From Aureibaculum sp. 2308TA14-22 (lineage in GTDB: Bacteria; Bacteroidota; Bacteroidia; Flavobacteriales; Flavobacteriaceae): a stretch of 64,000 nucleotides of DNA. Below are positions 1-64,000 of the stretch, piece by piece. The notes beneath the pieces are model-generated. The model did no database searches, was not told the DNA's origin, and was given only the letters and a program-made list of their open reading frames with translations. The DNA lies in the NCBI RefSeq assembly GCF_040538665.1, contig NZ_JBEWXT010000001.1, forward strand, positions 3,126,501 to 3,190,500. Direction: 5' to 3'. Every line of letters starts with the position of its first letter. Position 1 is the stretch's first letter. A program made the translations under genes and the position numbers.

Positions 1-1
1 C

Positions 2-106
2 GTAATTTCAGATGATACTTCAATGACACCAGAAGAGTATAAAGCAATGATTGCCTTGGCTAAAGAAAGTCAAGGTGATGATGATTGTTTAATGTGTGGA
101 TCTTAG
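2..106 (+). CDS. C-terminal end of a probable ribonucleoside-diphosphate reductase alpha subunit (partial)
   Basis: The open frame enters from the left edge and ends in TAG at 104-106. Only 34 residues are visible. They end in DDCLMCGS, so a C-x-x-C pair sits at the extreme C-terminus. Class I ribonucleotide reductase large subunits carry such a redox cysteine pair in a flexible tail that re-reduces the active site, and flavobacterial NrdA proteins end in similar short acidic tails. The identification rests on this tail alone, so another redox protein with a C-terminal CxxC is possible. A strong terminator follows 35 bases later, so this is the last gene of its transcript. Confidence 0.45.
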   Translation, partial: VISDDTSMTPEEYKAMIALAKESQGDDDCLMCGS

Positions 107-140
107 TTTAGATTCAAAAAAAATTAGTTCTGTTTAATTT

Positions 141-177
141 AAAAAATCTCGAAGCTAAATTGGTTTCGAGATTTTTT
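141..177 (+). terminator. Rho-independent terminator after the partial first gene
   Basis: The stem AAAAAATCTCGAA (141-153) pairs with TTCGAGATTTTTT (165-177), giving a long stem with a T-rich 3' arm. It lies 35 bases after the stop codon of the gene entering from the left. Confidence 0.8.
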
Positions 178-327
178 ATTTTTCAAAACAATAAATATTA
201 CTCTTCATTTTAATTCTGAACATTGTTTGAAATATAATAGATTGAAGTATTAAACTATATAAATTTTGGGATAGTTTCTAAATTCTAAATAGAATTAATA
301 ATCTTAATTATTTATATTTACATTCAG

Positions 328-371
328 TTAACGTTAATTTTACATTAAATTAACATTGTAATAACTGAACT
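328..371 (+). promoter_or_regulatory. Candidate Pho box: tandem 11-bp repeats upstream of the Na/Pi cotransporter
   Basis: Four consecutive 11-mers begin at 328 (TTAACGTTAAT), 339 (TTTACATTAAA), 350 (TTAACATTGTA) and 361 (ATAACTGAACT). A fifth WTAAC begins at 372 and runs into the ATG at 377. The 11-bp period and the WTAAC core match repeats upstream of pit, pstS and the porin in this window. PhoB-family regulators bind direct repeats of 11-bp period. The site assignment is inferred from this shared pattern and the gene functions. No clear TAnnTTTG box lies between the repeats and the start codon, unlike at the porin and pit. Confidence 0.65.
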
Positions 372-376
372 ATAAC

Positions 377-2140
377 ATGATTAGAAAAGCATTCTTTTTT
401 GTTCTATTAGTTGTTTTGGGTATTATTTTATACTTCAGTCCAAACTTTAAAACTATAGCAGCTGGTGTTGCCATATTGCTTTTTGGCATGATAATGCTTG
501 AGGAAGGCTTCAAAGTATTTACCAAGGGGCCATTACAAAATATCTTAAAAAAAGCTACCGATAGGCTTTATAAAAGTATAAGCCTAGGAGCATTAGTAAC
601 AGCATTTATTCAATCAAGCTCTTTAGTTTCAGTAATTACCATTTCATTCATTAGTGCTGGGCTAATTAGTTTAGCAGGAGGCATAGGGTTAATTTTTGGA
701 GCCAATATTGGAACTACAGCTACAGCTTGGCTAGTGGCTGGTTTTGGTCTAAAAATTAAAATATCTGCATTAGCTATGCCTATGTTGGTTTTTGGAATTA
801 TATTTTCTCTCCAAAAAAAGATTTCATTAAAAGGTATAGGAAACGTATTAGCAGGATTAGGGTTTTTCTTTCTTGGTATTCACTATATGAAAGAAGGGTT
901 TGATGTATTTAAGGAGTATATAGATTTAACTCAATATGCCGTTTCTGGGGTTTTAGGAGTTATTATTTATACCGGATTGGGCATTGTTATTACTACCATA
1001 TTACAATCTAGCAGTGCAACATTGGCATTAATTTTAACAGCGTTGGCTGCTGGACAAATTGAATATGAAAATGCTTTAGCATTGGCTATAGGAGCCAATA
1101 TAGGAACTACCATTACTGCAGTTTTAGGCTCTTTAAGTTCAAATATTGCTGGTAAAAGACTAGCAGGAGCCCACTTAATTTTTAATGTAGTTACTGGCAT
1201 TGTAGCTTTAGCATTGATTTTCCCTTTGGCCAATTTGGTAGATTATTTATCTGAAGCTTTTGGTATCTCAGCGACTGATTACACTTTAAAATTAGCTCTA
1301 TTTCATACTATATTTAATATTTTAGGAGTCCTTTTAATGATTCCTTTTATTAAAAGATTAGAACGATTTTTATTACGGTTTTTTAAAGAAAAAACAGATA
1401 AAGATATTGACGAACCTAAATACTTAAATGAAGCCGTTTTAGAGTTTCCTGGCTCAGCTATATCTGCTTTAATTAATGAATCTAAGTATTTATATAAAAA
1501 TGCCATTTTTGAAATTGTTGCACATGGTTTGAATATACACAGAGGGGATATTAAATCAAACGAAAAGCCTAAAGATATCGTTAAAAAGACTGTAGAAGTT
1601 ATGGAGGTTGATGTAGAAGAATTATACTATAAAAAAGTAAAATCTATTTATGGTGAAATAATTAGATATGCTTCAACTGCACAAAACAACTTAAAACTAA
1701 ACCAAAGACAAACTGAAAAAATAAATGAGATTAAAATTGCCAATCGTAAAATGGTCGAAATCATTAAAGATGTGCGGGAATTAAATAAAAATATAAATTT
1801 TTCTGCCAATATTGATAATAAGCATTTACAAGATGAATATGACTATTTCAGAAAAAAAATAATAAAAGTATTACGAGTTATTTATTTGTTTAGAAAGGCG
1901 GATAATCCTGAAGAATATGCTGAAAAATTAACTCGATTAAAGAAGGATGCCAAAGAAAATAATAGAAAAAGTCATAAATCTATTGACAAGTTAATTAGAA
2001 AGAATTTGATTACTCCTGAAATGGCATCTTCATTATTTAATGATTATAGCAACGTAAATGATACTATAAAGAAACTGATTGAAGTAGCAGAGCTTCTTTA
2101 TGGTGGTAAGGATTCGTTGTTAGAAAATGGTGATACTTGA
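377..2140 (+). CDS. Na/Pi cotransporter family protein with C-terminal PhoU-like domain
   Basis: Predicted sodium-coupled phosphate transporter of the inner membrane (NptA/YjbB group). Residues 1-350 form the membrane part and hold the two repeated QSSS motifs typical of the Na/Pi-cotransporter II family: FIQSSSLVSVITISF at about 78-92 and TILQSSSATLALILT at about 211-225. Each is followed by a GANIGTT motif. Residues from about 380 to 587 are soluble, charged and helical, as in the PhoU-like tails of this family. The start at 377 keeps an extra N-terminal hydrophobic segment ahead of the conserved LLFGMIMLEEG helix. The 11-bp repeats run right up to this ATG, so a downstream start cannot be excluded. 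It converges on pit across a perfect palindromic terminator. Confidence 0.88.
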   Translation: MIRKAFFFVLLVVLGIILYFSPNFKTIAAGVAILLFGMIMLEEGFKVFTKGPLQNILKKATDRLYKSISLGALVTAFIQSSSLVSVITISFISAGLISLAGGIGLIFGANIGTTATAWLVAGFGLKIKISALAMPMLVFGIIFSLQKKISLKGIGNVLAGLGFFFLGIHYMKEGFDVFKEYIDLTQYAVSGVLGVIIYTGLGIVITTILQSSSATLALILTALAAGQIEYENALALAIGANIGTTITAVLGSLSSNIAGKRLAGAHLIFNVVTGIVALALIFPLANLVDYLSEAFGISATDYTLKLALFHTIFNILGVLLMIPFIKRLERFLLRFFKEKTDKDIDEPKYLNEAVLEFPGSAISALINESKYLYKNAIFEIVAHGLNIHRGDIKSNEKPKDIVKKTVEVMEVDVEELYYKKVKSIYGEIIRYASTAQNNLKLNQRQTEKINEIKIANRKMVEIIKDVRELNKNINFSANIDNKHLQDEYDYFRKKIIKVLRVIYLFRKADNPEEYAEKLTRLKKDAKENNRKSHKSIDKLIRKNLITPEMASSLFNDYSNVNDTIKKLIEVAELLYGGKDSLLENGDT

Positions 2141-2176
2141 TTTAAAAAACACCTCATTAATGAGGTGTTTTTTAAA
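2141..2176. terminator. Bidirectional terminator between the Na/Pi cotransporter and pit
   Basis: A 36-bp perfect palindrome, TTTAAAAAACACCTCATT followed by its exact complement, lies between the convergent stop codons at 2140 and 2183. A-rich and T-rich flanks on both sides make it usable in both directions. Confidence 0.9.
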
Positions 2177-2182
2177 TTTATT

Positions 2183-4498
2183 CTATTCCTCAACCTCAAT
2201 ATCTAAAATCTCATTTGATCTACGGTGCTCATCATAATACAAATTTAAAATGTTCATATTTGCCTTAATTAAATCTTGAGTTTCTAATAAAATACTGAAA
2301 TATAATGTAGTGTTTTTAGGGCTAGATTCTTCTGTTCTAGTCCGTTCAACTTGTTTTTGTATTGATTGTTGAACATCATCTAATAAGATTTGTTTTTGCT
2401 CTATGATACCTGGAACTATTTCATCAAACTTTCTTGAATCAAATACTCCCCGAATTTGATCAAAAAGGTGTATTAATTTCCTATCTATATTAAGCAACTC
2501 TTCGGCTTGTTTTTTCTTTAGCGATTTGTGATTATTATTGACATGTTTGTGGCTAACTTTTGCAATTAAACTAGATGACTGTGCTACATCTTGTATACTC
2601 CCAATAACATCAATATAAAATTTACTGGCACCTAAATAAGAATCATCCAAATCCTTTATAAAATAAAAAATGTCATTTTGAAGATTCTCAATTTCAGATT
2701 CTAATTTTAAAACCGTATTCTTTGCCTTTTTCAGAGCAGTCAAATCTTGATTAATTAAACCATCAATTGTTATATGGTTAATTTTGCTTACTCTTTTTAA
2801 AGCCTTGGAAATATTATCTGCACTTTCTTCAATTACCCCATGAATGGAATTGCTTTCGGCTTTGTTTAAGCTATCTTCAACTTTAATCTCTCTATTCTTT
2901 TTTACATGACCTACATAATTTCTAGCTAATAACAAAATGGCCAGTAATAATAATACTGCAATCATTGTTGGTCCACCTAAATGGATAAGATAAGCAACAG
3001 TACCAGCTGCAATAAAAGCAATTAAAGCTGTACCAAACCATCCGCCAATAACATTAAGTACACCTGCAACTCTATAAACGGCACTTTCACTGCCCCAAGC
3101 TCTATCGGCCAATGAAGTACCCATTGCTACCATAAATGTAACATAAGTTGTTGATAGTGGTAATTTATAAGAAGTAGCAATAGATATTAACACTCCAGCA
3201 ACCATTAAGTTAACAGCAGCCCTAACCATATCAAAAGCTGGTAGTTCGTGGTCTTTACCTTTTGTTAGCTTAATAACAGGCTTTTTAAACTGTTTTTCTA
3301 TATGATTTTGAACTGAATTTGGTACTACTGATGCCGTATATTTGCTAATTAACATTGAAGCTCTTACCAAGCTCCTAGATATAAAATTAGGATTAAAACG
3401 TTCTTGAGTTTCTCCTTGACTAGAAAGGTCTATAGACGTCTTTAAAACACTTTTTGCCTTACTAGAAAACCATAAGGTCAATACCATTATCATTCCTGCA
3501 ACAAACAACAATAATGTTGGCGTTGGAACTTTCTTACCTAAAATACCCATTGCAAATTCATTTGCAGCTAATCCGTCAACATTAACTAACGGATCCATAA
3601 ATGCCTGATACGATTGCCAGGCAGCAATTGGCACACCAATAAAGTTTACTAAATCATTCCCAGCAAAAGCCAATGCTAAAGCAAAAGTGCCTACTATAAT
3701 GATTAACTTATAAATATTAGTTTTTAAATAGGCAACAAATACATAAGAGAGTAGTGACCAAATAATAAAGCTAACTGAAATGATAGGCAATACATTGTTT
3801 TCTAAAAAATCCTTAATAGTAGCACCGCCAATTATATCAAAACTCTGATTAGCAATATCTGCACCCTTAATCCCTTTCATTAATATAAAATAAACCATTG
3901 CCGTTAATGCCACCCCACCAAATAATGCACCTACCCATTTTGCTTTCTTCTCAAAATCAAAAGATAATAATAGACGAGAAATATATTGAACAAGAGCACC
4001 TACAGAAAATGCAATTACAACAGAACCTAAAATTCCAAGTATTATTTCCGTAGCCTTAGCTGTATTAATATAATTAGTTAGCTCAGAAAAGGAACCACTA
4101 TCAGCACTAATTTTAATGAGAGCCATTGCAACCGCTGCACCAAGTAATTCAAATACAATCGATACGGTAGTTGAAGTTGGCATCCCTAAGGTATTAAAAA
4201 AATCGAGTAATAAAATATCGGTTATCATAACCGCCATGAAGATAATCATGATTTCATTAAAGTAGAATTCACCTGGCACAAAAATACCTTTACGGGCAAC
4301 CTCCATCATACCACTAGAAAAAACAGCTCCACAAGCTATTCCCAAACTGGCAACTATCATAATGGTTTTAAAGGATACTGCTTTTGAACCTACTGCGGAG
4401 TTTAAAAAATTAACGGCATCATTACTAACGCCAACTACTAGGTCTGCAATTGCGAGGATAGCAAGTGCAACCACCATCAAAATGTAAATATTTTCCAT
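2183..4498 (-). CDS. pit: Inorganic phosphate transporter, Pit family, with PhoU-like C-terminal extension
   Basis: Low-affinity phosphate permease of the PiT/PHO4 family. The membrane part is duplicated, as in the family: GVSNDAVNFLNSAVGSKA near residue 23 and GNDLVNFIGVPIAAWQSY near residue 285 are the two signature loops with the (G/S)ND(x)VN core. Residues from about 560 to 771 are soluble and rich in charged helices, consistent with a fused PhoU-like domain. The protein is therefore longer than the roughly 500 residues of E. coli PitA. It is the fifth phosphate gene on this strand after pstSCAB-phoU but has its own 150-base leader with 11-bp Pho-type repeats and a TAnnTTTG box. That indicates separate phosphate-dependent control. 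Confidence 0.92.
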   Translation of the reverse strand: MENIYILMVVALAILAIADLVVGVSNDAVNFLNSAVGSKAVSFKTIMIVASLGIACGAVFSSGMMEVARKGIFVPGEFYFNEIMIIFMAVMITDILLLDFFNTLGMPTSTTVSIVFELLGAAVAMALIKISADSGSFSELTNYINTAKATEIILGILGSVVIAFSVGALVQYISRLLLSFDFEKKAKWVGALFGGVALTAMVYFILMKGIKGADIANQSFDIIGGATIKDFLENNVLPIISVSFIIWSLLSYVFVAYLKTNIYKLIIIVGTFALALAFAGNDLVNFIGVPIAAWQSYQAFMDPLVNVDGLAANEFAMGILGKKVPTPTLLLFVAGMIMVLTLWFSSKAKSVLKTSIDLSSQGETQERFNPNFISRSLVRASMLISKYTASVVPNSVQNHIEKQFKKPVIKLTKGKDHELPAFDMVRAAVNLMVAGVLISIATSYKLPLSTTYVTFMVAMGTSLADRAWGSESAVYRVAGVLNVIGGWFGTALIAFIAAGTVAYLIHLGGPTMIAVLLLLAILLLARNYVGHVKKNREIKVEDSLNKAESNSIHGVIEESADNISKALKRVSKINHITIDGLINQDLTALKKAKNTVLKLESEIENLQNDIFYFIKDLDDSYLGASKFYIDVIGSIQDVAQSSSLIAKVSHKHVNNNHKSLKKKQAEELLNIDRKLIHLFDQIRGVFDSRKFDEIVPGIIEQKQILLDDVQQSIQKQVERTRTEESSPKNTTLYFSILLETQDLIKANMNILNLYYDEHRRSNEILDIEVEE

Positions 4499-4523
4499 AA
4501 ACTTTAGGTTGAAAGTAACAGTG

Positions 4524-4531
4524 CAAACGTA
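4524..4531 (-). promoter_or_regulatory. TAnnTTTG promoter element of pit
   Basis: On the minus strand the sequence reads TACGTTTG, a perfect match to the Bacteroidetes -7 element. It lies 15 bp downstream of the 11-bp repeats and about 25 bases before the pit start codon. Confidence 0.6.
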
Positions 4532-4546
4532 ATTTAAAAAAAAACA

Positions 4547-4568
4547 TCTAATGTTAACATAGTGTTAA
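4547..4568 (-). promoter_or_regulatory. Candidate Pho box upstream of pit
   Basis: On the minus strand two adjacent 11-mers read TTAACACTATG and TTAACATTAGA. They share the TTAACA core and 11-bp period with the repeats at the cotransporter, pstS and porin promoters. The downstream edge is 48 bp from the pit ATG, almost the same as the 47 bp at the porin. Confidence 0.65.
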
Positions 4569-4648
4569 CAATTAACATAATAAAGATAAATGTATTTACC
4601 CTTTGGTTACTTTCTCCAAAGTATAAGGCAGGCATAATGTTATAAAAT

Positions 4649-5314
4649 CTATTTTTTCTTTTTGTGCTTTACAACCTCGGCATCTACATAAAATATTATT
4701 TCTTCAGCAATATTTTTAATAAGATCGCCAATGCGTTCTAACTTCTTAACCACAGAAAGTAGTAATAATCCTTGATGTATAATAGTATTGTTTTTCTTTA
4801 TTTCTTCTTCAAGAGTTTTAAAAGAGTTACTATTTATTTTGTCTAAAATCTTGTCTTTTTTAAAGACTTTCCTTGCAATTTTCACATCATTCTCAGTATA
4901 GGCGAAAGTAATATAATCCATCATAGAGTCTATGGTTTCGTACATCTTCTCAAATTCCAATACTTTCAATAAATGAGGTGCAACTTTTTTATCTTCTTCT
5001 ACAACATATTTTGAGATATTATAGGCGTGGTCTGCTATCCGCTCTAATTCATAATTAATTTTAAGAACTGCCATGATAAATCTTAAATCCGATGCCACAG
5101 GATTATACAAAGCCAAAAATCGTTCACAATCTTTGACAATTTTCAAATCTAAAGAGTTAACACGTTTTTCGGTATTAATTACTTCTTCTGCCAGATCAGT
5201 ATCGTTATTAACTAGGGCTTCTCTTGCCTTTGCTAATTGTGATTTGCATAAGATCAGCATTTCATAACCCGTTTCATTTAGTGCTACACGATGTTGTTCT
5301 GCATTTTCTACCAT
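4649..5314 (-). CDS. phoU: Phosphate signalling regulator PhoU
   Basis: Cytoplasmic regulator that couples the Pst transporter to the PhoR sensor kinase and restrains phosphate uptake. At 221 residues it has family length and shows two PhoU repeats of three helices. Each carries the metal-binding E/DxxxD-type signature: LERIADHAYNISKYV near residue 90 and LERIGDLIKNIAEEI near residue 192. The C-terminus is a lysine-rich tail. It lies 12 bases after pstB and is the last gene of the pst operon before the pit promoter region. No phoB or phoR is present in the window. Confidence 0.95.
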   Translation of the reverse strand: MVENAEQHRVALNETGYEMLILCKSQLAKAREALVNNDTDLAEEVINTEKRVNSLDLKIVKDCERFLALYNPVASDLRFIMAVLKINYELERIADHAYNISKYVVEEDKKVAPHLLKVLEFEKMYETIDSMMDYITFAYTENDVKIARKVFKKDKILDKINSNSFKTLEEEIKKNNTIIHQGLLLLSVVKKLERIGDLIKNIAEEIIFYVDAEVVKHKKKK

Positions 5315-5326
5315 AATAATATTGTT

Positions 5327-6169
5327 TTATCCGAAACGTCCTGTTATGTAATTTTCGGTTTGTTGTTTTTGAGGGTTGGTAAATATTTTTTTTGTTTTAT
5401 CGTACTCAATTAAATCACCCATATAGAAAAAAGCCGTGTAATCGCTAATTCTACTTGCTTGTTGCATATTGTGCGTCACAATTATAATGGTATATTTTTC
5501 CTTTAGATTAAAAATAAGATCCTCAATTTTAGAAGTTGAAATAGGGTCAAGCGAAGCTGTAGGTTCATCCATCAAAATGATGGAAGGTTCAACCGCTAGT
5601 GTCCTGGCTATGCACAAACGTTGTTGCTGTCCTCCTGATAAAGCTAGAGCTGATTTTTTCAAATTATCTTTAACCTCTTCCCAGAGATCCGCTTGCCTCA
5701 ATGATTTTTCTACTCTTTCGTTGATAAATTTTTTATCTTTTATTCCCTGTATTTTAAGCCCATATGCAACATTTTCAAAAATGGATTTAGGAAACGGATT
5801 CGGCTTTTGAAAAACCATGCCAATTTCTTTACGTAACTCCTCTACATTTACTTTTTTCTTGTAAATATTATCCCCATTTATTTTTATTTTTCCCGACATT
5901 TTAAACACATCAATATAATCGTTCATGCGATTAAAAAGTCTTAAAAATGTAGATTTACCGCAACCTGATGGCCCTATGAATGCAGTTACGGTATTGGGTT
6001 TAATACTAATGGTTACGCCTTTTATGGCCTCAAAATCACCATACCAAACTTTAACATCTTTAGCTTCAATTCTTGACCTTGACGCTGTTTGGTCAGTTAA
6101 ATCTTTATTTTTATCTTTTTTTGTATTTAATACTATTTCTTCCATAGTTATTTTAATTTCTTTTGCCAT
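5327..6169 (-). CDS. pstB: Phosphate ABC transporter ATP-binding protein PstB
   Basis: ATPase subunit of the high-affinity phosphate importer. Visible motifs are Walker A (GPSGCGKST), the Q-loop region ([11 protein letters not shown]), the ABC signature (LSGGQQQR), Walker B ([11 protein letters not shown]) and the switch histidine in VTHNMQQA. The KPNPFP and NRMND segments are typical of PstB. At 280 residues it carries a roughly 30-residue polar N-terminal extension before the ABC fold. A second ATG at 6145 would remove eight residues and start just after the pstA stop, whereas the chosen start overlaps pstA by 22 bases. It sits between pstA and phoU. Confidence 0.96.
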
Positions 6170-7011
6170 TTATTTCTAAAATATACAGCTATGCCATTCA
6201 TAATAAAAGTAATTAACAATAATATGATAATGGCAGCGGCGGCATTCTCGATAAACCCATGTTGCGGTCTGGAAATCCAGTTGAATATTTGAATTGGCAA
6301 AACAGAAAATTCATCCATCGGATTTTGCGGTGCAAAAGGTACATAAGCTAAAGCCCCAACTACGATTAACGGAGCGGTTTCTCCAACGGCTCTTGATAAT
6401 GCCAGAATGACTCCTGTTAAAATCCCTCCTACTGATGCAGGTAATGTTTGATGCCAAATGGTTTGCCATCTTGAAGCTCCTAAAGCATAAGACGCATCTT
6501 TTATAGAAGAAGGAACAGCTTTTATTGCTTCTCTGGTTGCAACAATAATGATAGGTAATATTAAGAGCGATAATGTTAAACTACCGGCTAGTACACTTGC
6601 ACCCAAACCCATAATTCTAACAAAAACTTCTAGTCCCAATAATCCATAAATTATAGAAGGAACTCCCGCCAGGTTAGAAATATTGACTTCCAATAATCCT
6701 GCAAATCTATTTTTATGTCCATACTCCTCTAAATAAATACCAGCTGCCACACCTAGAGGAAAGGCTATGAGAGTCGTTAAAATCAGAATCCATATACTTC
6801 CCATTAAAGCCGTGAAAATGCCTGACTTTTCTGCTTTTCTAGAAGGCAAATTAGTTATAAAAGACCAATCTATCCTGCCTAATCCGTCAATTAAAATATC
6901 TCCAATAAATACGGTAAGCAATATCAGACCAATTAAAGTGCAAAATATACCCCAAAACTTAAAAAGTTTGTCTTTTATCTTATTCTTTTGAAGGTTATTC
7001 ATACTTTTCAT
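6148..7011 (-). CDS. pstA: Phosphate ABC transporter permease PstA
   Basis: Inner-membrane permease subunit of the phosphate importer. Six hydrophobic segments are visible, and the cytoplasmic EAA-type loop reads [29 protein letters not shown] with the conserved glycine. The segments [16 protein letters not shown] and [15 protein letters not shown] are characteristic of PstA. The coding start overlaps the end of pstC by 17 bases and its end overlaps pstB, which indicates tight translational coupling within pstSCAB-phoU. Confidence 0.95.
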
Positions 7012-7873
7012 GATATTTTTTTCTTATTCTATAACTAATACTATTTAATAAGAAAGTAAAAACAAATAGTGTAATACCAGCAGCAAAAATTGTTCTGTAT
7101 TCTATAGAGTTATGTTGCACATCTCCTAAGCTAACTTGCACTATATAAGCCGTAATGGTTTCTACTGGAACAGTTGGGTCTAGAGTTAATCTTGGTTGTT
7201 GTCCCGCAGCAATAGCAACGATCATTGTCTCACCTATAGCTCTTGAAACTGCTAATATTACTGAAACTACTATACCTGATGAAGCAGCTGGCACAACAAC
7301 TTTAAAAGCTGTTTGTAATTTTGTAGCTCCCATACCATATGAGGCTTCTCTAAGTGAGCTTGGAACCGCATACAAGGCATCCTCACTTAAAGAAGATACA
7401 AAAGGAATAATCATTATGCCCATTACAATACCCGCAGATAACGAGTTAAATCCAGACAAATCAGGGTAAATTTGCTGTAAAAATGGAGTTACAACTACTA
7501 GAGCAAAAAAACCATAAACTACAGTTGGAACTGCAGCCAGTAATTCTAATAATGGTTTTATAGTCTTTCTAAAACTTCTTGGGGCATATTCGCTTAAGTA
7601 AATGCTAATAGACAAACCTACAGGTAATGCAACGGCAATAGCAATAAAAGAGGTTAATAACGTTCCCGACAGTAGTGCTGAAATTCCATAATGTTTGTCA
7701 GTAAATAAGGGAGTCCATTGCGTATCAGTAAAAAAGTCAATAATAGAAACTTCGCTAAAAAATTGAAAAGCTTCAAAAGCTAAAACTAAAACAATACCAA
7801 CAGTAACAGCAATAGTAATTAAAGCACTTGAAAACAAGGATTTTTCAATAATTAATTCCTTTATTTTACGCAT
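6995..7873 (-). CDS. pstC: Phosphate ABC transporter permease PstC
   Basis: Partner permease of PstA in the high-affinity phosphate importer. Recognisable parts are the AAVPTVVYGFFALVVV segment, the EAA loop ASYGMGATKLQTAFKVVVPAASSG and the SRAIGETMIVAIAAG helix shared by PstC proteins. At 292 residues it is close to family length, with a long first periplasmic loop holding WTPLFTDKHYGISALLSG. It follows pstS after a 65-base gap containing a strong hairpin, which probably sets a lower level for the membrane subunits than for the binding protein. Confidence 0.95.
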   Translation of the reverse strand: MRKIKELIIEKSLFSSALITIAVTVGIVLVLAFEAFQFFSEVSIIDFFTDTQWTPLFTDKHYGISALLSGTLLTSFIAIAVALPVGLSISIYLSEYAPRSFRKTIKPLLELLAAVPTVVYGFFALVVVTPFLQQIYPDLSGFNSLSAGIVMGIMIIPFVSSLSEDALYAVPSSLREASYGMGATKLQTAFKVVVPAASSGIVVSVILAVSRAIGETMIVAIAAGQQPRLTLDPTVPVETITAYIVQVSLGDVQHNSIEYRTIFAAGITLFVFTFLLNSISYRIRKKYHEKYE

Positions 7874-7895
7874 ATACTATTTATTTAATATAAGA

Positions 7896-7920
7896 AATCA
7901 GGTGACAGAAGCACCTGATT
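7896..7920 (-). terminator. Intercistronic hairpin between pstS and pstC
   Basis: AATCAGGTG (7896-7904) and CACCTGATT (7912-7920) form a 9-bp perfect stem with a 7-base loop. No T-run follows on the minus strand, so it is more likely an mRNA-stabilising or partial termination structure than a full terminator. Such hairpins are common after binding-protein genes of ABC operons. Confidence 0.6.
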
Positions 7921-7938
7921 CCTCAGTAAAACCTCTGT

Positions 7939-8892
7939 TTATTTGTTACTTTCAACAAAAGTTTTGAAATTTTCAGTTTGCTTAATATAATTTTCTATAG
8001 GTAGTGGAATATAACCGACATCCTTAGACAAATTTCCTGCATTATCTATATAAAAATTAACAAATTCTACCACTTCAGGCTGCTTTATTGAAGTACTGTT
8101 TACATAAATAAATAAAGGTCTTGATAATGGTCTATAGCTACCATTACTAACTGTTTCTAATGTTGGCTTTACAACCTCAGTCCCATTATGTACTCCAATT
8201 AATTTCAATTTATCTTTATTTTCAGTATAGTAGGCTAGTCCGAAAAATCCCAACGAATATTTATCTCCAGCAATACCTTTTACCAATACGTGGTCATCCT
8301 CACTTGCGGTAAAGTCTCCACGACTAGAACCGCTTTTACCAACAATTGCTTCAGTAAAATAGTCATATGTACCAGAAGCAACACCTGGTCCAAATAGATG
8401 AATTTCTTCATTTGGCCATTCAGGACGAATTTGATTCCATTTCATGATTTTACCTTGAGCTGCAGGTTCCCAAATTTTCTTCAGCTCTTCAACATTAAAA
8501 CTATCAACCCAATCATTTTCAGGATGTACCAAAACCGCTAAGCCATCATAAGCTACCTCAAGCTCTAAATAATTGATGTTGTTTTCAGCACATGCCGCTT
8601 TTTCTTTGTCTTTAATTGGACGTGAAGCATTAGAAATGTTTGTTTCTCCTCTTGAGAATTTTTTAAAGCCTCCTCCTGTACCCGAGACACCAATGGTGAC
8701 TTTTACCTTTGGTTGTTCAGATCTGAATTCTTCGGCAACAGCTTCCGTAACCGGAAATACGGTGCTTGAACCATCCACTTTAATAGTTCCAGCTAATTCC
8801 TTAGTTCCGTTTTGACTATTTACTTTTTCTTTTTTCTCGCCACAAGCACCCATTAATAATGCTAAGGACAATACAATTACTAATTTCTTCAT
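7939..8892 (-). CDS. pstS: Phosphate-binding lipoprotein PstS
   Basis: Substrate-binding subunit of the phosphate importer. The N-terminus [20 protein letters not shown] is a lipoprotein signal with cysteine 17 as the predicted lipidation site, so the protein is anchored facing the periplasm. The mature part starts with the family motif [19 protein letters not shown]. It also holds the phosphate-contacting [12 protein letters not shown] and ASRPI segments, and [10 protein letters not shown] later in the chain. At 317 residues it has the normal length. It is the first gene of pstSCAB-phoU and its promoter region holds three 11-bp Pho-type repeats. Confidence 0.95.
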
Positions 8893-8963
8893 CTTTTAGT
8901 TTTAGTTGTTTTATTATACAAAGAAACAATGCAAATATTAAGTAAAGGTTAAGGGAAAATCAA

Positions 8964-8996
8964 AAAAGTGTTATGGTTAAGTTATCTTAATGTTAT
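8964..8996 (-). promoter_or_regulatory. Candidate Pho box upstream of the pst operon
   Basis: On the minus strand three consecutive 11-mers read ATAACATTAAG (8996-8986), ATAACTTAACC (8985-8975) and ATAACACTTTT (8974-8964). All begin with ATAAC and have an exact 11-bp period. The repeats end 71 bp before pstS. Near matches to the -7 element (AATATTTG at 8939-8932 and TTTCTTTG at 8926-8919) lie between them and the gene. Confidence 0.7.
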
Positions 8997-9040
8997 AAGA
9001 ATTAATCTAAAAAAGGTCTTGAAGATAATAAGGTCAAAAA

Positions 9041-9060
9041 AAGAGGGCCGCAGCCCTCTT
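9041..9060 (-). terminator. Terminator of the porin gene
   Basis: AAGAGGGC (9041-9048) and GCCCTCTT (9053-9060) form an 8-bp stem with a CGCA loop. On the minus strand the stem is followed by a run of T. It lies 58 bases after the porin stop codon and separates the porin from the pst promoter. Confidence 0.85.
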
Positions 9061-9118
9061 TTAATCAGTAAAACATAATCGTCAAGTAAATTCCTAAACT
9101 AACTAGTTTATAAATTTC

Positions 9119-10324
9119 CTAAAAATGTATATCAAATTGCAGTCTGTACATTAATTCGTTGTTACTACCATCTATTGATAGGTAACTGATATCAGATTGT
9201 AATTTTAACTTATGTCCAACTATATATTTAGAAATACCCAAAGTGTATTGGGTTTCTGGGTTTTTTCCCGTTATATTTTTATCTAATTCAATATTTGTAT
9301 AGCGACCAGAAAGTTCCCAATTACTTTTAAATAAATAACCAGCTTGGAAATTTAAACCTTTACCAACCTGCACTTCGTCACCAGTTAAGGTACCATCAGA
9401 ATTTTTGGCAAGAGGATCATCAGCATCTCTATCTGCATATTCAGCCATTAGTGAAAATCCATTATATTTAAACATGGCATCAATAAATAATGTATTGATG
9501 TTAGTCTGGTAAAAACCATCGTCTGTAACCATATAAGACCCTTGATTGCTTCGGTTTTTAACTGCATTATTATTGTGGTCATAAGTTACAGCAAGCATTA
9601 ATTTTGGTTTTTCTTCACGTTTTAAATCACTGCCAGAATAATCTCCCTTACTTTTGAACTCGCCCATTGGAAGGAACTCCAAACGTCCTGTGTACTGATG
9701 ACCACCTAGGTTACCAGAAGTTATGTTTCGTCCCTCACCTTGAGCTATAGAGAATTTTTCTCTCATAACAAACGTTTTAGACAACTTAGTTTTGTGACGC
9801 AGTTGTATTCCCAAATCACGGTCAATATTAAAGCGACTGTTTAATAGTGAACGATCAACTTGCTGCAAATTACCTGAAGAAATTACACGTTCTATGTTAC
9901 CTGGTAATTTCGTTTGACCAAACCATAATTCAAAATTTTCGTAAAAATTCCATTTTATTAAGGCGTCCAATATATATCTCGGGGCATTGCTTGTGAACTG
10001 AGAAGCCCCTGAAATATCTCTATTTGACAAACCCAGTTCAATCTTATATTTTAATCTAGGACTAAAAGCAAAACCATCAAATTTTAAACGGGCACGTCTA
10101 ACTAAAAAGTTACTTTCTGGATTGATATAACTACCATCTTCGCGTTCCCAATTAGCAATAGCTAAAAACTGCATACGGGTGGCAATTTTCATTGACCACG
10201 TACTGTCTTGTCCGACTAAATTAAAAAGTCCTTTCCCAAATTTCGGAGCATTGGTGTCTTGGGCAAAAGACACAGTAAAAGTCAATAGTAGTGCAATTGA
10301 TAGAATGTTTTTTAAATTTTTCAT
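9119..10324 (-). CDS. Phosphate-selective porin O/P family outer-membrane protein
   Basis: Predicted OprO/OprP-type beta-barrel channel of the outer membrane. The start at 10324 gives MKNLKNILSIALLLTFTVSFAQ, a clean signal peptide ending in the flavobacterial SFAQ cleavage pattern. A 17-codon upstream extension would begin inside the promoter. The mature 380 residues alternate hydrophobic and polar positions. They include RRARLKFDGFAFSPRLKYKIELGLSNRD and end in YRLQFDIHF, with the terminal aromatic residue expected of barrel proteins. It sits directly upstream of pstS on the same strand but has its own promoter and terminator. Two Pho-type repeats at 10372-10393 support a role in phosphate uptake across the outer membrane. 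Confidence 0.88.
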   Translation of the reverse strand: MKNLKNILSIALLLTFTVSFAQDTNAPKFGKGLFNLVGQDSTWSMKIATRMQFLAIANWEREDGSYINPESNFLVRRARLKFDGFAFSPRLKYKIELGLSNRDISGASQFTSNAPRYILDALIKWNFYENFELWFGQTKLPGNIERVISSGNLQQVDRSLLNSRFNIDRDLGIQLRHKTKLSKTFVMREKFSIAQGEGRNITSGNLGGHQYTGRLEFLPMGEFKSKGDYSGSDLKREEKPKLMLAVTYDHNNNAVKNRSNQGSYMVTDDGFYQTNINTLFIDAMFKYNGFSLMAEYADRDADDPLAKNSDGTLTGDEVQVGKGLNFQAGYLFKSNWELSGRYTNIELDKNITGKNPETQYTLGISKYIVGHKLKLQSDISYLSIDGSNNELMYRLQFDIHF

Positions 10325-10356
10325 TTTTTTTAAGATTGAATGATAATGCAAATAAA

Positions 10357-10364
10357 CAAAGGTA
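10357..10364 (-). promoter_or_regulatory. TAnnTTTG promoter element of the porin gene
   Basis: The minus strand reads TACCTTTG, a perfect -7 element, 7 bp downstream of the 11-bp repeats and 32 bases before the chosen start codon. It excludes the upstream in-frame start at 10375. Confidence 0.65.
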
Positions 10365-10371
10365 TAGGCAA

Positions 10372-10393
10372 CCAAATGTTAAGATAATGTTAT
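10372..10393 (-). promoter_or_regulatory. Candidate Pho box upstream of the porin gene
   Basis: On the minus strand two adjacent 11-mers read ATAACATTATC and TTAACATTTGG. They share the WTAACATT core with the other three phosphate promoters in the window. Confidence 0.65.
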
Positions 10394-10501
10394 CTAATAA
10401 ATAATTTATTGATAGCATAATCCGTATTTTGATGTTCAATCCATTAAAAAATAAGTTTTAAAACCTATCTTAATTATTTGAAAACATTAAGAATTTAAAA
10501 A

Positions 10502-12070
10502 TTAGGTTAAAAACTTTTTTGCCAATTCTTTTCCTAATTCTACACCAAACTGATCAAAACTATAGATGTTCCAAATATAGCCTTGCACAAAAGTCTTGTG
10601 CTCATAAGTTGCTATGAGTTTACCTAAGTTTTTTGGAGTAAGCTTATCCATCAACAAGGTATTAGAAGGTCTGTTACCTTGAAATACTTTAAACGGCAGT
10701 AACTTGGTTATTTGATCTTGTTTACCGGCTGTTTTTAATTCTAGATGGACATCCTCTTTTGTTTTACCTAAATACAAAGCTTCGGCTTGGGCGTAAAAAT
10801 TGGCCATCAGCTTATTATGATGGTCAGAATTTCCGTATAACGATTCTGAAAACCCGATAAAGTCAACCGGAATTAATTTTGTGCCCTGATGCACCAATTG
10901 CATAAAAGCATGTTGCACGTTTGTTCCTGTATTTCCCCAAATAATATTACCTGTTTGATAATCGATAGGGTTACCATTACGGTCAACCGATTTGCCATTA
11001 CTTTCCATAGACCCTTGTTGCAGATAGGGTACAAACTGTGTCAAATATTGAGAATAAGGAATAACTACTTCTGAATCTGTCTTGAAAAAATTATTGTACC
11101 ATATGCTAATTAGTGCCAATGTTACAGGAATATTTTTATCAAATGGAGCTGTCTTAAAATGCTCATCCATTTCATTAGCACCGGTCAATAATTGGTCAAA
11201 GTTATTATAACCTAAAGCAAGGCTAATAGACAATCCTACGGCACTCCACAATGAATATCGACCGCCAACCCAATCCCACATGGTAAAAATATTATCCGTT
11301 GCGATACCAAAATCTGAGACTTTTTCCAAATTGGTAGAAACCGCTACAAAATTATGCTGTATATCGAATTGTGTTGCTCCTTTTGATAAAAACCATTTTT
11401 TGACAGTCTCTGCATTAGTCAGTGTTTCTTGAGTAGTAAAGGTTTTGGAAACAATTACAAAAAGTGTCGTCTCAGGGTTCAGTTCCTTGATGGTTTCCAT
11501 AACATGATCACCATCTATATTGGATATAAAATGTGTCTTTAAATGATTTTTATAGTATTGCAACGCATCAACGACCATTCTTGGCCCAAGATCTGAACCA
11601 CCTATGCCGATATTCACCACATCGGTTATAGCCTTGCCGGTATATCCTTTGTGTTTGCCAGAGATTACGCTTTTAGAAAATGCTTTTATCTTTTTTAAGG
11701 TAGCGTTTACTTCACGCATTACATTTTTACCGTCAACGGTAACGGCACCGCCCGATTTGTTCCGTAAAGCGGTGTGCAGTACAGCTCTGTTTTCGGTTTC
11801 ATTGATAACATCTCCTGCAAACATTTTATCGATTCCATCTTGTAAATCAACCTCATTAGCCAAAGCAACCAAAGATGTTAAAACATTGTCATTGATTCTA
11901 TTTTTTGAAAAATCAACGGTAAAACCGTCGTGTTTCAAGGTGTATTTTTCTTTTCTATCCACATCTTGTAAAAAGAATTTTTTCATATCAATATCCTTAA
12001 TCTCTTGATATGATTCTTGTAAACTCTTCCAAGCAATGGTTTTAGTTGGGTTTTGATTTTTTAACGCCAT
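10502..12070 (-). CDS. pgi: Glucose-6-phosphate isomerase
   Basis: Cytoplasmic enzyme interconverting glucose 6-phosphate and fructose 6-phosphate. The family signatures are clear: MWDWVGGRYSLWSAVGLSI near residue 266, the SMESNGKSVDR segment near residue 353, and the histidine-containing YGNSDHHNKLMANF near residue 410. The sugar-phosphate binding VNIGIGGSDLGP lies near residue 152. At 522 residues it is slightly shorter than E. coli Pgi (549). It appears monocistronic, with a TAnnTTTG element upstream and no obvious terminator in the 126 bases before the porin promoter region. Confidence 0.97.
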   Translation of the reverse strand: MALKNQNPTKTIAWKSLQESYQEIKDIDMKKFFLQDVDRKEKYTLKHDGFTVDFSKNRINDNVLTSLVALANEVDLQDGIDKMFAGDVINETENRAVLHTALRNKSGGAVTVDGKNVMREVNATLKKIKAFSKSVISGKHKGYTGKAITDVVNIGIGGSDLGPRMVVDALQYYKNHLKTHFISNIDGDHVMETIKELNPETTLFVIVSKTFTTQETLTNAETVKKWFLSKGATQFDIQHNFVAVSTNLEKVSDFGIATDNIFTMWDWVGGRYSLWSAVGLSISLALGYNNFDQLLTGANEMDEHFKTAPFDKNIPVTLALISIWYNNFFKTDSEVVIPYSQYLTQFVPYLQQGSMESNGKSVDRNGNPIDYQTGNIIWGNTGTNVQHAFMQLVHQGTKLIPVDFIGFSESLYGNSDHHNKLMANFYAQAEALYLGKTKEDVHLELKTAGKQDQITKLLPFKVFQGNRPSNTLLMDKLTPKNLGKLIATYEHKTFVQGYIWNIYSFDQFGVELGKELAKKFLT

Positions 12071-12094
12071 TTTAAATCTTTATTTGAATAACTA

Positions 12095-12102
12095 CAAATT
12101 TA
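12095..12102 (-). promoter_or_regulatory. TAnnTTTG promoter element of pgi
   Basis: The minus strand reads TAAATTTG 24 bases before the pgi ATG, a perfect match to the -7 consensus. Confidence 0.5.
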
Positions 12103-12181
12103 ATGAAATAACAAATGTACCTAGATACAAATTATATTAATTATTCGATTATAAATAACGGCGGATTAAGTATTTCGAAAT

Positions 12182-13411
12182 TTAATCGAGAATTAAACCG
12201 TCAAGTTGCTGTCTGTAGGGTTGTATAAAGCTTAAGTAATTTACTTTTAGACTATCTGCAATAGGTTCAGCCGATGGCAATTTTTGTTTTAGAGGGTCTA
12301 CCTGTACACCATTTTTCCAAAAACGATAACAAACATGTGGACCTGAAGTGTTTCCGGTCATTCCAACATAACCAATTATATCGCCCTGTTTAACAAAATC
12401 TCCTCTTTTTACTGCACGCTTACTCATATGCAAATATTGTGTGGAGTACACTGAATTGTGCTTAATTTTAACGTAATTTCCATTCCCTCCTCTACGCCTA
12501 GATTCAGTTACTGTACCATTTGCCGTACTCATAATTGGAGTACCAACGCCCGCGGCAAAATCGGTACCTCTATGTGGTTTTACCCTACCATAATATCTTA
12601 TAAACCGTTTTAAATTGTATCGAGAAGATATTCTACTAAACTTTAAAGGTGCTTTTAAAAATTGCCTTCGTAATGAATTGGCTGATTCATCATAATAATC
12701 GGAAACATTTTTGGTTGAATCTGTGGTAAAGTTAAAAGCATAAAAAGGTTGGTTTTTATGCTCAAAATATGCTGCTTTTATTTCTCCTAACCCTGCATAA
12801 ATGGTGTCCTCAATAAATTTCTCTTCGTAAATAACTTTAAACTTATCTCCTTTTTGAAGATGGAAAAAATCAACTGTCCAAGCATAAATATCTGCCATTT
12901 CATTTACCAAAGCATAATCCAAACCTTTATCTTGCATAACCAAAGAAAGGGCATAGAGGCTGTCAGTAATAGCTCCTGAGGCCTCTTTAACAACTGTTTT
13001 TATTTCTTTTTTATGGAATTCGTAAAAAATAGAATCTGTAAAATCTATAACCACATATTCAGTAATTCTAGGTTGATATACAAATACTTGAGCTTTTTCC
13101 GTAGTATCCTTTTTTGCCAGAATAACATAAGGTTTGCCAACCTGTAATTTAGCAACGTTAAAAGAATCTTTGACTGATTCTACTATATTATAAACTTCGG
13201 TGTGATTTACATGATGTCTATCTAATATTTCTCCAAAACTATCACCGTTTCTGATAGTGTCTTCAACAACTTTATAATCATTTAAAGTATAACCAAATTT
13301 TTGAATCAGTTCGGGAATTTCAATTTTTGAGGAGATCGGTTCTTCATCAATTTTATCACTTTTACAGGAAAAGAGGAATACTATTATGAGGAGAAAAATA
13401 ACTTTTTTCAC
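12182..13411 (-). CDS. M23 family peptidoglycan endopeptidase lipoprotein
   Basis: Predicted zinc metallopeptidase acting on cell-wall peptide cross-links. I start it at the GTG at 13411, which gives MKKVIFLLIIVFLFSCKSD, a lipoprotein signal. The longer frame from 13444 begins inside a TAnnTTTG promoter. The middle part contains an OapA/LysM-like segment (RNGDSFGEILDRHHVN). The C-terminal half holds the M23 motifs: KPHRGTDFAAG supplies the first metal-binding His and Asp, and GPHVCYRFW carries the HxH-equivalent position with a tyrosine-containing variant (H-V-C-Y). It sits alone between pgi and a DUF3108 gene. Confidence 0.88.
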   Translation of the reverse strand: MKKVIFLLIIVFLFSCKSDKIDEEPISSKIEIPELIQKFGYTLNDYKVVEDTIRNGDSFGEILDRHHVNHTEVYNIVESVKDSFNVAKLQVGKPYVILAKKDTTEKAQVFVYQPRITEYVVIDFTDSIFYEFHKKEIKTVVKEASGAITDSLYALSLVMQDKGLDYALVNEMADIYAWTVDFFHLQKGDKFKVIYEEKFIEDTIYAGLGEIKAAYFEHKNQPFYAFNFTTDSTKNVSDYYDESANSLRRQFLKAPLKFSRISSRYNLKRFIRYYGRVKPHRGTDFAAGVGTPIMSTANGTVTESRRRGGNGNYVKIKHNSVYSTQYLHMSKRAVKRGDFVKQGDIIGYVGMTGNTSGPHVCYRFWKNGVQVDPLKQKLPSAEPIADSLKVNYLSFIQPYRQQLDGLILD

Positions 13412-13443
13412 TTTATTTTGAAGGTCTTTTTTAAAGAATAGCA

Positions 13444-13451
13444 CAAAACTA
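13444..13451 (-). promoter_or_regulatory. TAnnTTTG promoter element of the M23 peptidase gene
   Basis: The minus strand reads TAGTTTTG. It overlaps the first codon of the longest frame (GTG at 13444), so translation most likely begins at the GTG at 13411. Confidence 0.5.
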
Positions 13452-13517
13452 CTATTTTAAAGACAATCCATAAAGTTAAAGTTATTAAATTTTGTTTACA
13501 CTTTTTAATGTGTTTCC

Positions 13518-14294
13518 CTAATCAAAAATCATAGGAAACGGGTTTGCCAGCCCTTTATATACGTCTAAATCGGCTCTCAACGAACCCACAGCTAAATCAG
13601 CCTTAATACGAAGTGGAATTTTATTGTCATCATTACTAACCCAAACTGTAATGCTCTCCTTAGCTTTAAAAACACGGCCAGCTTGTACTAAAGGTCTGAA
13701 TTTGGCACTAGCTACTTTACCAAATTTTGTTTTAATGGTCTCATGCCCTAGAAAACGCAGCTTGAAAGGATAATTTTTTTCATCAAAAAACATAGTTAAC
13801 GTAACTTCGTCACCAGCTTTCATTTTAGAAATGTCCTGACTTCTTAAATAATACAAGGTTGAAAGCATATCATGTACATTACTATGGGTACTATACATTT
13901 TCTCTGTATTCTTTTCATGGTCTTTTACGGTTGCCTTATTACTATTTTGATGAAAATGTATTTCTTTATCTTTAGTATAACCGCCCTCATCAATTTTTCT
14001 TATAAATTTATAGGGAAGCAAATTGTTTTTGTAAAAATAGGTTTGGTAATCATCCCTTACCTTAAAAAACCAACTTGTTACACCAGTGGTTTTTCCTTTA
14101 CCCACAATATGAAAAGAAGCCTTACCATTATTTGAGCTTTCCTTTATTTCCAACGTAGCATTACCTGCATTAAACCAATTGCTGTAACTGATTCGGTATT
14201 TTAAAAGCTCGCCTTTTTTAAACGCAGGCTTAGTCTTTTGTGCTTGTATAACAAAAGAAGAAAAAAGAAGAAAAAATAGTATCTTTTTATACAT
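13518..14294 (-). CDS. DUF3108 domain-containing secreted protein
   Basis: The N-terminus MYKKILFFLLFSSFVIQAQ is a signal peptide with cleavage after AQ. The mature 240 residues match the DUF3108 pattern seen in many Bacteroidetes. Examples are KKGELLKYRISYSNWFNAGNATLEI near the start, VRDDYQTYFYKNNLLPYKFIRKIDEGGY in the middle, and a final lipid- or sugar-binding-like beta part with LRADLDVYKG. The family is periplasmic or outer-membrane associated and has no established biochemical function. It follows the M23 peptidase gene's region on the same strand and may share its envelope role. Confidence 0.8.
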   Translation of the reverse strand: MYKKILFFLLFSSFVIQAQKTKPAFKKGELLKYRISYSNWFNAGNATLEIKESSNNGKASFHIVGKGKTTGVTSWFFKVRDDYQTYFYKNNLLPYKFIRKIDEGGYTKDKEIHFHQNSNKATVKDHEKNTEKMYSTHSNVHDMLSTLYYLRSQDISKMKAGDEVTLTMFFDEKNYPFKLRFLGHETIKTKFGKVASAKFRPLVQAGRVFKAKESITVWVSNDDNKIPLRIKADLAVGSLRADLDVYKGLANPFPMIFD

Positions 14295-14379
14295 GTTTAA
14301 TTGATTTGTAAGGTAAAATACAAATACTGTTCCAAAAAAAATATAACATCATTATTCTGATAATTATCAAACGATAAAA

Positions 14380-15321
14380 TCAAGTCAATATTTTGTAATT
14401 TTCTAAATTGGTTATCCCCCAATTTTCAAACTCTTCCTTAGTCCATAAGTCTGGGAAAAAGATGCGTTTTTGATATTTTGGGTGCATGTATTTACGCCAT
14501 TCACTACCTCCAGTAGCTTCATCTTCTGAACCGATATATTTTCCTGCCGTGTTATAATGCGACATTACCCATTGTATATTAATAGTGTAATCTAAATGTC
14601 GCATAGCATTAACCAAATCAATATCTTCTTGATCTTTTTTGGGCAACGATTTAAACTTAGACCATAGGTTAATAGTGTTATATTCTTTCATAACATCAAG
14701 AAATTCTTTCTTATACTTTTCTTCAAATTGGTCAAGTAAAAATGATTTTTCTCCAGTTTTATAATCTTTTCCCGCTGCTTGCCAGTATAAATGTTCAAAA
14801 GCATGCTCAAAGGGTGTGTCTCTGTTAATTTTAGCTCTAAATCTATAATCAATCAAGTTGATTAGTTCAGTACTCCCGAATTCTATTAACCTGTACTGGG
14901 CACTTTGAAAACCGCTTGCAGGAGTTAAAGTGTCTCTAAATTTTGCATACTGCTCACGTTCCATTCCATCTCCCATAATATCAAAAGAGGCGGTAAGCAT
15001 ATCAAAATAACGGCTAATACGCATTAACCTGTCTGTAAAAAATTTAGTTGTTAAATTATTATGATGAGCAATTTGGTCTATTTCCCAACGTATCATTTTA
15101 AAAATAAGCTCATTAATCTGGTGGTACATAATAAATACCATTTCGTCTTTAAAACCGGTACGCTGTATTTGTAAATTCAATAGGGCATCGGTCTGGATAT
15201 AATCCCAGTAGGTAATGGGCTTGCTGTACAATAAGCCATCCAGTTGCGTTTCTAGGTCTTGATCGATGGCGTTGTACTTCTCTTTTAAAAGTTGTATTCT
15301 CTTTTCAATATTATTGTCCAT
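14380..15321 (-). CDS. kynA: Tryptophan 2,3-dioxygenase family protein
   Basis: Haem-dependent enzyme opening the indole ring of tryptophan to N-formylkynurenine. Family landmarks are FIMYHQINELIFKMIRWEI near residue 62 with the active-site histidine (H67), TPASGFQSAQYRLIEFGS near residue 133, and WVMSHYNTAGKYIGSEDEATGGSEW near residue 270. In the last, the His is the probable haem ligand and the TGGS loop binds substrate carboxylate. I chose the ATG at 15321 because a TAnnTTTG promoter lies at 15343-15350. The ATG at 15333 would leave almost no leader, and the longest frame runs into tilS. No other kynurenine-pathway gene is adjacent. Confidence 0.9.
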   Translation of the reverse strand: MDNNIEKRIQLLKEKYNAIDQDLETQLDGLLYSKPITYWDYIQTDALLNLQIQRTGFKDEMVFIMYHQINELIFKMIRWEIDQIAHHNNLTTKFFTDRLMRISRYFDMLTASFDIMGDGMEREQYAKFRDTLTPASGFQSAQYRLIEFGSTELINLIDYRFRAKINRDTPFEHAFEHLYWQAAGKDYKTGEKSFLLDQFEEKYKKEFLDVMKEYNTINLWSKFKSLPKKDQEDIDLVNAMRHLDYTINIQWVMSHYNTAGKYIGSEDEATGGSEWRKYMHPKYQKRIFFPDLWTKEEFENWGITNLENYKILT

Positions 15322-15342
15322 TTCTCTCTCCATTTTATGATA

Positions 15343-15350
15343 CAAATATA
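15343..15350 (-). promoter_or_regulatory. TAnnTTTG promoter element of kynA
   Basis: The minus strand reads TATATTTG 21 bases before the ATG at 15321. It lies just before the tilS stop codon at 15356 and decides the kynA start. Confidence 0.55.
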
Positions 15351-15355
15351 ACTTT

Positions 15356-16678
15356 TTAACAAGGTTTATATTCAAATTTTAAGATTGATTTTGTGTTATC
15401 CGTCACTCTAAATCTATTATCTAGTCTGCTATTAATTACCCATACAGTTTTATCCTCCGAAATTAATACCCAAGTATTTTCTTTGTCCAGTAATGAGTGT
15501 TTTTCGTCTTTAAAATACTTGCTTAATTTCTTCTTGCCTTGCATTCCGAATGGGTAAAAATAATCACCTTGTTGCCATTTTCTGATAGTTAGTGGGAATT
15601 TAATCTTGTCCGCATCTACAAAAGCAAAATTTGAATGTATTATAGGATAGTATTGATTTGCTTTCGAAATTTCTAATTCAAATGATTCTGTGTGGATACT
15701 ATTTTGAAAATTGTCTATAGTATAGATTTCATTTTTTGATTCGGATTCAATTGACGATACAATTAAAACATCTCTATCCTTTAATACACGATGCGTATTG
15801 CTCAGTACAAATTTACCTGATTGTGCTTCTAATAAATCATAAATATCGTTCCAAGCGGTGAAATCATAATCCTTAAGCAGTTCATAAAGGTATGCTTTTG
15901 TGTGTTTTAATTTTTGAAGTTTTTTTATATCCAATTTAATAATCCCATCTTCATTAAAATGGATCACTTTTTGCCTAGCACTTCCTATCGTCTCTTCAAC
16001 AAGTTGCTGTGTTTCTTTTAAGTGCTGAATTGTTTTAGAAAAAGATTCTAAAAACTGTGGATTAGTATTTTTTAAAGCCGGAACTACCTCATGTCTCAAC
16101 TTATTTCTGAGATATTTAGTTTCTGCATTAGAAGCATCTTCACACCAATCTAAATTATGCTCTTGGACATATTGCATAATTTGCTTTCTGCTAAAAGGCA
16201 ATAAAGGCCTGATTATATTTTCGTTTTGTTCAGGGATACCCGTTAATCCATCTAAACCTGTACCTCTGCTTAAATTAATTAAAAAAGTTTCTAGATTATC
16301 ATCGGCATGGTGGGCAGTTAAAATATAATCTAAGCTGTATTCCTTTATGAGTGTGTAGAACCAGTCATATCTTAATTCTCTAGCCGCCACCTGAATGGAT
16401 AGCTTTTCATTTTTGGCATAGGCCTTTGTATCGAATTTTTTTGTAAAAACCGAAACACCCAATCTGTTTGCTAAGGCGTTGACAAAAATCTCATCTTGAT
16501 CTGAATCTATATCACGTAGTTGAAAATTACAATGAGCTAAAGAGATATTATATTCTAATTTGTGCAAAAGTTCAGTTAGCACTACACTGTCCAATCCACC
16601 AGAAATGGCAATGAGCAGACTTTTATCCTTTAACTCAGGAAAATTTGTGGCGATATGTTCAGAAAATTGTGCAAGCAA
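15356..16678 (-). CDS. tilS: tRNA(Ile)-lysidine synthase
   Basis: Modifies cytidine 34 of the CAU anticodon of tRNA-Ile to lysidine, so that the tRNA reads AUA. The PP-loop SGGLDSVVL (S26-S31) binds ATP, and HCNFQLRDIDSD and LTAHHADDNLETFLINLSRGTGLDGL are the expected conserved blocks. The C-terminal part holds the TilS substrate-binding domain, with RKWQQGDYFYPFGMQGKKKLSKYF as its signature. The start appears to be TTG at 16678. An ATG start that keeps the PP-loop intact is not available in this frame. Confidence 0.93.
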   Translation of the reverse strand: MLAQFSEHIATNFPELKDKSLLIAISGGLDSVVLTELLHKLEYNISLAHCNFQLRDIDSDQDEIFVNALANRLGVSVFTKKFDTKAYAKNEKLSIQVAARELRYDWFYTLIKEYSLDYILTAHHADDNLETFLINLSRGTGLDGLTGIPEQNENIIRPLLPFSRKQIMQYVQEHNLDWCEDASNAETKYLRNKLRHEVVPALKNTNPQFLESFSKTIQHLKETQQLVEETIGSARQKVIHFNEDGIIKLDIKKLQKLKHTKAYLYELLKDYDFTAWNDIYDLLEAQSGKFVLSNTHRVLKDRDVLIVSSIESESKNEIYTIDNFQNSIHTESFELEISKANQYYPIIHSNFAFVDADKIKFPLTIRKWQQGDYFYPFGMQGKKKLSKYFKDEKHSLLDKENTWVLISEDKTVWVINSRLDNRFRVTDNTKSILKFEYKPC

Positions 16679-16710
16679 AACGGTGTAAAGATAATAGTTC
16701 TAAAACAAAA

Positions 16711-16736
16711 AAACCGCCTCAGAACTGAGGCGGTTT
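16711..16736 (-). terminator. Terminator of hppA
   Basis: AAACCGCCTCAG (16711-16722) and CTGAGGCGGTTT (16725-16736) form a long GC-rich stem. On the minus strand the T-rich tract follows it. It lies between the hppA stop and the tilS start. Confidence 0.85.
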
Positions 16737-16758
16737 TACAAAATTATTTATCGAATTT

Positions 16759-19122
16759 TTATTCTTCGTGGTTTGCTACTAACAAATCAACTTCATCACC
16801 TTCAACAGTTTTAACGGTTACTTCTTTTTTACCGTCAACTTCGGTTGTTGTAATTACAGTAGCATTTTTCTCACCATTTTCTTTTTTTACCAATACTTTC
16901 ATCTCCTTATTTTCATCATCAGCTACAACTACTGTTTCTTGTTGAGCTGGATTGTTTTCGTTGTTATATGCGGAAACCATATCTGAATCTATATAAATAC
17001 TTGGTGCAATAACCAATGCCACAACTGACATTAACTTTAACAAGATGTTCAATGAAGGTCCAGAAGTATCTTTAAAAGGGTCACCAACGGTATCACCAAC
17101 AACAGCAGCTTTATGAGCATCTGTTCCTTTGCGTCCCTCTTCTTCTATTGTTTTCTTAGCATTATCCCAAGCACCACCAGCGTTTGATTGGAAAATTGCC
17201 ATCAAAACACCACAAGTAGTTACACCAGCCAATAATCCCCCAAGCATTTCAGCACCTCCAATAAAACCAACCGCAACAGGTACAGCTATAGCTAATAAAC
17301 CTGGAAGTACCATTTCTTTTAAAGAAGCTTTTGTAGAGATATCTATACACTTGCTATAATCAGCTACACCGTCAGCAGCATCGAATATTTTTCTATCTGC
17401 TTCAGAAGCTTTTGACATATCGGAATCGTACTTACGCATAATGCCCAATGCCGCTTTTAGTTCCGGAATATCTTTAAACTGACGTCGGACTTCTTCGATC
17501 ATTGCCATAGCTGCACGACCTACAGCATTCATAGATAGTGCAGAGAATACAAATGGTAACATACCACCAATTAATAATCCCGCCATGATATCTGGTCTAG
17601 ATACATCAATAGAAGTAACATTTGCAGTTTTCATAAACGCGGCAAATAGAGCCAATGCCGTTAGAGCGGCAGAAGCAATTGCAAAGCCTTTACCGATAGC
17701 GGCAGTTGTATTACCAACGGCATCTAATTTATCTGTACGTTCGCGAACTTCGCTTGGTAATTCTGCCATTTCAGCAATTCCACCAGCGTTATCACAAATA
17801 GGGCCATAAGCATCAACCGCTAATTGGATTCCCGTATTTGCTAACATACCAACGGCAGCAATTGCAATACCGTAAAGACCCGCTTGGCTATGTGAAACTA
17901 TAATCGCCGCAGCAATCAATAAAATCGGAATAGCTGTTGACATCATACCCACACCTAAACCTGCAATAATATTTGTAGCCGAGCCTGTTTCAGATTGCTT
18001 AACGATTGACAATACCGGTTTTTTACCTGTTGCCGTATAATATTCTGTTACTTTACCTACTAACAATCCGGCTACCAAACCTGCAATCGTTGCTAAGAAA
18101 ACTCCCATGGAAGTATAAGTTCTACCATCGGCCACCCAAGATTCAGGCAACATTTGATTGATTATAAAATAAGAAGCCACCAACATTAAACCTGCTGAAC
18201 CAAATTCACCAATATTTAATGCCGTTTGTGGGTTTCCACCATCCCTAACACGAACAAAGAATGTACCTAGAATAGACATTATAATACCAACAGCAGCAAG
18301 TACCAATGGTAAATAAACCGCTCCTAATCCGTCAAATGCTCCTTGAAATTCAGGTAATGTTGCATAAATAGCACCCAATACCATTGTACCTATAATTGAA
18401 CCAACATACGATTCGAATAAATCTGCACCCATACCTGCAACGTCACCAACATTATCACCAACATTATCTGCAATTGTAGCAGGGTTTAATGGATGATCTT
18501 CTGGAATACCAGCTTCTACTTTTCCAACAAGGTCAGCACCAACATCAGCAGCTTTAGTATAAATACCTCCACCAACACGAGCAAAAAGTGCAATTGAAGA
18601 TGCACCTAATGAAAACCCTGATAATACATTTAAAACTTCACCTAATTCCCATCCTTGACCACTATATATCATAAAAAGTCCACTAAGACCTAAAACACCT
18701 AAGCCAACAACACCTAAGCCCATTACAGCACCACCAGCAAAGGCAACTTCCAATGCTTTCCCCAAAGATGTTCTAGCGGCTTGCGTAGTTCTAACATTTG
18801 CTTTGGTAGCTACACGCATACCGATAAAGCCTGCTAAGGCAGAACAGATAGCACCTACTATAAACGATACCGCTACCATACCGTTAGAACCAACTTCGTT
18901 GTTTCCTTTAAAGAACAATAATACGGCTACTGCGGCAACAAAAACAGCCAATACTTTATATTCAGCTTTTAAAAACGACATTGCACCAACAGCAATATTT
19001 TTAGCGATTTTAGTCATTTTTGCATCACCAGCATCTTGTTTTGATACCCACACATTTTTAATGAGCACGAACAATAACGCCAAAACACCAAAAGCTGGTA
19101 AATAATTTACAATATATTCCAT
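16759..19122 (-). CDS. hppA: Membrane-bound ion-translocating pyrophosphatase with a C-terminal charged extension
   Basis: Couples pyrophosphate hydrolysis to pumping of protons or sodium across the inner membrane. The substrate motif [19 protein letters not shown], the [27 protein letters not shown] block and the [13 protein letters not shown] block are all present. Alanines after GNTT ([16 protein letters not shown]) are the form seen in potassium-dependent members. Na versus H specificity cannot be decided by eye. After the last membrane helix ([14 protein letters not shown], about residue 710) there is a tail of about 75 residues rich in Lys, Glu, Val and Thr, which most family members lack. 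It has its own promoter and terminator, and the soluble enzyme gene lies upstream. Confidence 0.95.
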
Positions 19123-19161
19123 AGAATTTAAAATTAGGTTAGTTTATATTTCAAACGTTTG

Positions 19162-19169
19162 CAAAAGTA
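19162..19169 (-). promoter_or_regulatory. TAnnTTTG promoter element of hppA
   Basis: The minus strand reads TACTTTTG 39 bases before the hppA ATG. It is identical to the element in front of ppa at 20127-20134. Confidence 0.5.
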
Positions 19170-19314
19170 ATAAAAAATATCTTGAAATAGACCAACTTTT
19201 ATACAGACTGAAAAGGAACATTACTTATATCAAGATTGGGCTACTGATTGCAGTCTGAAATTTTTTATTTTGCCTTACCCAGAACTGTTTTAATTTAAAC
19301 TGTATATATATAAA

Positions 19315-19341
19315 AAACTACGTTATAAAATAACGTAGTTT
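19315..19341 (-). terminator. Probable terminator in the ppa-hppA interval
   Basis: AAACTACGTTAT (19315-19326) and ATAACGTAGTTT (19330-19341) form a 12-bp perfect stem with a 3-base loop. On the minus strand it is followed by TTTTATATAT. It would terminate transcription from ppa but lies 234 bases beyond the ppa stop, on the far side of the inverted-repeat element. Confidence 0.65.
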
Positions 19342-19366
19342 AATGAAAAAGACCTCTCCCTGACCA

Positions 19367-19522
19367 CAATGTCATTTAGTTAAGGTCGAAACTGTCCATT
19401 CGAGCGGAGTCGAGAATTTTCTATTCGTATGAATCAATAGGTTCGACTAAGCCTGTCTTGAGCCTGACGAAAGGCTCAACCTGACATCCCTGATGAAATA
19501 ATCTCTTAACTAAATGACATTG
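19367..19522. repeat. Inverted-repeat element (MITE-like) between ppa and hppA
   Basis: Perfect 18-bp inverted repeats, CAATGTCATTTAGTTAAG at 19367-19384 and its complement at 19505-19522, bound a 156-bp segment without coding capacity. The interior holds short palindromic pieces such as TTCGAGCGGAGTCGAGAA and TTGAGCCT...AGGCTCAA. Such phrases recur between genes in many flavobacterial genomes. No target-site duplication is visible. The element separates ppa from its likely terminator. The 452-base interval 19123-19574 otherwise holds only the hppA promoter and that terminator. Confidence 0.6.
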
Positions 19523-19574
19523 CCCCTAGCCTTTCCGAAGGAGGGAAATAATTGGGTTGCTTTTAACCTATTTT

Positions 19575-20102
19575 TTAAATAGTAAAAGTTCTATTTTTTT
19601 TATGATCGCTTTTTTCGTACCGCTCTACACATTTGTGATAAATTTCAACCGCCTTTTCGGCATTTCCCCAACCGCCTACATCTACTTTTTTCTTTTCTAG
19701 GTCTTTATATACTTGGAAAAAGTGTTCAATCTCCTTTAGTCTATGTGGAGTTAAATCGAAAATATCGGTGCTATCATTCCATAAAGGGTCAGAAACTGGA
19801 ACACAAATCAATTTTTCATCAGGACCCTTTTCATCTGTCATATGAAAAACGCCAATGGGTCTTACTTCCATAACCACCATTGGATAAGTAGGTTCTGTAC
19901 CTAAAACCAAAACATCTAACGGATCTTTGTCTAACGCCAAAGTTTCTGGAATAAAACCATAATCACCAGGATACATCATTGAGGAGAATAACATTCTATC
20001 AAATCGTATTTTATTTAATACAAAATCGTATTCGTATTTATTTCTACTTCCTTTGGGTATTTCTATCAATACATCAAATGTGATGTTCTTTTTTGAACTC
20101 AT
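19575..20102 (-). CDS. ppa: Soluble inorganic pyrophosphatase
   Basis: Family I cytoplasmic pyrophosphatase that hydrolyses pyrophosphate from biosynthesis. The signature DKDPLDVLVL near residue 69 supplies the metal-binding aspartates. IEIPKGSRNKYEYD near residue 13 and MYPGDYGFIPETLA near residue 43 are the other conserved blocks. The length of about 175 residues fits the hexameric bacterial enzyme. I start it at the ATG at 20102, because the longer frame from 20129 begins inside a TAnnTTTG promoter. Both pyrophosphatases of the cell may thus be neighbours, one wasting and one conserving the energy of pyrophosphate. Confidence 0.95.
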   Translation of the reverse strand: MSSKKNITFDVLIEIPKGSRNKYEYDFVLNKIRFDRMLFSSMMYPGDYGFIPETLALDKDPLDVLVLGTEPTYPMVVMEVRPIGVFHMTDEKGPDEKLICVPVSDPLWNDSTDIFDLTPHRLKEIEHFFQVYKDLEKKKVDVGGWGNAEKAVEIYHKCVERYEKSDHKKNRTFTI

Positions 20103-20126
20103 TTTTTCTTTTTTTAAAATTTCGGG

Positions 20127-20134
20127 CAAAAGTA
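20127..20134 (-). promoter_or_regulatory. TAnnTTTG promoter element of ppa
   Basis: The minus strand reads TACTTTTG and overlaps the TTG codon at 20129 that would begin the longest frame, so it moves the start to 20102. Confidence 0.6.
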
Positions 20135-20172
20135 AGAAAATTGCCTCGCCCTACCTCAAAAAAAATTAAAGA

Positions 20173-21411
20173 TTATAAATAGATTATTTTTTTTGAAGCT
20201 ATACCAGAAGTTGAATTAATTTTTAGGTGATAAATGCCTTTTGAAAATGGCTTTAAATCAATTTTTAATGTTGGGGCATTGGAAGAATTTTTTAAAAGTT
20301 CAATCTGCTGCCCTAACGTGTTATAAATTTCTATAGAATTAATATCCGTTCCTTTGATAGTAATACCACTTTTAGTTGGGTTGGGGTATACAGAAATTTG
20401 ATGATCTAAATTATAGTTGTCAGTACTTAAGGTTGATTCAAATACAGATGCCAGAGCGTTGCTCATTTTATTCCAGCCCGCTTCATTATTCCTTAGTTTA
20501 GATTTTTCTTGTTCAATATGGACAAATCTCCCCGAAGTTGTTGAGGCAGAAGTTAAGCAGAAATCTGCTGAATTGTTAATGAGTCTTCCTTGGGTATTTG
20601 TAAACCCAATTAAGCGTGTCCAATCTGTATCTATATGAGCTAATTTAAAAGTTAAAGAACTGTCTTCAACCAACAGGGCATCTTTAATTTGAGTTGCATA
20701 ATCCGTTGCAGGTGTTTCTCGGGTTCCATTACTCATAATAACATAAGGATCTGTAGTTTTTTTACCAAAACCATGTAATTGTATAAAAACAGAATTAGAA
20801 ATTGCAATAAATAAATTTTCTGTAGTTTTTTGAAAAACCGAATGTACATTATGAGCCAAATCCGATTTTCGATACGAATCGCTACTACCACAAACACTTG
20901 TAGTACCCGAACATGAGGAAAAATCATCACTATTACAACGGTGTGTACCATTTATGAATAAAGCCTTTGCAACAGTGTTTTTAAAACAATAAACTGCCTG
21001 TTTACCCGTATTGGTATCATATTTTGAATGTGGTGCTTGGATAATTAAATTGTTACGGGTTGAGGTTTTACTAAATACATAGGTGCCCCAATACTTTGAT
21101 TGCGGAGATTTCTCTTCCAAAACATAAAAAACTTGATTTGGAGTAATAGAGGTGTCCGTAAATTCTGTTATCTGATAATTAAGTCCATTTACTGTAGATC
21201 TCGCACTAGTTAAATTATCCGTTAGTAAATAGTCGATGGTAGTATTCCAAGTAGTCAATTGCGATAAACTTGGTTCTGAATAATCATCACCTAAATTACC
21301 AGGGGCATTGTCAATAATAGCACCGATGTAATCTTCTATATCTCCATTAGTAGTCTGAGCAATTAAATGCGAGGCAAATAATAAAAGTAATATTATGAGT
21401 TTAAGCTTCAT
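20173..21411 (-). CDS. Secreted putative zinc-dependent hydrolase with type IX secretion sorting domain
   Basis: The N-terminus MKLKLIILLLLFASHLIAQ is a signal peptide. The last 75 residues form a type A C-terminal sorting domain: YPNPTKSGITIKG, then IEIYNTLGQQIELL, then KGIYHLKINS and a terminal KKIIYL. The product is therefore expected to cross the outer membrane through the type IX system. The middle part holds QAPHSKYDTNTG near residue 130, INGTHRC, DLAHNVHSVF and FIQLHGFG near residue 215, and RFVHIEQE near residue 299. Histidines and glutamates spaced in this way resemble zinc amidohydrolases such as N-formylglutamate or poly-gamma-glutamate hydrolases. That functional reading is inference only. 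It lies downstream of the susCD terminator. Confidence 0.6.
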   Translation of the reverse strand: MKLKLIILLLLFASHLIAQTTNGDIEDYIGAIIDNAPGNLGDDYSEPSLSQLTTWNTTIDYLLTDNLTSARSTVNGLNYQITEFTDTSITPNQVFYVLEEKSPQSKYWGTYVFSKTSTRNNLIIQAPHSKYDTNTGKQAVYCFKNTVAKALFINGTHRCNSDDFSSCSGTTSVCGSSDSYRKSDLAHNVHSVFQKTTENLFIAISNSVFIQLHGFGKKTTDPYVIMSNGTRETPATDYATQIKDALLVEDSSLTFKLAHIDTDWTRLIGFTNTQGRLINNSADFCLTSASTTSGRFVHIEQEKSKLRNNEAGWNKMSNALASVFESTLSTDNYNLDHQISVYPNPTKSGITIKGTDINSIEIYNTLGQQIELLKNSSNAPTLKIDLKPFSKGIYHLKINSTSGIASKKIIYL

Positions 21412-21421
21412 AAGTTAAAAT

Positions 21422-21459
21422 AAAAGAGCTTGTTCAAAAGGTTTAGAACAAGCTCTTTT
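21422..21459 (-). terminator. Terminator of the susCD transcript
   Basis: AAAAGAGCTTGTTC (21422-21435) and GAACAAGCTCTTTT (21446-21459) form a 14-bp perfect stem with a 10-base loop, followed on the minus strand by T-rich sequence. It lies 22 bases after the susD stop. Confidence 0.9.
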
Positions 21460-21480
21460 TTCATTGAAAAAATTAGATTT

Positions 21481-22896
21481 TTATTGATTTACAGGTGTTG
21501 GGGTAAATATATCTGGTATTGGATTAGGAATATTCTCATTACCATTAATTTCATCCTGCGGATATAAAAGTCTTTGTGGGTTCTGTGTTGCAGAAGCCGT
21601 GTTTAAAGGAAAAGGTACAATTACATCACTATCTGATGCTCGCAATCTACGCACATCATTAAAGGGCATAAATGTTGTGAAACCTGTAACATAACGTTCT
21701 TCAATAATTTCTCTTAATACCGCTCTATCAACATCAATACCGTCAGTATTTTCCATACCTCCATTTTCAAAATCAGCCATTTCATATGCCTCATACTTGT
21801 AAGTATCAGTTGCATTAATAATATTAAAAGCGTTACCAGAATTTAAGTGTGCTCTTAGCTCATTTAATTTATCAATAGCATCTTGCGTATTACCACCTCT
21901 TAATAAACATTCTGCCCAAATTAGTAAATTTTCTTCGTAACTTACCAATTTCATTGGCGTTGTAGGATCATCGATACCGCCTGCTTGTTCTCCATCACCA
22001 TTAACGTAAGAGTACTGTCTGCGAGCGGTCTCATCTGTCTTAGCATTATTTCTGCCGTTAGCATTGGCTGGGTCAATTAAATCTCTATAAAAAGAACCTT
22101 CTCCGGTCATATCTCCAGCACGACTACTATTAACAAAGTTGTAAAGTATGTTACTGTTGCCATCAACTTCTCCTATTGGATTGTAAGCCATTGTACCTGA
22201 AGCACTATTTATACCATCAGCCACATAATTTAATGCTTGTGCATACTGTTTGGTTTGTAAATAGTAGCGGGCTTTTAACGTATTTGCTGCAGCTCTCCAT
22301 TTAGATTTACTTCCATTAAAATAGTTATCCTCATCGCCTACTGATGTAGTAGAATTATCTATTTTAGTTATCGCATTATCCAATAAAGTCTGCATAGCAG
22401 CATAAACATCTGCTTGTGCATCAAAAGTCGGGTCAGGTGAATTCAAACTTGGATCATCGGGTACAGCTGTAGAATAAGGCACATCTCCAAACAATGAAGC
22501 AGCAGTACCTACTGCCAATGCCTCATTAATATCTATTATTGCCATAAGCATATCTAGATTAGGAGAAACTCTTCTTATTTCTTTGTTTTGAACTAAAATA
22601 CCATTATAAATATGTCCCCAAGTTCCGTTAGTATCTCCTGGAGTATAGTCATAATTATAAATAGTTTGTTGCACTAAATTTAAGCCGATTAAGCCTCCTG
22701 TGTAATAACCTGACACTCTGGATAAATGACCTTGCTGTACTTGAGCATTTGCCAGTAAAGTTCCTTTTAATAGAAGCGTACCTGTAGGCACTTCTACTAA
22801 CTGATTTGGATTATCATTTACATCTAAATAATCATCGCATGCGGTTGCGGAGAATAGAAAAACAAATGATAATAAAATTCTATATGTTGTCTTCAT
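21481..22896 (-). CDS. susD: SusD/RagB family nutrient-binding outer-membrane lipoprotein
   Basis: Surface lipoprotein that caps the partner SusC channel and captures substrate. The N-terminus MKTTYRILLSFVFLFSATACDDYLDVNDNPNQ has a lipobox ending in cysteine 20 and the DxNxNP segment seen at the mature start of this SusD subgroup. Helical TPR-like regions follow, including KSKWRAAANTLKARYYLQTKQYAQALNYV near residue 194. The closing region EIIEERYVTGFTTFMPFNDVRRLRASDSDVIVPFPLN is typical of the RagB-like SusD_2 group. It lies 20 bases after susC. The substrate is not readable from the sequence. Confidence 0.93.
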   Translation of the reverse strand: MKTTYRILLSFVFLFSATACDDYLDVNDNPNQLVEVPTGTLLLKGTLLANAQVQQGHLSRVSGYYTGGLIGLNLVQQTIYNYDYTPGDTNGTWGHIYNGILVQNKEIRRVSPNLDMLMAIIDINEALAVGTAASLFGDVPYSTAVPDDPSLNSPDPTFDAQADVYAAMQTLLDNAITKIDNSTTSVGDEDNYFNGSKSKWRAAANTLKARYYLQTKQYAQALNYVADGINSASGTMAYNPIGEVDGNSNILYNFVNSSRAGDMTGEGSFYRDLIDPANANGRNNAKTDETARRQYSYVNGDGEQAGGIDDPTTPMKLVSYEENLLIWAECLLRGGNTQDAIDKLNELRAHLNSGNAFNIINATDTYKYEAYEMADFENGGMENTDGIDVDRAVLREIIEERYVTGFTTFMPFNDVRRLRASDSDVIVPFPLNTASATQNPQRLLYPQDEINGNENIPNPIPDIFTPTPVNQ

Positions 22897-22916
22897 GATT
22901 TCTTTTTTAAATTTTA

Positions 22917-25900
22917 TTAATAGTTAAACTTAATACCGAACGCATAAGTTCTGGCACCTGGATTAGAGAAATAATCTAATCCTTTTCCTCTACCTACACC
23001 AAATTGGTTAACGTCAGGATCTATACCTACCACATCTGTCCAAATTACTAAATTTCTACCAGAAGCAGTGAACTCAATAGATTGGAAACCTGTTGCTTTT
23101 TTAAAGCTCTCAGAATTTAACGTATAAGACAAAGAAAGTTCTCTAAAACGTGTCCAACTAGCATCATCAACAGCAAATTCATTTAATTTACCATCCCCAA
23201 AACCATAGAGCGTCCTGTAATAGTTCTCGTCCAATAGTACATTACCACCACCAAAATTACCTACATTACCCCTAACAGTAGTTCCAGCTGTGACTATGTC
23301 ACCATCATGATTTACTAAATCTTCAGTTAGCGTAATTGTATTCCCAACATCGGCATGTGTACCAAAATATGATGTAATAAATCGAGTACGTTGTGCCATG
23401 TCATTACCTTGACTGGTATCAAATAAAGCAGATAAACTTATATTTTTGTATGACAAGTCAAATTGTATGCCGCCTCTCCAATCAGGGTTTGGATCACCAA
23501 CTATAAGGTCACCACTTGTATCAACTTGAGGGAAACCATTGGCATCTAAAATCATATCTCCATTGGCATCACGAAGAGCACCTTGAGTCATTAAAATTCC
23601 TAATGGCTCTCCTTCTTTAGCTACTGAAATTATTGAACTTCCTGATGTGAAGTTGATAACGCCACCACCCTCTAGTTTGGAAACAACATTTTCATTTGTA
23701 CTAAAATTTGCACTAATTGATGCATTCCAATCTTCATTTTTTAAGAAGTTATACCTTGCCTCTACTTCAAAACCTTTATTTTCTATAGTTGCACCATTAC
23801 CATAAATATTATCAAAACCTAAAGAAGGCGGAATTGCTATAGTCAATAAAACATCTTCAGTCTTATTTGTGTAATAAGTGGTTGATAATGATACTCTATT
23901 TTTGAACAAACGGAAATCAAGACCAACTTCATATTCTGTTTTAATTTCGGGTTTTAAATTTGCATTACCCAAACGTTCATCAAACTGAAATCCTCCTCCA
24001 AAATCTTCTAGGGCAATCCCGTCAGAAAATGTAGAAAAAGAACCTACTTCAAAAACTGTTTGCTCTCTGTGTGCAATAGGTACATTTGCTACTTGTCCGT
24101 AAGCTAAACGCAACTTACCAAACGAAAGAGCGTCAGACTTTCCTATTGCATTGCTAAAGGTCCAGCCCAATTCAGCACTAGGATAAAAGAATCCGTTATT
24201 ATCTTTTGGTAATGTAGAATGCTTTTCAAAAGCTCCACCTAATTGTAAAATCAATTGATTTGCATAATCAAAATTAGCTGTTCCGTAAAAACGAATGTTT
24301 CTTCTTAATGTTCTTGTCGTTTCTGAAGAAATATTTTCTTTAGGAGCAATTTCTGCAGGATCTAAAGGGCTTCTAAAATTAGCAATAAAATTATCTGCAG
24401 TAGAATAGTTACGCTTACGTCTTCTATCGTTTAAACCAAAACCTAATACAATATTTGTATTTAACTTTTCTGTCAATTCATAATTAAAATTGGTCAATAA
24501 GTCACCATTAAATTCTTGATTGTTGATAGTTTCATCGTCAATTAATCCATATCTACGGGCAGAACCTGCTGTGTACCATGGAAAGAAATATACCCTGCTA
24601 TCTACATAAAAATCTACACCTCCTCTTAAAATAGTAGTGATATTATCGTTCCATTGATATTTCATCTCTCCTGTACCCACTAGTCTATTTACGTTTGCTG
24701 AACTTTCCTGTTCATTTATGGTCCAAAGCGGATTATTATAAATAGCGTTATCACTATTTCCTAAATATCTTCTATAAGAACGATGACGGAAAGGAGTAAC
24801 GGAACCTGAACTACTCACATAATTACCTTTATAATCCGTTATATCAAAGTCAGGAGCCGTTCTCAATAACCCTAAATACAAACCTGCAGTATTAGAGCCT
24901 TGTTGTGTTCTATTTGAGCCTGTATGGATATAGTTTGCCTTAATATTGGTCGTTAACTTTTTAGTTAAATTTGAAGTAGCATTTACAGTAAAGTTTGTCT
25001 TTTTATAATAACTACTTTTCACAATACCTTCTTGGCTTACATGTCCACCACTTAAAAAGAAAGTTCCTTTTTCATTACCACTACTCACCGTAAATCGGTT
25101 ATCATAAGTTATTCCTTGTTGAAATACTTTATCAAAGTTTCTATCGGTATAAACCTCTGTTGAATTTTTATCATCAATAGGATAAATAATATTGTCGGTA
25201 ACCAAAGATTCAAAGTATTGACCACCTGTATCTACAACATCAGCTGCTCCACTTCTATCCGCAATCCTATCACCCCAAGAAAATGCTGAAGTTGGGCTAT
25301 AATTTCCGTTTGTACCTTGCCCAAACGTTTTTTGTAACGGATGCTTATAAGCAATTTCATCAATAGAAATACCTGAAGAAAAAGTTACGTTTAAGCGACC
25401 TGCCTTACCTTTTTTGGTAGTAATTACAATTACACCATTTAAGGCTCTTGAACCATATAATGCTCCGGCAGAAGCTCCTTTAAATACTTGAAAAGACTCA
25501 ATATCATCTGGGTTTAAGTCATTTAAACGTGATTGTTGCGAAACTCCCGCAGAAGCATCACTATCACCAGAACCTGAAATATTATCATTATTTAACGGTA
25601 CACCATCAACAACAATTAAAGGTTGACTTGATCCGCCTAAAGAGCTAGTACCTCTAATTTGAATGTTAGATCCAGCACCTGGGTCACCAGAAGTTGCATT
25701 AATACTTACACCTGCAGCTTTACCAGCAATACCATCAATAATTTTATTTTCGACGGGTTGTACTAATTTATCTGCTTCAATTTTAGAATACGTAGAAGCC
25801 ATTTTATCTCGTTGTTCTACGAAACCAAGGGCAGTAACTACTACTTCATCCAAAGCTTGTGAATCTTCTTCCAATGTTACTGTAATAGAAGATTGATTGG

Positions 25901-26153
25901 CACTTACTGCAACTTCCTTTGTAACATACCCTAGAAAGCTAATTACTAGTGTAGCATTACCTTCAGGCACATCAACAGAAAAGTTTCCGTCAAAGTCAGT
26001 TGTAGTTCCGGTGGTTGTACCTTTAATAATAACGCTAGCACCTGGCAACGGGCCAGAAGCATCGTTTACGGTACCCGTTACGGTACGCTGTGCATACACA
26101 AAACTACTAGTTATCAGTATGGCAAACACAGAAAAAATCAATTTACGAATCAT
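22917..26153 (-). CDS. susC: SusC/RagA family TonB-linked outer-membrane transporter
   Basis: Outer-membrane active transporter energised by TonB. After a signal peptide ending in VYAQ, residues 22-110 form a carboxypeptidase-like regulatory domain (GTVNDASGPLPGASVIIKGT). The TonB-box and plug region then reads LDEVVVTALGFVEQRDKMA. The plug holds NIQIRGTSSLGGSSQPLIVVDGVPL, and the remaining residues form the 22-strand barrel ending in GARTYAFGIKFNY with a terminal aromatic. At 1078 residues it has normal length for the family. It is followed by susD and preceded 45 bases upstream by an M14 carboxypeptidase gene on the same strand. That suggests peptides rather than glycans as cargo, as in RagAB. 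Confidence 0.95.
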   Translation of the reverse strand: MIRKLIFSVFAILITSSFVYAQRTVTGTVNDASGPLPGASVIIKGTTTGTTTDFDGNFSVDVPEGNATLVISFLGYVTKEVAVSANQSSITVTLEEDSQALDEVVVTALGFVEQRDKMASTYSKIEADKLVQPVENKIIDGIAGKAAGVSINATSGDPGAGSNIQIRGTSSLGGSSQPLIVVDGVPLNNDNISGSGDSDASAGVSQQSRLNDLNPDDIESFQVFKGASAGALYGSRALNGVIVITTKKGKAGRLNVTFSSGISIDEIAYKHPLQKTFGQGTNGNYSPTSAFSWGDRIADRSGAADVVDTGGQYFESLVTDNIIYPIDDKNSTEVYTDRNFDKVFQQGITYDNRFTVSSGNEKGTFFLSGGHVSQEGIVKSSYYKKTNFTVNATSNLTKKLTTNIKANYIHTGSNRTQQGSNTAGLYLGLLRTAPDFDITDYKGNYVSSSGSVTPFRHRSYRRYLGNSDNAIYNNPLWTINEQESSANVNRLVGTGEMKYQWNDNITTILRGGVDFYVDSRVYFFPWYTAGSARRYGLIDDETINNQEFNGDLLTNFNYELTEKLNTNIVLGFGLNDRRRKRNYSTADNFIANFRSPLDPAEIAPKENISSETTRTLRRNIRFYGTANFDYANQLILQLGGAFEKHSTLPKDNNGFFYPSAELGWTFSNAIGKSDALSFGKLRLAYGQVANVPIAHREQTVFEVGSFSTFSDGIALEDFGGGFQFDERLGNANLKPEIKTEYEVGLDFRLFKNRVSLSTTYYTNKTEDVLLTIAIPPSLGFDNIYGNGATIENKGFEVEARYNFLKNEDWNASISANFSTNENVVSKLEGGGVINFTSGSSIISVAKEGEPLGILMTQGALRDANGDMILDANGFPQVDTSGDLIVGDPNPDWRGGIQFDLSYKNISLSALFDTSQGNDMAQRTRFITSYFGTHADVGNTITLTEDLVNHDGDIVTAGTTVRGNVGNFGGGNVLLDENYYRTLYGFGDGKLNEFAVDDASWTRFRELSLSYTLNSESFKKATGFQSIEFTASGRNLVIWTDVVGIDPDVNQFGVGRGKGLDYFSNPGARTYAFGIKFNY

Positions 26154-26198
26154 GTTTAATCGAGTTTAGTTAATAATTATTTTTGTTAGTTGTTTTAT

Positions 26199-27428
26199 TT
26201 ACTTTTTGTTAATTAATATTTTCATCATTTCTTTGGCTGAAACTTTACCTTTCATTTCAATAAATTTTCTTGGAGTATCATCTCCTATTTCATAAGTTAT
26301 CCCTACTGCATTTTGTCCATTTAAAAACCATCCTTTTGAAGTTGGTCTGTTGCTGTTAGCAGATGCTTCATTTACTTTATAGTTAGGTATTTTTTCTTCT
26401 AAAGCACTAAACCACTTTTCTTCAAAATTTGGAAGATTGGTACTCTCCCTTATAGTGTTAGTGTAAAAAACATCATACCAAGTAGAGTGGAAATCTAACC
26501 CTAATATTAATTTTGATTTATTCTTTTTAAGCGTTTTATTAATATGACTTACTACTTGTTTTATTTCGGGCTGATTATAAACGCCCCAATCCCTGTTCAA
26601 GTCAACACCACCCATATTATGCCTCCAATGCCCCATGTCCACACCATCAGGATTCATAATTGGAAAGGCTAAAATATGATATTTATTTAAAAACTCTTCA
26701 GACAGCTCATTTTTTTCTAAAAGTGTCGTCAAAAAACTTTGAAAAGCTAAATAACCTGTAACTTCAGGCGGATGTTGTCTGGTAATCAACACAATAAGAT
26801 CTTTATTCTTGGTTTCTCCTTTTGAAATTTCCAATACGGGTAAATTTCTATTTAGTCTTGATTTTCCTGCACTTTTAACCCTTACAAAATCTTCCTTCCC
26901 TTTCACAAGGTTAGTGTACCAATTTTTTACATCTGTAGAGGTATTGATTTCTTGAGCTGCAACTATCACAGGGCTTGTGGTTAAATTTAATTTTATAGTT
27001 ATTATAGTGTCTTGTTTAAAAACAGCAGTAGAATCTATAATATCCCAAGTATTATTTATTTTTAATTTAGGAATATACCTGTGTTTATATCCTTTTGGGT
27101 ATTTAAATTTAAAATAGAAAGGTTTAGAAGTAGTTGACCATGTTTTAAACGCATAATATGCACTATTATTTATAGGAGCGTTTTCAGGATGGATAATAAC
27201 CAAAGCTGTACTATCATTTTCCTGTTCAAAACCATTTAATCTAGCTCCATCAAATTCGTTGCTAGCATAAACATCAACATTAACTAATTTATAGGTTTTC
27301 TTAGTTTGATTAGCAATAGGTCTAGTCGTAGTATCAACAGGGTTAGAAAATTTAACTTTTTTAACACTGCTACAGCCTATAAATAGAAACAATAATGCAA
27401 CACCAATTACAGCTTTATTCGCAATCAT
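26199..27428 (-). CDS. M14 family zinc carboxypeptidase lipoprotein
   Basis: Predicted exported zinc peptidase removing C-terminal residues or cleaving cell-wall peptides. MIANKAVIGVALLFLFIGCSS is a lipoprotein signal with cysteine 19. The catalytic part starts near residue 165. TRQHPPEVTGYLAFQ supplies the HxxE zinc motif, NPDGVDMGHWRHNMGGVDLNRDWG the substrate-binding Asn-Arg motif, and GLDFHSTWYDVFYT the third zinc-binding histidine. ITYEIGDDTP supplies the likely catalytic glutamate. Residues 20-160 form a beta-rich N-terminal domain as in M14 proteins of Bacteroidetes. It is the first gene of a run with susC and susD. Confidence 0.9.
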   Translation of the reverse strand: MIANKAVIGVALLFLFIGCSSVKKVKFSNPVDTTTRPIANQTKKTYKLVNVDVYASNEFDGARLNGFEQENDSTALVIIHPENAPINNSAYYAFKTWSTTSKPFYFKFKYPKGYKHRYIPKLKINNTWDIIDSTAVFKQDTIITIKLNLTTSPVIVAAQEINTSTDVKNWYTNLVKGKEDFVRVKSAGKSRLNRNLPVLEISKGETKNKDLIVLITRQHPPEVTGYLAFQSFLTTLLEKNELSEEFLNKYHILAFPIMNPDGVDMGHWRHNMGGVDLNRDWGVYNQPEIKQVVSHINKTLKKNKSKLILGLDFHSTWYDVFYTNTIRESTNLPNFEEKWFSALEEKIPNYKVNEASANSNRPTSKGWFLNGQNAVGITYEIGDDTPRKFIEMKGKVSAKEMMKILINKK

Positions 27429-27689
27429 TTTAATATTAAATGAGTTAATTAATAAATAAATGTAGTATAAATTGTGTTAACATTAAGAAACAATGTTAAT
27501 TTTTAACAATTTTAACAATTTTAACTTATCCTCTAATCCCTAAATTAAACTTACAAATTCGTAAATTTTTATACTCCATTTCCTCATCTAAAATAACAAT
27601 TCAGTAAATCAGGGAAAATAAGTATTACATTTAAATGTACTATATTTATTGGTTCAAAAACAAAGAATTTAAACCATCTTTTCAAACTA
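27429..27689. other. Divergent intergenic region between the M14 peptidase and GH9-CE4 genes
   Basis: The 261 bases separate two divergently transcribed genes and must hold both promoters. The visible structure is a short tandem of 9-bp units with TTTTAACAA near 27508-27530. Its period of 9 differs from the 11-bp Pho repeats. No convincing TAnnTTTG element or operator was seen. Confidence 0.4.
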
Positions 27690-30185
27690 ATGAGGAAAAC
27701 AATAGTTGGTATTTTTATATCGTTTCTTCTTTTGAGTTTTGCTCTGAAAAAAGAAACCTCATGGATTAGGATAAACCAATTGGGCTATTTACCACAATCC
27801 GTTAAAGTAGCGGTATTGGGCTCTAAAGGAACTATTGAAGTAAAAACTTTTTCATTGGTTGATGCAAAAACCGATAAAACCATTTTTATATCTGATAAAA
27901 TTACGGCCAAAGAAGCATTTGGACCGTTCACAACTTCGTTCCGCTTGAATTTTTCCGACTTAAAGGCAAAAGGGGAATATTACATTCTTGCAGGAAACGT
28001 CAAATCGCCCATATTTAAAATTGATGATAATGTCTATGATGGTACGGCAGATTTCCTATTAAAATACATGAGGCAACAGCGTTGTGGCTATAATCCGTAT
28101 TTAACGGATTCCTGTCATTTAGATGATGGTTATATTGTTTACAATCCCGGTAAAAACGGTCAACGAATTGATGTTACCGGTGGTTGGCACGATGCCTCGG
28201 ATTATTTGCAATACACGGCAACCTCAGCCAATGCGGTATTTCAATTGCTTATGTCGTATCGTGAAAACCCTAAGTCTTTTACCGATGCACATCAAGCCAA
28301 TGGTTTGCCAGGACCAAATGGCATTCCCGATATTATTGATGAAGCTAAATTTGGTATGGATTGGCTGTTGAAAATGAATCCATCACCAACCGAATTTTAC
28401 AATCAAATTGCAGATGATAGGGACCATGCAGGATACAGATTACCTAATCATGATAGTGTGGTTTATCATCCTGAATTAAAAGGTCGCCCCGTTTATTTGG
28501 CCTCATCTAAACCGCAAGGCTATAAAAAATATAAAAACCGCTCAACGGGCTTGGCTTCTACAACGGGTAAATATGCCTCGGCTTTTGCCTTAGGTGCGAA
28601 TATATTAAAGCCTTTTTTTCCTGATTATGTAAAAAAATTACCCAATAGAGCCGTGGATGCCTTTAAATACGGTCAAAAATATCCCGGCGTAAGCCAAACC
28701 GCTCCTGGCGGTGCTCCCTATTTTTATGAAGAAGAAAACTGGCATGATGATATGGAACTTGCAGCGGCCTCATTATATAAACTTACGGGTAAAGACAATT
28801 ATAAAAAAAACGCCCTGAATTATGCCACAAAAGAAAAAATATCTCCATGGATCGGTAAGGATACCGCCAGGCATTATCAATACTATCCTTTTTTAAATGC
28901 TGGGCATTTTGAATTGGCAACAGCAATCGAAAATAACGAAAAAGAAATCGTGGTCAATTATTACAAAAAAGGATTGGAATTGCTTCAAGAGCGAGGTGAA
29001 AACAATCCGTTTTTAGTGGGTACACCTTTTATTTGGTGCTCCAACAATTTTGTAACCGCTGCGGTTACGCAATGTAAATTGTATAGAGAATTGACGAATG
29101 ACAACCAGTATTTAGAAATGGAAGCTGCTTTACGCGATTGGCTTTTTGGCTGTAACCCATGGGGCACAAGTATGATTGTTGGATTGCCCGAAGATGGCGA
29201 CAATCCCGAAGACCCGCATTCTTCGTTAAACCACTTGTATAATTACCAAACTGATGGTGGATTGGTAGATGGTCCTGTTTATGGCTCAATTTTTAATAAC
29301 CTAATCGGATTAAAGTTGCACAATGTGGATGCCCATGCCGAATTCCAATCGGATTATGTGGTTTATCACGATGATGTAGGCGATTATTCCACCAACGAAC
29401 CCACCATGGACGGTACTGCAAGTTTAGTGTATTATCTATCCAGTATGGAAAATGAAAGTAGAAGAATCGGTCATAAAAAAAGTGAACTCGTTTATGATAA
29501 AACCAGGGCAATTATCCGTGGCGATGTTAATACTAAAAATATAAACTTGGTTTTTACAGGCCATGAATTTGCAGATGGGGCCGAGAATATTTTAAATACG
29601 TTAAAAAAACACAATATTAAAGCCTCGTTTTTCTTGACCGGCGATTTTTATAGAAACCCCAACTTTAAAGGTTTTATAAAACAAGCCGTAGCTGATGGAC
29701 ATTATCTCGGAGCTCATTCCGACAAGCATTTGTTGTATAACGATTGGACAAAGGAAAAAAAGCGTTTAGTTACTTACAAGGAATTTAAAAATGACTTGAA
29801 TGCAAACTATCAAGAAATGGAAAAGTTCGGTGTAAAAAAGGAAGATACGCCCTACTTTTTGCCTCCTTATGAATGGAATGATGAATATATAACCCAATGG
29901 GCACACAGGCAAAAATTAACACTGATAAATTATACGCCTGGTACACTTTCACATGCTGATTATACTACACCGGATGATAAAAATTATAAAGATACCCGAG
30001 TAATTTATAATTCGATTCTAAATCATGAAGCAGATAAAAACCTCAACGGATTTATGCTCTTGAGCCATATTGGTACAGATACTAAAAGGACTGATAAATT
30101 CTATTTAAAATTGGAAACGTTAATTCAAGAATTAGATAAAAGAGGTTATGATTTTGTTTCATTAAAAACCTTGCTAGAAAAATAA
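27690..30185 (+). CDS. Glycoside hydrolase family 9 fused to a C-terminal polysaccharide deacetylase (CE4-like) domain
   Basis: Exported two-domain carbohydrate-active protein of 831 residues. Residues 1-20 form a signal peptide. Residues 23-110 form the N-terminal Ig-like domain of GH9 (WIRINQLGYLPQSVKVAVL). The GH9 catalytic barrel spans about 115-590, with GGWHDASDYLQYT supplying the catalytic base aspartates D168 and D171. CNPWGTSM and PHSSLNH follow, and STNEPTMDGTASLVYYL supplies the acid E570. Residues 610-828 resemble a NodB deacetylase: KKHNIKASFFLTGDF, the metal motif HSDKH (H676, H680), FLPPYEWN and LLSHIG (H793). The usual TFDDG motif is changed to FTGHEFADG (624-630). Substrate is unknown. 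GH9 includes cellulases and glucosaminidases, and the CE4 domain plus the next gene favour an amino sugar polymer. Confidence 0.88.
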   Translation: MRKTIVGIFISFLLLSFALKKETSWIRINQLGYLPQSVKVAVLGSKGTIEVKTFSLVDAKTDKTIFISDKITAKEAFGPFTTSFRLNFSDLKAKGEYYILAGNVKSPIFKIDDNVYDGTADFLLKYMRQQRCGYNPYLTDSCHLDDGYIVYNPGKNGQRIDVTGGWHDASDYLQYTATSANAVFQLLMSYRENPKSFTDAHQANGLPGPNGIPDIIDEAKFGMDWLLKMNPSPTEFYNQIADDRDHAGYRLPNHDSVVYHPELKGRPVYLASSKPQGYKKYKNRSTGLASTTGKYASAFALGANILKPFFPDYVKKLPNRAVDAFKYGQKYPGVSQTAPGGAPYFYEEENWHDDMELAAASLYKLTGKDNYKKNALNYATKEKISPWIGKDTARHYQYYPFLNAGHFELATAIENNEKEIVVNYYKKGLELLQERGENNPFLVGTPFIWCSNNFVTAAVTQCKLYRELTNDNQYLEMEAALRDWLFGCNPWGTSMIVGLPEDGDNPEDPHSSLNHLYNYQTDGGLVDGPVYGSIFNNLIGLKLHNVDAHAEFQSDYVVYHDDVGDYSTNEPTMDGTASLVYYLSSMENESRRIGHKKSELVYDKTRAIIRGDVNTKNINLVFTGHEFADGAENILNTLKKHNIKASFFLTGDFYRNPNFKGFIKQAVADGHYLGAHSDKHLLYNDWTKEKKRLVTYKEFKNDLNANYQEMEKFGVKKEDTPYFLPPYEWNDEYITQWAHRQKLTLINYTPGTLSHADYTTPDDKNYKDTRVIYNSILNHEADKNLNGFMLLSHIGTDTKRTDKFYLKLETLIQELDKRGYDFVSLKTLLEK

Positions 30186-30191
30186 GGAAAC

Positions 30192-31382
30192 ATGGCCGCC
30201 ACTACAATATCAAAAAACAGAATCCTTAGCATTGATATTATCAGGGCATTAACTATGTTTTTTATGATTTTTGTAAACGATTTATGGTCCATAACCCATG
30301 TTCCTAAATGGTTATTACACACCAAAACAAATGAAGATGGCATGGGTTTTTCCGACGTTATTTTTCCATTATTTCTATTTATTGTTGGGTTATCCATCCC
30401 TCTAGCTATTAATATAAGAAAAAAGAAAAACGACAATACTTTTCAAATTTTCAAACACATCTTAGAAAGAACTATTGCCTTGCTTGTTATGGGATTTTTT
30501 ATGGTCAATTACGAGTATATTAATAATGATGCTTTACCCTTTTCAAAATATATTTGGCAACTCTTAATGGCAACGGCCATACTGCTCATTTGGTTGCATT
30601 ATAAACCTATAAAAAAAATAAAAAAGCATCATACTATAGCTTTAAAATCACTTGGAGCTTTAATCTTAATCTATCTGGCTTTTATCTATAAAGGTGGGAC
30701 TTTAGAAGAACTCACTTGGATGAAACCACATTGGTGGGGTATTTTAGGATTAATTGGTTGGGCCTATTTTTTAAATGTAATAGTGTATTTAGCATTGGGT
30801 AGAAATTTAACAGTTCTTGGATCCATCTTTTTATTATTTAACTTTTTGAATGTTCAAGAGTTTGGCTTTTTTGAAAGCTTGCCCGCTTTTAAAATTGTAA
30901 TTAGTGCTTCAAACTATGCACTAGTTATGGCGGGTGTTTTTTGTACTTCTTTGTTTCTAAAATTTAAAGAAAAGGGTAAAATAGACCAATTCTTGGTGAT
31001 AATAAGTATTTTAGGGCTACTACTTATTAGCTATGGTTTTTTAATAAGACCCTCATTTATCATATCGAAAAACCTTGCCACACCATCATGGACAAGCATT
31101 TGCATAGGTATTGGCTATTTAACGTATGTGGTCTTATTTATTATTATCGATAAGTTGGGGTATTATAAATGGGCTAAACTCATTAAGCCTGCGGGTACCA
31201 GTACGCTAACCTGTTACTTAATGCCTTATTTTATTTATCCATTAATAGCTCTAACGGCATTTAAATTGCCTGAATTTTTTACCGCTGGAAGTATTGGTAT
31301 TGTAAAGTCATTACTTTTTTCTTTATTAATTATTCTTTTTGTTGGTTGGTTAGAGAAGTATAAGGTTAGGTTGAAAATATGA
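30192..31382 (+). CDS. NagX/HGSNAT-like membrane acyltransferase (DUF5009)
   Basis: Polytopic inner-membrane protein with about ten hydrophobic helices. The N-terminal block RILSIDIIRALTMFFMIFVNDLW, followed by a histidine in WLLHTKTN (H43) and DVIFPLFLFIVGLSIPLAI, matches the catalytic region of heparan-alpha-glucosaminide N-acetyltransferase relatives. This family includes the bacterial NagX proteins linked to N-acetylglucosamine use. Members are thought to acetylate glucosamine residues across the membrane, or to transport amino sugars. It starts 6 bases after the GH9-CE4 gene and is surely co-transcribed. Its stop codon lies 2 bases from the stop of the convergent D-aminoacylase gene, with no terminator between. 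Confidence 0.85.
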   Translation: MAATTISKNRILSIDIIRALTMFFMIFVNDLWSITHVPKWLLHTKTNEDGMGFSDVIFPLFLFIVGLSIPLAINIRKKKNDNTFQIFKHILERTIALLVMGFFMVNYEYINNDALPFSKYIWQLLMATAILLIWLHYKPIKKIKKHHTIALKSLGALILIYLAFIYKGGTLEELTWMKPHWWGILGLIGWAYFLNVIVYLALGRNLTVLGSIFLLFNFLNVQEFGFFESLPAFKIVISASNYALVMAGVFCTSLFLKFKEKGKIDQFLVIISILGLLLISYGFLIRPSFIISKNLATPSWTSICIGIGYLTYVVLFIIIDKLGYYKWAKLIKPAGTSTLTCYLMPYFIYPLIALTAFKLPEFFTAGSIGIVKSLLFSLLIILFVGWLEKYKVRLKI

Positions 31383-31384
31383 GA

Positions 31385-33007
31385 TCATTTTTTATAACCC
31401 ATTCCCCTTAATACCTTACCACCTCTATTTTCTGTAAGCATGGCGTCGTTAATTGTCAATACTCCATTAACAAATACATATTTTATCCCTTCGGAATAAT
31501 GATGCGGATCAGTATAAATAGACTTATCAATAACAGTTTCAGAATCAAAAATAGTAATGTCAGCATAATTACCGACTTTTAGTCTTCCTCTTTTGGATAA
31601 TCCGAGTCTATCGGCAGGCATGGAAGTCATTTTTTTGATGGCGGTTGGTAAGTCCAACACATTTAATTCGCGTACATAATGTCCCAAAACCCTAGGAAAA
31701 GTACCGTACCAACGTGGGTGCGGCCAACCTTCATCATCGGTATAGGTTAATCGGCCATCGGAGCCGATCATAGTTTGCGGGTGCTGCATAATACGTTGAA
31801 TGTCTTTTTCGTCCATAGCATGATAAATAGCCGTTCCGCCACCTGTTAATTGAGCTTTCAGCACCAATAATGCTCCGTTTTTGGCATTGGGTTCTAGATT
31901 TTCGCGTTCTGCCCAGAATTTTAGTGTTTTTCCTGAAAGGGTTTCGTCCCATGGGGTTTTTGCCAATTGAACTCTGTTTAAATCGCCTCCACCTCTGTCG
32001 TTCAGAATATTGAATTCTATTCCCGCCAAAATGCTGTCTTTCAGCTTCTTGTTTTCGGTTCTTTTAATGAATTCTTTTTGACCTCCCGCCCTGGCCCAAG
32101 CGGGAATCAATACCGAAATGGACGTATAACTGGCGTTGTACGGATATTGATCTATCATTACGTCAATGCCCAATGCTCTGGCGGAATCTACCATTTTTAA
32201 GGTTTTTTTGCTAAAGCCCCAAACGGGTTTTCCTATGGCTTTATGATGTGTTAAAATTATTGGGATGTTCGCTTTTTCGCCAATTTGAATAGCTTCGGAT
32301 ACGCCTTCCAACAATCCCAGCCCTTCTTCACGCAAATGCGAAGTATAAATGCCTCCCTTTTCGGATGCCGATTTGGACATCTCAATAACCTCATCAACTT
32401 TTGAAAATGCTCCGGGCAGGTATTTTAATCCCGTTGAAATTCCAAAAGCACCATCGTTCATGGCTTGAGATACCATTGTTTTCATTTTTGATAGTTCTTC
32501 AACGGTTGGCTCTCTGTTGTCCATTTGCATTACCGCTTTTCGTATCTGGTTATGGCCAACCAAGTAGGCAACATTCATACCCAAAGGTAACTCTGCAATG
32601 GAATCTAAGCGGCTCCCAAATGGCCAAAAGCCACCACCGTCTGGACCACCCAAAGAAGTTGTGATACCTTGTGTAAGGGCACTTTTAGCATCAGGGTGTT
32701 TAAAAATAGGGTCTAAATGGGCGTGCATATCGATAAATCCGGGAGCAACAATCAATCCAGAGACATCAATAACGGAATCGGCATTTTTAGGGTCTATGTT
32801 GCCGATAAAAGCGATGGTGTCCGCATTGATGCCTATATCCATAATCTTAGAAGGTGTTCCGTCTCCAACATTTACGTTACCGTTCTTTAGGACAATTTGA
32901 TAATGTTCAGAATTATTTTTAGTACAAGATACGGTGAACATTATAACAAAAAACAAGCTTAAAAAGGAGAGTTTTGTACCGGAAAAATTAGAAGGTAGTA
33001 TTTTCAT
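31385..33007 (-). CDS. N-acyl-D-amino-acid deacylase (amidohydrolase) lipoprotein
   Basis: Zinc amidohydrolase of the D-aminoacylase group. I start it at the ATG at 33007, giving MKILPSNFSGTKLSFLSLFFVIMFTVSCTKN, a lipoprotein signal. The longer frame adds twelve residues without a signal. APGFIDMHAHLDPI near residue 76 is the HxH metal motif. IYTSHLREEG carries a metal histidine, IPIILTHHKAIGKP another, and MIGSDGRLTY the conserved aspartate. The tail KKMTSMPADRLGLSKRGRLKVGNYADITIFD is the usual closing block. Members remove acyl groups from D-amino acids or N-acylated D-amino-acid esters. It is convergent with the acyltransferase gene. Confidence 0.88.
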   Translation of the reverse strand: MKILPSNFSGTKLSFLSLFFVIMFTVSCTKNNSEHYQIVLKNGNVNVGDGTPSKIMDIGINADTIAFIGNIDPKNADSVIDVSGLIVAPGFIDMHAHLDPIFKHPDAKSALTQGITTSLGGPDGGGFWPFGSRLDSIAELPLGMNVAYLVGHNQIRKAVMQMDNREPTVEELSKMKTMVSQAMNDGAFGISTGLKYLPGAFSKVDEVIEMSKSASEKGGIYTSHLREEGLGLLEGVSEAIQIGEKANIPIILTHHKAIGKPVWGFSKKTLKMVDSARALGIDVMIDQYPYNASYTSISVLIPAWARAGGQKEFIKRTENKKLKDSILAGIEFNILNDRGGGDLNRVQLAKTPWDETLSGKTLKFWAERENLEPNAKNGALLVLKAQLTGGGTAIYHAMDEKDIQRIMQHPQTMIGSDGRLTYTDDEGWPHPRWYGTFPRVLGHYVRELNVLDLPTAIKKMTSMPADRLGLSKRGRLKVGNYADITIFDSETVIDKSIYTDPHHYSEGIKYVFVNGVLTINDAMLTENRGGKVLRGMGYKK

Positions 33008-33072
33008 AATCAGGATAATTGGTTTAAAAAATAAATATAACAATTTAATGTTTAGGGAATCAAAATATTTTT

Positions 33073-33080
33073 TACTTTTG
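33073..33080 (+). promoter_or_regulatory. TAnnTTTG promoter element of tRNA-Leu and prs
   Basis: TACTTTTG lies 32 bases before the tRNA 5' end. No second element is visible between the tRNA and prs, so the two may form one transcript. Confidence 0.6.
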
Positions 33081-33112
33081 CACCCTCATATCCAAGAAGA
33101 TATGTATGTACT

Positions 33113-33194
33113 GCCTTGGTGGTGGAACTGGTAGACACGCTGGATTCAAAATCCAGTTCTTTCGGGAGTGTGGGTTCGATTCCCACCCAAGGTA
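33113..33194 (+). tRNA. tRNA-Leu (anticodon CAA)
   Basis: The acceptor arms GCCTTGG and CCAAGGT pair over 7 bases. The anticodon stem CTGGA/TCCAG encloses the loop TTCAAAA with anticodon CAA. A class II variable arm (TTCTTTCGGGAGT) follows, and the T arm reads GTGGGTTCGATTCCCAC. The 3' CCA is not encoded. A frame running through the tRNA into prs is an artefact. Confidence 0.95.
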
Positions 33195-33235
33195 CTAAAA
33201 TAGTTAGAAATTCAATATCTAACATTACATTCAAA

Positions 33236-34177
33236 ATGAAACAAAAAATACCTAAACCTAAACTTTTTGCCTGTTCTCAATCCGTTGAGTTAGCCAAAGA
33301 AATTGCTCAAGCCTATGGGTGTGAGCTTGGTAAATCTAAGAAAAATGTTTTTAGTGATGGGGAGTTTCAAGTTTCTTTTGAAGAGTCTATCAGAGGGCGT
33401 CGTATTTTTATCATCGGTTCTACTTTCCCAAATTCTGATAACTTGATGGAAATGTTATTAATGATTGATGCTGCCAAAAGAGCTTCAGCAAGGCACATAA
33501 CTGCTGTTATTCCTTATTTTGGTTGGGCAAGACAAGATAGAAAAGACCAGCCTAGAGTTCCTATAGCTGCTAAATTAGTAGCTAAATTGTTAGAAGCTGC
33601 CGGTGCCACCCGTTTGATTACGATGGATTTGCATGCTGACCAAATTCAAGGTTTTTTCGAAAAGCCTGTTGACCATTTGTTTGCTTCTACTATATTTTTG
33701 CCAGCTATTAAAGAATTGAATTTAGACAATATTACAGTAGCTTCACCAGACATGGGTGGATCTAAAAGAGCCTATGCCTATTCCAAGTTTTTAAAGAGCG
33801 AAGTGGTAATCTGTTACAAACAACGTAAAAAAGCCAATGTAATTTCACACATGGAGCTGATTGGTAATGTTGAAGGTAGAAATGTTATTCTAGTTGATGA
33901 TATGATTGATACCGCAGGAACACTAACAAAAGCAGCCGATTTAATGATGGAAAAAGGAGCTAAAAGTGTACGTGCTATATGTACTCACCCCGTTTTATCA
34001 GGAGAGGCTTATCAGCGTATTGAGAATTCAAAACTAGAAGAACTTTTAATCACAAATACAATACCGCTAAAAAAACATATTGATAAGATAAAAGTAGTAT
34101 CTTGTGCCCCTTTATTTGCTGATGTAATGCACAAAGTTCAGAGTAATAAATCCATCAGCGGACAGTTTTTAATGTAA
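33236..34177 (+). CDS. prs: Ribose-phosphate pyrophosphokinase
   Basis: Makes phosphoribosyl pyrophosphate from ribose 5-phosphate and ATP for nucleotide, histidine and tryptophan synthesis. It contains SDGEFQVSFEESIRGRRIFIIGSTF near the N-terminus, PYFGWARQDRKDQPRVPIAAKLVA near residue 90 and the metal-binding DLHADQIQGFF. The PRPP loop VILVDDMIDTAGTLTKAA lies near residue 220. The ATG at 33236 gives 313 residues, normal for the family. The frame open upstream of it is only a read-through of tRNA-Leu. It is followed 37 bases later by rplY. Confidence 0.97.
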   Translation: MKQKIPKPKLFACSQSVELAKEIAQAYGCELGKSKKNVFSDGEFQVSFEESIRGRRIFIIGSTFPNSDNLMEMLLMIDAAKRASARHITAVIPYFGWARQDRKDQPRVPIAAKLVAKLLEAAGATRLITMDLHADQIQGFFEKPVDHLFASTIFLPAIKELNLDNITVASPDMGGSKRAYAYSKFLKSEVVICYKQRKKANVISHMELIGNVEGRNVILVDDMIDTAGTLTKAADLMMEKGAKSVRAICTHPVLSGEAYQRIENSKLEELLITNTIPLKKHIDKIKVVSCAPLFADVMHKVQSNKSISGQFLM

Positions 34178-34214
34178 CATAAAAACAATTAAATATTAAT
34201 AAATAAACAATTAA

Positions 34215-34886
34215 ATGAAATCGATTACAATCAAAGGATCCAAAAGAGAAAGCGTGGGCAAGGTAGCAACCAAAGCCTTACGTAATGCTGGAAAGGTGCC
34301 TTGCGTATTATACGGAGGAGAAAAACCTGTTCACTTTTCAGCAGAAGAATTAGCGTTCAGACACTTGGTTTACACTCCAAATGTATATACTGCAACGATT
34401 GAATTAGAAGGTGGTGAAAAATTGAACGCTATTGTTCAAGATATTCAATTCCATCCTGTTACAGATAGAATTTTACATATTGATTTTTATCAATTATTTG
34501 ATGATAAGGCAGTATCATTAAACATTCCTGTAAAATTAGAAGGTAACGCTCCTGGTGTTATTAATGGTGGTGTATTGCGTTTCCCTAATCGTAGATTAAG
34601 AGTAAGGGCAATTCCTGCTAACTTACCTGATTTTATAAATATTGATATTTCTACACTTAAAATTGGAGATAAGGTATTTGTTGAATCTGTAATGAGTGAG
34701 GATTTTGAAATTTTACATCCAGAAGACATGGTAGTTGTGCAAGTTAGAACTGCAAGAGCTGCTATTGTTGATGAGGTTGAAGATGAAGAAGGTGAAGAAG
34801 GCGAAGAAGGAACAACTGCTGAAGGTGAAACTGCCGAAGGCGGAGAGGCTGCTGCACCTGCTGCTGAAGGAGAAGCTAAAGAATAG
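34215..34886 (+). CDS. rplY: 50S ribosomal protein L25/general stress protein Ctc
   Basis: Binds 5S rRNA in the large ribosomal subunit. The N-terminal L25 domain holds [29 protein letters not shown], and the second beta domain (TL5/Ctc type) covers about residues 100-185. The final 35 residues are a low-complexity Glu-Gly-Ala tail ([17 protein letters not shown] and so on), as is common in Bacteroidetes L25. The order prs, rplY, pth is a frequent arrangement and couples nucleotide supply with translation genes. Confidence 0.95.
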
Positions 34887-34910
34887 TATTTTCTATATAT
34901 TTTTAAAAAG

Positions 34911-34937
34911 AGCCTCGCATTCGCGGGGCTTTTTTTA
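34911..34937 (+). terminator. Terminator between rplY and pth
   Basis: AGCCTCGC (34911-34918) pairs with GCGGGGCT (34923-34930), including one G-T pair, with an ATTC loop and eight T in a row immediately after. It lies 24 bases after the rplY stop. Confidence 0.85.
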
Positions 34938-34962
34938 TTTTTACGCTATAAAAGTATTTAAA

Positions 34963-35589
34963 ATGGGGTTAATTGCCTTTCTAAAATCATTATTTGGTAC
35001 CACAAAAAATATAGAACCCGATATGAAAAAATTCTTAATTGTTGGACTAGGCAATATTGGTTCAGAATACGATAATACACGTCATAATATTGGTTTTAAA
35101 ATTCTAGACGAACTAGCGGCAAAGGAAGATATAAGCTTTGAAAGCAAAAAATTAGGAGCTGTAACTCAATTCAGGTTCAAAGGCAGAACATTTATTTTGT
35201 TGAAACCTTCAACTTTTATGAATTTAACTGGCAAAGCAGTAAAATACTGGATGACCAAAGAAAAAATTGCCTTGGAAAATGTACTAGTTATTTGTGATGA
35301 TTTAAATATTTCTTTCGGTACGATTCGATTAAAAGGCAAAGGGAGTGCCGGAGGTCATAACGGGTTAAAAGACATCAATGCTCAATTAAATACCCAAAAT
35401 TATCCACGGTTTCGATTTGGTGTAGGTGCTGAGTTTAGTAAAGGAAGACAAGTAGATTATGTGCTGGGCAAATGGAACGCCGAAGAGGAAGCTAAGCTAC
35501 TCGAAAGACTGGATAAATCTTGCCAGCTTATAAAATCTTTTGGTACGGCTGGTTTGAATAACACGATGAGTGATTTTAATGGTAAGTAA
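34963..35589 (+). CDS. pth: Peptidyl-tRNA hydrolase
   Basis: Releases tRNA from peptidyl-tRNA dropped by ribosomes. FLIVGLGNIGSEYDNTRHNIGFKILDELA near residue 23 carries the catalytic histidine. KPSTFMNLTGKAVKYWM, VLVICDDLNISFGTIRLKGKGSAGGHNGLKDI and FRFGVGAEF are the remaining family motifs. I start it at the ATG at 34963, which adds 20 residues (MGLIAFLKSLFGTTKNIEPD) before the usual MKKFLIVGLGNIG. The ATG at 35023 is the alternative and gives normal family length. A much longer frame that overlaps rplY is not a gene. Confidence 0.95.
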   Translation: MGLIAFLKSLFGTTKNIEPDMKKFLIVGLGNIGSEYDNTRHNIGFKILDELAAKEDISFESKKLGAVTQFRFKGRTFILLKPSTFMNLTGKAVKYWMTKEKIALENVLVICDDLNISFGTIRLKGKGSAGGHNGLKDINAQLNTQNYPRFRFGVGAEFSKGRQVDYVLGKWNAEEEAKLLERLDKSCQLIKSFGTAGLNNTMSDFNGK

Positions 35590-35593
35590 AAAC

Positions 35594-35631
35594 AAAAACT
35601 CCAAAAGAACAAATATTCTATTGGAGTTTTT
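35594..35631. terminator. Bidirectional terminator between pth and glmS
   Basis: AAAAACTCCAA (35594-35604) and TTGGAGTTTTT (35621-35631) form an 11-bp stem between convergent stop codons. A-rich and T-rich arms serve both directions. Confidence 0.8.
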
Positions 35632-35646
35632 AAGTTATTTTATTTT

Positions 35647-37491
35647 TTATTCCACCGTAACCGACTTCGCTAAATTCCGTGGTTGATCTACATTACAATT
35701 ACGCATTACCGCAATATGATATGATAACAATTGTAACGGGATTGTAGTCAATAATGGCGAAAATGCTTCTTCAGAATCTGGTATTTCAATCACATGATCT
35801 GCAATTTCTTTTACCGTAGTATCACCTTCAGTAACCACAGCAATAATTTTACCACTACGGGATTTTATTTCTTGAATGTTACTTACAACTTTTTCGTAGT
35901 GTCCTTTGCTCGTAGCAATTACAATTACGGGCATTCTATCGTCAATCAAAGCAATAGGTCCGTGTTTCATCTCTGCCGCAGGGTAACCTTCTGCATGTAT
36001 GTAAGAGATTTCTTTTAATTTTAATGCTCCTTCTAAGGCAACTGGAAAGTTGTAACCTCTACCTAAATATAAACAGTTAGTAGATAGTAAATATTCTTTG
36101 GCTATTTCTTTTACATAGTCATCTACCTGTAATAATCGTTCTACTTTATCTGGAATCAATTCCAGCTCTTGTAAATACAGTCTAAAATCTGAGCTAGACA
36201 TGGTTCCTTTTGCTCTTGCCAATCGCAAGGCAATTAAGGTCAATACTGTAATTTGTGTGGTAAATGCTTTCGTTGAAGCAACTCCAATTTCTGGACCTGC
36301 ATGAGTATAAGCACCAGCATGAGTTTCTCTAGCAATTGAAGATCCCACAACATTACAAACACCAAAGACAAAAGCTCCTTTTTCTTTAGCCAGTTTAATT
36401 GCCGCCAACGTATCAGCTGTTTCACCAGATTGTGAAATGGCTATCAATACATCTTTTTCAGATATTACCGGATTTCTATATCTGAATTCCGATGCGTACT
36501 CTACCTCAACAGGAATTCTAGCAAATTCTTCAAAAATATACTCGGCTACCAAACCTGCATGCCAAGATGTTCCACAAGCTACTATAATAATACGATTAGC
36601 ATTTAAGAACTTTTTCATATTATCTTCTACACCAGCCATTTTAATAATAGCTTCTTCTCTTAATAAACGTCCTCTATAGGTATCTGTTATTGCTCTAGGT
36701 TGTTCATAAATTTCTTTTAACATAAAATGCTCATAGCCACCTTTTTCTATTTGCTCAAGATTCATTTGTAATTCTTGAACATCCGCATCTACTAAAGAAT
36801 CATCATGTATTTTTCTAATTTTTACATCCTTGCCTACTCTTATAATCGCCATTTCTTCATCATCCAAATAAATAGCATCTTTAGTATATTCTATAAAAGG
36901 TGATGCATCTGAAGCAATAAAAAATTCTTCTTTATCCTTTCCAACACCAATAGCTATTGGGCTACCTAAACGGGCTACAACAATTTCATTTGGTTTTCTT
37001 TTATCAAAAACGGCAATGGCATAAGCTCCAACCACTTCATTTAAAGCAATTTGCACTGCTTTACCGAGCATTACGTCGTTTGTTTGCTGTACTTCTTCAA
37101 TTAGATTAACCAACACTTCGGTATCAGTATCACTATGAAAAGAGTAACCTCTGTTAATTAACTCTTTTTTAATAGTGTCATAGTTTTCTATTATTCCATT
37201 ATGTACAATAACTAAATTGCCTGATTTAGAAGTGTGAGGGTGAGAGTTTACATCATTAGGTACACCATGGGTCGCCCAACGTGTATGCCCAATGCCTAAT
37301 TGACCTTCTTTAGAAGTAACTTTTTCAATTAGGTCACTAACTTTACCTTTGGTTTTTGCCAAATTTATCTGATTACCGTCATAGAGTACAAGTCCTGCAC
37401 TATCGTAACCTCTATATTCCAAACGTTGTAAACCATTAATGATAATAGGATAAGCATCTCTGTACCCTATATAACCAGTAATTCCACACAT
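35647..37491 (-). CDS. glmS: Glutamine-fructose-6-phosphate transaminase (isomerizing)
   Basis: Makes glucosamine 6-phosphate for peptidoglycan and lipopolysaccharide. The protein begins MCGITGYIG, where the first cysteine after Met is the glutaminase nucleophile. HTRWATHGVPNDVNSHPH and the HNGIIENYD motif complete the glutaminase domain. Two SIS domains follow, with CGTSWHAGLVAEYIFE, AISQSGETADTLAA and the C-terminal PRNLAKSVTVE typical of GlmS. At 614 residues it has family length. It lies 14 bases after the DUF4270 gene on the same strand, which suggests a shared transcript with a cell-envelope theme. Confidence 0.97.
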   Translation of the reverse strand: MCGITGYIGYRDAYPIIINGLQRLEYRGYDSAGLVLYDGNQINLAKTKGKVSDLIEKVTSKEGQLGIGHTRWATHGVPNDVNSHPHTSKSGNLVIVHNGIIENYDTIKKELINRGYSFHSDTDTEVLVNLIEEVQQTNDVMLGKAVQIALNEVVGAYAIAVFDKRKPNEIVVARLGSPIAIGVGKDKEEFFIASDASPFIEYTKDAIYLDDEEMAIIRVGKDVKIRKIHDDSLVDADVQELQMNLEQIEKGGYEHFMLKEIYEQPRAITDTYRGRLLREEAIIKMAGVEDNMKKFLNANRIIIVACGTSWHAGLVAEYIFEEFARIPVEVEYASEFRYRNPVISEKDVLIAISQSGETADTLAAIKLAKEKGAFVFGVCNVVGSSIARETHAGAYTHAGPEIGVASTKAFTTQITVLTLIALRLARAKGTMSSSDFRLYLQELELIPDKVERLLQVDDYVKEIAKEYLLSTNCLYLGRGYNFPVALEGALKLKEISYIHAEGYPAAEMKHGPIALIDDRMPVIVIATSKGHYEKVVSNIQEIKSRSGKIIAVVTEGDTTVKEIADHVIEIPDSEEAFSPLLTTIPLQLLSYHIAVMRNCNVDQPRNLAKSVTVE

Positions 37492-37505
37492 TATTAGTAA
37501 CTGTT

Positions 37506-39083
37506 TTAATTAGTATTAGTAACTGTGTAAAATATTTCAAGTTTTAATCGTTCTGGATCATTAGCATTTAACAGTTTGTTCCCCTTTACAATTACACCCC
37601 TAGCATCCCAACTATAATCTTTAATAATAGTATCGTTTTCTGCAGTAGGAGGATCGTTAAAATGAGCAACCTTGATTGCCAATTTTTTTAGACTTAAATG
37701 ATCATCCGATTTTAAAACTTCTGAAATATAATCCGTAATAATAAACTCATATTTTAATGGTTTATTGTCATCGTCTCTTCTTAGTACTCCATCAAATTCT
37801 CTTAATGGTGCTTCGGTCATAGCGTCAAGAATTTGCGTATTGTCTTCATAATTATATAAAAAGAGTTTTTGCGGAATAATGGTGTCTAAAGGATTTTCAA
37901 CAAATAAAGTCAATTTGGCATCGTTAATCAACCAATTTTCATCCCTAATTTCTTCTAATTGTGTTTGGTCAATTCCTTTAAACAAATCTATTAGTGCTAT
38001 TGAACCTGCTGCACCTTGTATGTATAACTTATCCTCGCCATTATCGGTATCAGGACTTGTTAATTTAGTATTAATATCACTACTTGCTTCAGCATAATCT
38101 CTAAAATATGTTCCCGTTTTTAGACCGCTAAAATTAAAAGCAGCCGTTTGTTTCGTTTTTACGGGTACATCCGTATCATTTGTGTCTCCGTCGCCATTTA
38201 GGTCACCTGTAGTTGAAGTCTCATCTGTTAAAACAATATTACTATAATAAAAAGTCATTTTGGCATTAGACATTTGCAACGCCATTAAAGAACCATCTGT
38301 ACCATTTGCCTCAATAATTAAACCTCTGAAATAGTTTATAAAATTATCATTAGAATCAAATGCACCAGAGTTTTGTTGATCTATAAAGTTTGTCCTAAAA
38401 AAAGTAGTATCTAAAGGTATTTTTATTGATGGTGTTACTGTTTCTGTCTTTATGGTATCTCTATCGTCAACAGTTGAAGGGTTTCCGTCTAAAAACCTTC
38501 TGTCCACGTAAAAAACAGTATCATTTTTATTTGGTTTAAACTGACCTGAATATAGTTGTGCCTTTTTAATAAACGTTTCATCAGAATAATATTTTCTCTT
38601 CTGCGTTGGATCTAGTGGATCTAAACTGTTTAGATAGGTTCCATTTTCATAAACCGTTAAGTTAAACTCAATGTTTTGATTACCTAGAATAGAATCTAAT
38701 TCATAGTTAGGTGTATTATCACTATTGTCTTCTAATTTTGTTGCATAATAGGGTATGTCTAAAACCACGGCATCAATAGACATGTTTTCTGTAAATTTTA
38801 TAGTACCTAAACCCAACTGACTTATAACTGATGCTTTTATAAGCCCAAATTTTTCATCTTTTGTAACTCCCAATAAATGTGGATTAGCATTAGCAATCTC
38901 AGAATTAGAAACATTGTGATTATATGCAACCACCTCAAAAGTAGCCTGTTTCGGAGTGAATAAATTGTTATCTACTAAACCAACACCTACATTTTGAAAA
39001 TCTTTTTCGCAAGCTATTACGCCCATTAATACAATAGAAAATATAATTATATATTTAATGTTGTTCACAATTTTTGTAGTCAT
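37506..39083 (-). CDS. DUF4270 domain-containing lipoprotein
   Basis: Exported protein restricted, as far as I know, to Bacteroidetes. The ATG at 39083 gives MTTKIVNNIKYIIIFSIVLMGVIACEKDFQ with a lipobox cysteine. The preceding TTG at 39089 is less likely. The mature part is beta-rich and holds the DUF4270 landmarks GVGLVDNNLFTPKQATFEVVAYNH near the start, SIDAVVLDIPYYATK and IQGAAGSIALIDLF. A calcium-like acidic stretch, DLNGDGDTNDTD, lies near residue 295. No function is established. It lies between the half-length glycogen-synthase-like gene and glmS, in a tight minus-strand run. Confidence 0.85.
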   Translation of the reverse strand: MTTKIVNNIKYIIIFSIVLMGVIACEKDFQNVGVGLVDNNLFTPKQATFEVVAYNHNVSNSEIANANPHLLGVTKDEKFGLIKASVISQLGLGTIKFTENMSIDAVVLDIPYYATKLEDNSDNTPNYELDSILGNQNIEFNLTVYENGTYLNSLDPLDPTQKRKYYSDETFIKKAQLYSGQFKPNKNDTVFYVDRRFLDGNPSTVDDRDTIKTETVTPSIKIPLDTTFFRTNFIDQQNSGAFDSNDNFINYFRGLIIEANGTDGSLMALQMSNAKMTFYYSNIVLTDETSTTGDLNGDGDTNDTDVPVKTKQTAAFNFSGLKTGTYFRDYAEASSDINTKLTSPDTDNGEDKLYIQGAAGSIALIDLFKGIDQTQLEEIRDENWLINDAKLTLFVENPLDTIIPQKLFLYNYEDNTQILDAMTEAPLREFDGVLRRDDDNKPLKYEFIITDYISEVLKSDDHLSLKKLAIKVAHFNDPPTAENDTIIKDYSWDARGVIVKGNKLLNANDPERLKLEIFYTVTNTN

Positions 39084-39113
39084 AAACAAAAAAATTATTT
39101 TATTAAGATTGTT

Positions 39114-39920
39114 TTATAAAACTTCGGTAAGGTAAAAGTTGGAGTAAATGTCCGTTAATTCGTCGCCAGACTGATGTTCTAGCAGAGGAATGTTTTTTTG
39201 ATTTATAAACTCAGTTATTTCTTCAGGAATGTTTTCGCTCCCTTTAATAACAGCATCGGAGTTTTCAATGGCAATTTTTACAAGGTTATTATGTGTAGTT
39301 GTAGAAATGGATTGCAATTTTTCGTCATTTATACCATCAAATCTAATTTTATCAATCAATTTATCTCCGATAGTATCTTTATAGCCACCATCATAAACAG
39401 AAGTAACTATTTTACTGTTGCTGTACAATGGGTCGTTTTTGTAGTACTCTCTTAAATACAAGGGTAACAAAGAAGCCATCCACCCGTGCACATGAATGAT
39501 ATCCGGTGTCCAGTTTAATTTTTTTACAGTCTCAATTACTCCCTTTGCAAAAAATATGGCTCTTTCGTCATTATCTTCAAACAACTTTCCATCTTCGTCA
39601 GAATAAACAGCTTTACGTTTAAAATACTCATCATTATCAATAAAATATACTTGCATTCTTTCTTTTGGGATTGATGCTACTTTAATTATTAGTGGCATAT
39701 CCATATCATTGATAATCAGATTCATACCTGATAATCGTATTACTTCATGTAATTGATGTCTTCGTTCGTTAATAACACCAAACCTAGGCATAAAAATTCT
39801 AATTTGTGCTCCTTTTCCATGCATTAATCTTGCCAACTCAAAGGAAGTGCTTGCTGTATCCGTTTCTGGCAAATAAGGTATTACCTCTGAAGATACATAC
39901 AATATTCTCTTATCTTTCAT
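39114..39920 (-). CDS. Half-length glycogen/starch synthase-like protein (GT5 N-terminal domain only)
   Basis: At 268 residues this covers only the N-terminal Rossmann domain of a family 5 glycosyltransferase. It starts ILYVSSEVIPYLPETDTASTSFELARLMHGKGAQIRIFMPRFG, and DIIHVHGWMASLLPLYLRE near residue 140 matches the conserved HDWH segment. The KxGGL motif that binds ADP-glucose in GlgA should follow the EVxPY segment. Here the sequence is PETDTASTS, with no lysine and no glycine pair. The C-terminal nucleotide-binding domain is absent and no frameshifted remainder is visible downstream. I infer a non-catalytic or sugar-sensing role. It begins the run with DUF4270 and glmS and is divergent from panC. 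Confidence 0.75.
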   Translation of the reverse strand: MKDKRILYVSSEVIPYLPETDTASTSFELARLMHGKGAQIRIFMPRFGVINERRHQLHEVIRLSGMNLIINDMDMPLIIKVASIPKERMQVYFIDNDEYFKRKAVYSDEDGKLFEDNDERAIFFAKGVIETVKKLNWTPDIIHVHGWMASLLPLYLREYYKNDPLYSNSKIVTSVYDGGYKDTIGDKLIDKIRFDGINDEKLQSISTTTHNNLVKIAIENSDAVIKGSENIPEEITEFINQKNIPLLEHQSGDELTDIYSNFYLTEVL

Positions 39921-40036
39921 GTGTCAATATCTATTGTTTTTCAACGGTCACATGCTATTCGCAAATAATCATCCCCTTGGGTAATGAAATTTTCAACATG
40001 CTCGTTTCATAAAATCCGTCTGTAATTAAGAATATG

Positions 40037-40044
40037 CAAAATTA
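40037..40044 (-). promoter_or_regulatory. TAnnTTTG promoter element for the glycogen-synthase-like/DUF4270/glmS run
   Basis: The minus strand reads TAATTTTG about 117 bases before the first gene. It lies in the 196-base divergent region shared with panC and would give a long 5' leader. Confidence 0.4.
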
Positions 40045-40116
40045 CGAAAATTTGATTAGATTTATACTTAAAATGTTAAGTTTACCCCCTTTTAACACTA
40101 ATTAACAGTAAAATTA

Positions 40117-40956
40117 ATGAAGGTTTTTTATAAAAAAGAAACACTTGAGTCACATTTAAATACGCTAAACAAGAATGTTTCTGTTGGATTTGTACCTACT
40201 ATGGGTGCTTTACACGAAGGGCACTTATCTTTAATTGAAAGGGCTAAATCAGAAAATGATATCGTTGTGGTAAGTATTTTCGTTAATCCAACACAGTTTG
40301 ACAATAAAAGAGATTTGAAAAAATATCCTAAAGACTTAAAAAAAGATATTAATTTTTTAAAAAATGTGAAATGTGATGTAGTGTTTTCACCAGATGCCGA
40401 TGAGATATACGATAGGAAAATTAAGGCAGAAGCGTTTGATTTTGATGGATTGGAAAATGAAATGGAAGGTAAGCACAGAAAAGGCCATTTTGATGGTGTT
40501 GGTACCATCGTTAAAAAATTACTTGAAATTGTGATGCCCGATACTGCATATTTTGGCGAAAAGGACTTTCAACAACTACAAATAGTAAAAAAATTAGTAG
40601 AAAAATATCACTTGCCCGTCAAAATTGAAGGTTGTACTATTTTTAGGGAACTAGACGGTCTGGCTATGAGCTCTAGAAATATTCGATTAACAAAAAACCA
40701 AAGAGAAGAAGCTCCTATTATCTACAAAACGTTAAACAGAGCAAAAGAAAAATTTAAGACCGAATCTATTAATATGGTTACAAATTGGGTTAAAAACCAA
40801 TTTAAAAACAATACTATTCTAGACTTAGAATATTTTGAAATTGCTAATGAAACGACTTTAAAATCTGCAAAGCACAAGAGGAAGGGCAATAATTACAGAG
40901 CATTTATTGCTGTTTTTGTAGGTGAGATTAGATTAATTGATAATATGGCTTTATAA
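40117..40956 (+). CDS. panC: Pantoate-beta-alanine ligase
   Basis: Last step of pantothenate synthesis, joining pantoate and beta-alanine with ATP. The motifs VGFVPTMGALHEGHLSLIERAKSE near residue 24 (with the HIGH-like HEGH), FVNPTQFDNKRDL, FGEKDFQQLQIVKKLV near residue 147 and LAMSSRNIRL (KMSKS-like region) are all in place. At 279 residues it has family length. It is transcribed away from the glycogen-synthase-like gene and followed 47 bases later by panD, the enzyme that supplies its beta-alanine. Confidence 0.97.
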   Translation: MKVFYKKETLESHLNTLNKNVSVGFVPTMGALHEGHLSLIERAKSENDIVVVSIFVNPTQFDNKRDLKKYPKDLKKDINFLKNVKCDVVFSPDADEIYDRKIKAEAFDFDGLENEMEGKHRKGHFDGVGTIVKKLLEIVMPDTAYFGEKDFQQLQIVKKLVEKYHLPVKIEGCTIFRELDGLAMSSRNIRLTKNQREEAPIIYKTLNRAKEKFKTESINMVTNWVKNQFKNNTILDLEYFEIANETTLKSAKHKRKGNNYRAFIAVFVGEIRLIDNMAL

Positions 40957-40973
40957 AAGACTTTAAAATTAAT

Positions 40974-40981
40974 TACCTTTG
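40974..40981 (+). promoter_or_regulatory. TAnnTTTG promoter element of panD
   Basis: TACCTTTG lies between panC and panD, 23 bases before the GTG start of panD. The panD run can therefore be transcribed apart from panC. Confidence 0.55.
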
Positions 40982-41003
40982 CCCCAAATCTTAAAAAGAG
41001 CTT

Positions 41004-41357
41004 GTGAAAATAGTAGCATTAAAATCAAAAATACATCGAGTTACCGTAACTGGAGCTGATCTTAATTATATAGGTAGCATAACCATTGATGAAAATTTAA
41101 TGGATGCCGCTAATATGATTCAAGGAGAAAAAGTTCAAATCGTTAACGTTAATAATGGCGAAAGAATCGAAACTTACATTATTAAAGGGGAAAGAGGTAA
41201 AGGTGAAATAGTATTAAACGGACCTGCAGCCAGAAGAGTTGCCAAAGGAGATATTGTTATAATAATAGCTTATGGAATTATGGATTTTGAAGACGCAAAA
41301 ACTTTTGAACCCATAGTTATATTTCCTGACGAAAAAACCAATACTTTATTAAGTTAA
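41004..41357 (+). CDS. panD: Aspartate 1-decarboxylase
   Basis: Pyruvoyl enzyme making beta-alanine from aspartate for PanC. The proenzyme self-cleaves before Ser25 in [10 protein letters not shown], and [18 protein letters not shown] precedes it as in all members. [30 protein letters not shown] forms the C-terminal half. At 117 residues it has normal length. The start is GTG. It opens a run of four genes (membrane protein, GYDIA kinase, flavoprotein) with gaps or overlaps of only a few bases. Confidence 0.96.
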
Positions 41358-41364
41358 GCCAAGC

Positions 41365-42336
41365 TTGTTGAATAAAAAATTCCGAAAATCATTACTTTTA
41401 ATACTCCCAATTGCCTTGGGAGTTTTTTTGGTCTGGTATTTTTTATCAAAATTAACCCAAGAAGATAAAACCGCCATAATAACTTCTTTCAAGTCGGCTA
41501 ATTATTGGTGGGTATTGCTTTCTTTGGTTTTAGGAGCTTTAAGTCATTTATCCAGAGCATACAGATGGGAATTTATGTTAAAACCAATGGGTTACAAACC
41601 AAGGTTTGCTAATAGTGTAATGACGGTTTTTATAGCTTATTTGGTCAATTTAGGCATACCGCGTGCCGGGGAAATTGCCCGTGCAACGGGAATCTCCAAA
41701 TATGAGAATATTCCTTTCGAAAAGGCGTTTGGCACCATCGTGGCCGAACGTATTGCCGATGCTATTGTACTTTTGTCCATTGTAGGAATTGCATTTTTTC
41801 TTCAAGCTGATCTACTTTCTGAAGACCTCTTCAAAAATAGTGATAACAGTATGCAAAAATACCTGTTGATAGCTGTATTTACAATATTGGCGATTATATT
41901 TTACTTCGTTGTAAAAAAATCTAAACACCCGTTTTTTATCAAAATAAAAACCTTTATAAATGGTTTAATAGAAGGAGCAATAAGTATTTTTAAAATGGAC
42001 AACAAATGGTGGTTCATTTTTCACACGCTGTTCATTTGGACTATGTACGTACTTATGTTTTACGTGGTTACCTTTGCATTACCAGAAACTTCCAACTTAC
42101 CTTTCGAGGCTATTATTGTAGGTTTTGTGGTAGGTGGTATAAGTATGGCAGTAACCAATGGTGGATTAGGTACTTACCCTATAGCAGTAGCAAGTGTACT
42201 CATATTGTATGCCGTACCCGATAATCCTGCACGGGCATTTGCTTGGATTATGTGGACCGCACAAACACTTATGGTATTGTTATTTGGCGGACTGTCTTTC
42301 TTACTTTTGCCCATTTATAACAGAAATAGAACCTGA
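41365..42336 (+). CDS. Lysylphosphatidylglycerol synthase-like / UPF0104 flippase-type membrane protein
   Basis: Integral membrane protein with about eight helices, of the family of MprF-like membrane domains (UPF0104). Visible landmarks are SLVLGALSHLSRAYRWEFMLKPMGYKPRF near residue 52, AYLVNLGIPRAGEIARATGISKYENIPFEKAFGTIVAERIAD near residue 90, and VGGISMAVTNGGLGTYPIAVASV near residue 255. The family is thought to move or bind lipids, and its exact role here is unknown. The start is TTG at 41365, 7 bases after panD. Its stop codon overlaps the ATG of the GYDIA kinase gene by one base. Confidence 0.82.
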   Translation: MLNKKFRKSLLLILPIALGVFLVWYFLSKLTQEDKTAIITSFKSANYWWVLLSLVLGALSHLSRAYRWEFMLKPMGYKPRFANSVMTVFIAYLVNLGIPRAGEIARATGISKYENIPFEKAFGTIVAERIADAIVLLSIVGIAFFLQADLLSEDLFKNSDNSMQKYLLIAVFTILAIIFYFVVKKSKHPFFIKIKTFINGLIEGAISIFKMDNKWWFIFHTLFIWTMYVLMFYVVTFALPETSNLPFEAIIVGFVVGGISMAVTNGGLGTYPIAVASVLILYAVPDNPARAFAWIMWTAQTLMVLLFGGLSFLLLPIYNRNRT

Positions 42337-43265
42337 TGGAGTCTTTTTACAGTAACGGAAAATTACTGCTTACTTCCGAATACCTTGTGCTAGACGGAGC
42401 TAAAGCTCTTGCCTTGCCCACTACTTACGGACAAAGCCTTGCTGTAAAAAAAATTAATGAAGAGAAATTAGTCTGGGAAAGTTACACTCTCCAAGACGAG
42501 CTTTGGCTACAAGTAGAATTTGACTTGCCCCGATTGCGGATAATCTCAGCAACTTTTGATTCCTCTAAAGATGGCGGTGGAGATTTATTAGCTGAAAAAC
42601 TGCGAGAAATATTGTTATCTGCTAAAAAATCTAACCCTAAATTTTTATCTGACGGTCACGGTGTTTATGTGAGAACAAAGCTAGATTTTCCAAGAAATTG
42701 GGGATTGGGAACTTCCTCAACCTTAATCAATAATATTGCCCAATGGGCTGGTGTTGATGCTTTTCAATTGCAGTTTTCTAATTTTGGAGGTAGTGGTTAT
42801 GATATCGCCTGTGCACAAAAAGATGTACCAATTTTATATCAATTATTAGATGGAAAGCCACAAATTGATAATATAGTTTTTAATCCAACTTTTAAAGATC
42901 AACTCTATTTTGTGCATCTCAATAAAAAACAAAATAGCCGTGAAGGAATTGCAAAATATAGAAATTTTAAAGGAACTATAAACACCTTGGTGGATGAAAT
43001 TTCGGGATTAACCAATCAATTTATTAAAAGTAAAACTTTAGCTGATTTTGAAATATTAATTGCTGAACATGAAAGAATAATTTCAAAAATAATTGACCAA
43101 AAACCCATTCAACAACATTTCTTTTCTGATTATTTTGGACAAACAAAAAGCCTAGGTGCTTGGGGAGGTGATTTTATCCTGGCTACTGGAAACAATGATA
43201 CGCCTGCTTATTTCAAGCAAAAGGGTTTTGAAACTGTAATCTCATATTCCGATATGATTTTATGA
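42336..43265 (+). CDS. GYDIA-type GHMP kinase
   Basis: Small-molecule kinase of the galactokinase/homoserine/mevalonate/phosphomevalonate superfamily. It starts with MESFYSNGKLLLTSEYLVLDGAKALALPT, the normal GHMP opening. The ATP loop NWGLGTSSTLINNIAQW is at about 121-137, and the name-giving GGSGYDIACA is at 151-160. The C-terminal GHMP motif reads LGAWGGDFILATGN. Flavobacteria carry the mevalonate pathway without a standard phosphomevalonate kinase, and this family is a natural candidate for that step. That is inference. Genes for two other mevalonate enzymes lie 10-13 kb away. It overlaps the following gene by four bases (ATGA). Confidence 0.85.
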   Translation: MESFYSNGKLLLTSEYLVLDGAKALALPTTYGQSLAVKKINEEKLVWESYTLQDELWLQVEFDLPRLRIISATFDSSKDGGGDLLAEKLREILLSAKKSNPKFLSDGHGVYVRTKLDFPRNWGLGTSSTLINNIAQWAGVDAFQLQFSNFGGSGYDIACAQKDVPILYQLLDGKPQIDNIVFNPTFKDQLYFVHLNKKQNSREGIAKYRNFKGTINTLVDEISGLTNQFIKSKTLADFEILIAEHERIISKIIDQKPIQQHFFSDYFGQTKSLGAWGGDFILATGNNDTPAYFKQKGFETVISYSDMIL

Positions 43266-44485
43266 AACAAAGCATTGTAATCATAGGTGGAGGAGCAGCA
43301 GGGTTTTTTGCAGCAATTACTTGTGCTGAAAATAATCCAAAAGCCAAAATTACAATACTTGAACGAGGGAAAGATGTGCTTCAAAAAGTAAAAATATCTG
43401 GTGGTGGAAGATGCAACGTTACCCATGCCTGTTTTGATCCAAAGGAACTTTGTGAATTTTACCCCAGAGGTAAAAAAGAATTGTTAGGGCCCTTCCATCA
43501 ATTTATGACTGGAGATACCATGCAATGGTTTGAAAACCGTGGCGTTGAATTAAAAATAGAAGCTGACAATCGTGTTTTCCCAGTTTCCAATTCTTCACAA
43601 AGTATTATTGATGTGTTGACAAATACAACCGAAAAGTTAGGAATACAAGTTAAATTAAATCATCGTGTTGAAGCGTTTGAAAAGCAAGAAGAGCTCTGGA
43701 AAATTTTAACAAGCAAAGGTAATTTTATAGCCGATAAACTATTGGTTGCTACTGGCAGTAATACCAAAATTTGGGAGCTATTGAGTAACTTAGGGCATAC
43801 AATAGTTCCACCCGTTCCTTCATTATTTACTTTTAAAATAAACGACAAACGGATTAAAGAAATTCCCGGGGTTACAGTTGCAAATGCAACGGTTTCTATT
43901 GTAAATTCGCAATTTGAATCTAATGGGCCACTATTGATTACACACTGGGGTATGAGCGGTCCCGCCGTTTTAAAATTATCAGCTTTTGGGGCTCGTTTTT
44001 TGGCTGAAAAAAACTATCAATATAATGTTAAGGTTAACTGGCTTTCACAATCTAAACAGCAGGTTTTCGACAGCTTAAAAACCTTCAGAAAAGAACATCA
44101 AAAAAAACAGGTAATAGTAAAGTCTGTTTTCGAAGAAATACCTAAACGCTTATGGATAAACTTAGTTTTAGCCTCTGAAATTAAAAGTGATTCCAATTGG
44201 GCGGATGTTTCAAACAAACAACTAGAAAATTTAACCAATCAATTAACCACAAGTATTTTTAATGCCAATGGTAAATCTACTTTTAAAGAAGAGTTTGTCA
44301 CCGCGGGCGGAGTCGACTTAAAAGAAATAAACTTTAAACGCTTCGAAAGCAAGTTGAATAGTAATCTATTCTTTGCTGGTGAAGTATTAAATATTGATGC
44401 CATTACGGGCGGGTTTAACTTCCAAAATGCCTGGACAGGCGGTTATATTGTGGGTAATACTATGACGAAATCTAACAACAAGTAA
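43262..44485 (+). CDS. NAD(P)/FAD-dependent oxidoreductase, HI0933/BaiN family
   Basis: Flavoprotein of unknown substrate. The N-terminal dinucleotide loop is SIVIIGGGAAGFFAAITCAENN. KISGGGRCNVTHACFDPKELCEFYPRG near residue 46 is the family signature. LLVATGSNTKIWELLSNLGHTIVPPVPSLFTF lies in the middle and LFFAGEVLNIDAITGGFNFQNAWTGGYIVGNTM near the end closes the FAD site. At 407 residues it has normal length. It is the last gene of the panD run and overlaps the convergent membrane-protein gene by 14 bases. Confidence 0.9.
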   Translation: MKQSIVIIGGGAAGFFAAITCAENNPKAKITILERGKDVLQKVKISGGGRCNVTHACFDPKELCEFYPRGKKELLGPFHQFMTGDTMQWFENRGVELKIEADNRVFPVSNSSQSIIDVLTNTTEKLGIQVKLNHRVEAFEKQEELWKILTSKGNFIADKLLVATGSNTKIWELLSNLGHTIVPPVPSLFTFKINDKRIKEIPGVTVANATVSIVNSQFESNGPLLITHWGMSGPAVLKLSAFGARFLAEKNYQYNVKVNWLSQSKQQVFDSLKTFRKEHQKKQVIVKSVFEEIPKRLWINLVLASEIKSDSNWADVSNKQLENLTNQLTTSIFNANGKSTFKEEFVTAGGVDLKEINFKRFESKLNSNLFFAGEVLNIDAITGGFNFQNAWTGGYIVGNTMTKSNNK

Positions 44486-45041
44486 TCCTCGTTCGATATT
44501 TATTCCATACCAATTTACCTTTTGGAAATAGTACTAGTATATGAAGTACGGCTAGTAAAATAGCACCAGGTATAGTATTTTCAGCAACAAAAATCATTAA
44601 TGTGCCTCCCGTTGTTTCATTTAAATTTTGTATAGCTATAGGGTCAAGTCCCATTATGTTCATTTTAATACCAATAATTAAAGCTATGGCCGCAAAATGA
44701 AATCCGTTGGCAAATAGGTGTATAATATATTCCCATCGAGGCAAACCACCCATAAATTTTCTGCTATCGCCTTCGGCATAAGCATCTATTCCCAAAACAA
44801 TAATATCGAGCAATACTAAAATTACGCCTATCCAAAAACCGATTTGGGAGTTACTCAAAAACAAAAACCAAACAATTAGCGGAAATAATATTGCTCTAAC
44901 GGTATGTGTTTTGTGTTCAAAAACACTTTCTTTTTGGTTAAACAACCCGTACTTCCAAATGTGTAAGTAAAATCCATCATAGGTTGCCAACGCCATAAAA
45001 AGTAGTAGACAAAAACTACTTAAATAAAATAGTATTTCCAT
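44472..45041 (-). CDS. Membrane protein of unknown function ending in a cysteine pair
   Basis: A 189-residue protein with five or six hydrophobic helices, at about 4-22, 50-66, 70-85, 112-128, 148-170. A charged loop holds HIWKYGLFNQKESVFEHKTHTVRAIL. I do not recognise a named family. The C-terminus reads KYRTRITCC, and the same terminal TCC occurs in the ArsR protein of the neighbouring cluster. It lies downstream of the arsenate-reductase-like gene on the same strand, separated by a palindromic element of about 160 bases. Co-transcription with the cluster is possible but not shown. A role in metalloid handling is a guess from context. Confidence 0.6.
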   Translation of the reverse strand: MEILFYLSSFCLLLFMALATYDGFYLHIWKYGLFNQKESVFEHKTHTVRAILFPLIVWFLFLSNSQIGFWIGVILVLLDIIVLGIDAYAEGDSRKFMGGLPRWEYIIHLFANGFHFAAIALIIGIKMNIMGLDPIAIQNLNETTGGTLMIFVAENTIPGAILLAVLHILVLFPKGKLVWNKYRTRITCC

Positions 45042-45064
45042 ATTAATTTTGTTTTAGTTGTTAT

Positions 45065-45226
45065 TGAACTGGTTTAAACTTTTTCCATTTGCTAAAAAAT
45101 TGTACTTTTTCACTCATTTTTTGTCTTTTCATCCTTCCTTAGCTCTGCTAGGCAAATCAAAAAAGCCTTCAAATAAGCAAAAAATGACTAATTTTCGCTT
45201 AAACGCGAAAAGTTTAAACCAGTTCA
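45065..45226. repeat. Palindromic inverted-repeat element overlapping the end of the arsenate-reductase-like gene
   Basis: Perfect 19-bp inverted repeats, TGAACTGGTTTAAACTTTT at 45065-45083 and its complement at 45208-45226, bound 162 bases. The inner flanks keep partial symmetry, for example CATTTTTTG about 50 bases in from each end on opposite strands. A small hairpin TTTTCGC/GCGAAAA (45193-45211) sits inside the right arm and could stop transcription. The right repeat contains the last codons and stop of the reductase-like gene, so the element seems to have supplied its C-terminus. No coding capacity is present. Confidence 0.6.
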
Positions 45227-45849
45227 TTTATTTTTGAAAAAACATAAAATAATTCTGTCGCAATTTGCAGGCTTCTTTCATTATATTTTGCTAATTGCTC
45301 GGGCGTATTATCAAACTTCTTAGGGTCTTCAAAAGTAATCGGAATTCGTTTTTCGGCTCCAGCTATAAATGGGCAATTTTCATCTGCGTGTGAGCAAGTC
45401 ATGATTGCTGCATAACCTGAATTTGGGTTGAAGGTGTCATCAAAAGTCTTTGAAAATCCAATTACGGGATGCTCATTTTCAGAATACTTAATAGCATATA
45501 CCGGATTTTTCCCTTCGGATAACTTCTTAATTTTAAAACCTGTATTTTGCAACGTCTCTACTACTTTTGAAAAAAGTGCAGTGGCTTCGGTACCTCCAGA
45601 ATAGCAAAATACGTTATTAATGTTATAATATGAAGCTGCTGTTTTAGCCCAAATTTGGGATAGGTGACTCCTTCTGGAGTTATGTGTGCAAATAAAATTT
45701 AATAGTATTGGCTGTTTAGCATTTACCTTTGACTGAATATACTCGATTAAAGGTTGCAACATGTTTTTACGTTCATCCAAAATGCTTTTTGCACTGAATG
45801 TTTGTATTGCGTTTTCTATTTCAGCAAAAAGCTTACTATTTGAATTCAT
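45214..45849 (-). CDS. Low-molecular-weight phosphatase-fold arsenate reductase-like protein
   Basis: Predicted to reduce arsenate to arsenite or to act as a protein-tyrosine phosphatase. The catalytic P-loop is FICTHNSRRSHLSQIWAKT with nucleophile C54 and R60 in the C-x5-R arrangement. GYAAIMTCSHADENCPFIAGAEKRIPITFEDPKKFD near residue 150 carries further cysteines of the type used by thioredoxin-linked ArsC, and the conserved acid. At 211 residues it is longer than the 130-140 of ArsC because of an N-terminal helical extension (about 45 residues). It is the fourth gene of arsR, GNAT, DUF6428-like, reductase-like. Its last codons lie in an inverted repeat. Confidence 0.82.
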   Translation of the reverse strand: MNSNSKLFAEIENAIQTFSAKSILDERKNMLQPLIEYIQSKVNAKQPILLNFICTHNSRRSHLSQIWAKTAASYYNINNVFCYSGGTEATALFSKVVETLQNTGFKIKKLSEGKNPVYAIKYSENEHPVIGFSKTFDDTFNPNSGYAAIMTCSHADENCPFIAGAEKRIPITFEDPKKFDNTPEQLAKYNERSLQIATELFYVFSKINELV

Positions 45850-45865
45850 AATTTGATTTCGAATT

Positions 45866-46357
45866 TTAACAACAACCGCTATTCGGATTGCAACAAGATT
45901 CAGATGAAACTTGTAACTCTTTTTCTGGCACTACACATAACTCAGGTGCTTTACATTCTGTTTTAACAGCAAACAGCTTTACAATTAATTTGTTGTCATT
46001 AGATTGAACCTTATCAATGGATAGTACGGAAGTATGAAAATCAGCATTGCCATATTCAACTTTTACTTCAGTATCTAGCCATAAAGGTCTAATGGAATTA
46101 ACGCGATTTAAAATAGAAAGTGCCTTATCCGTTGTTAAGTAATCTTCTTTTCCTATTTCTGAGGGGCTCTCCCATAATTGAATATGTGTCTCTTTCCAAT
46201 CATTTGTTGTTCCACCACAATCAACGGTTTCAAATGTTACGTTTTTAACTTCGGTTAAATGATAATTTGCCAAGGCAAATTTACCTTCTGCATACTCAAA
46301 CAAAAGCTCTTTCTGTTTGTTGGCTTCTAATATTTCCAATAATTTTTTAGTATTCAT
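45866..46357 (-). CDS. DUF6428-like protein with cysteine-rich C-terminus
   Basis: A 163-residue cytoplasmic protein of the kind often found in flavobacterial arsenic clusters. The body has no catalytic motif that I recognise. It includes TFETVDCGGTTNDWKETHIQLWESP near residue 41 and LWLDTEVKVEYGNADFHTSVLSI near residue 92. The tail ESCCNPNSGCC ends in two cysteine pairs, and KTECKAPELC adds two more cysteines before it. Such clusters can bind arsenite, so a metallochaperone role is plausible but inferred. It lies 16 bases before the reductase-like gene and 12 bases after the GNAT gene. Confidence 0.7.
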   Translation of the reverse strand: MNTKKLLEILEANKQKELLFEYAEGKFALANYHLTEVKNVTFETVDCGGTTNDWKETHIQLWESPSEIGKEDYLTTDKALSILNRVNSIRPLWLDTEVKVEYGNADFHTSVLSIDKVQSNDNKLIVKLFAVKTECKAPELCVVPEKELQVSSESCCNPNSGCC

Positions 46358-46369
46358 AATTAAACTATT

Positions 46370-46885
46370 TTAATGTATTCCTATAATTTTGCTTCTTCTT
46401 TCCATAATAATATTATCGTGCCATATTCCATCTCGCTTTGCCACTTTTTCTCTGTAGCCAATTTCTCTAAATCCAATTTTTTTATGAAGGTTGATACTGG
46501 CTATGTTTCCACGGAAAATACCGGCTTGCAACGTCCAAATACCATTGTTTTCACTTTCAACAATTAGTTTTTCCAATAATTGAATTCCTATTCCTTGATG
46601 AGCGTAATCTGTGTGTACATAAACACTAACCTCTGCTACACCTTTATAAACTTCTCTACTTGAAACGATTGAAAGTGCTGCCCAGCCCATTATTTTGTTT
46701 TCAGACCAAGCCGCCAAACGCGGGTGTTTTAAAAACTTAATATCCCATTTTTCCCAACTGGGAACCTCGGTTTCAAACGTGGCAATACCCGTTTCAATAC
46801 CAAGCATGTAAATTTCTGAAACTGCACTCCAATCTTCAATAGCTATATGTTTTATTTCAATTTTCAAACCGCAGCTTAACAACAT
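46370..46885 (-). CDS. GNAT N-acetyltransferase, phosphinothricin-acetyltransferase/ArsN1 type
   Basis: The protein matches the PAT/ArsN1 branch. EIKHIAIEDWSAVSEIYMLGIETGIATFETEVPSWEKWD opens the fold, MGWAALSIVSSREVYKGVAEVSVYVH is the core strand region, and DYAHQGIGIQLLEKLIVES near residue 91 holds the acetyl-CoA loop (QGIGxxL). NLHKKIGFREIGYREKVAKRDGIWHDNIIMER closes it. ArsN1 enzymes acetylate organic arsenicals or antimetabolites, and a role in this arsenic-type cluster is inferred from position. The ATG at 46885 overlaps arsR by 10 bases. A TTG at 46867 is an alternative start that avoids the overlap. Confidence 0.82.
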   Translation of the reverse strand: MLLSCGLKIEIKHIAIEDWSAVSEIYMLGIETGIATFETEVPSWEKWDIKFLKHPRLAAWSENKIMGWAALSIVSSREVYKGVAEVSVYVHTDYAHQGIGIQLLEKLIVESENNGIWTLQAGIFRGNIASINLHKKIGFREIGYREKVAKRDGIWHDNIIMERRSKIIGIH

Positions 46886-47208
46886 GTAATGGTTTTAAAG
46901 TCCAGTTTAAAAAGTGTTGAGAAAAGTGTTGTAGCCTTTTTCCAATTCTTTTGGTGGATACAATATTTAATTTTTGGAGGATTTATTTCCCCCTCGATCA
47001 ATCCCGCGTCTTTCAGTTCTTTTAAATGTTGTGATATAGTGGATTGTGCCAATGGTAACATTTCGACCAAATCTCCAGTATAGCAACAGCTCTGGTTACT
47101 CAGGTATTTTAAAATAATAAGCCGTGTAGGATGCCCCAATGCTTTGGCAAATTTTGCCAAGACTTCCGCTTCTTCACTAAATTCTATATGTCGTAATGTT
47201 TTATTCAT
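46876..47208 (-). CDS. arsR: ArsR family metalloregulatory repressor
   Basis: Small winged-helix repressor of about 110 residues. After EEAEVLAKFAKALGHPTRLIILKYLSNQSCCYTGDLVEML come the recognition helix AQSTISQHLKELKDAGLI and the wing. Cysteines sit at SCCYTG just before the recognition helices, at KYCIHQ and in the terminal TCC. These are candidates for arsenite binding, and their placement differs from the ELCVCDL site of classical ArsR. The ATG at 47208 is preferred to the TTG at 47220, because a TAnnTTTG promoter overlaps the latter. It is the first gene of its cluster and probably represses itself through the palindrome at 47211-47232. Confidence 0.9.
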   Translation of the reverse strand: MNKTLRHIEFSEEAEVLAKFAKALGHPTRLIILKYLSNQSCCYTGDLVEMLPLAQSTISQHLKELKDAGLIEGEINPPKIKYCIHQKNWKKATTLFSTLFKLDFKTITCC

Positions 47209-47210
47209 AG

Positions 47211-47232
47211 TTAATCGCAAATGTACGATTAA
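47211..47232 (-). promoter_or_regulatory. Candidate ArsR operator enclosing the arsR -7 promoter element
   Basis: TTAATCG (47211-47217) and CGATTAA (47226-47232) are perfect 7-bp inverted arms separated by 8 bases. The 8-base spacer is itself the promoter: on the minus strand 47225-47218 reads TACATTTG. A dimeric repressor bound here would cover the -7 element, as expected for autorepression. Confidence 0.6.
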
Positions 47233-47257
47233 TATTTGAATTGCAAAATTTTATTAA

Positions 47258-47265
47258 TACTTTTG
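47258..47265 (+). promoter_or_regulatory. TAnnTTTG promoter element of alkB
   Basis: TACTTTTG lies 20 bases before the alkB ATG, 26 bases from the divergent arsR operator. Confidence 0.55.
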
Positions 47266-47284
47266 ATGAAATTCTCTATTAGGT

Positions 47285-47893
47285 ATGTACCTCTTCGATA
47301 ATCTTGTTGACTCAACTAAAAACCTATTACCCAAAGAAGGTACGGTAAATTATTATGGAAGATTATTAAGCCAACAGGAAGCAACAGGTTACTATGACAG
47401 TTTATTAAAGAACATTGAATGGAAAAACGATATTGCCATTATCTTTGGTAAACGCATAGAAACCAAACGCAAAGTAGCTTGGTATGCCGAAAAGCCTTTT
47501 GAATATACCTATTCCAACAATACAAAATTGGCGTTACCATGGACAAAAGAACTATTAGAATTAAAACAAATAGTAGAGGCAAAAACGGGAGAAACATTTA
47601 ACTCATGCCTGTTGAACCTCTACCACAATGGTTCGGAAGGTATGGCCTGGCATAGTGATGGTGAAAAGGATTTAAAAAAGAACGGTGCAATTGCCTCCTT
47701 AAGTTTTGGAGCAGAACGTAAATTCGCTTTTAAACATAAAGAAAGCAAAGAAGTAGTTTCTCTAGTCTTAGAACACGGAAGTCTTTTGGTAATGAAAGAT
47801 GAAACTCAAACACATTGGCTGCACAGATTGCCACCAACTAAAAAATTCTTTAAACCGAGGGTGAATTTGACTTTTAGAACTATTGAAAAATAA
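47285..47893 (+). CDS. alkB: AlkB-type 2-oxoglutarate-dependent DNA/RNA dealkylase
   Basis: Iron and 2-oxoglutarate dioxygenase that repairs alkylated bases. The core is NLYHNGSEGMAWHSDGEKDL with iron ligands H123 and D125, then ASLSFGAERKFAFKHK, and the late ligand H180 in THWLHRLP. RVNLTFR near residue 192 supplies the arginine that binds 2-oxoglutarate. At 202 residues it matches the ABH2/ABH3-like bacterial group. It is divergent from the arsR cluster and has its own promoter. Confidence 0.92.
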   Translation: MYLFDNLVDSTKNLLPKEGTVNYYGRLLSQQEATGYYDSLLKNIEWKNDIAIIFGKRIETKRKVAWYAEKPFEYTYSNNTKLALPWTKELLELKQIVEAKTGETFNSCLLNLYHNGSEGMAWHSDGEKDLKKNGAIASLSFGAERKFAFKHKESKEVVSLVLEHGSLLVMKDETQTHWLHRLPPTKKFFKPRVNLTFRTIEK

Positions 47894-47939
47894 ATTCCAA
47901 ACCCCAAGTCGTTGAAATTTGTTAGTTACTAAGCGGAGC

Positions 47940-48176
47940 TTAGTTAGCTACTTCTGCCCTATGCGGTTTTAAAGCATCACGATACGTAATCATGTCTTTT
48001 TCATCAACTGCAATAAAAGCGGTTGCATTATATTCAGAAAATTCTGCTACCTCAACCTCATGGTAAGTCAAGTTTTCCTTTACCGCAAACTCTTTTAAAT
48101 GTATAGCATGATGTTTAGCCGTAGGCAAAGCTTCAGGCCCTCTAAAGTCCCAAATGAGTTTTATTTTTCTGTTCAA
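47940..48176 (-). CDS. Small conserved-type hypothetical protein
   Basis: A protein of about 78 residues beginning (M)NRKIKLIWDFRGPEALPTAKHH and ending YRDALKPHRAEVAN. The composition and the absence of overlap with neighbours suggest a real gene. It has one alpha-beta domain with several histidines (KHHAIHLKEF and YHEVEV) and no motif that I can name. No ATG is available at the 5' end. TTG at 48176 is preferred and TTG at 48197 would add seven residues. It follows the serine hydrolase gene by 9-30 bases on the same strand and may share its transcript. Confidence 0.6.
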   Translation of the reverse strand: MNRKIKLIWDFRGPEALPTAKHHAIHLKEFAVKENLTYHEVEVAEFSEYNATAFIAVDEKDMITYRDALKPHRAEVAN

Positions 48177-48206
48177 TTTTAATCTTTTAAAGAGCAAAAA
48201 TAAACT

Positions 48207-49526
48207 TTATTCCTTTTGCAGTTTATGTTCTTTCCCTCCAAAATTGAGAATCATAGAATTATCCGAAAGATTAAAGCTAAATTTTATTCCCATTGAGTCG
48301 TAACTGAAGGTGTCTTTTTTTGTAGCAATTAATTTAAAAGCAGGTTGACCCGTTGCTTGAGCAATTAGTGTATTTCCTTCTTTAGTAAAAGTTACTTTTG
48401 CAGGAAATGTTGAGCCGCTATAAACTCCCAAATACACATCTAAATCTTCACTTTTTAATTCAATATTAGATTTACTTTCAAGTTTTGGGTCATTACTGAA
48501 ATAGGTTTCTAATATGGATATTAAAGTTGGTACTACTGAAGTATTTGAAGCATTAAAACAAAATGCAATTGAAACATTTTTACTGGGAATGTATGCAGCC
48601 ATAGCTCTGAAACCATCAATTCCGCCATCGTGTCCATATACCTTCATCCCTTTAAAAACCAATTGAGACATTCCTATTCCCATATTCTCGTTTACGGTTT
48701 TCATTTTTTTCAAAGCTGTTTTTGAAGTTAAGTTACCTGAAAAGAGATTGTCATAAAATATGTTCAGTTCTCTAGGGGTCGCTACAATTGCCCCTGCTCC
48801 CATTGGTCCGGTTAAATCGGTTTCCAATGTTATTGGTTTCCATTCAGGATCTTCCTGATAATAAGATAATGCCTCATTTTTCTCTGGGCTTATTTTCTTA
48901 CCATATAGAGTTCTTGTCAAATTAAGTGGTTCTATAATTCGAGTATTCAAAATCTCAGAAAACAGCTTTTTATCAATGTCTTCAGCAATATAAGAGAGTA
49001 AAATATAATTGGTATTTGAATATGATGTTTTTGTATTAGGTTCAAAATCTACTCCATTTTTAATAGCTTTTTCAAGCATTTCTTTTCTACTTCTCGGCTT
49101 ACTTATCCAAAGCATAAACCCTTCTTCAGAAGTTATATTATATAAACCACTTCTATGATATAACAAATTTTCAATAGTTATTTTTTCTGCATTTTTAATT
49201 TCAGGAAAGTAAGTGCTTAGCTTAGTATTCAAACTCAACTTTTCCTCATCAATCAATTGCATTATAATTGTGGCCGTAAACGTTTTGGTGATGGAGCCAA
49301 TTCTATATTTAGTAAATGCATCGGCTTTAGTTTTTGAATTAAGATTTGAAAAACCTATGGATTTTTGATAAACTTCCTCTCCGTCTTTAAAAATGGAAAC
49401 CGTGCCCATTGCCATATTACTTTCTTCAATGCTATTTAATAAACTATCAAGTTTAGTTTTGTTAATAGTTTGAGATTGTAAGTAAGAGCAAAATAAAAGT
49501 GCCGCTATTATAATAAATCGTATCAT
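48207..49526 (-). CDS. Beta-lactamase-related serine hydrolase (class C fold)
   Basis: Exported penicillin-binding-protein-like hydrolase, with signal peptide MIRFIIIAALLFCSYLQSQT. The nucleophile motif is RIGSITKTFTA (S78, K81). TSYSNTNYILLSYI near residue 166 is the YxN motif, and KVYGHDGGIDGFRAMAAYIPSK near residue 290 replaces KTG with HDG, as is usual in the esterase/peptidase branch. The C-terminal 90 residues form a beta domain (LDVYLGVYSGSTFPAKVTFTKEG). The likely substrates are peptides or esters, and beta-lactams are less likely. It is 3 bases after a small TolQ/MotA-like gene. Confidence 0.88.
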   Translation of the reverse strand: MIRFIIIAALLFCSYLQSQTINKTKLDSLLNSIEESNMAMGTVSIFKDGEEVYQKSIGFSNLNSKTKADAFTKYRIGSITKTFTATIIMQLIDEEKLSLNTKLSTYFPEIKNAEKITIENLLYHRSGLYNITSEEGFMLWISKPRSRKEMLEKAIKNGVDFEPNTKTSYSNTNYILLSYIAEDIDKKLFSEILNTRIIEPLNLTRTLYGKKISPEKNEALSYYQEDPEWKPITLETDLTGPMGAGAIVATPRELNIFYDNLFSGNLTSKTALKKMKTVNENMGIGMSQLVFKGMKVYGHDGGIDGFRAMAAYIPSKNVSIAFCFNASNTSVVPTLISILETYFSNDPKLESKSNIELKSEDLDVYLGVYSGSTFPAKVTFTKEGNTLIAQATGQPAFKLIATKKDTFSYDSMGIKFSFNLSDNSMILNFGGKEHKLQKE

Positions 49527-49529
49527 TCT

Positions 49530-49874
49530 TTATTTTTTTAACCATGTTAACACAATAATCCCTAATCTGCCTATTAAAAACACAACCATACCAAAAACAG
49601 GAGATAGCATACTTATTTTTATACCGCTAGCCAAAACTGCAGGTGAAATATTATCAATAGACTCTATCGCATCAAATCCACCAATCATACCAATAAGCTG
49701 GCCTAAAAAACCCCAAACCAAAGCAAATAATGTTATGGAGCTTATAAGTTTAATGGTTTTACTAGAAGATTCTTTTTTTAGCAAACCTTGAACAATTAAA
49801 ATAATAACCAGAATTAAAATTAGAAGTAACGGATACATAAAAAATGGGCCTCCTTCACTAAGTCTATCAAACAT
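49530..49874 (-). CDS. Small MotA/TolQ/ExbB-like membrane protein
   Basis: A 114-residue protein with three hydrophobic helices: PFFMYPLLLILILVIILIVQGLL, ISSITLFALVWGFLGQLIGMIGGFDAIESI and the C-terminal MVVFLIGRLGIIVLTWL. The second and third helices with the GFLGQLIGM and AVLASGIKISMLSPVFGM segments resemble the proton-channel helices of MotA/TolQ/ExbB. The large cytoplasmic domain and a partner ExbD/TolR gene are missing. It is the first gene of a pair with the serine hydrolase and divergent from a LytS-type kinase. The function is not known. Confidence 0.7.
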   Translation of the reverse strand: MFDRLSEGGPFFMYPLLLILILVIILIVQGLLKKESSSKTIKLISSITLFALVWGFLGQLIGMIGGFDAIESIDNISPAVLASGIKISMLSPVFGMVVFLIGRLGIIVLTWLKK

Positions 49875-50098
49875 AATATTTAGATTTTAAAATTAATAAT
49901 AGCCAAATGTATCTATTACTCTCCATACATTTTTAAATTAGCGATAAAACAACAAATAAGTACGACAAATAACCTTTTTAGCCTTCTTTGTATATTTTTT
50001 GTGCAAAAAACAAGCTTAAATTGGTAATTCGCCTATGAAATTACGCACATTGAAATAAATTAAGCAACTTGCATCATTAAAAGCTGTAAATAGTAATA

Positions 50099-51154
50099 AT
50101 GAATATAAACCTACTTCATAAAAGTAAATTTATACCCGTGCATTTTATACTATGGGTAGGTGTATGGTTTTTCTTTGTTTATTTTTTTAGTTATAACTCT
50201 AACAACACAAAATATGTAACTTGGTTTTCAAGTCTTCTCTTACCCATAACCATGGCTACTACCTACTTTATGGTGTATTATTTAATCCCCAACTACTTAT
50301 TAGTCAAAAAGTATTTTCTCTTTGTTCTTTATGGTTTATATACTGCTGTTTTTTCTACTTATTTGATTGTCCTCGCTATTTTTGGAAGTTTTATTTTCCT
50401 GTCGAATATGGAAATAAAAAAAATGCCACCAATGAGTCGGAATTTTGTATTTATTCTAATTCTAGTGTATTTAATAGTTGCTATTTTTAGTTTTATAAGT
50501 TTGCTAAATCATAATTTTAAAACCATTTCTAAAAATAAAGCGTTAGAGAACAAAATTTTGGATGCCCAATTGCAAATCAAAAGTCAAGAATTGCAATACC
50601 TAAAAAAACAGATACACCCACATTTTTTGTTCAATACATTAAATACTATTTATGGTTTTGCCCTAAAACAGTCTAAAGATACACCCGAAATTATTTTAAA
50701 ATTGTCCAATTTACTGGACTATATACTATACCAAGTGGGCAAACCGAAGGTTAGCTTAAAAAAAGAGGTTTACCATATTAAAGAATATATCGAATTGGAA
50801 AAAATCAGGTTTCAAGATTCTTTAAAAGTGGAATTTACATCTGATGAAATACCCGAAACTGTTCAGATTGCACCAATGGTTTTAATTCCATTTGTGGAAA
50901 ATGCGTTTAAGCATGGAAGTATTATCGACGGATTTTTAAGAATCGAGATTGTGATTGAATTTTCCAATAATACGCTGATTTTTAGCATCAATAATACGGC
51001 CTTACAGGGTGGAACGATTCAAAAAAACAAGGGTATCGGACTGAAAAACATCAAGAAAAGATTGACTATTTTGTATCCCGAAAATCATAGTTTATCCATT
51101 TTTGAGAAAAAAAATAGATACAATGTAACGCTTAAAATTTTAGATCTAAAATGA
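50099..51154 (+). CDS. LytS/YehU-type sensor histidine kinase
   Basis: Inner-membrane sensor of a two-component system. The first 135 residues form four membrane helices without a separate sensor domain, and a coiled coil (NKALENKILDAQLQIKSQELQYL) follows. The kinase motif KKQIHPHFLFNTLNTIYGF near residue 169 contains the phosphoacceptor H175. LVPFVENAFKHG-like LIPFVENAFKHGSI near residue 262 and KNKGIGLKNIKKRL near residue 316 form the ATP lid. It overlaps the response-regulator gene by four bases (ATGA). The promoter region of 224 bases is shared with the divergent TolQ-like and serine hydrolase genes. Confidence 0.93.
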   Translation: MNINLLHKSKFIPVHFILWVGVWFFFVYFFSYNSNNTKYVTWFSSLLLPITMATTYFMVYYLIPNYLLVKKYFLFVLYGLYTAVFSTYLIVLAIFGSFIFLSNMEIKKMPPMSRNFVFILILVYLIVAIFSFISLLNHNFKTISKNKALENKILDAQLQIKSQELQYLKKQIHPHFLFNTLNTIYGFALKQSKDTPEIILKLSNLLDYILYQVGKPKVSLKKEVYHIKEYIELEKIRFQDSLKVEFTSDEIPETVQIAPMVLIPFVENAFKHGSIIDGFLRIEIVIEFSNNTLIFSINNTALQGGTIQKNKGIGLKNIKKRLTILYPENHSLSIFEKKNRYNVTLKILDLK

Positions 51155-51855
51155 TAAACTGCATTATTGTCGATGATGAACATATAGCCCGCGAAATTTT
51201 AGAGACGCATTTGCAAAAAATAGACTTCATTACTGTTTCCGGTTTGTGCAAAAATGCAGCTGAAGCCTTTAATGTTATAAGTTCAGAAAAAATAGACTTG
51301 GTTTTTTTGGACATTAATATGCCCGAAATTTCAGGTTTGGCATTTGCAAAATCAATCAATAAAAATATCAAAGTAATTTTTACCACAGCTTACCGTGAAT
51401 ATGCCATTGACGGATTCGACTTGCAAGCTGTTGACTATTTACTTAAACCTATTTCCTTTGAACGCTTACTACAAGCGGTTAATAAATTTACAAATGAAAA
51501 CGTTCAAATAGCATCGGAACCTATAACCGAAATTCCTGAAAAGAGTGATTTTATCTTTGTCCGTGCAGACAGAAAAATGGTAAAAATTAATTTTTCTGAA
51601 ATACTATATATTGAAAGTTTAAGTGATTATATCCAAATCCACTTTAAGGATAAAACCGTTACAACCCGAGAAACCATTAGCAACATTGAGGCAAAACTAC
51701 CGCAACAACAGTTTTTAAGGGTTCACCGCTCATTTATAGTTTCCATTGCTAAAATAGAATTGTTTACCAATGAGTTTGTAGAAATAAATAATAAAGCTAT
51801 CCCAATTAGTAGAACTTATAAAAATGATGTTTTAAAACAATTGGAAAATCTTTAA
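51151..51855 (+). CDS. LytTR family response regulator
   Basis: Cytoplasmic transcription regulator paired with the upstream kinase. The receiver domain has acidic pocket residues in CIIVDDEHIARE and the phosphorylation site D54 in VFLDINMPEISG. YLLKPISFERLLQAV ends the receiver. The LytTR DNA-binding domain occupies about 135-234, with FVRADRKMVKINFSEILYIESLSDYIQI and FLRVHRSFIVSIAKIE as signatures. Its targets are not visible. The divergent serine hydrolase operon is a plausible one by position. Confidence 0.94.
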   Translation: MINCIIVDDEHIAREILETHLQKIDFITVSGLCKNAAEAFNVISSEKIDLVFLDINMPEISGLAFAKSINKNIKVIFTTAYREYAIDGFDLQAVDYLLKPISFERLLQAVNKFTNENVQIASEPITEIPEKSDFIFVRADRKMVKINFSEILYIESLSDYIQIHFKDKTVTTRETISNIEAKLPQQQFLRVHRSFIVSIAKIELFTNEFVEINNKAIPISRTYKNDVLKQLENL

Positions 51856-51925
51856 GTTTACATTGAACATTGTAATTTAAAAGTATTCCTTTCACTTAGA
51901 AAATCGCATTCCAATACATTTACAA

Positions 51926-52843
51926 ATGCTTTTTTCAAAACTAAAAAACTCGGCGGTATTTATTGCGGTGCTGGGTATTGTGCTGTTTTCCGCCAAGGCC
52001 ATAATGGTTAAATTGGCGTATCGATACAATGTGAGCTCGTTACATTTATTATTGTTCCGTATGTTGTTTTCTTTGCCTTTTTATGTGCTGATTTTGTATT
52101 TTATAAAACCTTCGGCATCATATAATGTTAAAAAACAAGATTACATTTGGCTGATACTTTTTGGTTTTTTAGGCTATTATTTGGCAAGTTATTTCGACTT
52201 TTTAGGCTTGCAATACATCAAAGCGGGTTTGGAACGCATCATTCTTTTTGTGTATCCCACTTTGGTATTAATTATCGGTAGGATTTTCCTAAAAGAGAAA
52301 ATTTCCACAAAACAGATTATTGCCATTTTGATAACTTATTTTGGCGTAATCGTAACCTTCAGTGGCGAACTGCAATACAACGGTGACCACGTTTTGCTCG
52401 GCGGCTTCCTTATCTTTTTAAGTGCGTTGACGTATGCGAGCTACCTTGTGGGTAGTGGATGGCTGATTCCTAAATTTGGGGTGCTACGGTTTACCTCTTA
52501 CGCTATGATTGTCTCCTCAATTTGTGTGATAATCCATTATTTGATTGTTGATCGAACCAGTATTTTTGGTTATGCCTATCAAGTGTATCTTCTCGGGTTT
52601 CTAATGGCGGTTCTTTCTACATTAATTCCTTCATTTTTGGTGTCGTTAGCTATCAAGAAAATAGGAGCTTCCAACTTTTCTATTATTGGGAGTATTGGGC
52701 CAATTTCAACTATTGTTTTGGCATATATTTTTCTTGATGAAAGGTTAACACTCATACAATTATTGGGTGCGGTTATTGTCATTATCGGTATTACCCTTGT
52801 TACCTTGAATAAATCTAAAAAAAGAGCGAAAGTAAACGCTTAA
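51926..52843 (+). CDS. EamA/DMT superfamily membrane transporter
   Basis: Ten-helix inner-membrane permease built from two EamA repeats. The first repeat reads LFSAKAIMVKLAYRYNVSSLHLLLFRMLFSLPFYVL. The turn between repeats falls near residue 150, and the second repeat closes with GASNFSIIGSIGPISTIVLAYIFLDERLTLIQLLGAVIVIIGI, the typical late motif. At 305 residues it has normal length. Substrates of the family vary (metabolites, amino acids, nucleotide sugars) and cannot be read here. The mevalonate decarboxylase gene follows closely but has its own promoter. Confidence 0.88.
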   Translation: MLFSKLKNSAVFIAVLGIVLFSAKAIMVKLAYRYNVSSLHLLLFRMLFSLPFYVLILYFIKPSASYNVKKQDYIWLILFGFLGYYLASYFDFLGLQYIKAGLERIILFVYPTLVLIIGRIFLKEKISTKQIIAILITYFGVIVTFSGELQYNGDHVLLGGFLIFLSALTYASYLVGSGWLIPKFGVLRFTSYAMIVSSICVIIHYLIVDRTSIFGYAYQVYLLGFLMAVLSTLIPSFLVSLAIKKIGASNFSIIGSIGPISTIVLAYIFLDERLTLIQLLGAVIVIIGITLVTLNKSKKRAKVNA

Positions 52844-52847
52844 CTTT

Positions 52848-52855
52848 TATCTTTG
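52848..52855 (+). promoter_or_regulatory. TAnnTTTG promoter element of mvaD
   Basis: TATCTTTG ends on the first base of the GTG at 52855. If it is used, translation must begin downstream, most simply at the TTG at 52873. Confidence 0.5.
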
Positions 52856-52872
52856 TGCAAAATCTCAAAATT

Positions 52873-54018
52873 TTGGAACTTAACGACCTTATTTACGAGC
52901 CAACGAATTCAAAAATTTTAGAAGATGGCTCTTTCACTTGGAAAGCACCCAGTAATATTGCTTTGGTAAAATATTGGGGAAAACGTAAAGATCAAATTCC
53001 CGAAAATCCTTCTATTAGTTTTACGTTATCGAATTGCTTTACGGAAACTACGTTGGAGTTTAGAAAAAGTGAGAGTGTTGAGGAAGTTTTAGAACCAAAT
53101 GAAGATGATGAACTTTCTTCTAGAGTTAGAAGTAAAACTTTTAAAGTTGAGGTGTTTTTGGACGGCGAAAAAAAACCAGAATTTAAAGAGAAAATTCAAA
53201 TTTTTCTAAAAAGAACGATTAATCTTATTTCTTTTATTTCTGATTACGATTTAATAATCAAAACCCACAACTCTTTTCCTCACAGTAGCGGTATAGCTTC
53301 TTCTGCAAGTGGCATGTCGGCGTTGGCTTTGTGTATTATGAGCATGGAAAAGGCGTTAAATCCCGATTTATCGGATGAATTGTTTTGCAAAAAAGCCTCT
53401 TTTTTGGCCCGTTTAGGCTCTGGAAGTGCGGCCAGAAGCATAGAAGGCCCACTTGTGGTCTGGGGAGCACATGACAAAATCAATGACAGTTCAGATTTCT
53501 TTGGTGTAAAATTTTCTGAGCCTATCCACCAAAATTTCAAAAACTACCAAGACACCATTTTATTGGTGGACAAAGGCGAAAAACAAGTCTCCAGTACTGT
53601 TGGGCACAATTTAATGAACGGTCATCCTTTTGCCCAGCAACGTTTTGTTCAAGCCAATGAAAATATGATTAAAATTTCGGAAGCTCTTACATCTGGTGAT
53701 TTAAAATCCTTTATTAGTATTGTTGAAAGTGAAGCTCTTACACTTCATTCTATGATGATGACTAGCCATCCTTATTTTATCTTAATGAAACCTAATACAC
53801 TGCAAATCATCAATAAAATATGGGCTTATAGAAAAAGAACAAACTCAAACATTTGTTTCACACTAGATGCTGGTGCTAATGTTCACGTATTATTTCCTGA
53901 AAAGGAAAAAGAAACAGCTAACAAATTTATTGTGAGCGAATTACTTCCATTTTGTCAAAATAATCACTATATTAGCGACAGCGTCGGTCTTGGAGCAACG
54001 CAGATTGACGCCAAATAA
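52873..54018 (+). CDS. mvaD: Diphosphomevalonate decarboxylase
   Basis: Converts mevalonate 5-diphosphate to isopentenyl diphosphate with ATP. TWKAPSNIALVKYWGKRKDQIPENPSISFTLSNC near the N-terminus is the family signature. The ATP loop region reads SSGIASSASGMSALALCIMSME, and RLGSGSAARSIEGPLVVWGAH and MTSHPYFILMKPNTLQIINKIWAYRK complete the substrate site. The start is uncertain. A GTG at 52855 would add six residues but lies on a TAnnTTTG promoter, so I use the TTG at 52873. The bacterial mevalonate route is typical of Flavobacteria. Mevalonate kinase follows 0.8 kb downstream. Confidence 0.93.
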   Translation: MELNDLIYEPTNSKILEDGSFTWKAPSNIALVKYWGKRKDQIPENPSISFTLSNCFTETTLEFRKSESVEEVLEPNEDDELSSRVRSKTFKVEVFLDGEKKPEFKEKIQIFLKRTINLISFISDYDLIIKTHNSFPHSSGIASSASGMSALALCIMSMEKALNPDLSDELFCKKASFLARLGSGSAARSIEGPLVVWGAHDKINDSSDFFGVKFSEPIHQNFKNYQDTILLVDKGEKQVSSTVGHNLMNGHPFAQQRFVQANENMIKISEALTSGDLKSFISIVESEALTLHSMMMTSHPYFILMKPNTLQIINKIWAYRKRTNSNICFTLDAGANVHVLFPEKEKETANKFIVSELLPFCQNNHYISDSVGLGATQIDAK

Positions 54019-54085
54019 TTCAACCCTTTATGTCCGCTCCATTGATAAAATGATTATAAAGATAATGTAAGACATAATAAACCAA

Positions 54086-54172
54086 GACTAGAGAAACAGA
54101 ACCATACATACTATCGGTCAAAAAACCGAGTATGGAATTTTGTGGTCTTATTATTAATTAAAATCTCTAGTC
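54086..54172 (+). promoter_or_regulatory. Structured leader of the MORN-repeat gene
   Basis: GACTAGAGA (54086-54094) is complementary to TCTCTAGTC (54164-54172), the nine bases immediately before the ATG at 54173. Between them CATACT-CGGT (54107-54118) pairs with ACCG-AGTATG (54125-54134) across an A-rich loop. The fold would place the start codon next to a stem. The inner hairpin could also end transcripts coming from mvaD. Confidence 0.4.
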
Positions 54173-54745
54173 ATGAAAAACTTAACTACACTTAGTTGCC
54201 TCGTTGCAATACTCATTTCCAGCTCATTATTTGCCCAAAAAGATACGTTATGGTACGATGCCAATTGGGGAGAAACGGAACGTGCTCACGCTTCATATTA
54301 TAGACCTGCACCTGAAAAAAAAGATAACGGATATTGGTGGGAAGATTATTATATTGATGGTACCAAACAGATGGAAGCTTTATCTCTAAAAGAAAACGAA
54401 GAAATTTTTGATGGAAAAGTAACATGGTTTCACCCCAACGGTAAAGTGATGCAGACTGTGCATTATAAAAATAATGTTCCACACGGATTACGTAAAAATT
54501 ATTACCTCAGCGGCCCTCTAAAAAGCCAATATTCTTATACTGATGGTAAAGTCGATGGTGATTATGTAGCGTATCACGAAAATGCTCAAAAATCAGAAGA
54601 AGGTATTTACAAAAATGGCGACAGAATTGGTGCGTGGAAAGAATATCATAAGAATGGTAAGCTAAAAGCCGAAGGCAAATATAACAATGGAAAAAAAACA
54701 GGAACTTGGCAAGTTTATTATTATGATGGAATGGAAGAAAACTAA
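54173..54745 (+). CDS. Secreted MORN-repeat (YwqK-like) protein
   Basis: MKNLTTLSCLVAILISSSLFAQ is a signal peptide, so the protein is exported. The mature part is built of MORN-variant repeats, including TWFHPNGKVMQTVHYKNNVPHG, NYYLSGPLKSQYSYTDGKVDG, AYHENAQKSEEGIYKNGDRIG and EYHKNGKLKAEGKYNNGKKTG. Databases often label this repeat YwqK family antitoxin. There is no toxin gene here, so that name should not be taken as function. A structural or surface role is more likely. It lies between mvaD and mevalonate kinase with its own leader. Confidence 0.78.
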   Translation: MKNLTTLSCLVAILISSSLFAQKDTLWYDANWGETERAHASYYRPAPEKKDNGYWWEDYYIDGTKQMEALSLKENEEIFDGKVTWFHPNGKVMQTVHYKNNVPHGLRKNYYLSGPLKSQYSYTDGKVDGDYVAYHENAQKSEEGIYKNGDRIGAWKEYHKNGKLKAEGKYNNGKKTGTWQVYYYDGMEEN

Positions 54746-54808
54746 ATAATAAACCGTTAATAGCAGCGTTTTAGCCTAATACACATACATAATTTGATAA
54801 GATTATAG

Positions 54809-54816
54809 TATATTTG
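54809..54816 (+). promoter_or_regulatory. TAnnTTTG promoter element of the mevalonate kinase gene
   Basis: TATATTTG lies 33 bases before the ATG at 54849. Confidence 0.55.
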
Positions 54817-54848
54817 CATTAAACTGCTACGTTAATAAACCAAAATTA

Positions 54849-55775
54849 ATGAAAGGACCTCTGTTTTATGCTAAGATTTTGCTCTTTGGTGAGTATGGAA
54901 TTATAAAAGATTCAAAAGGCTTAGCTATACCTTATAATTCGTTTCAAGGAGCTTTAAAATCATCAAATGAATTAACGGATACTGCGAAAAATTCTAATGA
55001 AAATTTATTCAAATTCTATCAATACTTAACTAATATTGACAAGAGTATTGTACATTTTAGATTAGATGAGCTTAAACGCGATATCGAAAACGGTATGTAT
55101 TTCGATTCTAGTATTCCGCAAGGATACGGTGTAGGAAGTTCTGGTGCATTGGTAGCAGCTATTTACGATAAGTACGCCGATGATAAAATTACTGTACTAG
55201 AAAATTTAACCAGAGACAAGTTATTAAAATTGAAAGGTATATTTTCATTGATGGAATCTTTCTTTCATGGTAAAAGTTCAGGTTTAGATCCTTTGAATAG
55301 TTATTTGAGTTTGCCAATTCTTATAAATTCCAAAGACAATTTAGAGCCCACTGGCATTCCATCACAAAAAGAAGGTAAAGGAGCGGTGTTTTTATTAGAT
55401 TCTGAACAAATGGGTGAAACCGAACCAATGGTTAGCCTTTTTATGAACAAGATGAAAAATGAAGGTTTTAGAAGAATGATTAATGAAGATTTTGCCAAAT
55501 ATACTGATGCCTGTATTGATGATTTTTTACGCGGTAATGCAAAATCTCTTTTTGGTAATGTTAAGCAACTTTCTAAGGTTGTATTGGCAAATTTTAAACC
55601 AATGATTCCCAAGGCTTTTCACAACCTTTGGCAGCAAGGCATAGATACCAATGCTTACTACCTGAAATTATGCGGATCCGGTGGGGGTGGTTATATCTTA
55701 GGTTTTACCAAAGACTACGCTAAAGCTCAAGAAATATTAAAAAATTATAAATTAGAATTGGTTTACAGATTTTAA
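54849..55775 (+). CDS. Mevalonate kinase (GHMP family)
   Basis: Phosphorylates mevalonate at the entry of the lower mevalonate pathway. It opens with GPLFYAKILLFGEYGIIKDSKGLAIP. The ATP loop is SIPQGYGVGSSGALVAAIY (88-106), ESFFHGKSSGLDPLNSYLSLPI near residue 137 is the SSGxD motif with the catalytic aspartate, and LCGSGGGGYILGFT near residue 276 is the GHMP C-terminal glycine loop. It is followed 9 bases later by a UbiA prenyltransferase gene, so precursor supply and prenyl use share one operon. Confidence 0.88.
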   Translation: MKGPLFYAKILLFGEYGIIKDSKGLAIPYNSFQGALKSSNELTDTAKNSNENLFKFYQYLTNIDKSIVHFRLDELKRDIENGMYFDSSIPQGYGVGSSGALVAAIYDKYADDKITVLENLTRDKLLKLKGIFSLMESFFHGKSSGLDPLNSYLSLPILINSKDNLEPTGIPSQKEGKGAVFLLDSEQMGETEPMVSLFMNKMKNEGFRRMINEDFAKYTDACIDDFLRGNAKSLFGNVKQLSKVVLANFKPMIPKAFHNLWQQGIDTNAYYLKLCGSGGGGYILGFTKDYAKAQEILKNYKLELVYRF

Positions 55776-55784
55776 TTATGGCTT

Positions 55785-56723
55785 ATGGACTTACTTAAAG
55801 CCGCAGAAGAAAACACTCCAAAGAAACCAAAAAAATATCCTTTTTACTATAAATTTTTCAGCCTACTTTCCGTAGTTAGGGGTTATAATATTGTAATTAT
55901 TGTAATAGCACAATATTTGGCTTCTATATTTATTTTTGCCCCTGAAAAATCATTGCGTGGTGTTTTACTCGATCTTGATTTGTATTTAATTGTTTTAGCC
56001 ACAATATGTGTAATTGCCTCTGGGTACATTATCAATAATTTTTACGATGTAGATAAAGACAAAATAAACAAGCCTCAAAAGACAAAACTGGACAGCATCG
56101 TAACACAACAAACTAAGCTTTATATTTATTTTACACTAAATTTTTTAGGTTTTGTTTTTGCATTTTTTGTATCGTGGAAAGCCGCCCTGTTTTTTGCTGT
56201 TTATATTTTCTTAATCTGGCTGTATTCGCACAAATTAAGGCATTATCCATTAGTGAAATTATTTTCCGCAGCTACTTTAGCTTTGTTGCCATTTTTTGTA
56301 ATTTTTGTCTATTACAGAAACTTCTCAACTGTAATTTTTACTCATGCTTGTTTTTTGTTTTTTATTTTATTGATTAGAGAACTGATTAAAGATTTAGAAT
56401 CTTTACAAGGAGATATTGTTTCAAATTACCTTACTTTACCTATTAAATATGGCGAACGATTTACCAAAATGTTAATTACATTAATTGTATTTTTAACAAT
56501 ACCGCCTATTTATTTTTTGTTACGATATCCTGAAATTGGGTTGATGCGATACTATTTCTATTTTTCAGGATTAGTATTGCTTATTTTTCTTATTTTGCTT
56601 TGGCAATCAAACAGTAAAAAAAACTATATGTTGCTGCACACAATACTTAAATTATTGATTATTGCCGGTGTGTTCAGTTTGGCATTTATAGATACTTCTG
56701 TGATATTAAAAAAATTATTATGA
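55785..56723 (+). CDS. UbiA family prenyltransferase, geranylgeranylglycerol-phosphate geranylgeranyltransferase-like
   Basis: Integral membrane prenyltransferase with about eight helices. The first aspartate motif is IINNFYDVDKDKINKP (82-97), a variant of NDxxDxxxD beginning with NN. The second is IRELIKDLESLQGD near residue 203. It resembles the archaeal-type group that alkylates glycerol phosphate derivatives, which Bacteroidetes also encode. The exact acceptor is uncertain, and a quinone or haem precursor remains possible. It is co-transcribed with mevalonate kinase and overlaps the nitrilase gene by four bases. Confidence 0.83.
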   Translation: MDLLKAAEENTPKKPKKYPFYYKFFSLLSVVRGYNIVIIVIAQYLASIFIFAPEKSLRGVLLDLDLYLIVLATICVIASGYIINNFYDVDKDKINKPQKTKLDSIVTQQTKLYIYFTLNFLGFVFAFFVSWKAALFFAVYIFLIWLYSHKLRHYPLVKLFSAATLALLPFFVIFVYYRNFSTVIFTHACFLFFILLIRELIKDLESLQGDIVSNYLTLPIKYGERFTKMLITLIVFLTIPPIYFLLRYPEIGLMRYYFYFSGLVLLIFLILLWQSNSKKNYMLLHTILKLLIIAGVFSLAFIDTSVILKKLL

Positions 56724-57673
56724 GTTCGCATTTATTAAAAGTCGGTTTGGCACAAATTGCACCTTTATGGTTAGATAAAGAAAAAACTATTGAAAAAATA
56801 GTTGCTACCGTAAAAGATGCAGCCAAAGAGAAAAGTGAATTGGTTGTTTTTGGAGAAGCTTTATTACCTGGCTATCCCTTTTGGTTGGCATTGACTGGTG
56901 GTGCAGAGTGGAATACAAAAATAAACAAAGAGCTTCATGCTCACTACGCAAACAATGCAATTCAAATAGAAGCTGGTGAACTCGATAACATTTGCCAATT
57001 GGCTAAAGTAAATAAGATAGCAATCTATTTAGGTATCATTGAACGGGCAAAAAATAGGGGTGGGCACAGCTTATATTGTTCTCTAGTATATATCAATCAA
57101 CAAGGAAAAATACAATCGGTACATAGAAAGTTACAGCCTACTTACGACGAGCGTTTAACATGGGCTCCTGGCGATGGTAATGGATTGCAAGTGCATCCGC
57201 TTAAAAAATTTACCGTTGGCGGGTTAAATTGTTGGGAAAATTGGATGCCTTTACCCAGAACGGCATTGTACGGAATGGGAGAAGACTTACATATTGCGGT
57301 TTGGCCCGGAAGCGATCATAACACCAAAGACATTACTCGGTTTATAGCAAGGGAGTCACGCTCTTATGTTATTTCGGTATCAAGTTTAATGACAAAAAAC
57401 AACTTCCCTAAAAACACACCGCATTTAGATAAAATATTAAAAAAAGCACCTGAAACATTGGCCAATGGAGGTTCGTGTATTGCTGGACCGGACGGGGAAT
57501 GGTTATTAGAACCTGTACTGCATAAAGAGGGGTTATTAGTTGAAACGTTAGATTTTAACCGTGTACTGGAAGAACGTCAAAATTTTGATCCCGTAGGGCA
57601 TTATTCTAGACCCGATGTTACCAAGCTTATTGTAAACAGAGAACGGCAGCAAATAATTGATATTAAAGATTAG
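56720..57673 (+). CDS. Nitrilase / carbon-nitrogen hydrolase family protein
   Basis: Cytoplasmic C-N hydrolase of the aliphatic or aromatic nitrilase branch. The catalytic triad is in place: E46 in VVFGEALLPGYPFWLA, K137 in SVHRKLQPTYDERLTWAPGDG and C171 in VGGLNCWENWMPLPR. The CWEN following the nucleophile is the true-nitrilase pattern, while amidases differ. A tail of normal length ends in HYSRPDVTKLIVNR, the usual last conserved block. The substrate nitrile is not readable. It shares the operon of mevalonate kinase and the prenyltransferase, with no obvious pathway link. Confidence 0.92.
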   Translation: MSSHLLKVGLAQIAPLWLDKEKTIEKIVATVKDAAKEKSELVVFGEALLPGYPFWLALTGGAEWNTKINKELHAHYANNAIQIEAGELDNICQLAKVNKIAIYLGIIERAKNRGGHSLYCSLVYINQQGKIQSVHRKLQPTYDERLTWAPGDGNGLQVHPLKKFTVGGLNCWENWMPLPRTALYGMGEDLHIAVWPGSDHNTKDITRFIARESRSYVISVSSLMTKNNFPKNTPHLDKILKKAPETLANGGSCIAGPDGEWLLEPVLHKEGLLVETLDFNRVLEERQNFDPVGHYSRPDVTKLIVNRERQQIIDIKD

Positions 57674-57693
57674 TTTAACTTCATTAAAAGCAT

Positions 57694-57701
57694 TAATTTT
57701 G
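57694..57701 (+). promoter_or_regulatory. TAnnTTTG promoter element of the pseudouridine synthase gene
   Basis: TAATTTTG lies 45 bases before the ATG at 57746 and 21 bases after the nitrilase stop. Confidence 0.5.
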
Positions 57702-57745
57702 CCACATAAACTCTTCATATAATAGGGGTTTTAAATTCATAAAAA

Positions 57746-58636
57746 ATGGCAAAACAAAACTCGTCGAGAGGACGACACGCCAAAGCGTCTTCTTCAGATT
57801 CAAAAAAGAAATCTACAACAGTCAAAAAATCATTTGACAAAAGCAAAAAATTTGGAGGTAAAAGTAAACCAAACCCTTATAGAAAGGATATCCGAAAAGA
57901 TACTCCTAAACAACGTTTGGAAGAGCCTACTGAAATCAGATTAAACAAATACATTTCCAACTCTGGAATCTGCTCGCGTAGAGAGGCTGATGTATTTATT
58001 AAAGCGGGTAGTGCAACCGTTAACGGAAAAGTAATTACCGAAATGGGCTACAAAGTAAAACCAACTGACGATGTTCGTTTTGACGGTGCACTTATAAACC
58101 CTGAAGCAAAACGCTATGTTTTACTGAATAAACCTAAGAATTATATTACCACAATGGATGATGAACGTGGCAGGAAAACGGTTATGGAATTGGTAGGCAG
58201 AGCAACGAAAGAACGTATCTATCCCGTAGGTAGGCTAGATAGAAACACTACTGGTTTATTGCTGTTTACCAATGATGGCGAAATGGCAAAAAAACTAACA
58301 CACCCCAAGCACAATGTAAAAAAATTATACCATGCTTCTTTAGATAAAAAATTAGCATTGAGCGATTTACAAAAAATATCTGAAAATTTTGTACTAGAAG
58401 GTAAAATGGTTTTTGTGGATGCTATTTCGTATATAGATAATCAGCCCAAAACGGAAGTTGGTATAGAAATCCACTCAGGTAGAAACCGAATTGTGAGAAA
58501 AATATTTGAACATTTTGATTATAAAGTAATCAAATTAGACCGTGTTATTTTTGCAGGAATGACCAAGAAAAATCTACCTAGAGGACATTGGAGACACTTA
58601 ACACAACAAGAAGTAAATAATTTAAAGATAATATAA
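57746..58636 (+). CDS. rluB: 23S rRNA pseudouridine synthase, RluB/RsuA family
   Basis: Isomerises a specific uridine in rRNA. Residues 1-62 are a basic low-complexity tail (KKKSTTVKKSFDKSKKFGGKSK) that probably binds RNA. Residues 63-110 form an S4 domain (IRLNKYISNSGICSRREADVFIKAGSATVNG). The catalytic domain contains RIYPVGRLDRNTTGLLLFTNDG with the nucleophile D165, and EIHSGRNRIVRKIFEHFDYKVIKLDRV. RluB, RluF, RluE and RsuA cannot be separated with certainty by eye. The S4 domain and length favour RluB. Confidence 0.9.
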   Translation: MAKQNSSRGRHAKASSSDSKKKSTTVKKSFDKSKKFGGKSKPNPYRKDIRKDTPKQRLEEPTEIRLNKYISNSGICSRREADVFIKAGSATVNGKVITEMGYKVKPTDDVRFDGALINPEAKRYVLLNKPKNYITTMDDERGRKTVMELVGRATKERIYPVGRLDRNTTGLLLFTNDGEMAKKLTHPKHNVKKLYHASLDKKLALSDLQKISENFVLEGKMVFVDAISYIDNQPKTEVGIEIHSGRNRIVRKIFEHFDYKVIKLDRVIFAGMTKKNLPRGHWRHLTQQEVNNLKII

Positions 58637-58701
58637 TTAGCAGAAACTATTCCCTTCACAAAGGGAAGGGTTAAGGATGGGAATTTATTAAAAATCACTA
58701 A
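58637..58701. repeat. Short palindromic intergenic repeat before lpxB
   Basis: The piece TTCCCTTCACAAAGGGAAGGG near 58650-58670 is a compact hairpin, followed by TTAAGGATGGGAA. Similar short CCCTT/AAGGG units are scattered between genes in flavobacterial genomes. It fills nearly the whole interval between the pseudouridine synthase stop and the GTG of lpxB. Confidence 0.4.
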
Positions 58702-59811
58702 GTGAAATATTATATCCTTGTCGGCGAAGCCTCTGGCGATCTACACGCTTCAAACCTAATGAAAGCATTGCAAAAAAAAGATGCCAATGCAGAATTTAGG
58801 TTTTGGGGTGGCGACTTGATGGAATCCGTTGGCGGGACATTGGTAAAGCATTACAAAGAAAGGGCTTTTATGGGTTTTGCGGAAGTACTGATGAATCTTC
58901 GTAAAATTTTAGGGCTGATTTCTTTCTGTAAAAAAGATATTGCGGAATACCAACCTGACCATATTATTTTTGTGGACAATTCCGGATTTAACCTACGTAT
59001 TGCTAAATGGGCAAAAAAAGAAGGTTTTAGAACTAACTATTATATCTCACCACAAGTTTGGGCATCACGAGCAAGTCGTGTTGAAGCGATAAAACGTGAT
59101 ATTGATGCCATGTACGTTATTTTACCTTTTGAAGAAACTTTTTACAAAACATACAATTATAAAGTACATTTTATAGGCCATCCACTTATTGATGCCATTG
59201 CGGACAGAACTCAAGTTCGCGAAAAGGAATTTAGAAAAGCACATAATATAGGTGAGAAACCAATTATAGCCCTGTTGCCTGGAAGTCGGAAACAAGAAAT
59301 TACAAAAATGTTATCGGTAATGTTGAGTATGGTGGATAGGTTCAAAGATTATCAATTTGTTATTGCGGGTGCACCAAGTCAGGATTATGAGTTCTATAAG
59401 TCGTTTATCAAAGATTCCAATGTGCAATTTATACCCAATAAAACTTATGATTTACTTTCACTTTCGTATGCCGCATTGGTAACTTCTGGTACCGCAACGT
59501 TGGAAGCCGCCCTGTTTAAAGTACCGCAGGTAGTGTGCTATAAAGCTAGTAATATCTCCTATCAAATTGCAAAGCGAATTATTACGTTAAAATTTATTTC
59601 GCTTGTGAATTTAATTATGGATTGCGAAGTGGTTACAGAACTTATCCAGTACGATTTTAACACTAAAAACCTAGAAAAAGAACTGACTAAAATTCTAGAC
59701 ACCAAATACCGCGAACAACTCTTTTTAGACTATTTTGAATTGGAGAAAAAACTGGGTGGTAAAGGGGCGAGTGAAAAAGCTGCAGAGTTGATTTATAACT
59801 CTAAATCTTAG
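58702..59811 (+). CDS. lpxB: Lipid-A-disaccharide synthase
   Basis: Condenses UDP-2,3-diacylglucosamine with lipid X in lipid A synthesis at the inner membrane. It begins KYYILVGEASGDLHASNLMKAL, the family opening. FRFWGGDLMESVGG, GFAEVLMNLRKILGL, YYISPQVWASRASRVEAIKRDIDAMYVILPFEE and GHPLIDAI follow. LLPGSRKQEITKMLSVML is the UDP-binding region and SGTATLEAALFKVPQVVCYK the late motif. At 369 residues it has normal length. The start is GTG. Its 3' end overlaps the convergent MATE gene by 11 bases. Confidence 0.96.
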   Translation: MKYYILVGEASGDLHASNLMKALQKKDANAEFRFWGGDLMESVGGTLVKHYKERAFMGFAEVLMNLRKILGLISFCKKDIAEYQPDHIIFVDNSGFNLRIAKWAKKEGFRTNYYISPQVWASRASRVEAIKRDIDAMYVILPFEETFYKTYNYKVHFIGHPLIDAIADRTQVREKEFRKAHNIGEKPIIALLPGSRKQEITKMLSVMLSMVDRFKDYQFVIAGAPSQDYEFYKSFIKDSNVQFIPNKTYDLLSLSYAALVTSGTATLEAALFKVPQVVCYKASNISYQIAKRIITLKFISLVNLIMDCEVVTELIQYDFNTKNLEKELTKILDTKYREQLFLDYFELEKKLGGKGASEKAAELIYNSKS

Positions 59812-61138
59812 TATTTACTAAATACTTCCTCCTAAAAACTACTACTAGAATTATCATCCGTAAAAACATCCAAACGGTAAAGGCTATCCATATAGCGTAA
59901 AGTTTTAATCCAAAATAATCACCTATTAATAACACGGGGATAAATCCTAAAAAAGTGGCGATTAATAGCGTATTCCGTAAGGTTACAGCTTCTGCCAAAC
60001 CTTTAAACAAACCGTCAAAAACAAAAGCAATTGCATTTAAGGGTTGCATTAACAACACAATCCAAAAAACAGCATAAAAAGTATCTAAAACCTGACTTTC
60101 ATTAGAAAAAGCATTTCCAATAGGGATATAAAACACAAAACAAATTATAGCTAATATAAAAGCAATGATAATGGCATATTTACTAAGGTCTATACTTAAA
60201 TTCCATAAACTTTTATAATCCTTTTCGCCCAAAAGCCTTCCAGAGACAATATTGGCCACACTAGAATAACCATCAATAAAAAAAGCAAAAAACAGCCATA
60301 TTTGAAAAGCAATGGTTTGTGCCGCTATATAATTATTACCATAAGCAGTTGCATAAGAATTGGCAAAATAAATAGCAATATTTAAGGACAATGCTCTGAC
60401 AAATAAATTCACACTCAACAATAATAATCGTTTTATTTCTTTATTAAATGGCCATTGAAATTTAAAACGAAACGGTGTTTTTTTAAGGAATAGCACTAAG
60501 GCCATTATCGCCATAACCACTTGAGCAATTACACTTGCATAAGCCGCTCCCTCGATATGCATGGCAGGTATAAAACCTTCAATACCAAACACTAAAATAA
60601 AATCTAAACCAATATTCAATAACATCCCTGTAATACTAATTATCATTGGCCAGAATGTGTTTTGCAAGCCCCTAAAAACGCCAAAAATAGAAAAAACAAA
60701 GAGTGTTAATGGTAGCCCAATAGCTCTTATTTTATAATAAGAAACGGTATAATTTAAAATCAAACCTTCTGCATTATATAATTTAAAGATAAACTCGACA
60801 AAAGCTATTGATATAATATATAATAAAGCACTTAACCCTAAATTAATTGCAATAATTTGGGTGGGTAAAGATTGTATTTCATCTAGTCGGTTTGCCCCAA
60901 AATATTGGGCAATAATTGCGGAAATTGCCGAACGTGTTTGAGCTAAAATCCAAATTAAAGCTGACAAAAATGAACCTGCTATACCAACAGCTGCTAAGGC
61001 TTCAGTAGCATTAACATCAATGTTGCCTACTATCGCTGTATCTGTTATAGAAAGTAACGGCTCTGCAATGCCAGCTATCAATGCTGGTAAAGCCAATTTA
61101 TTAATATATTTAAAAGTTATTTTAGGTTTGGATTGCAC
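59801..61138 (-). CDS. MATE family efflux transporter (DinF-like)
   Basis: Twelve-helix inner-membrane cation-drug antiporter of the multidrug and toxic compound extrusion family. It starts with ITFKYINKLALPALIAGIAEPLLSITDTAIVGNI, which holds the DTAIVG motif of the first repeat. The second half begins near residue 235 (LLLLSVNLFVRALSLNIAIYFANSYATAYG). The MQPLNAIAFVFDGLFKGLAEA stretch near residue 360 is typical of the DinF group. At 445 residues it has normal length. No regulator lies beside it. The 366-base region upstream holds small hairpins only. Confidence 0.92.
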   Translation of the reverse strand: MQSKPKITFKYINKLALPALIAGIAEPLLSITDTAIVGNIDVNATEALAAVGIAGSFLSALIWILAQTRSAISAIIAQYFGANRLDEIQSLPTQIIAINLGLSALLYIISIAFVEFIFKLYNAEGLILNYTVSYYKIRAIGLPLTLFVFSIFGVFRGLQNTFWPMIISITGMLLNIGLDFILVFGIEGFIPAMHIEGAAYASVIAQVVMAIMALVLFLKKTPFRFKFQWPFNKEIKRLLLLSVNLFVRALSLNIAIYFANSYATAYGNNYIAAQTIAFQIWLFFAFFIDGYSSVANIVSGRLLGEKDYKSLWNLSIDLSKYAIIIAFILAIICFVFYIPIGNAFSNESQVLDTFYAVFWIVLLMQPLNAIAFVFDGLFKGLAEAVTLRNTLLIATFLGFIPVLLIGDYFGLKLYAIWIAFTVWMFLRMIILVVVFRRKYLVNTKI

Positions 61139-61504
61139 TATAATATAATTTATTCCAATTTACCTCTCCTTGGGAGAGGTTATTTTAAAAAATGCAAAGT
61201 TCGGAAAATAATTATCAAAATGAGGAATAGAAAAATGTAAATAAAAGGTAGTTTTTTAAATGGGAAAAGCCCCAAGTGACATGAGATGCAAATGAGGCTT
61301 TTAATTAAATAACTCTAAATTTAATTTCTTTTAATAGTAATTTTGACTATTAGCAATTTTTTATATTGGGTATTTACTTACCTCAAATATAGTATAGAAA
61401 AGTGTTCATTTAAAGTAAATTAAACGTAAGTGTTATTTTTCTTAACAAATGGTATAGATTTAACAACAAATGGTAAATTGAAATTTATTTAAGATTGTAA
61501 AAAT
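61139..61504. other. Intergenic region between the MATE and ComEC genes
   Basis: The 366 bases separate divergent genes. Two hairpins are visible: ACCTCTCC/GGAGAGGT at 61162-61180, a repeat type seen between flavobacterial genes, and AAAAGCC/GGCTTTT at 61265-61302 with a 24-base loop. The rest is AT-rich and shows no gene, tRNA or clear -7 element. Confidence 0.5.
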
Positions 61505-63532
61505 TTGAAAATACTAAAATACATACCCGCACAACTTGTCTTTTTTCTGGTCATTGGAATCATTTTGGGGTATTATTTAAAACTCGGCCTTCAGCCAATA
61601 AATACTCTTCTGATAATTGCGTTACTGTCATTAGCAACATCATATTTTGTCTCAAGAAAAAAGGGGGCTCATTATTATTTTACATTTAGTACTTATGCTG
61701 TTTTTATATTGATTGGTATAGCTTCAATTACATTTAAGAATCCTCGGCTTAAGGAAAAAAACTATAGTAAATATGTGTCCAAAAATATTAACGAAACGGT
61801 TTTAGTTATTGATCAAATTCTAAAATCTAATTCTTATTATGACAATTTTATAGCAAAAGTTGTAGCCGTTAACAATAACAAATCACAAGGTAAAATAAAG
61901 CTAAATTTTGCAAAAGATTCCACAGGCAATCAATTCGCAGTTGATGACAAAATCCTTGTTTTTGAAAATTTTAAGGAAATAGATAAACCCAAAAATCCTT
62001 ACCAGTTTAATTATAAAAACTATTTAGCAAGACAACAGGTTTACCATCAAATGACTATTTATGATAACTCATTCATATATTTAAACAAGAATAGGACATC
62101 ATTAAAGGGATTAGCACATACTTTTAGGCAAAAGATAAATACAGCACTTATAAAAAATGGATTCAAAGGTGATGAACTAGCAATCATCAATGCATTATTG
62201 TTAGGGCAACGTCAAGAAATTTCAAAAGAAATCATAGAAAACTATCAAAATGCAGGTGCCATACATATTCTGGCAGTTTCTGGTTTACATGTTGGTATTA
62301 TTTTATTACTACTCAACTTTTTGTTTAAACCAATAGAACAGTTCAAAAATGGAAAAGTTATTAAACTGATTCTAATAGTATTATTTCTATGGGCATTTGC
62401 TTTTATTGCTGGTTTATCAGCATCAGTAATTAGGGCAGTAACTATGTTTACCGCTGTGGCAATAGCCATGGCAACAAAAAAAGAAGTCAGCACTTACAAA
62501 ACATTGTTGATTTCAATCTTTTTCTTATTGTTGTTTAATCCTTATTATCTTTTTGAGGTCGGATTCCAACTGAGTTACTTGGCCGTATTTTTTATTGTTT
62601 GGATACAACCGCAATTGTATAATCTTTGGCAACCAAAATATAAGGTTGTTGATTATCCGTGGCAATTATTTACGGTTTCCGTGGCCGCTCAATTGGGTGT
62701 TTTACCTTTGAGTTTGTATTATTTTCATCAATTTCCAGGATTGTTCTTTGTGGCTAACCTTTTGATTATTCCATTTTTGGGGCTCATTTTAGGATTGGGC
62801 ATATTGGTAATTATACTTTCTCTTTTTGATATATTACCAAGTTTTTTAGCCTCTATTTATGAATATATTATTAACCTATTAAACACTACTGTAGGTTGGA
62901 TTGGCAAACAAGAATCTTTTCTTTTTAAAGATATTTCTTTTACAATTATCTCAGCTGTATTGAGCTATTTTGTAATTATTATCTTTTTTAAATGGTTTGA
63001 AACTAAAAAACAACCACTATTAAAATATGTATTGATAGCTGTTATTCTGTTTCAATCAAATTTAATTTTAGAAAAATACAAAACCAAAACCTCTTCTGAA
63101 TTTATCGTTTTTAATAAACCGAGACATTCTGTACTCGCAAAAAGGATAGGCGATAACATTACCATCAATCATAATTTGGACAGCATTTCAACTAATAATG
63201 CAATAAAAGATTATTTTATAGGTACAAATTCCAACATTAACTCAATAAAAAACACAATAGGAAATGTACATCAAATCAATTCGCAAAAGTTATTAGTTAT
63301 AGATAGTTTAGGTATTTACGAAGGACTTGATTTTAAACCTGAGATTATTTGGTTAAGAAACTCTCCAAAAATTAATTTACAACGGTTAATTGACCAAATC
63401 AAACCTAAAAAAATTGTTGCCGACGCATCCAATTACAAAAGCCATATAACACATTGGCAAAAAACTAGTAAAAACAACAATATTAGCTTCCATTACACCG
63501 TTAAAGATGGTGCATTTATAGAAGAATTATAG
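61505..63532 (+). CDS. comEC: ComEC/Rec2 family competence membrane protein, without beta-lactamase domain
   Basis: Predicted DNA-uptake channel of the inner membrane. Residues 1-70 form two or three helices, and residues 90-190 a soluble DUF4131-like OB domain with FEISKEID-like segments. The Competence domain spans about 215-490, with NALLLGQRQEISKEIIENYQNAGAIHILAVSGLHVGII and AGLSASVIRAVTMFTAVAIAMATKKEVSTYKTLLISIFFLLLFNPYYLFEVGFQLSYLAVFFIV. The residues after 510 lack the HxHxDH zinc motif of the metallo-beta-lactamase domain found in Bacillus ComEC. The start is TTG at 61505. Confidence 0.88.
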   Translation: MKILKYIPAQLVFFLVIGIILGYYLKLGLQPINTLLIIALLSLATSYFVSRKKGAHYYFTFSTYAVFILIGIASITFKNPRLKEKNYSKYVSKNINETVLVIDQILKSNSYYDNFIAKVVAVNNNKSQGKIKLNFAKDSTGNQFAVDDKILVFENFKEIDKPKNPYQFNYKNYLARQQVYHQMTIYDNSFIYLNKNRTSLKGLAHTFRQKINTALIKNGFKGDELAIINALLLGQRQEISKEIIENYQNAGAIHILAVSGLHVGIILLLLNFLFKPIEQFKNGKVIKLILIVLFLWAFAFIAGLSASVIRAVTMFTAVAIAMATKKEVSTYKTLLISIFFLLLFNPYYLFEVGFQLSYLAVFFIVWIQPQLYNLWQPKYKVVDYPWQLFTVSVAAQLGVLPLSLYYFHQFPGLFFVANLLIIPFLGLILGLGILVIILSLFDILPSFLASIYEYIINLLNTTVGWIGKQESFLFKDISFTIISAVLSYFVIIIFFKWFETKKQPLLKYVLIAVILFQSNLILEKYKTKTSSEFIVFNKPRHSVLAKRIGDNITINHNLDSISTNNAIKDYFIGTNSNINSIKNTIGNVHQINSQKLLVIDSLGIYEGLDFKPEIIWLRNSPKINLQRLIDQIKPKKIVADASNYKSHITHWQKTSKNNNISFHYTVKDGAFIEEL

Positions 63533-63548
63533 GCTCTATATAATTAGT

Positions 63549-63556
63549 TATATTTG
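63549..63556 (+). promoter_or_regulatory. TAnnTTTG promoter element of the nucleotidyltransferase gene
   Basis: TATATTTG lies 23 bases before the ATG at 63579. Confidence 0.55.
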
Positions 63557-63578
63557 CAACTTTAAAATAAAGATTCTT

Positions 63579-64000
63579 ATGAAGATTATAGTCCCCATGG
63601 CAGGTATAGGTTCTCGTTTGAGACCTCATACGTTAACTATTCCCAAACCATTAACATTAATAGCAGGAAAACCCATCGTGCAGAGACTAGTAGAAGATAT
63701 TGCTACAGTTTTAAAACAAGATGTCGAAGAAATCGCTTTTATTATTGGTTCCACTTTTCCTGGTGATACCGAAAATAAACTATTAGCCATTGCCAAAGAT
63801 TTAGGTGCAAAAGGCGTGGTTACAGTTCAAGAAACCGCTCTGGGTACGGCTCATGCCATACAATGTGCAAAAGAATCTTTAGAAGGGCCTTGCGTGGTCG
63901 CTTTTGCAGATACACTTTTTAAAGCTGATTTTACGTTGAATGCCGATGCCGATGGTGCAATTTGGGTCAAAAAGGTTGAAAACCCGAGTGCATATGGGGT
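63579..64000 (+). CDS. Sugar nucleotidyltransferase (glucose-1-phosphate thymidylyltransferase-like), 5' part
   Basis: The frame starts at the ATG at 63579 and runs off the right edge after 140 codons. It reads MKIIVPMAGIGSRLRPHTLTIPKPL, the nucleotide-binding G-x-G-x-R-x5-7-KP signature of NDP-sugar pyrophosphorylases. VTVQETALGTAHAIQCAKESL and VVAFADTLF with the metal-binding aspartate follow. Products of this group include dTDP-glucose, UDP-glucose and GDP-mannose type sugars. The substrate cannot be settled from the first third of the protein. Confidence 0.88.
   Translation, partial: MKIIVPMAGIGSRLRPHTLTIPKPLTLIAGKPIVQRLVEDIATVLKQDVEEIAFIIGSTFPGDTENKLLAIAKDLGAKGVVTVQETALGTAHAIQCAKESLEGPCVVAFADTLFKADFTLNADADGAIWVKKVENPSAYG

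Follow-up and report, generated by a model that had tools for sequence, protein, structure and literature searches.

A GH9-CE4 fusion gene in the 64,000-nucleotide stretch of Aureibaculum sp. 2308TA14-22 DNA analyzed here (the window) has relatives that often lie beside genes for recycling the amino sugars of the bacterial cell wall or of chitin, and its product therefore probably cuts amino-sugar chains, not cellulose. We propose that it belongs to an amino-sugar-glycan module, predicted to be exported, that would deacetylate, cleave, and re-acetylate its substrate, the likeliest natural substrate being peptidoglycan-derived sugar chains; we hold the chances for and against this model to be about equal. 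Peptidoglycan fragments are the favored substrate, with chitin or chitosan as the main rival.

Proposed pathway

From the gene anatomy, conserved residues, predicted folds, and recurrent neighbors that we observed, we infer domain activities, an order of steps, a substrate, and a location. In the periplasm, the NodB domain would N-deacetylate a GlcNAc (or MurNAc) unit within a glycan fragment, and the fused inverting GH9 domain would then hydrolyze the beta-1,4 bond beside the exposed glucosamine-type sugar. The inner-membrane NagX-like protein could convert the released glucosamine to GlcNAc with cytoplasmic acetyl-CoA, making it usable by GlcNAc uptake and catabolism; in this way the adjoining membrane acetyltransferase probably returns the freed sugar to a form fit for uptake. 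The proposed rationale for fusing the two domains is that a GH9 enzyme such as VC0615 cuts (GlcN)2 and not (GlcNAc)2: in the available text of PMC6096475, (GlcN)2 was cut within 30 min, and (GlcNAc)2 digestion was not seen in 1 h. The same text describes slower action of VC0615 on cello-oligomers, which counts against an amino-sugar role.

A more specific version, which we put forward tentatively and with more doubt than confidence, is that this GH9 clade has gone from cellulose to the bacterial cell wall: a PdaA-like deacetylase would make glucosamine in the GlcNAc-MurNAc chain, GH9 would cut there, and NagX would re-acetylate. We know of no earlier peptidoglycan-active GH9; such an enzyme would be an alternative to NagZ. 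PgaB and PelA, deacetylase-plus-glycosidase proteins of exopolysaccharide systems, resemble the fusion as proposed in that a single polypeptide both removes acetyl groups from an amino-sugar polymer and cleaves it, but they use other GH families and are biosynthetic, not salvage, proteins. Relatives of MurK, MurQ, AmpG, and NamZ from the Tannerella forsythia salvage system (murTKQ, AmpG, and NamZ) adjoin some GH9-CE4 genes, whereas the portions of PMC5790795, PMC7670621, and PMC10465942 at hand name no GH9 or CE4 part in peptidoglycan salvage by that species. Searches of open-license PMC literature brought up nothing that links a GH9-CE4 fusion to amino-sugar salvage, and for the GH9-CE4 combination itself they gave a single paper, PMC5238381; further papers, consulted as excerpts, are PMC12423673, PMC6987092, PMC6247017, and PMC11713874.

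GH9 profiles would label genes of this clade as cellulases, including that of the gut species Bacteroides fragilis (L143). If they encode amino-sugar enzymes, metagenomic counts of cellulose degradation are too high, a new class is added to the substrates of GH9, and Bacteroidota acquire a defined pathway, switched by acetylation, for reusing the sugars of peptidoglycan or chitin.

The fusion and its GH9 domain

Table 1. Features of the fusion gene and the adjoining gene (window positions)
Feature	Position	Strand	Basis
GH9-CE4 fusion gene, 831 aa	27690..30185	+	ORF call; Pfam domains; predicted structure, mean pLDDT 91
Probable signal peptide, residues 1-21	27690..27752	+	Hydrophobic N terminus; helix 2-17 in the model; export inferred
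CelD_N Ig-like domain, residues 22-105	27753..28004	+	Pfam PF02927, E 8e-18, over cut-off
GH9 catalytic domain (Glyco_hydro_9), residues 116-583	28035..29438	+	Pfam PF00759, E 9e-72, over cut-off
GH9 catalytic acids	D168 at 28191, D171 at 28200, E570 at 29397	+	
NodB/CE4 deacetylase domain, residues 606-831	29505..30182	+	Pfam PF01522; altered motif 1 at residues 622-630; metal-type His H676, H680
NagX/DUF5009/HGSNAT-like membrane acyltransferase (predicted), 396 aa	30192..31382	+	NagX 4e-11; HGSNAT match; HGSNAT fold
Catalytic-type His H43 of the NagX-like protein	30318-30320	+	Invariant in 10/10

The sequence-only reading had described a GH9 glycosidase with catalytic acids D168/D171 and E570 joined to a NodB-like deacetylase, and this description held. 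Both domains matched Pfam models over the cut-off (Polysacc_deac_1 at residues 626 to 742, E 1.4e-12), and the three acids, together with H510, were invariant in 44/44 aligned fusions. The profile match, two Asp, and one Glu place the window protein in GH9. Its N terminus looks like a signal peptide, and the protein is accordingly predicted to be exported.

The earlier argument from GH9 exo-glucosaminidases is unsupported, because the clade is nearer to endoglucanases. Profile scores were 168 bits for endoglucanase 3x17 versus 55 and 53 bits for exo-glucosaminidases 6gdt and 3h7l, and fold comparison gave Z scores of 36.3 for the endoglucanase versus 28.9 to 29.8 for exo-glucosaminidases. On these grounds, membership in the exo-glucosaminidase subgroup (PBPRA0520, VC0615, and VP2484) was rejected. 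The exo-beta-D-glucosaminidases PBPRA0520 and VC0615 (PMC6096475) are like the window protein in their CelD_N and GH9 fold and catalytic acids, but they are distant in sequence and fold, belong to another subgroup, and are without a CE4 part. Nothing in the data points to heparan, which the same reading had suggested as a substrate type; peptidoglycan, which it had not named, is the best supported.

In both sequence and fold, the nearest solved GH9 relatives were endoglucanases 3x17, CelD, and J30 and xyloglucanase BoGH9A. This nearness counts against the amino-sugar model and is what would be expected of an ordinary plant-glucan enzyme, a GH9 endoglucanase or xyloglucanase joined to a CE4 acetyl-xylan esterase. 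A metagenomic clone with GH9 and CE4 genes, the GH9 of which may belong to another clade, has also been read as possibly encoding cellulose and xylan enzymes (PMC5238381). We nevertheless regard such an enzyme as improbable. At position 512, where 3x17 and J30 carry an aligned Arg, 41/44 aligned fusions have lost it and show Ala or Ser, and PdaA-type proteins are the closest relatives of the CE4 part. When the 121 Pfam families among operon partners were ranked by frequency, the top 25 included no plant-wall family except the broad GH3, while NamZ, GHL10, and DUF5009 were among them at three each (100 of 180 partners tallied, from a random draw of 110 with 10 dropped by hand).

The CE4 domain

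The CE4 half belongs to the NodB/CE4 family by its profile match and its NodB fold (nearest 4m1b, Z 25.7, rmsd 1.6, 197 residues aligned). In profile comparison, its closest solved relatives were 2j13 and the peptidoglycan deacetylase PdaA, with PgdA, a second such deacetylase, further down; the fusion differs from both in its altered motifs 1 and 3 and in being joined to GH9. The canonical CE4 motifs, which we take to be an Asp pair in motif 1 and an Arg in motif 3, were not at the aligned places in the 44 aligned fusions. Thr or Ser and Gly or Ala stand at the places of PdaA's Asp-Asn in motif 1, and the motif 3 Arg place holds Leu, Ile, Met, or Val in 44/44. Deacetylase activity is therefore uncertain, which counts against our preferred model.

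These replacements would fit a NodB domain that has become a pseudoenzyme, binding sugar for the GH9 domain with its esterase function gone, and the fold similarity to the BA3943 structures (Z 22.5 to 24.2), which are titled as a CE4 pseudoenzyme, matches that to PgdA and PdaA. We consider this unlikely. The metal His pair and the motif 5 His (H676, H680, and H793), as well as E728 and D757, were present in 44/44; all 44 also had Asp or Glu at position 629 and kept an acidic residue at either 625 or 626. Genomes in which the two domains are split also retain a stand-alone CE4 gene adjoining GH9.

The adjoining membrane protein

Starting 6 bp 3' of the fusion ORF on the same strand is a gene that had been called a NagX/HGSNAT-like membrane protein, an assignment borne out by its fold: the 15 best PDB matches to the predicted structure (Foldseek) were all HGSNAT structures. 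Solved HGSNAT matched at 1.6e-5 (phmmer), and fold, DxxR motif, and catalytic-type His place the protein in the HGSNAT/NagX fold family (TmAT). D15, R18, and H43 were conserved in 10/10 aligned NagX-like proteins; the H43 assignment rests on this 10-sequence alignment, the phmmer alignment setting K45 opposite the HGSNAT His. The protein matched no Pfam family at 1e-3 and fell below the DUF5009 cut-off, which the NagX relatives of L105 and L138 exceeded. Its match to the NCBIfam NagX equivalog (NF046061) was weak, at 42.5 bits (E 4e-11) against a cut-off of 480 bits, placing it outside the equivalog.

According to the available text of PMC9007349, NagX is a glucosamine N-acetyltransferase with a part in the use of glucosamine by five bacteria, and it is the proposed acetylator of periplasmic GlcN. 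The window protein shares with NagX and human HGSNAT the predicted fold, DxxR, catalytic-type His, and link to amino-sugar genes; it differs from NagX in scoring far under the equivalog cut-off and in a two-residue insertion after H43, and we treat it as a candidate acetyltransferase. T. forsythia MurT was set aside as a NagX relative, being distantly related according to the same text and a sodium symporter according to the portion of PMC5790795 at hand.

The idea that deacetylase and N-acetyltransferase form one unit stood in part. Direct adjacency of NagX, with gaps of 4 to 59 bp, recurred at 5/80 loci (L101, L103, L105, L115, and L170), but NagX is not a fixed partner: none lay beside the L080 fusion, 83% identical and from the same genus (tblastn at 1e-3). 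Elsewhere, NagA and NagX come after GH9 (L138), NagX lies 6 to 7 kb off on the other strand (L106 and L107), or it stands at a contig end (L144). The sequence-only reading had named lack of linkage in relatives as grounds for refutation; the gene was linked in some relatives but unlinked in most, the closest included, and in the 296-genome sample described below NagX was usually unlinked to the fusion. Both observations count against the model. At L233, a 44% NagX relative adjoins GH18 and a GH9 gene of the exo-glucosaminidase type, which scored 411 bits with 3h7l and 392 bits with 5dgq; such a GH9 was adjacent to NagX in only 1 of 8 genomes holding one, which also weighs against the model.

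Distribution and neighborhoods

GH9 and CE4, fused or side by side, were widespread across Bacteroidota, gut species included. A genome search for GH9-CE4 proteins and their neighbors, suggested in the sequence-only reading, found an open, full-length fusion in 19 of the 296 Bacteroidota genomes sampled, that of the window among them, and a stop-broken fusion in one more. Since 19/296 genomes carry the full-length fusion, the arrangement is not due to chance.

Amino-sugar genes lay near relatives and near none of the 40 control neighborhoods, which were of other GH9 genes and not matched by kinship; this supports the amino-sugar role proposed earlier. MurQ, NamZ, AmpG, AnmK, or MurK was within about 10 kb at 14/80 loci versus 0/40 controls, and NagX or NagA was near 12/80 versus 0/40. 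These counts are lower bounds, because 34/80 loci had less than 8 kb on one side and the GH9 ORF was absent (L116) or present only split (L174); L081 and L109, whose contigs are equally long, were treated as the same locus, as were L061 and L159 on the same grounds. Neighbor labels lean toward L062, L077, L081, L100, L131, L138, L144, and the window, because the queries came from there. Without two of the loci that supplied query proteins, peptidoglycan-salvage genes were near 12/78 versus 0/40 (Fisher P = 0.005). Clustering without queries, which like the Pfam tallies is free of that bias, gave MurQ at 12 versus 0, GHL10 at 11 versus 0, NamZ at 9 versus 0, and NagA at 6 versus 0, and family models confirmed MurQ, NamZ, and NagA over the cut-off, plus N-acetylmuramoyl-L-alanine amidase, at example loci. 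In a second 40-locus sample, MurQ, MurK, NamZ, AnmK, or AmpG was near 4/40 (one locus shared with the set of 80). The 14 salvage-context loci represent nine genera or MAG lineages, grouped by hand from record titles, and their context requires at least nine changes on the GH9 tree (FastTree with local supports; built from 115 rows of this clade plus 8 control GH9 sequences; 41/120 inner branches open).

Other neighborhood results count against the model. Neither context was present at 58/80 loci, at least 33 of them with one flank short. By clustering, GH3 and SSS symporters were near some relatives and near controls too, and operon partners of control GH9 genes included polysaccharide deacetylases (5/78; 78 of 174 partners, hand-picked from the first 110). 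In the window, no MurQ or NamZ was nearby, the genome's one MurQ and three NamZ being located elsewhere. A profile search also found no NagA over the cut-off in this genome; we did not take this to speak against GlcNAc catabolism, because a different deacetylase may serve in Bacteroidota.

A chitin- or chitosan-oligosaccharide enzyme could follow the same deacetylate-cleave-reacetylate logic, its peptidoglycan neighbors reflecting shared GlcNAc catabolism. GH18 genes adjoin L082, L102, L106, and L118; NagX relatives adjoin GH18 in L233, L237, and L242; and the window's genome holds 2 GH18 and 8 GH20 matches over the cut-off. The L100 fusion is preceded by a YdjC family gene and relatives of the L138 ROK kinase, MFS, and SIS genes, and 7y51, titled predicted xylanase/chitin deacetylase, scored 43 bits in the CE4 profile comparison, as high as PgdA 5o6y. 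We still judge this substrate rather unlikely. NamZ (9 loci) and MurQ (12 loci), which act on MurNAc and not on chitin, recur more than the GH18 cluster (4 loci), although clustering may split diverse GH18, and chitin deacetylase 2iw0 scored 30 bits versus 52 for PdaA.

The window's M14 peptidase and D-aminoacylase-like gene are not claimed as partners of the fusion, because 0/80 and 0/40 relatives have them within reach. Separately, clustering found families of 336, 202, and 294 aa at 10, 9, and 8 loci and 0 controls; these look like shared gene order inside one lineage.

Organization of the locus

The sequence-only reading of a GH9-CE4 fusion with a downstream acetyltransferase was confirmed by Pfam domains, invariant GH9 acids and a predicted HGSNAT fold; the two ORFs lie on the + strand, separated by 6 bp. 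No Pfam match to the 396-aa acetyltransferase was found at 1e-3, and NCBIfam NagX and PDB HGSNAT matched it weakly. The 15 best PDB matches of its AlphaFold2 model (mean pLDDT 81, built from 10 sequences) were all HGSNAT entries, and all 10 aligned proteins share D15, R18, and H43. The catalytic histidine of the NagX/HGSNAT family, numbered His297 in PMC9007349, aligns with H43, and the window protein carries a two-residue insertion after this position.

Genes at and around the GH9-CE4 fusion in the window
Feature	Position	Strand	Remarks
Fusion ORF, 831 aa	27690-30185	+	CelD_N, GH9, and NodB-type deacetylase, all above Pfam cut-off
NagX/HGSNAT-like ORF, 396 aa	30192-31382	+	
SusC/SusD-like_2 pair and M14 zinc carboxypeptidase	21481-27428	-	Divergent to fusion
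Amidohydrolase	31385-33043	-	Converges on NagX gene; best NCBIfam NF006560, 212 of 340 bits
GlmS-like gene	35647-37491	-	Putative glucosamine-6-phosphate synthase, by inspection; few kb from locus

At the syntenic locus of a same-genus relative (L080), nothing besides the fusion and an ORF of 103 aa occupies the interval corresponding to 21481-27428. The amidohydrolase is presumably D-aminoacylase-like, and neighborhood comparison found none of its relatives next to GH9-CE4 relatives. Since the GlmS-like gene belongs to a gene order common to L080, its proximity to the fusion is probably coincidental.

Catalytic domains of the fusion

The catalytic acids D168, D171, and E570 were invariant in all 44 full-length fusions, and H510 was likewise present in each. 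The argument that GH9 membership points to an exo-glucosaminidase was unsupported: the clade's GH9 is closest to endoglucanases by both profile (168 bits for endoglucanase 3x17 versus 55 and 53 bits for exo-glucosaminidases) and fold (Z of 36.3 versus 28.9 to 29.8). However, the Arg located two positions after H510 in the endoglucanases 3x17 and J30 is replaced by A or S in 41/44 fusions. By sequence, the domain thus fits neither the standard cellulases nor any known glucosaminidase.

For the CE4 part, the top solved relatives by profile were 2j13 (57 bits) and PdaA (52 bits), followed by 7y51, a predicted xylanase/chitin deacetylase (43 bits), and PgdA entries (42 bits). The closest fold was 4m1b (Z of 25.7), followed by a tie among 4l1g, BA3943 pseudoenzyme entries, and PdaA. 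H676, H680, E728, D757, and H793 were invariant in the 44 fusions, and position 629 was always Asp or Glu. The position of the canonical Asp pair is occupied by T/S then G/A, and that of the motif-3 Arg by L, I, M, or V; via an inserted step, an acid is present at 625 or 626 in 44/44. It is plausible that this predicted deacetylase is active.

Distribution and linkage to the acetyltransferase

Matches to the fusion (1e-3) were detected in 116 of 296 sampled Bacteroidota genomes; the full-length fusion was open in 19 and stop-interrupted in 1 more, and some others encode GH9 with an unfused CE4 gene close by. In a contig search, the best 80 loci among the matches listed included Gelidibacter, Arenibacter, Flagellimonas, Pontibacter, Sphingobacterium, Chitinophaga, Pedobacter, Bacteroides fragilis, and Ignavibacteria, Caldithrix, and Thermoanaerobaculia MAGs; 52 carried fusions >780 aa.

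The proposed coupling to the acetyltransferase held in part. NagX lies <60 bp from the fusion or CE4 gene at L101 (where it is broken into two ORFs), L103, L105, L115, and L170 of these 80 loci and at L077 and L078 of a 40-locus sample, and L138 has the order GH9, NagA, NagX. However, tblastn (1e-3) detected NagX at only 2/40 sampled loci (L060-L099) and found none beside the fusion of L080, the closest relative (83% identical). Window-type NagX matched in 39/296 genomes (1e-12), and just two copies were linked to a fusion relative: that of the window itself and one in genome G243, which lies next to a fragmentary GH9 with 41% identity. As a partner, the acetyltransferase recurs but is replaceable.

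At L233, an unlinked NagX copy (44% identical) adjoins GH18 and an exo-glucosaminidase-homologue GH9 (3h7l, 411 bits; 5dgq, 392 bits), providing one clear case in favor of an acyltransferase that handles glucosamine released by GH9. Exo-glucosaminidase-type GH9 occurred in 8/296 genomes (one match partial), and window-type NagX in 6 of these 8 versus 16/288 others (p = 2e-6, uncorrected for kinship); only the L233 pair was adjoining. The GH18, GH9, and NagX-relative genes lie in a row (L233:2133-6271), a candidate compact chitosan-salvage operon.

Amino-sugar gene neighborhoods

The amino-sugar reading was backed by gene neighborhoods in a minority of relatives, across several lineages. In Gelidibacter (L102, L106, L109), SusD or SusCD, NamZ, an SSS symporter, MurQ, and a hexosaminidase-like GH3 precede the fusion gene; related sets occur in Pontibacter (L119, L126, L131), Sphingobacterium (L172, L176), Chitinophaga (L161), Proteiniphilum (L144), and others. 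On example genes, family models confirmed MurQ and NagA (above cut-off), NamZ N and C domains, N-acetylmuramoyl-L-alanine amidase domain, SSF, and GHL10. The peptidoglycan-salvage genes MurQ, MurK, NamZ, AnmK, or AmpG were nearby at 14 of the best 80 loci listed and 4/40 sampled loci (one locus counted in both) versus 0/40 other-GH9 controls, and NagX or NagA at 12/80, 4/40, and 0/40, respectively. Fisher p for salvage neighbors was 0.002 (0.005 without two query-supplying loci), although the linked loci are not independent, representing 9 genera or MAG lineages; this context required at least 9 changes on the tree. Because MurQ is common (above cut-off in 205/296 genomes), the signal is closeness to the fusion rather than presence.

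Clustering without chosen queries recovered, at loci versus controls, MurQ (12 versus 0), GHL10 (11 versus 0), metallophosphatase (10 versus 0), NamZ (9 versus 0), and NagA (6 versus 0). Specificity was lower for SSS (13 versus 5), SusC (20 versus 5), and GH3 (8 versus 5), and a small number of unrelated families also recurred. The metallophosphatase/PQQ-propeller protein and GHL10 recur at L062, L119, L131, L172, L176, and other loci, several of which also carry peptidoglycan-salvage genes.

In PMC6096475, the GH9 enzyme VC0615 wholly digested (GlcN)2 in 30 min and cellobiose more slowly, with (GlcNAc)2 digestion undetectable in 1 h. A GH9 that encounters glycans containing GlcNAc would thus depend on a deacetylase, which would explain the fusion. 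The resulting glucosamine would need re-acetylation where uptake favors GlcNAc; PMC9007349 proposes this role for NagX on the basis of fitness data from five bacteria. Peptidoglycan fragments are the favored natural substrate because NamZ, MurQ, and AmpG lie near some relatives; in the window's genome, the single MurQ and the three NamZ are distant from the fusion locus, and no NagA scores above cut-off. Chitin is retained as an alternative, given GH18 genes neighboring some relatives and 2 GH18 and 8 GH20 matches in the window's genome.

Among the 100 of 180 operon partners covered by Pfam, NamZ, GH3, GHL10, SSF, and DUF5009 occurred 3 times each; among 78 of 174 control partners, KaiC (10), GNAT (9), glycosyltransferases (7), and polysaccharide deacetylase (5) were found. 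These partners, including KaiC-type ATPase genes, at control loci L180-L201 suggest an exopolysaccharide role for that different Bacteroidota GH9 group.
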